A DNA stretch of 13,908 nucleotides from Dehalococcoidia bacterium (GTDB lineage Bacteria > Chloroflexota > Dehalococcoidia > Dehalococcoidales > Fen-1064), in assembly GCA_011192055.1 (NCBI GenBank), contig DUES01000176.1, forward strand, positions 5,707 to 19,614, given 5' to 3'. Under the pieces are notes generated by a model, which had not been told where the DNA came from, searched no databases, and saw only the letters and a list, made by a program, of their open reading frames with translations. A program made the translations under genes and the position numbers. How positions within the stretch are numbered: position 1 is the first letter of the stretch; every line of letters starts with the position of its first letter. Positions 1 to 13,908 of the stretch are shown here, in pieces.

Positions 1-31
1 AGTATCACAATAATACAATCTCACATAGGTG

Positions 32-1156
32 CTAGCCTTTTGCTGCTTCCTCCCGCAATCGACGGTCTTCCCCGCACTCCAGCGGTTCACCGCGGGCAAC
101 AATCGGGAAACACCGGTTGCAGGAGATACATTTAGCCTTTGTCCGGTCTCCCTTCTGCCACCGGGCCAGCAGACCCGGTTCACGAATGAACGGGCGGCAC
201 ATTGACACCATGTCGGCGTCACCACTGGTTACTATATCCTCAGCAGTTTCCGGTGTGCGGATTCCGGCAACAACAATAACGGGTACATCCACTGCTTTCT
301 TAACCGCGGCAGCCCTTTCCCTGAACGGCGTCCGCTCAGGGTCTCCTTCTTTGGCTGTTTGTACAGGCTGACCAACACCGGCACTGACCTCGATAGCGTC
401 CAGTCCGGCAGAAACCATCTGCCTGGAGGTCTCAATGCCCTCATCCAGGGTAAGACCACCCGTCCTGTCGTCCATTACGCCGAACTTGATAAACAGGGGA
501 AAATCATTCCCGATTGACTGGCGTATCCGCCGGACCACTTCAAGGTGGAACCTCCTCCGGTTCTCTGCAGTGCCTCCCCAACGGTCTGTGCGCTGGTTGA
601 ACAGCGGTGACTGTATCTGGCTCATCAGGTAACCGTGTGCGCCATGAAGTTGAATGGCATCAAAACCGGCTTCCCGGCCTCTCACCGCAGCTTTAGCAAA
701 ATCCGCAATAATACCTTCGATATCTTCTTCTGTCATTTCGCGGTGCGGCCGGTTCATATCCGCCATTTTCGAAAAAGCCAGCAGCGTGGCTCCTTTCTGG
801 ACAAGATAACCCGAGTTGATTCCTGCATGGACAATCTGCAGTGCGACTTTTGTATTATCCCGGCGGGCAGCTTTGACCATACGTTTCATGCCCGCAATCA
901 TTTCATCATTATGGATACCATACTGGCCCGGATTTGCCTGGCCGTGCGCGGAGACAAAGGCGTAACCGCTGATAATCAGGCCAATATTACCTTTCCCCAG
1001 TTCCTCGTAGAGTGCTACCGAATTATCCGTAACCGCTCCGTTAATGTCAGCGGTTGCATCCCACGTAGCCGACCGTACGAACCGGTTTTTTAACTCGAGC
1101 CCACCAATCATACAGGGCTCAAGTAGTGAATTTGCTGATAAACCATCTGATGACAT
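32..1156 (-). CDS. Old yellow enzyme-family NADH:flavin oxidoreductase with C-terminal Fe-S motif
   Basis: Probably an FMN-dependent reductase of the OYE / 2,4-dienoyl-CoA reductase superfamily acting on activated C=C bonds in the cytoplasm; substrate unknown. The 374-residue TIM barrel shows LQIVHAG (Q107, H110), the FMN/substrate signature HGAHGYL (H171, H174, Y176), then RTDRWGG and ENRRRF (about 189-203). The C-terminus has C343-x2-C346-x2-C349-x11-C361, spaced as in the 4Fe-4S site of trimethylamine dehydrogenase-type enzymes, but the protein ends there, so the C-terminal FAD/NAD(P) domains of that family are absent. An open frame extends 41 codons further upstream, but I chose ATG 1156 because GGAGGT lies 7 nt before it and the extension overlaps the upstream gene and matches nothing. 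It starts 28 nt after the phosphotriesterase-like gene, so the two are probably one operon. Family call firm, substrate not known. Confidence 0.88.
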   Translation of the reverse strand: MSSDGLSANSLLEPCMIGGLELKNRFVRSATWDATADINGAVTDNSVALYEELGKGNIGLIISGYAFVSAHGQANPGQYGIHNDEMIAGMKRMVKAARRDNTKVALQIVHAGINSGYLVQKGATLLAFSKMADMNRPHREMTEEDIEGIIADFAKAAVRGREAGFDAIQLHGAHGYLMSQIQSPLFNQRTDRWGGTAENRRRFHLEVVRRIRQSIGNDFPLFIKFGVMDDRTGGLTLDEGIETSRQMVSAGLDAIEVSAGVGQPVQTAKEGDPERTPFRERAAAVKKAVDVPVIVVAGIRTPETAEDIVTSGDADMVSMCRPFIREPGLLARWQKGDRTKAKCISCNRCFPIVARGEPLECGEDRRLREEAAKG

Positions 1157-1163
1157 TCTGAGC

Positions 1164-1169
1164 ACCTCC
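1164..1169 (-). promoter_or_regulatory. Ribosome binding site deciding the oxidoreductase start
   Basis: GGAGGT on the minus strand lies 7 nt ahead of ATG 1156. It sits in the 28-nt gap after the stop codon of the preceding gene and favours this start over the longer in-frame start at 1279, which would lie inside the preceding coding sequence. Confidence 0.7.
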
Positions 1170-1184
1170 AAATCCACCCGGGAT

Positions 1185-2129
1185 TTATTTACCCTCAAAG
1201 AAGCTGCGCGGCCCCTTAACGCATAGACCATCGATAATGTCTCCGTTAACGCCCATATCCCGCAGTTGAGCAAAGACAACTTCTTTCATAAAGAGGAATC
1301 CGTATGGATTATACTTTTTCCGCTCTTCCTCTGCCTGCTGCCAGTCGGGACCGATAAAGGTTATCGTGGAGCTGTCGTGGGACGGACAAAGCCTGTCTGC
1401 CCAACCGGTATCAATCAGGGCTTTCATGGTATTTGTTCGTGCGCGGTGGCTGACCAGTCTTCCCGGATAACGGTCCAGTCCCAGGAAGCACCCCTGTTCG
1501 AGAAGCCATGTAAGATACTCAAGGTCAGTGGTGTCGTTCGAGTGGTCGAACTTGACTCTTCCCGGGTCGACCCCTTCTTCCTGCAGGATTCCCAGTTGCT
1601 GTTTGCCAACCTGTCCCGGTGAATAGGAATGTATCATTATGGGAAGGCCGGTCCTGAGGTGAGCGCGGCCGATTGCCCGCAGGACCACTTCCGCCTGCGG
1701 AGTAACTCCCCCGTAGTCGCTGGCCGACTTCAGCAGTCCCGGTTTAATGCCGGTACCGGATATTCCTTCTTCTACTTCACGCACAAATACATCGGCGAGC
1801 TGTTCCACCGAAGCGCCGCGGAAAAACATCGGGATATCCAGCCACCATCCGGAAACAGCTATGATATTTACGCCACTGCGTCGTGATGCCTCGGCTATCA
1901 TCTCGATGTCGCGACCGAGGTCTGTCGTAGTAGCGTCAACGATAGTGTCAATTCCTCCCTCTTTACACCTCTTGAGCACGTCGACTGCGCGGTCCAGGGG
2001 TTTATCCCCGAACAACTCGGGGTAGTCCCGGTAAACGCCCGCAAAACCAACCAGCACGTGCTCATGCATCAGGGTAAAACCCAGGTCCCTGGTTTCCACA
2101 GGTCCCAGTACCGTATTGATTGTGGTCAT
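1185..2129 (-). CDS. Phosphotriesterase-family metal-dependent hydrolase (PTE / lactonase-like)
   Basis: A 314-residue amidohydrolase-superfamily TIM barrel related to phosphotriesterases and PTE-like lactonases. All expected binuclear metal ligands are visible: H22 and H24 (MHEH), the probable carboxylated lysine K134 (GLLKSASDYGG), H167 (MIHSYS), H196 (FDHSNDT) and D252 (PSHDSS). The opening residues, INTVLGPV then LGFTLMHEH, are typical of the family. Real substrates in this family are mostly lactones or esters; phosphotriester activity cannot be inferred. Two starts exist, ATG 2135 and ATG 2129. The purine-rich AAAGGA at 2139-2144 is only 3 nt from the first but 9 nt from the second, so I prefer 2129. 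The gene leads a minus-strand pair with the flavin oxidoreductase 28 nt downstream and is divergent from birA. Family sure, exact function open. Confidence 0.88.
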   Translation of the reverse strand: MTTINTVLGPVETRDLGFTLMHEHVLVGFAGVYRDYPELFGDKPLDRAVDVLKRCKEGGIDTIVDATTTDLGRDIEMIAEASRRSGVNIIAVSGWWLDIPMFFRGASVEQLADVFVREVEEGISGTGIKPGLLKSASDYGGVTPQAEVVLRAIGRAHLRTGLPIMIHSYSPGQVGKQQLGILQEEGVDPGRVKFDHSNDTTDLEYLTWLLEQGCFLGLDRYPGRLVSHRARTNTMKALIDTGWADRLCPSHDSSTITFIGPDWQQAEEERKKYNPYGFLFMKEVVFAQLRDMGVNGDIIDGLCVKGPRSFFEGK

Positions 2130-2211
2130 GAACATTATTCCTTTCTTACCAGCAGTTATTTGATAGTGGGCTTATAAAAATACTCATCGCCTCTCATGAA
2201 AACCTGCGCTC

Positions 2212-2220
2212 TGTTATACT
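2212..2220 (+). promoter_or_regulatory. Candidate extended -10 promoter for birA
   Basis: TGTTATACT matches the TGn-TATAAT extended -10 pattern. No convincing -35 hexamer is found 16-18 nt upstream, as expected for extended -10 promoters. Transcription would begin near 2227, giving a leader of about 86 nt that carries the inverted repeat at 2271-2297. Prediction from consensus only. Confidence 0.35.
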
Positions 2221-2270
2221 ATGGATTGTAATCAAGAGCTATGCGGCTATGTTATCAGTACGAACGCTGA

Positions 2271-2297
2271 CCGTCAAGAAAAGTACCATCTTGACGG
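2271..2297 (+). repeat. 9-bp perfect inverted repeat in the birA leader
   Basis: CCGTCAAGA (2271-2279) and TCTTGACGG (2289-2297) are exact reverse complements separated by 9 nt. The right arm ends 15 nt before the birA ATG, just ahead of the GGGAGAGG ribosome binding site. It could be an operator for a dimeric regulator or an RNA hairpin near the translation start. The BirA encoded here has no DNA-binding domain, so self-repression of the E. coli type is not expected. Confidence 0.5.
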
Positions 2298-2312
2298 AAC
2301 ACCTGGGAGAGG

Positions 2313-3089
2313 ATGATAGATAGGCTTTCTGCAACCCTGATAACCACCGGACTGGAGACCGGTTTTATTGGCCAGCGGGTGCTGTTTTATCCCAGCCTAC
2401 GGACCACCATGGAGACTGCACGGCAGGAAGCCCTGAACGGTGCCCCCGAAGGAACCGTCGTCATCACTGACGAACAAACCGCGGCCCGGGGACGCCTGAA
2501 ACGCACCTGGTTAACGCCGCAGGGAAACATTGCACTTTCTGTGGTGCTGTATCCCGCACGCCCAAACCTGCATTCCGTCGTCATGGTGGCTTCCCTGGCC
2601 GTAGCACGAGCCATTGAGACAGTAACCGGCCTTAAACCCGTACTCAAGTGGCCGAACGATGTCATGCTCAATAACAAGAAAGTCTGCGGCATCCTGGTTG
2701 AGGTCAGTGTGCTGCCGGGTACCGTAAACTTCGCAGTTGTTGGAATAGGTATCAATGTTAACCTTGACCCGTCCGATTTCCCGGAGATTCTGCCCATCGC
2801 CACCAGCCTTTCTCATGAACTGGGACAGGAGGTCTCCCGTCTTGAAATAGTACGGTGTTTGCTCCGCGAGATGGAACGACTTTACCTTATTTCAATGGAG
2901 AGTAATGCCGTCTACGAGCAATGGCGTGACCGACTTGTTACGCTGGGTAAAGAAGTCCGCGTTACTTCCGGAACAAGTACCCGGGAAGGTATTGCCGAGT
3001 CCGTTGACCCCGACGGTGCCCTCCTGTTGCGTCTCCCGGATGGAAGCCTGGACCGGGTGCTGGCAGGAGATGTCACACTCCGCGAATAG
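2313..3089 (+). CDS. birA: Biotin--[acetyl-CoA-carboxylase] ligase (monofunctional)
   Basis: Activates biotin with ATP to biotinyl-5'-AMP and transfers it to the lysine of biotin carboxyl carrier proteins in the cytoplasm. The 258-residue protein starts directly with the catalytic domain and lacks the N-terminal helix-turn-helix of bifunctional BirA repressors (class I type). Visible motifs are STM-like TTMETA (31-36), the biotin/adenylate loop QTAARGRLKRTW (55-66), KWPNDVMLNNKKVCGILVE (112-130, with the conserved Lys at 112) and GIGINVN (144-150); residues from about 213 form the small C-terminal SH3-like domain. Oddity: the usual GRGRxGR loop reads A58-R-G-R-L-K-R64, so two glycines are replaced. 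ATG 2313 follows GGGAGAGG almost directly, a short spacing, but no better start fits the family. It stands alone and converges on the slipin operon. Confidence 0.93.
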   Translation: MIDRLSATLITTGLETGFIGQRVLFYPSLRTTMETARQEALNGAPEGTVVITDEQTAARGRLKRTWLTPQGNIALSVVLYPARPNLHSVVMVASLAVARAIETVTGLKPVLKWPNDVMLNNKKVCGILVEVSVLPGTVNFAVVGIGINVNLDPSDFPEILPIATSLSHELGQEVSRLEIVRCLLREMERLYLISMESNAVYEQWRDRLVTLGKEVRVTSGTSTREGIAESVDPDGALLLRLPDGSLDRVLAGDVTLRE

Positions 3090-3126
3090 CAGGAGTAGCC
3101 TGCTATTCGTTCTGGCAGGCTACTCC
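3083..3126 (+). terminator. Two overlapping, mutually exclusive 11-bp hairpins between convergent genes
   Basis: Hairpin A pairs CGAATAGCAGG (3083-3093) with CCTGCTATTCG (3099-3109) across a 5-nt loop. Hairpin B pairs GGAGTAGCCTG (3092-3102) with CAGGCTACTCC (3116-3126) across a 13-nt loop. They share 3092-3102, so only one can form at a time. The birA stop codon is inside A. Neither is followed by a T-tract on either strand, so a simple intrinsic terminator is not proven. The position between birA and the convergent slipin gene suggests transcript end formation or 3'-end protection for one or both transcripts. Confidence 0.5.
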
Positions 3127-3161
3127 ACTCATTCAGCGTAATACTTACCTAGTAACGGCCG

Positions 3162-3935
3162 TTAGCTCTTGTCCGGCTCTGAATTACCGGTTTTCTTTGC
3201 GAATATGGACAGCAGTTCCATTGGCAGCGGGAATATAAGAGTGCTGTTTTTCTCGGTGGCAATCTCGGTAAGCGTCTGGAGATACCGCAGTTGCAGCGTG
3301 ACCGGTTCCTTGGCAATAATAGCGCCGGCTTGAGCCAGTCGCTCTGAAGCCTGGAACTCGCCGTCGGCATGAATAATCTTGGCGCGCCGTTCACGTTCCG
3401 CTTCGGCCTGGGCGGCCATCATCCGTCTCATCTGCTCGGGAAGCTCAACTTCCTTAATCTCAACAGTGGCGACCTTGATGCCCCAGGGGTCGGTGTGCTC
3501 ATCAATAATCTTCTGGAGCATCATGTTGAGCTTTTCCCGTTCTGTCAGCAACTCGTCTAACTCGGACTGGCCCAGCACATTCCTCAGCGTGGTCTGTGCT
3601 ATCTGGGAGGTAGCCCTGATGTAATCATTTACATTCACAACTGAATCTTTAGGGTCAACGACCCTGAAGTAAATTACGGCGTTTACGCGTACCGTAATAT
3701 TGTCCTTGGTAATGACCTCCTGCGGGGTTACATCCATTGTTACTACCCTGAGGTCCCTTTTTATCATCTGGTCAACAAAGGGAATTATCAGGAAAAGTCC
3801 GGGACCCTTTGACCCCAACAGACGTCCCAGACGAAAGATAACACCTCTCTCGTATTCTTTCAGTATCTTGACTGTTGAAGGAATCAGTATTACAATAACG
3901 AGCGCAATAATACCGATTATGATTGGAGTGCTCAT
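3162..3935 (-). CDS. Slipin / stomatin-like SPFH-band 7 membrane protein
   Basis: A 257-residue prokaryotic slipin. Residues 4-20 form one N-terminal membrane helix, followed by the SPFH/band 7 domain (from [12 protein letters not shown] near 28 to about 180), a charged helical coiled-coil segment ([13 protein letters not shown]) and a hydrophobic C-terminal patch near 231-245 ([12 protein letters not shown]). Slipins oligomerise at the membrane and organise proteases and membrane domains. In the archaeal NfeD/stomatin pair PH1510/PH1511 the protease cuts the stomatin in its hydrophobic C-terminal region, and the patch here looks equivalent. ATG 3935 has an excellent AAAGGAGGT 6 nt upstream and overlaps the preceding gene by 4 nt (ATGA), so it is translationally coupled. 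It is the last gene of the nfeD operon. The stop codon lies within a perfect 12-bp palindrome at 3153-3164. Confidence 0.92.
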
Positions 3936-4294
3936 TCACTTACCTCCTTTGGTTTTCTACGGTTTGATGCAACATTACTACGATGTGATGGTATCACGCT
4001 TAGCACCAGGTTGTCGACTCCGGTTATGGTTACTTCCTCGCCGGATTCCACGTTACCCTCCTCCGAAACCGCCGTCCACAGTTCACCCTGTATAAAAACT
4101 GTTCCTTCGGGCTGGAGATCAGTCCGGACTCTGGCAGTTTTCCCGATAAGGTCTTCACTCCCCGCAGATATGCGGCGACGGTGTACCAGTATCCCACGCC
4201 AGATAACAAGTGCCAGGAATGCCACTACCAGCACTACGATGAGGGCAATCGCCCAGGGCTCCAACAGAAACCAGTCAACCATAAAATCAGGCAA
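3932..4294 (-). CDS. Small NfeD-type membrane protein with OB-fold domain (second small copy)
   Basis: A 120-residue protein with one membrane helix (about 12-35, very rich in A/I/V/L) and a C-terminal NfeD OB-fold domain (about 45-105) that contains [18 protein letters not shown] and [11 protein letters not shown]. It lacks the ClpP-like protease part and corresponds to short NfeD proteins that pair with SPFH proteins. The start is TTG 4294: a perfect AAGGAGGT (4301-4308) lies 7 nt before it and overlaps the stop codon of the preceding gene. An internal ATG four codons later has no comparable site. It overlaps the slipin start by 4 nt. The OB domain is clearly paralogous to those of the two upstream genes. 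It probably tethers or stabilises slipin assemblies, which is inference. Confidence 0.87.
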
Positions 4295-4300
4295 CTGACT

Positions 4301-4308
4301 ACCTCCTT
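4301..4308 (-). promoter_or_regulatory. Strong ribosome binding site for a TTG start
   Basis: Perfect AAGGAGGT on the minus strand, 7 nt before the TTG at 4294. It overlaps the TAA of the upstream small NfeD gene (4307-4309), so termination and re-initiation are likely coupled. It decides the TTG start. Confidence 0.75.
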
Positions 4309-4627
4309 ATACCTTCCTGACCACAAAAAGCTTCAGGCCTTCAATCTTTCTCACTTGAACTATTACCCCGGCTTCAATATGCCCTTCCTGCGATACTGCT
4401 TTCCACAACTCACCAGCCATAAGTACAGTCCCTTCAGGTTCCAGCACTACTTTAACGGTGGCTGTCTTTCCCCGTATTGCTTCTTTTCCGGTTGCCGGTC
4501 TGCGGAAGACCGCCCTTAATGTCTGGAACACGTCTACAAGTTGCGACCACAGGAGTACTGCTACCAGTACAAAAACGACGATACCAACAATTGCTACCGC
4601 GCTCAATTGACTGTCCCCTTCAGTCAC
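4307..4627 (-). CDS. Small NfeD-type membrane protein with OB-fold domain (first small copy)
   Basis: A 106-residue protein with one membrane helix (about 9-28) and an NfeD OB-fold domain from about 47 to the end (RGKTATVKVVLEPEGTVL, GELWKAVSQEG). It is a near relative of the C-terminal domain of the full-length NfeD just upstream and of the next small gene, so it probably arose by local duplication. The listed start is GTG 4627, which overlaps the nfeD stop by 8 nt (GTGACTGA) but has only a weak AAAAGAAA ahead. An in-frame TTG at 4606 follows AAGGGGA by 7 nt and is a serious alternative; it would remove 7 hydrophilic residues without touching the helix. Function is inferred from the operon: an accessory of the NfeD/slipin unit. 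Confidence 0.85.
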   Translation of the reverse strand: MTEGDSQLSAVAIVGIVVFVLVAVLLWSQLVDVFQTLRAVFRRPATGKEAIRGKTATVKVVLEPEGTVLMAGELWKAVSQEGHIEAGVIVQVRKIEGLKLFVVRKV

Positions 4628-5966
4628 CGATTTCTTTTGGAATCCTGGTGACGTAAAGTTTCAGGCTTTCGACTCGATTGATGACCACTGTCTCCCCTGC
4701 TCTAATGCGTCCCTCTTCCGAGACCGCCGTCCATCGCTCTCCTTTTAAAAGAACACTTCCTTCCGGAGCAAGAGGCTCCTTTACCAGGGCAGTCTTTCCC
4801 ATCAGTTCCTCCCATCCTGTGGTCGGTTGCTGCCTGTGCACGGATACAACTCGCGTAATAATAAAGGCCGTTAAAGTGCCAATGCAAACAGCCACAATGC
4901 CAATTAACCATGGGTTCACCTGAAAGAGAGGCCCTCCCTTAAACAGAATCAGTGAACCCAGTATCAGGGAAATGATGCCCCCGCCGGTGAGTAATCCGAA
5001 ACTACTGGTAAATACTTCAGCGATAAAGAGCGCGAAGGCTCCCACTACCAGTAAAATCCCGGCAATATTTACGGGCAGGTTCCCCAGTGAGTAGAAAGCC
5101 AGTATTGCACAGATACCCCCGGCAACTCCGGGGAAGATGAGTCCCGGATTGGAAATCTCTACGAACAGACCGAGTGAAGCCAGCCCCAGAAGCACATAGG
5201 CAATGTTAGGGTCCGTGATTGCAAATAGAAATTCCTCCACCCAGTTCATCTCAATATGATGTATGACGGCCCCCGAGGTCTCGATTGTCACTTCGGTACC
5301 GTCGAGGAGAGTTGTTTCCCATCCGTCAAGTTGCAGTATCAGTGAAGCAAGGTCAGGGGCAACCATGTCAATCACGTTAAGCTCCAGGGCTTCCTGTTCG
5401 GTAGCCGAAACAGCTTCCCGGACTGCTCGCTCCGCCCAGTCCATGTTGCGCCCGTGGGCTTCGGCAATACTCCTGATATAGGCAGCGGCATCGTTGAGAA
5501 CCTTCTCCTGCATTGTCTCGGACATCTGTTCCTCACCCTCGGCCCCGATAGATACCGGACTGGCCGCCCCGATAGCCGTATTAGGTGCCATAGCAGCAAC
5601 GTGGGCAGCAACAGTTATGAAAGCACCCGCCGAAGCTGCACGTGCCCCGGAAGGGGAAACATAAACTACCACCGGAATACGTGCGTTCACAATATCCTGG
5701 ACAATATCCCGCATTGCGGTGTCAAGTCCGCCCGGCGTATCCAGCTGGATAATACAGACGGTTGCACCGGCTTCTTCCGCCTCCTGTATACCTCTGTTAA
5801 TATAGTCCGCTGATACGGGGTTGATAATCCCCTTGACTACAATGGTGAATATCTCAGGCACCACTGCCCTGGCTATCAGCGCTGTAGAGGACAGAACAAG
5901 TAGCCCTAGCAGCAGTACAATCCGAAGTACCTTGAGCCCCCGAAGTATATTCCACCTGTTTACCAT
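4620..5966 (-). CDS. nfeD: Full-length NfeD: membrane-bound ClpP-class serine protease
   Basis: A 448-residue membrane serine protease of the NfeD/PH1510 family. In order: N-terminal signal or membrane helix (about 13-35), ClpP-like protease domain (38-215), a block of about five membrane helices (255-371) and a C-terminal OB fold (385-441). The Ser-Lys dyad is visible: S112 in GARAASAGAF, and K155 in EKVLNDAAAYI, 43 residues apart, much as in PH1510 (S97/K138). DTPGG (76-80) is the typical substrate-strand motif. Known relatives cut the hydrophobic C-terminus of the partner stomatin, and a slipin is encoded in the same operon. No Shine-Dalgarno precedes ATG 5966 and a promoter -10 lies only 6 nt upstream, so the mRNA may be leaderless. 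No alternative in-frame start near the N-terminus is better. Confidence 0.93.
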   Translation of the reverse strand: MVNRWNILRGLKVLRIVLLLGLLVLSSTALIARAVVPEIFTIVVKGIINPVSADYINRGIQEAEEAGATVCIIQLDTPGGLDTAMRDIVQDIVNARIPVVVYVSPSGARAASAGAFITVAAHVAAMAPNTAIGAASPVSIGAEGEEQMSETMQEKVLNDAAAYIRSIAEAHGRNMDWAERAVREAVSATEQEALELNVIDMVAPDLASLILQLDGWETTLLDGTEVTIETSGAVIHHIEMNWVEEFLFAITDPNIAYVLLGLASLGLFVEISNPGLIFPGVAGGICAILAFYSLGNLPVNIAGILLVVGAFALFIAEVFTSSFGLLTGGGIISLILGSLILFKGGPLFQVNPWLIGIVAVCIGTLTAFIITRVVSVHRQQPTTGWEELMGKTALVKEPLAPEGSVLLKGERWTAVSEEGRIRAGETVVINRVESLKLYVTRIPKEIGD

Positions 5967-5972
5967 GACTTG

Positions 5973-6001
5973 ATGATATCATGGGTATTCAACTGTTTCA
6001 A
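5973..6001 (-). promoter_or_regulatory. Promoter of the nfeD operon (predicted leaderless)
   Basis: On the minus strand TTGAAA (5996-6001) and TATCAT (5973-5978) are 17 nt apart, each matching 5 of 6 consensus bases. The -10 ends 6 nt before the nfeD ATG, which puts the expected transcription start at or next to the A of the start codon. The -10 overlaps the palindrome ATGATATCAT (5973-5982), a possible repressor site. Confidence 0.6.
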
Positions 6002-6010
6002 CAATGGACA

Positions 6011-6039
6011 TTGAGCACCCGGCAAAAGTGTTGTAGAAT
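6011..6039 (+). promoter_or_regulatory. Promoter of the his operon
   Basis: TTGAGC (6011-6016) and TAGAAT (6034-6039) are separated by exactly 17 nt. Transcription should start near 6046, leaving a leader of about 42 nt with AGGGAAGGG (6073-6081) before the hisZ ATG. The leader is too short for a T-box or a leader-peptide attenuator. Its -35 is only 9 nt from the -35 of the divergent nfeD promoter, so the two could be regulated together. Confidence 0.55.
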
Positions 6040-6087
6040 TAATGTACTATTTACGATGGAAGGTTGACGATTAGGGAAGGGTAAGCC

Positions 6088-7341
6088 ATGAGAGTCCAGA
6101 AGTGCAAGGGAACCAGAGATATGTCTCCGGCGGAGATGAACAGGTTTCGTCTCATCGAAGGTATTTTCCGGGACTGCTGTATCAAGGGAGGGTACCAGGA
6201 AATAAGGACTCCCACCCTTGAATACCTGCACCTGTTTACGTCCACTGGTACCCTTACTCCGGGTAAGCTGGGCAAGGTCTATTCTTTCCTTGATTGGGAC
6301 GGGTGGAGTGGTGAAAGGGTAGTGCTGAGGCCGGATGCAACTATCCCGGTCGCCCGTTCCTATATTGATACCAGTAAAGCATCTGAACTGGCCAAGCTCT
6401 TCTATGTAACAAATGTATTTATTTTCGAGGAAACCGGTAAGGAAAACCGTGGAATCTGGCAGTGCGGCGTGGAGCTTATCGGGGCGGGTTCTGCTGTAGC
6501 AGACGTAGAACTGATAACCCTGGCGCTGGATGTACTCGGAAAACTCGACCTGAAGGACGTTGAACTGAAACTCTCACACTCAGGCCTGATACGGGCTCTG
6601 CTCACCAGGTTCGGACTAAGCCCCCGTGAACAGGTAGCGGTATTCGACCGGATACTGGATGGGGATAAGGATGCGCTCTCCAGTCTGATGACAAAAACAC
6701 CGGAACTCGGTGAAACGCTTACACCCCTGCTTGACCTCAAGGGGCAATCGCCGGGATTCCTCCGCAATCTCAGGTCGCTATTCAGTCGGGACCTGCCTGA
6801 GTTTGAACCTGCCCTGAATAATTTCATCGAAATCGCAGACATTCTGGAAAATATGGGATACCGGTACCAGATAGACATCACCTCCGGAAGGGGTTTCGAA
6901 TACTATACCGGCATTATCTTTGAGATACTCGCCGGAGAAGAGAGGGTCGCCGGTGGCGGCAGGTATGATGACCTCATCCCGCTGATGGGTGGCCCGCAGG
7001 TCCCTGCGTCCGGTTTTGCCCTGGGTATTGACCACCTGATGGGCCTGATATCGCTGGATACACTTAACGGACACCTTCCTGAAAGGGTACTGGTCAGGAC
7101 TGTAAACAGTAATGTTGACGATATCAGGGAAAGTTTCCGGGTTTCTGCATGCCTTCGAGACGCCGGATATGCCGCTGAGCTGGACCTGGGGAAGGAAGCT
7201 GCAGCCGACCTGCGATGGGCAGTGGACGTCCGGAGTAAACCACCCCGTTTCAGTGTAACCGACCTCATCAGCCGGAAAACGTCTGAAGTAAATAGTGCCG
7301 ACCAGGTGGTGGAGTTACTGGGAGGGGATGGTGCCGATTAG
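6088..7341 (+). CDS. hisZ: ATP phosphoribosyltransferase regulatory subunit HisZ
   Basis: A class II aminoacyl-tRNA-synthetase-like paralogue of histidyl-tRNA synthetase that activates short-form HisG and mediates histidine feedback. Class II features seen: KGTRDMSP (7-14), RPDATIPVAR (81-90, where HisRS has RPEGT), QCGVELIGA (125-133; the GVELIGA form is HisZ-like), RGFEYYTG (268-275), and AGGGRYDDLI with ASGFALGID (288-315). At 417 residues it is longer than minimal HisZ proteins of about 330. Residues from about 328 (ERVLVRTVNS) look like a degenerate anticodon-binding-type domain. I prefer HisZ to HisS because it heads a his operon, overlaps a regulatory-domain-less hisG, and has changed HisRS motifs. 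It is led by AGGGAAGGG and a 17-nt-spaced promoter. Its last 14 nt overlap hisG. HisS remains the only realistic alternative. Confidence 0.88.
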   Translation: MRVQKCKGTRDMSPAEMNRFRLIEGIFRDCCIKGGYQEIRTPTLEYLHLFTSTGTLTPGKLGKVYSFLDWDGWSGERVVLRPDATIPVARSYIDTSKASELAKLFYVTNVFIFEETGKENRGIWQCGVELIGAGSAVADVELITLALDVLGKLDLKDVELKLSHSGLIRALLTRFGLSPREQVAVFDRILDGDKDALSSLMTKTPELGETLTPLLDLKGQSPGFLRNLRSLFSRDLPEFEPALNNFIEIADILENMGYRYQIDITSGRGFEYYTGIIFEILAGEERVAGGGRYDDLIPLMGGPQVPASGFALGIDHLMGLISLDTLNGHLPERVLVRTVNSNVDDIRESFRVSACLRDAGYAAELDLGKEAAADLRWAVDVRSKPPRFSVTDLISRKTSEVNSADQVVELLGGDGAD

Positions 7342-8746
7342 AATAGCATTACCCAAGGGGCGCCTCCTTACCGAGACGGCAGACCTGCTTAAAAGAGCAA
7401 AATGGGGCCTTGAAGGTTACAATAAAAGTCTGCGTAACTACCGCATCAGGTCAAAACAGTTCCCCGGACTCCGGATAAAGGTATTCAATGAACGGGACAT
7501 ACCTGTCCAGGTGGCCGTGGGTAACTACGATTTGGGTATCTGCGGACTTGACTGGGTTGAGGAGCTTTCGACGAAATACACAAGCTCCGCCCTGGTCAAG
7601 ATAAAAGACCTGGGATACGGTGGTGGCGTCCTCTGCCTCGGTGCAAACATATTACAGCCTGTTCCTGCAACGGAAGAACTCCGGGCACAGGACGGACTGA
7701 TACGCATTGCCAGCGAGTACCCCAATCTTGCGGAATACTTCGCGCTGAACATGAGATTACGCCGGTTCAGCGTATTTCCCCTCTGGGGTGCCGCCGAAGC
7801 TTATCCTCCGGAAAGTGCCACGTTAGCCCTGATATCACGCACGGCAGAGAGCGAGCTTGCCGACTGTGGTCTGGCAAACGTAAGCACACTGCTGCACCAC
7901 AGTGCTTTCCTGATTGCCAACAAGAACAGCTGGAAGCAGAAAGACCTCAGCGAGATACTGGATTCCCTCGATGGACAGCTTTCTGCCGCACGGAAAAGTA
8001 CGGTGCCTGCAGCTAACCCCGATGAGACTATTGTCCCATCCCTGCCCTGGACAGTCAGGGAGGATACGGTACGCCTTGCCCTGCCCGATGGTCACCAGCA
8101 GGCTCCGATGGCAGAACTACTGGAGAAAGCCGGTATCCTCATGGAAGATTATCCCTCAGGCAATGGCAACCGCCGGCCGGGCTCCAATCTTGAAGGCGTG
8201 GTAATAAAGGTAATCCGCCCCCAGGATATGCCGTTACAGGTAGCCAACGGCAATTTTGATATTGCTGTTACCGGCCGGGACTGGCTGACCGACCACCATA
8301 TCATGTTCCCGGGCAGTCCGGCAACCGAACTCCTGGACCTGGGTTCCGGCAAGGTGCGCATGGTAGCCGTGGTTGGGCAGAACATTCCTGCTGACGATAT
8401 TTTCAGTCTGAGGCAGTTTGTTACCGGACGTAACGTACCCTTCAGGGTCGCTTCTGAATACGTTAATATAGCTGACCGGTATGCCAGGGAGAACCGGCTT
8501 GGCATGTACCGCGTAATTCCCACCTGGGGAGCTACGGAAGCCTTCCTGCCCGAGGACGCCGACATGCTCATCGAGAACACCGAAACCGGCGGGACTATAG
8601 CCAGGCACAACCTTAAGATTATCGACACCCTGTTTGAATCGACCGCCTGCGTCATCGGGAATACTGAAGAAAAACCCAATCCACGTAAACAGGAAAGAAT
8701 TGAATCTCTTATCGAAGCCCTGAGGATTGCCGTGGAGGGTAACTGA
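7328..8746 (+). CDS. hisG: ATP phosphoribosyltransferase, tandem fusion of two HisG catalytic domains
   Basis: Catalyses the first step of histidine synthesis, ATP + PRPP to phosphoribosyl-ATP. One uninterrupted frame of 472 codons carries two short-form HisG domains, about 1-212 and 247-472, joined by a linker rich in A/P/S. Ordinary HisG is about 200 or 290 residues. Matching segments: ALPKGRLL (7-14) against ALPDGHQQ (251-258); DIPVQVAVGNYDLG (57-70) against DMPLQVANGNFDIA (300-313); ASEYPN against ASEYVN; GAAEA against GATEA. The PRPP loop is intact only in copy 2 (D412, then TETGGTIARHNL from 418) and lost in copy 1 (RTAESELADCGL, 171-182), whereas KGRL is intact only in copy 1. The C-terminal regulatory domain of long HisG is absent, consistent with HisZ next door. 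The start is ATG 7328 after GGGAGGGG (spacing 0-2); GTG 7331 is equally possible. Overlaps hisZ by 14 nt; hisD follows after 1 nt. Confidence 0.92.
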   Translation: MVPIRIALPKGRLLTETADLLKRAKWGLEGYNKSLRNYRIRSKQFPGLRIKVFNERDIPVQVAVGNYDLGICGLDWVEELSTKYTSSALVKIKDLGYGGGVLCLGANILQPVPATEELRAQDGLIRIASEYPNLAEYFALNMRLRRFSVFPLWGAAEAYPPESATLALISRTAESELADCGLANVSTLLHHSAFLIANKNSWKQKDLSEILDSLDGQLSAARKSTVPAANPDETIVPSLPWTVREDTVRLALPDGHQQAPMAELLEKAGILMEDYPSGNGNRRPGSNLEGVVIKVIRPQDMPLQVANGNFDIAVTGRDWLTDHHIMFPGSPATELLDLGSGKVRMVAVVGQNIPADDIFSLRQFVTGRNVPFRVASEYVNIADRYARENRLGMYRVIPTWGATEAFLPEDADMLIENTETGGTIARHNLKIIDTLFESTACVIGNTEEKPNPRKQERIESLIEALRIAVEGN

Positions 8747-8747
8747 T

Positions 8748-10037
8748 ATGCGGACTATCCGCGGTATTGACACAGCCAGAGAGATACTGTTAAAACGTGC
8801 TTCCGCCAGTCCGGGTAGTATTGACGAACGTGAGCAGGCTGTCCGGCGCATAATAGCGGATGTTGCAGACCGTGGTGACGCCGCTGTCATGGAATATACG
8901 CGTAAATTCGATTATGCCGGACTTGAATCACTCGAGGTTAGCAGGGATGCAGTCAAGGCTGCGTACCATAACATTACATCAGAACTGCACGCCGCCCTCG
9001 AACTGGCCGCTGAGAGGATAAAAGCCTTCCATACCGCGCAACTCGGTGCCATCAGCTCCGGTACGGGAGACACCGGTCTTAGCTGGCTGGTACGCCCGCT
9101 GAAACGGGTTGGCGTCTATGCTCCGCACGGGACTGCCCCCTACCCGTCATCCCTGCTGATGACGGCGGTACCTGCGAAGGTAGCCGGAGTCCCGGAGTTG
9201 ATTCTTACTACTCCTTGCGGCTCTGACGGCACGCTCCCGGCAGCAACACTGGTCGCAGCAGACATAGCCGGTGTCGACCGTATCTTCTCAATCGGTGGGG
9301 CACAGGCAATTGCCGCCCTGGCACTCGGGACCGTGTCAATTCCCCGTGTCGATAAAGTGTGCGGACCGGGCAACATTTATGTTATGCTGGCCAAGAAACT
9401 GCTCTTCGGGACTGTCGGCATCGACGCTCTCCAGGGCCCGTCCGAGGTGCTCATTATCGCTGATGACACTGCCAGCGTGGAATACTGCGCTTCCGACCTG
9501 CTTGCCCAGGCCGAACACGACGAACTGGCTGAAGCGGTACTGGTGACAACCTCGGCAGTGCTTGCAGAGAGGATAACGGAAGAAATCTCGCGGCAGATTC
9601 AGGACCTGTCGAGGAAAGAAATAGCTGAAACGTCTCTCGAACAGAACGGTATAATAATGCTTGTAGACAGCATGGACGAAGCGCTGGAGATAGCAAACCT
9701 CTACGCTCCCGAGCACCTTCTCCTGATGGTTGAGCGGGCGGAATCGTATCTTGACCGTATAGTAAACGCGGGCTGCATTATCCTCGGAGATAAGGCAACC
9801 GTGGCAATCGGTGATTACGTGGCCGGTCCAAGCCACGTACTGCCCACGCAGGGCACGGCGCGTTTCAGTTCGCCGCTGAGTGTTCTCGATTTCGTCAGGC
9901 TGACCAACCTGATTTCCGTCGACGAAGACAGCCTGGTAAAACTGGGACCAGCAGCAATGACCATCGCGGAATTTGAAGGACTGGATGCCCATGCCCGCGC
10001 AGTTAAGCGGCGGTTGGAAGGAAGAGGGGCACAATGA
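8748..10037 (+). CDS. hisD: Histidinol dehydrogenase
   Basis: Zn-dependent, NAD+-linked four-electron oxidation of L-histidinol to L-histidine, the last step of the pathway. The 429-residue length is normal. Motifs: GGAQAIAALALGT (183-195), VDKVCGPGNIYV (201-212), GPSEVLIIAD (230-239). Probable Zn ligands are Q254, H257, D356 and H415, and the catalytic pair is E322-H323 (LYAPEH), each offset by only 4-5 residues from the E. coli enzyme. The start ATG 8748 is 1 nt after the hisG stop with GGAGG 9 nt upstream; the frame opens 7 codons earlier but inside hisG. Its TGA overlaps the ATG of the next gene (ATGA). No sign of decay. Confidence 0.96.
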   Translation: MRTIRGIDTAREILLKRASASPGSIDEREQAVRRIIADVADRGDAAVMEYTRKFDYAGLESLEVSRDAVKAAYHNITSELHAALELAAERIKAFHTAQLGAISSGTGDTGLSWLVRPLKRVGVYAPHGTAPYPSSLLMTAVPAKVAGVPELILTTPCGSDGTLPAATLVAADIAGVDRIFSIGGAQAIAALALGTVSIPRVDKVCGPGNIYVMLAKKLLFGTVGIDALQGPSEVLIIADDTASVEYCASDLLAQAEHDELAEAVLVTTSAVLAERITEEISRQIQDLSRKEIAETSLEQNGIIMLVDSMDEALEIANLYAPEHLLLMVERAESYLDRIVNAGCIILGDKATVAIGDYVAGPSHVLPTQGTARFSSPLSVLDFVRLTNLISVDEDSLVKLGPAAMTIAEFEGLDAHARAVKRRLEGRGAQ

Positions 10038-10753
10038 CAGGTCAACCGGAGATAACCGGAGCAGACAGCATCCTGGAGCGTATTATTCCGGAGCTTGAGG
10101 TCGACTTTGTTGGCGTTGCCAGTCTGGCCGGGTGGAAGGATACGAAGCTGGAAGAGACGGCCCTTGCATTGTTACCGGGAGCAAAGTCGGTGGTGGTCTT
10201 CAGTATGGAGATTGTGCGGGAAATACTTGACCTTTCTTCCCCGACCAGGATACAGGGAGCCGCCTCTACTACGGACCTGATAGATTCCGACAGCCAGTAC
10301 CTCGGGGGTAAGTTAACCGAGGCAACCTATGGAGCCACGCGGGCACTTCGCAGAGCCGGATACAGGACGCTGCCGCTTCCCTCAAGAGACTGCCCTACTG
10401 ACGACCGTTTCATGCAGGCCATATTCTCCTACAAACATGCCGCACAGGCAGCCGGGATGGGTAAGCTGGGCTGGCACAGTCTGCTGATAACGCCGGAGTT
10501 TGGACCCAGGGCAAGACTTGGTGTATGCCTGACGTAAGCAGAACTGGAACCCGGTGGTGAGAGCAGCGTTACCTTCAACTGTATGCGATGTCGTAAATGT
10601 ATCGATATCTGCCCGGCGGGTGCAATAAGGGAGCCATCTCCGGACGAACCGTACCGCATTGACAAGTTCGCCTGCAATGGTTACCGTGCTGCTGCAGGTG
10701 GCTGCTCGGAGTGCATGCGGGTCTGCCCACCAGGCTTGAAGTCGAGAAAATAG
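10034..10753 (+). pseudogene. QueG-like 4Fe-4S protein gene interrupted by an in-frame TAA
   Basis: Read through one stop, this is a 239-codon protein. Residues 1-167 resemble the cobalamin-fold part of epoxyqueuosine reductase-like proteins (AAQAAGMGKLGWHSLLITPE, GPRARLGVCLT). A TAA at 10535-10537 (codon 168) interrupts the conserved LTxAELEPG segment. The same frame then continues with two ferredoxin motifs: C183-x2-C186-x2-C189-x3-C193-P and C214...C224-x2-C227-x3-C231-P, ending at TAG 10751. Between the stop and the first Cys there is no ATG, GTG or TTG, so the second half cannot be made alone with all its cysteines. Full QueG is longer, with C-terminal HEAT repeats, so this is a short relative; the role is unknown. 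It is packed into the his operon (4-nt overlap with hisD, 1 nt before hisC). Either a recent nonsense mutation or a sequence error; one base change restores a sense codon (e.g. GAA, CAA, AAA). Confidence 0.8.
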
Positions 10754-10754
10754 T

Positions 10755-11852
10755 ATGGATAAACAACCCGGGATTGAAAGACTGATACGACCTGACCTGC
10801 TTGCCTTTGGTGGATATTCCGCGGCAACATCACCGGAAACGCTAGAAGGCAAGGTTGAGGTAGCAGTAGAAGATATCATCAAGCTGGACGCCAACGAGAA
10901 CCCCTACGGCTGCTCACCGAAAGTCAGCCGGGCACTGGGGAGCTACGGCAACTTCCACATATACCCGGACGACGGCCAGGCAAAGCTGAGGGAGTTACTG
11001 GCAGGGTATACCGGTGTTGACGCCCGCCACATTGTCGCGGGCAGCGGCAGCAACCGCCTGATAGACCTTGTGCTGCGCCTTCTCATCAGTCCCGGTGATG
11101 AAATCATCAACTGCGTACCGACATTCGGTATCTATAGTTTCAGTAGTCTCCTCTGCGGCGGCAAGGTAATTAAAGTACCCCGTACCGAAGAATTCGCCGT
11201 GGACGTAGCTGCTGTGAAGAAAGCCATCGGCAGCAGGACAAAGAGACTGTTTCTGACCAATCCGAACAACCCCAGCGGGACACTGACACCCCGTGAAGAC
11301 ATCCTGGAACTTCTGGATACAGGCATCCCGGTACTCGTCGACGAGGCATACTACGAGTTCAGCGGAGAGACCGTGGCAGAACTGGTTGGCCGTTACGACA
11401 ACCTGATGGTGCTGCGCACCTTCAGCAAGTGGGCAGGGCTGGCTGCCTTGCGGATAGGATATGGTCTGTTTCCGGCAGCTATTGCCGATTTTCTACTGAG
11501 AATCAAGATACCGTACAATATCAATGCCGCCGCCCAGGTAGCTGTGGAGGAATCACTGAAAGACTCTGACTATCTCATGGCAAGCGTGAAAGCGATAACA
11601 GCGGAGAGAGACAGGCTATTCAATGAACTGGGGAAAGTGACATGGTTACGGCCAGTCCCTTCAAGGGCTAACTTCATCCTCTGCCAGGTGCTCCGGGGAA
11701 AGGCTGTGGAGCTGCACCGGAAGCTGCGCGACAAGGGTATCCTTGTCCGTTACTTTGACCAGCCATTGCTGCAGGACTATGTCCGCATAAGCGTGGGCAA
11801 GCCCGAGCATACTGATGCCCTGGTCAGGACACTCTGTGAAACAGGAGGCTAG
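10755..11852 (+). CDS. hisC: Histidinol-phosphate aminotransferase
   Basis: PLP-dependent fold type I aminotransferase converting imidazole-acetol phosphate and glutamate to histidinol phosphate. 365 residues, normal length. Seen: [10 protein letters not shown] near 43-52, [10 protein letters not shown] (cofactor phosphate contact), [18 protein letters not shown] (PLP-contacting Asp and Tyr), and the Schiff-base lysine K225 in [17 protein letters not shown], where most HisC proteins have SKAFGLAGLRVGY. The start ATG 10755 is 1 nt after the QueG-like frame and has no good Shine-Dalgarno of its own (GAGAAAATAGT), so it probably depended on translational coupling to that gene; the upstream TAA could therefore reduce its expression. 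HisB follows after 4 nt. Confidence 0.95.
11843..11848 (+). promoter_or_regulatory. Ribosome binding site deciding a GTG start for hisB
   Basis: Perfect AGGAGG inside the 3' end of hisC, 8 nt before GTG 11857. It supports this GTG over the in-frame ATG at 11815, which lies deep in hisC and would add 14 residues not seen in the family. Confidence 0.75.
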
Positions 11853-11856
11853 AACT

Positions 11857-12447
11857 GTGACCAATCGACATTCGGTTATCGAGAGAAAGACCAGTGAAAC
11901 AGATATTAAACTGGAGCTTACTATTGATGGTTCCGGGAAGTACGAAATAGCCTCCGGAATCGAGATGCTTGACCACCTGCTTGCCCAGCTTGCCCGTCAC
12001 GGGAGGTTCGACCTTACGATATCGGCCACGGGGGACGACCAGCACCACCTTGCCGAGGATATCGCTATCTGCCTTGGCAAAGCCCTGGGGGAAGCACTTG
12101 GCGAGAAACGCGGTATTACGCGTATGGCCGATGCCACCGTACCCATGGACGAATCTTTAGCCTCGGTAGCAGTTGATATCAGCGGACGGGCATACTCCGT
12201 ACTCGAACTGCCTTTCAGTGCCAACGATATGCTCGGGTTCGCAACCGACCTCGTGCGGCACTTCCTGGAGTCTTTCGCCACCGAAGCCAGGCTTAATTTG
12301 AATGCAAGGATACTCGGTGGTATCAACGACCACCACAAGGTTGAGGCGCTTTTCAAGGCGCTCGGGCGTGCCCTGGATATTGCCACGCAGATTGACGAAC
12401 GACTGGGGAGTGATGTTCCCAGCACCAAAGGGCGACTGGAAACGTAG
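11857..12447 (+). CDS. hisB: Imidazoleglycerol-phosphate dehydratase
   Basis: Mn-dependent dehydration of imidazole-glycerol phosphate to imidazole-acetol phosphate, upstream of HisC in the pathway. The 196-residue length equals the monofunctional enzyme, without the N-terminal phosphatase of E. coli HisB. The two pseudo-symmetric halves each show metal motifs: DQHHLAED (61-68; H63, H64, E67) and [12 protein letters not shown] (157-168; H159, H160, E163). [16 protein letters not shown] (39-53) and [15 protein letters not shown] (97-111) are family signatures. Starts at GTG with AGGAGG 8 nt upstream, 4 nt after hisC. Last recognisable gene of this operon: hisH, hisA, hisF and hisI do not follow, and no clear terminator is seen. 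Confidence 0.95.
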
Positions 12448-12452
12448 TTCCT

Positions 12453-12635
12453 TTAACGGTATAGTAGCGAGGTTAGCAGCCGGTCTATTCGCCGGATATT
12501 CCCTGCGGACAGACTAACAATAACGACACTGTTATCACCATCGGGTACAATACCGGCTGCATCAAACAGCTTCTCAGCCTCGGCAATGATATCCCTGGTG
12601 GCGCTTATCTCAGTACTGCGGCAGTTCCATACCGG
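12453..12635 (-). pseudogene. Coding-like stretch without a start codon, overlapping the purC 3' end
   Basis: On the minus strand a frame open for 60 codons ends at TAA 12453-12455 and is preceded in frame by TGA 12636-12638. From about residue 10 it reads like a genuine protein end: an acidic helix (RDIIAEAEKLFDAAG), then DGDNSVVIVSLSAGNIRRID and a final leucine-rich helix. Codon choice looks like neighbouring genes. There is no ATG, GTG or TTG, and its first residues overlap the end of purC in another frame. It may be the 3' remnant of a lost gene formerly downstream of purC. VSLSAGNI loosely recalls the SGGNI motif of threonine dehydratase-like enzymes, but it is too short to name. It could also be chance. 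Confidence 0.3.
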
Positions 12636-13521
12636 TCAGCCTGTGATAGGCTTCCCTGTACTTGTTGGTTGTGCTTTCAATGACTTCCGGGGTCAACATC
12701 GGTGCAGGCGGTGTCTTGTCCCACCCTGAAGCCTCCAGCCAGTCGCGGACCGGTTGCTTGTCATAGCTGGGCTGTGACCTGCCAACCTCGTAGCGGTCAG
12801 CCGGCCAGAACCGGCTTGAGTCCGGGGTTAGAAGCTCATCAATCAATATCAGCTTCCCGTCATCCAGCCCGAACTCCATTTTGGTATCGGCAATGATGAT
12901 GCCCCTATCGCGTGCACGCTTCCGGGCAGAGCTGTAGAGCGTGATGCAGGTGTTCTTCAACTGTTCGGCGAGGTCTTCCCCAACCTGTTTTCTGACCTCA
13001 TCCATGGTCATCGGCAGGTCATGGCCTTCTTCCGCCTTGGTGGTTGGTGTGAAGATTGGTTCGGGAAGTTCCTGGCTTTCCCGAAGTCCGGCAGGTAGTG
13101 GTATTCCACATATACTGCCGCTTTTCTGGTACTCCGCCCAGCCGGAGCCGGCAAGGTATCCCCGGGCCACGCATTCTACGGATATACGTTCAACCTTGCG
13201 GACTATCATTGAACGACCTGCCAGGTATGCCGGATAATCAAAACGGTCTTTTTCGGGCAGGTAGGTATCAAGATGGCTGACATCCTCCAGCACTTCAATC
13301 AGGTGGTTGGTGACAATATCACTGGTCTCCCTGAACCAGTAGGCAGAAAGCTGGTTGAGTACCAGTCCCTTATCGGGAATACCGCAGGGCAGGATAACAT
13401 CAAATGCTGAAATACGGTCGGTAGCGACAATCAGTAAACAGTCTCCGAGGTCATAGGTATCACGTACCTTACCCTTAACAAATGACACCAAAGGTAATTT
13501 CGCTTCCAGCAGTACATCCAT
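12610..13521 (-). CDS. purC: Phosphoribosylaminoimidazole-succinocarboxamide synthase (SAICAR synthetase)
   Basis: ATP-dependent ligation of aspartate to CAIR in purine synthesis. 303 residues, the long form of about 300 seen in yeast Ade1 and many bacteria rather than the 240-residue form. Motifs: GKVRDTYDLG (17-26, ATP site), DRISAFDVILPCGIPDKG (35-52), VRKVERISVECVARGYLAGS, PEPIFTPTTKAEEGHD, and DELLTPDSSRFWPADRYEVG followed by QPSYDKQPVRDWL. The protein is complete and appears active. The start ATG 13521 has only a weak GAG nearby; TATAGT about 13 nt upstream could serve as a -10, without a convincing -35. It converges on the his operon and stands apart from other pur genes in this window. 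AIR, the product of the ATP phosphoribosyl branch (AICAR), links both pathways metabolically, but nothing here shows joint control. Confidence 0.96.
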   Translation of the reverse strand: MDVLLEAKLPLVSFVKGKVRDTYDLGDCLLIVATDRISAFDVILPCGIPDKGLVLNQLSAYWFRETSDIVTNHLIEVLEDVSHLDTYLPEKDRFDYPAYLAGRSMIVRKVERISVECVARGYLAGSGWAEYQKSGSICGIPLPAGLRESQELPEPIFTPTTKAEEGHDLPMTMDEVRKQVGEDLAEQLKNTCITLYSSARKRARDRGIIIADTKMEFGLDDGKLILIDELLTPDSSRFWPADRYEVGRSQPSYDKQPVRDWLEASGWDKTPPAPMLTPEVIESTTNKYREAYHRLTGMELPQY

Positions 13522-13564
13522 AATTACTCAACTATAGCATAATATTTTATTGACTGAACAGTGA

Positions 13565-13617
13565 GAGATTGTGCACCGCTGAGCACAACGGTGTGTCACG
13601 GTACTCCTCGCAATGAC
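13565..13617. repeat. Possible copy of a dispersed intergenic repeat
   Basis: The 53-bp stretch begins GAGATTGTG and ends CTCCTCGCAATGAC. Those two ends resemble the borders of a palindromic intergenic repeat (GAGATTGC...CTCCTCGCAATGAC) that I recall as frequent in Dehalococcoidia and other bacterial genomes and metagenomes. Inside is a 6-bp hairpin, TTGTGC/GCACAA. The middle differs from the form I remember, so this may be a degenerate copy. It lies in the 198-nt spacer upstream of purC, which otherwise shows no gene. Confidence 0.35.
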
Positions 13618-13719
13618 ATTTTTAGTTCAGTGCAGGTTCTGCTTGTCTTTACGAACCATTGCCCGAACAAAGTATGGAAACAGCCCGGTAATCTCTTCCA
13701 CAGGCACTTATCGTTGAGT

Positions 13720-13908
13720 CTACGGGAAAAGGAAGTCTATCACCGGGTCAATATCTTCGGCGGCAGCACGTTCGCGAATCGGGCGGCCGTCAAGGCAGGA
13801 CTCAAAGATTTCCTGGTTCTGGTAGATAGTACCTATTACGGTCATATTCCGCTTTTCGAGGTAGTCACGTAACCTGCCGGCAATATCATCAGATGTTATC
13901 TTGTTCAG
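13720..13908 (-). CDS. C-terminal fragment of a gene running off the window, possibly CooC/MinD-like ATPase
   Basis: The last 62 codons of a minus-strand gene whose 5' part lies outside the window, ending at TAG 13720-13722. The visible part reads NKITSDDIAGRLRDYLEK, then NMTVIGTIYQNQEIFESCLD and GRPIRERAAAEDIDPVIDFL. The pattern of a helix, a VIGTI strand, then a DGRPI turn and a final helix resembles the C-terminus of CooC/MinD/NifH-type deviant Walker ATPases (carbon monoxide dehydrogenase maturation factors and relatives). The P-loop would be outside the window, so the family is not proven. It is in the same direction as purC with a 198-nt gap, so probably a separate transcript. Sure it is coding, only moderately sure of the family. 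Confidence 0.6.
   Translation of the reverse strand: MNKITSDDIAGRLRDYLEKRNMTVIGTIYQNQEIFESCLDGRPIRERAAAEDIDPVIDFLFP

Follow-up and report, generated by a model that had tools for sequence, protein, structure and literature searches.

The hisG gene in the window, by which we mean the whole analysed stretch of 13,908 nucleotides from a Dehalococcoidia bacterium, encodes a single protein with two HisG domains, which we call HisGG. Judged by the residues kept in each half, there is a good chance that HisGG is a HisZ-dependent catalytic subunit in which half 2 would hold one site and half 1 would be a non-catalytic partner, probably the lender of an arginine. HisG, the first enzyme of histidine synthesis, serves as a model of allosteric activation by a partner protein, in which the decisive contact is believed to run across the HisG dimer. 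Where nature has put such a dimer into one chain with one intact site, each half can be mutated separately, which is impossible in a homodimer. HisGG also presents a central enzyme in which one protomer has seemingly turned into a pseudoenzyme and has been kept so across a bacterial class.

One reading frame with two HisG domains

The 472-residue frame (Table 1) carries two PF01634 stretches, one in each half, and is also matched by TIGR00070, the standard hisG model, which labels the protein plainly as hisG and so hides its two-domain architecture. An earlier note on this DNA had read the frame as two HisG domains in tandem, and the profile comparison of the two halves bears this out. PF01634 was the sole Pfam family detected in HisGG; a C-terminal HisG_C domain was not among the matches. 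The AlphaFold2 model of the window protein (pLDDT 90.6, pTM 0.89) supports a HisG fold for both halves, and neither half was modelled with a different fold. A second AlphaFold2 model was obtained for a distant member of the family, L056 (pLDDT 95.2, pTM 0.91). When this model was compared with the PDB, all HisG rows (ranks 1-35) were best aligned to half 2, so that this comparison speaks for half 2 of L056 only. Both pTM values predict that the mutual orientation of the halves is fixed.

Table 1. Features of the hisGG locus, with positions in the window
Feature	Position	Strand	Support or conservation
hisZ, ATP phosphoribosyltransferase regulatory subunit, 417 aa	6088..7341	+	PF13393, 185.8 bits
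hisGG, tandem two-domain HisG, 472 aa	7328..8746	+	two PF01634 stretches; TIGR00070; AlphaFold2 model
Half 1, aa 1-220, predicted HisG fold without PRPP loop	7328..7987	+	
K10-G11-R12 of half 1	7355..7363	+	KGR kept only in the window's subgroup
R36-N-Y38-R39 of half 1, candidate trans-arginine, putative counterpart of P. arcticus Arg56	7433..7444	+	R36 in 377/393
Degraded PRPP-loop region of half 1, aa 165-177	7820..7858	+	TGxT-like string in 9/393
Inter-half linker, aa 221-247, variable	7988..8068	+	pLDDT <50 at 221-234
Half 2, aa 248-472, predicted HisG fold with PRPP loop	8069..8743	+	
D254-G255-H256 of half 2, replaces KGR	8087..8095	+	392, 393 and 393 of 393
R282-R283 of half 2, conserved	8171..8176	+	R282 in 362, R283 in 359 of 393; either in 392/393
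R297 of half 2, counterpart of the Arg touching the ATP gamma-phosphate	8216..8218	+	393/393; aligns with R of 'VRASDVP'
PRPP loop of half 2, aa 412-424, DMLIENTETGGTI	8561..8599	+	E416 in 393, T420 in 392, G421 in 393 of 393
hisD	8748..10037	+	PF00815, 522.8 bits
hisC	10755..11852	+	TIGR01141, 314.3 bits, above cut-off
hisB, open frame as listed; true start probably slightly further in	11815..12447	+	PF00475, 180.2 bits; NF002116 above cut-off

The gene directly upstream, which shares its last 14 bases with hisGG, has the HisRS-like core of HisZ (PF13393) and forms a hisZ-hisG pair with hisGG. Its product scored 212.1 bits against TIGR00443 (cut-off 271.65) and 221.5 bits against TIGR00442, in both cases below the cut-off of the model, and its PDB matches include the HisZ chains 3od1, 8oy0, 1z7m and 5m8h together with HisRS chains. 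The claim of an unusually long HisZ had to be dropped, as its 417 residues compare with 377 +/- 39 in the accessible text of PMC8305728.

The gene order was compared in 32 tandem neighbourhoods, made up of 18 titled loci and 14 hand-picked places. hisZ lies upstream in 30 of them, and the remaining two (L004 and L007) have less than 320 bases of upstream DNA. hisD follows downstream in all 32, in distant members often after a gap of 0.7-1 kb. Among six loci with a single HisG (L098, L099, L102-L105) a weak hisZ-like match was seen in L104, and hisD, hisC and hisB were seen in L105.

Distribution in Chloroflexota

A first protein search returned 3720 matches, and the 120 matches listed span 85-100 percent of the query. 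We then ran a profile built from 70 tandem proteins (A1) over 393 genomes of the class and 400 genomes of the phylum. In the class sample 351 genomes matched; the best E-value was above 1e-40 in 109 of them, which represent single HisGs and fragments (for example G242, G266 and G316), and a tandem-type match (<1e-60) was present in about 242, some of these being split or cut at contig ends. In the phylum sample 304 genomes matched. All 36 full-length matches, at 550-756 bits, come from genomes shared with the class sample, and the best remaining match reaches 128 bits and spans half 2 only. The host labels of 18 tandem loci read Dehalococcoidia, Dehalococcoidales or Chloroflexi; among the protein matches most are unlabelled, and the labelled ones read Dehalococcoidia, Dehalococcoidales, Chloroflexi, Chloroflexota or marine sediment metagenome. 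Wherever the host is identifiable, the tandem family is confined to one Chloroflexota class, Dehalococcoidia, the genome samples being Chloroflexota. Two of the listed tandem rows (G341 and G385) contain one internal stop each.

The first nine genomes examined have no HisG match besides the two of the tandem. Two genomes, G127 and G273, have a separate single HisG besides the tandem. As the tandem sits in the his cluster in both, and the 8 kb retrieved around the single HisG contain no match to another his gene of the window, the tandem is the likely histidine enzyme in these two genomes. From the gene neighbourhood and the sole occurrence we infer that HisGG has ATP phosphoribosyltransferase activity.

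Origin and selection

A tree was calculated from 76 rows, namely 16 N-terminal halves and 16 C-terminal halves of 16 picked tandem proteins and 44 single HisGs including two solved chains, after removal of 12 near-copies and three tandem fragments from the singles. All 16 N halves form one clade (100/99) and all 16 C halves another (100/97). A further branch (100/99) has every single HisG on one side, separate from the two tandem halves; long branches were flagged for L060_N and Tmar_1usy. The tree is explained by a single ancient duplication and fusion with vertical descent thereafter, and as neither the N halves nor the C halves are split into more than one clade, independent duplications in separate lineages can be rejected for these 16 proteins.

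In a comparison of branch lengths for 15 of the 16 tandem proteins (L060 excluded), half 1 evolves on average 1.58 times faster than half 2, and the N half is the longer one in 104 of 105 pairs. The dN/dS ratio of half 1 was 0.09-0.35 in 12 out of 12 pairs and that of half 2 was 0.07-0.20 in the same pairs, several of the synonymous distances being above 1 and saturated. These ratios reject half 1 as a decaying remnant and indicate that it is under purifying selection.

Half 2 keeps the PRPP loop and the ATP arginine

Conservation was counted in 393 tandem sequences, which are the listed matches of three protein searches, with five of 361 dropped by length and 37 proteins from tandem loci added. 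The set contains many close kin, with an effective number of 169 at 80 percent identity, and leans to three subgroups. The two halves differ in the PRPP loop: a TGxT-like string is present in half 2 in 391 of the 393 sequences and in half 1 in nine, eight of which are SGRT-like remnants and one of which (P0331, ADSGGTA) is more loop-like. At half-1 position 169, the counterpart of E416, 380 sequences have V (133), L (99), I (89), A (27), F (21) or C (11). Half-1 position 165 is acidic in 347/393. E404 of half 2 is present in all 393 sequences, and its aligned counterpart in half 1, E157, is kept in 282.

In A. baumannii the ATP gamma-phosphate is contacted by Arg70, according to the accessible text of PMC10795190. 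In the aligned chain of this species residue 70 is the arginine of 'LRASDVP', and the invariant R297 of half 2 aligns with the arginine of 'VRASDVP' in the B. pertussis chain. Half 1 of the window protein has N54 at this position, where an arginine occurs in 132 of the 393 sequences.

The KGR motif follows another pattern. In half 1 it is kept in the window's subgroup (K10 in 133/134, R12 in 109/134). Across all 393 sequences position 10 is K in 133, R in 127, T in 74, A in 33 and G in 24, which gives K or R in 260, and position 12 is D in 185, R in 114, E in 46, Q in 23, S in 8 and K in 8. The replacement of KGR by DGH in half 2 is, by contrast with this variable motif, invariant throughout the aligned family. 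The earlier note had taken the degraded loop of half 1 and the exchanged KGR of half 2 as a complementary loss of motifs. The loss of the PRPP loop in half 1 extends to nearly the whole family, but a reciprocal loss of KGR and PRPP loop as a rule was rejected, as half 1 has the lysine in only 133 sequences and its KGR is variable outside the window's subgroup, and as the invariant DGH is no sign of inactivation.

For the latter point single HisGs of the class were compared (n=34; best-scoring loci plus hand-picked genomes, not a random sample, with the tandem pieces L073, L074 and L077 excluded). Nine of them have D at the position of the KGR lysine (L037, L040-L044, L046, L052 and L053), L021 has A, and the apparent residue in L038 is N. 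The ten singles with D or A come from genomes with one PF01634 match each, although these genomes may be incomplete. Because 10 of 34 sole-copy singles carry D or A at this position, the DGH motif is not evidence of a dead half 2. Many single HisGs of the phylum are also without the KGR arginine and have KGS or DGE/DGA instead. Loss of KGR therefore seems common in presumably working HisGs and gives no sign that half 2 is dead.

A candidate arginine across the interface

In the HisZ-activated enzyme of P. arcticus, Arg56 of one HisG subunit crosses the dimer to the PRPP pyrophosphate of the other; this reach was seen only in the HisZ-bound crystal and not in HisGS alone, and full catalytic power needs at least one of Arg32 and Arg56 (accessible text of PMC9734150). 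Arg29 of A. baumannii is the counterpart of Arg32 (accessible text of PMC10795190). In our alignment Arg29 is the R of KGR, and half 2 of HisGG has H256 there.

A candidate for the counterpart of Arg56 is found in the R36-N-Y38-R39 loop of half 1. At least one of R36 and R39 occurs in 392 of the 393 sequences. R36 is missing in 16, including the near relative L017, and since R39 stays in 15 of these 16 we name the loop and not a single residue. In the alignments R36 falls on the arginine of xRxY in Chloroflexota singles and on that of SRK in 11te (B. pertussis); it is one residue off in the alignment with 23fh (A. baumannii), so the equivalence is alignment-dependent. The position in half 2 that corresponds to R36 is G280 against 11te and R282 against 2vd3. 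From the conservation and these alignments, half 1 probably lends an arginine of the R36-x-Y-R39 loop across the interface. Half 2 has H256 in the place of its own arginine, and if half 2 is the catalytic site, the half-1 arginine should be more important than its counterpart in enzymes characterised so far.

Couplings between the halves were calculated by a mean-field method from the same 393 sequences (effective 169). The pair 38-423 ranks third among the inter-half pairs, in a list which is headed by the homologous positions 136-380 and holds other unlikely pairs too. In an independent-pairs analysis on a FastTree of all 393 sequences, a mean of 2.7 pairs changed in the same direction, 0 in the opposite direction and 4.3 showed no difference (median p 0.25), so this coupling was not significant once kinship was allowed for.

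Proposed mechanism and alternative readings

In the reading that we prefer, a HisG homodimer would have been fused into one chain and then made asymmetric. Half 2 would bind PRPP and ATP, giving one catalytic site per chain. Half 1, under purifying selection, would be the non-catalytic partner that completes the dimer for docking on HisZ, and an arginine of its R36-x-Y-R39 loop would reach the pyrophosphate end of PRPP in half 2. The lent arginine may be indispensable, as His256 replaces the second leaving-group arginine of the well-studied short HisGs. The earlier proposal of a covalent pseudo-dimer with subfunctionalised halves holds for the unlike halves, which are lineage-wide and of which half 2 alone has kept the PRPP loop, but not for a reciprocity of KGR and loop, half 1 not conserving KGR. 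Its suggestion that a functional site uses parts of both halves survives in another form, with a half-1 arginine reaching into the half-2 site. The known short forms combine four HisZ with two HisG dimers (accessible text of PMC9734150 and PMC10795190). For HisGG the simplest complex would be four HisZ with two HisGG (HisZ4:HisGG2), which has the same set of domains and two sites instead of four.

Several observations speak against the preferred reading. A dead half-1 cleft gives no explanation for the conservation of R282/R283 in half 2, and K10 is kept in nearly all of the window's subgroup without an explanation. The arginine at half-1 position 54 in a third of the sequences, the less degraded loop of P0331 and the two genomes with a second single HisG also do not fit well. 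The main rival gives half 1 a regulatory role: its cleft, which lacks the PRPP loop but is surrounded by conserved basic residues, would bind an anionic effector such as a nucleotide, PPi or the product and tune half 2. The conserved R282/R283 would suit this idea, as would the frequent K or R at position 10, the E157 kept in most sequences and the purifying selection on half 1. However, 131 of the 393 sequences have T, A or G at position 10 and 231 have an acidic residue at position 12, so there is no single ligand signature. In known short forms histidine feedback already goes through HisZ. Altogether we regard a regulatory half 1 as unlikely. We give a little less credit to half 1 as a pure scaffold that forms the HisG dimer interface and the HisZ contact and holds no catalytic residue. 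The lost or variable PRPP loop and KGR of half 1 and its faster evolution agree with a scaffold, but the nearly invariant arginine of the R36-R39 loop does not, unless a structural role has kept it.

A complementary site built jointly from the half-1 KGR and the half-2 PRPP loop appears very improbable. The motifs fit in the window and its subgroup; the wider family disfavours such a composite, as KGR is not kept outside the subgroup while the half-2 motifs are, and single HisGs do without that lysine. We see next to no room for an assembly artefact or two genes wrongly joined. It is true that the 18 named loci all come from metagenome-assembled genomes, but the same continuous frame, and not two separate hisG genes, was found in independent genomes, some of them with contigs of more than 1 million bases (for example G228 and G219), and in several hundred protein clusters, and the number of independent genomes refutes the artefact.

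More tentatively, and with more doubt than confidence, HisGG may represent a third ATP phosphoribosyltransferase architecture, an obligate pseudo-dimer within a single chain, with one half as a pseudoenzyme that gives a trans arginine to the only active site, whose own arginine is replaced by an invariant histidine. If this is true, HisZ would drive two sites and not four in HisZ4:HisGG2, and the built-in asymmetry would allow half-specific mutations to dissect the cross-dimer signal of HisZ.

Comparison with known systems

A full-text literature search gave no tandem HisG among the matches listed, as judged by title and start of abstract, most subscription papers lying outside its scope. Two of the abstracts name a hisG-URA3-hisG cassette. 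A HisG-HisG protein is not described in the accessible portions of PMC9734150, PMC10795190, PMC7284861, PMC5415358, PMC9413887, PMC1963479, PMC9437257 and PMC8305728. Within these portions, hisG appears once in PMC7284861, in an operon formula, PMC9413887 mentions hisZ-hisG fusions, and a table in the hisNB section of PMC1963479 gives 0 for two Dehalococcoidetes genomes in each of the two columns covered. Within the literature covered, this suggests that the HisG-HisG architecture is apparently undescribed.

Two forms of HisG are named in the accessible text of PMC8305728, HisGL with 292 +/- 11 and HisGS with 214 +/- 9 residues. Like the HisGS enzymes that work with HisZ (P. arcticus, A. baumannii, L. 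lactis, T. maritima), HisGG has the HisG fold without the C-terminal regulatory domain, an adjoining hisZ and, in half 2, the PRPP loop and the ATP arginine. In contrast to HisGS, whose single-domain length it exceeds with 472 residues, it has two HisG domains per chain, and the PRPP loop, which every HisG unit of HisGS has, is absent from half 1. Half 2 has D254-G-H256 in place of the KGR with the catalytic Arg32, a feature which is not strict in the phylum, and the forms known so far consist of HisG homodimers bound to a HisZ tetramer. With HisGL (E. coli, M. tuberculosis) HisGG shares a homologous catalytic core, but no C-terminal histidine-binding domain was found in it; it has HisZ instead, and its C-terminal half is a second PF01634 domain.

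The single HisGs of the class with PSDGE/PSDGA loops resemble HisGG in the exchange of the KGR lysine for aspartate and in a PRPP loop that is kept in the alignment, whereas they have one HisG domain and group with the singles in the tree. Within-gene duplication and fusion also underlie the gene elongation described for hisA, hisF, hisB and hisD of the his pathway (accessible text of PMC7284861). HisGG differs from these in that its halves are whole enzymes of a stand-alone type, one of them minus its substrate loop.

HisG variants in related genomes

The loss of the KGR motif is also found in one-domain HisGs of the same class. In nine single HisGs from Dehalococcoidia (L037, L040-L044, L046, L052 and L053) KGR is replaced by PSDGE or PSDGA, and in each of their genomes this single HisG is the only match to the HisG domain family PF01634. 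A weak hisZ-like match was detected in L104, the locus around L042.

Two genomes carry both forms. In G127 and G273 a tandem HisG is located in the his cluster (L093 and L094, respectively) and a single HisG is encoded elsewhere (L098 and L099, respectively). In the tree these single HisGs belong to another clade than the tandem proteins. The presence of both forms in one genome may mean that they are redundant, that one was acquired by transfer, or that the bins are contaminated.

The tandem HisG L060 of genome G089 is very divergent: its half 1 sits on a long branch of the tree (2.53 changes per column), and positions 282-284 read QGD instead of RRP. Both DGH and the PRPP loop are still present.

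Genes neighboring the tandem HisG

Features in the vicinity of the tandem hisG gene
Feature	Position	Strand	Remark
SPFH/band-7 gene and three adjoining NfeD-type genes	3162-5966	-	NfeD C-terminal domain in all three
Gene between hisD and hisC	10034-10537, frame running on to about 10750	+	closed by in-frame stop

Two of the NfeD-type genes are short (120 and 106 aa) and the third encodes an NfeD1b with a membrane domain. A run of three consecutive NfeD-type genes seemed unusual.

For the first part of the gene between hisD and hisC a Pfam search gave no match. Downstream of the stop at 10537 the same frame codes for a ferredoxin-like cysteine-rich stretch, which is also present in the homologues from L001 and L017, the latter a near relative, where the frame is uninterrupted. 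The gene has either become a pseudogene recently, or the stop is an error in the sequence.
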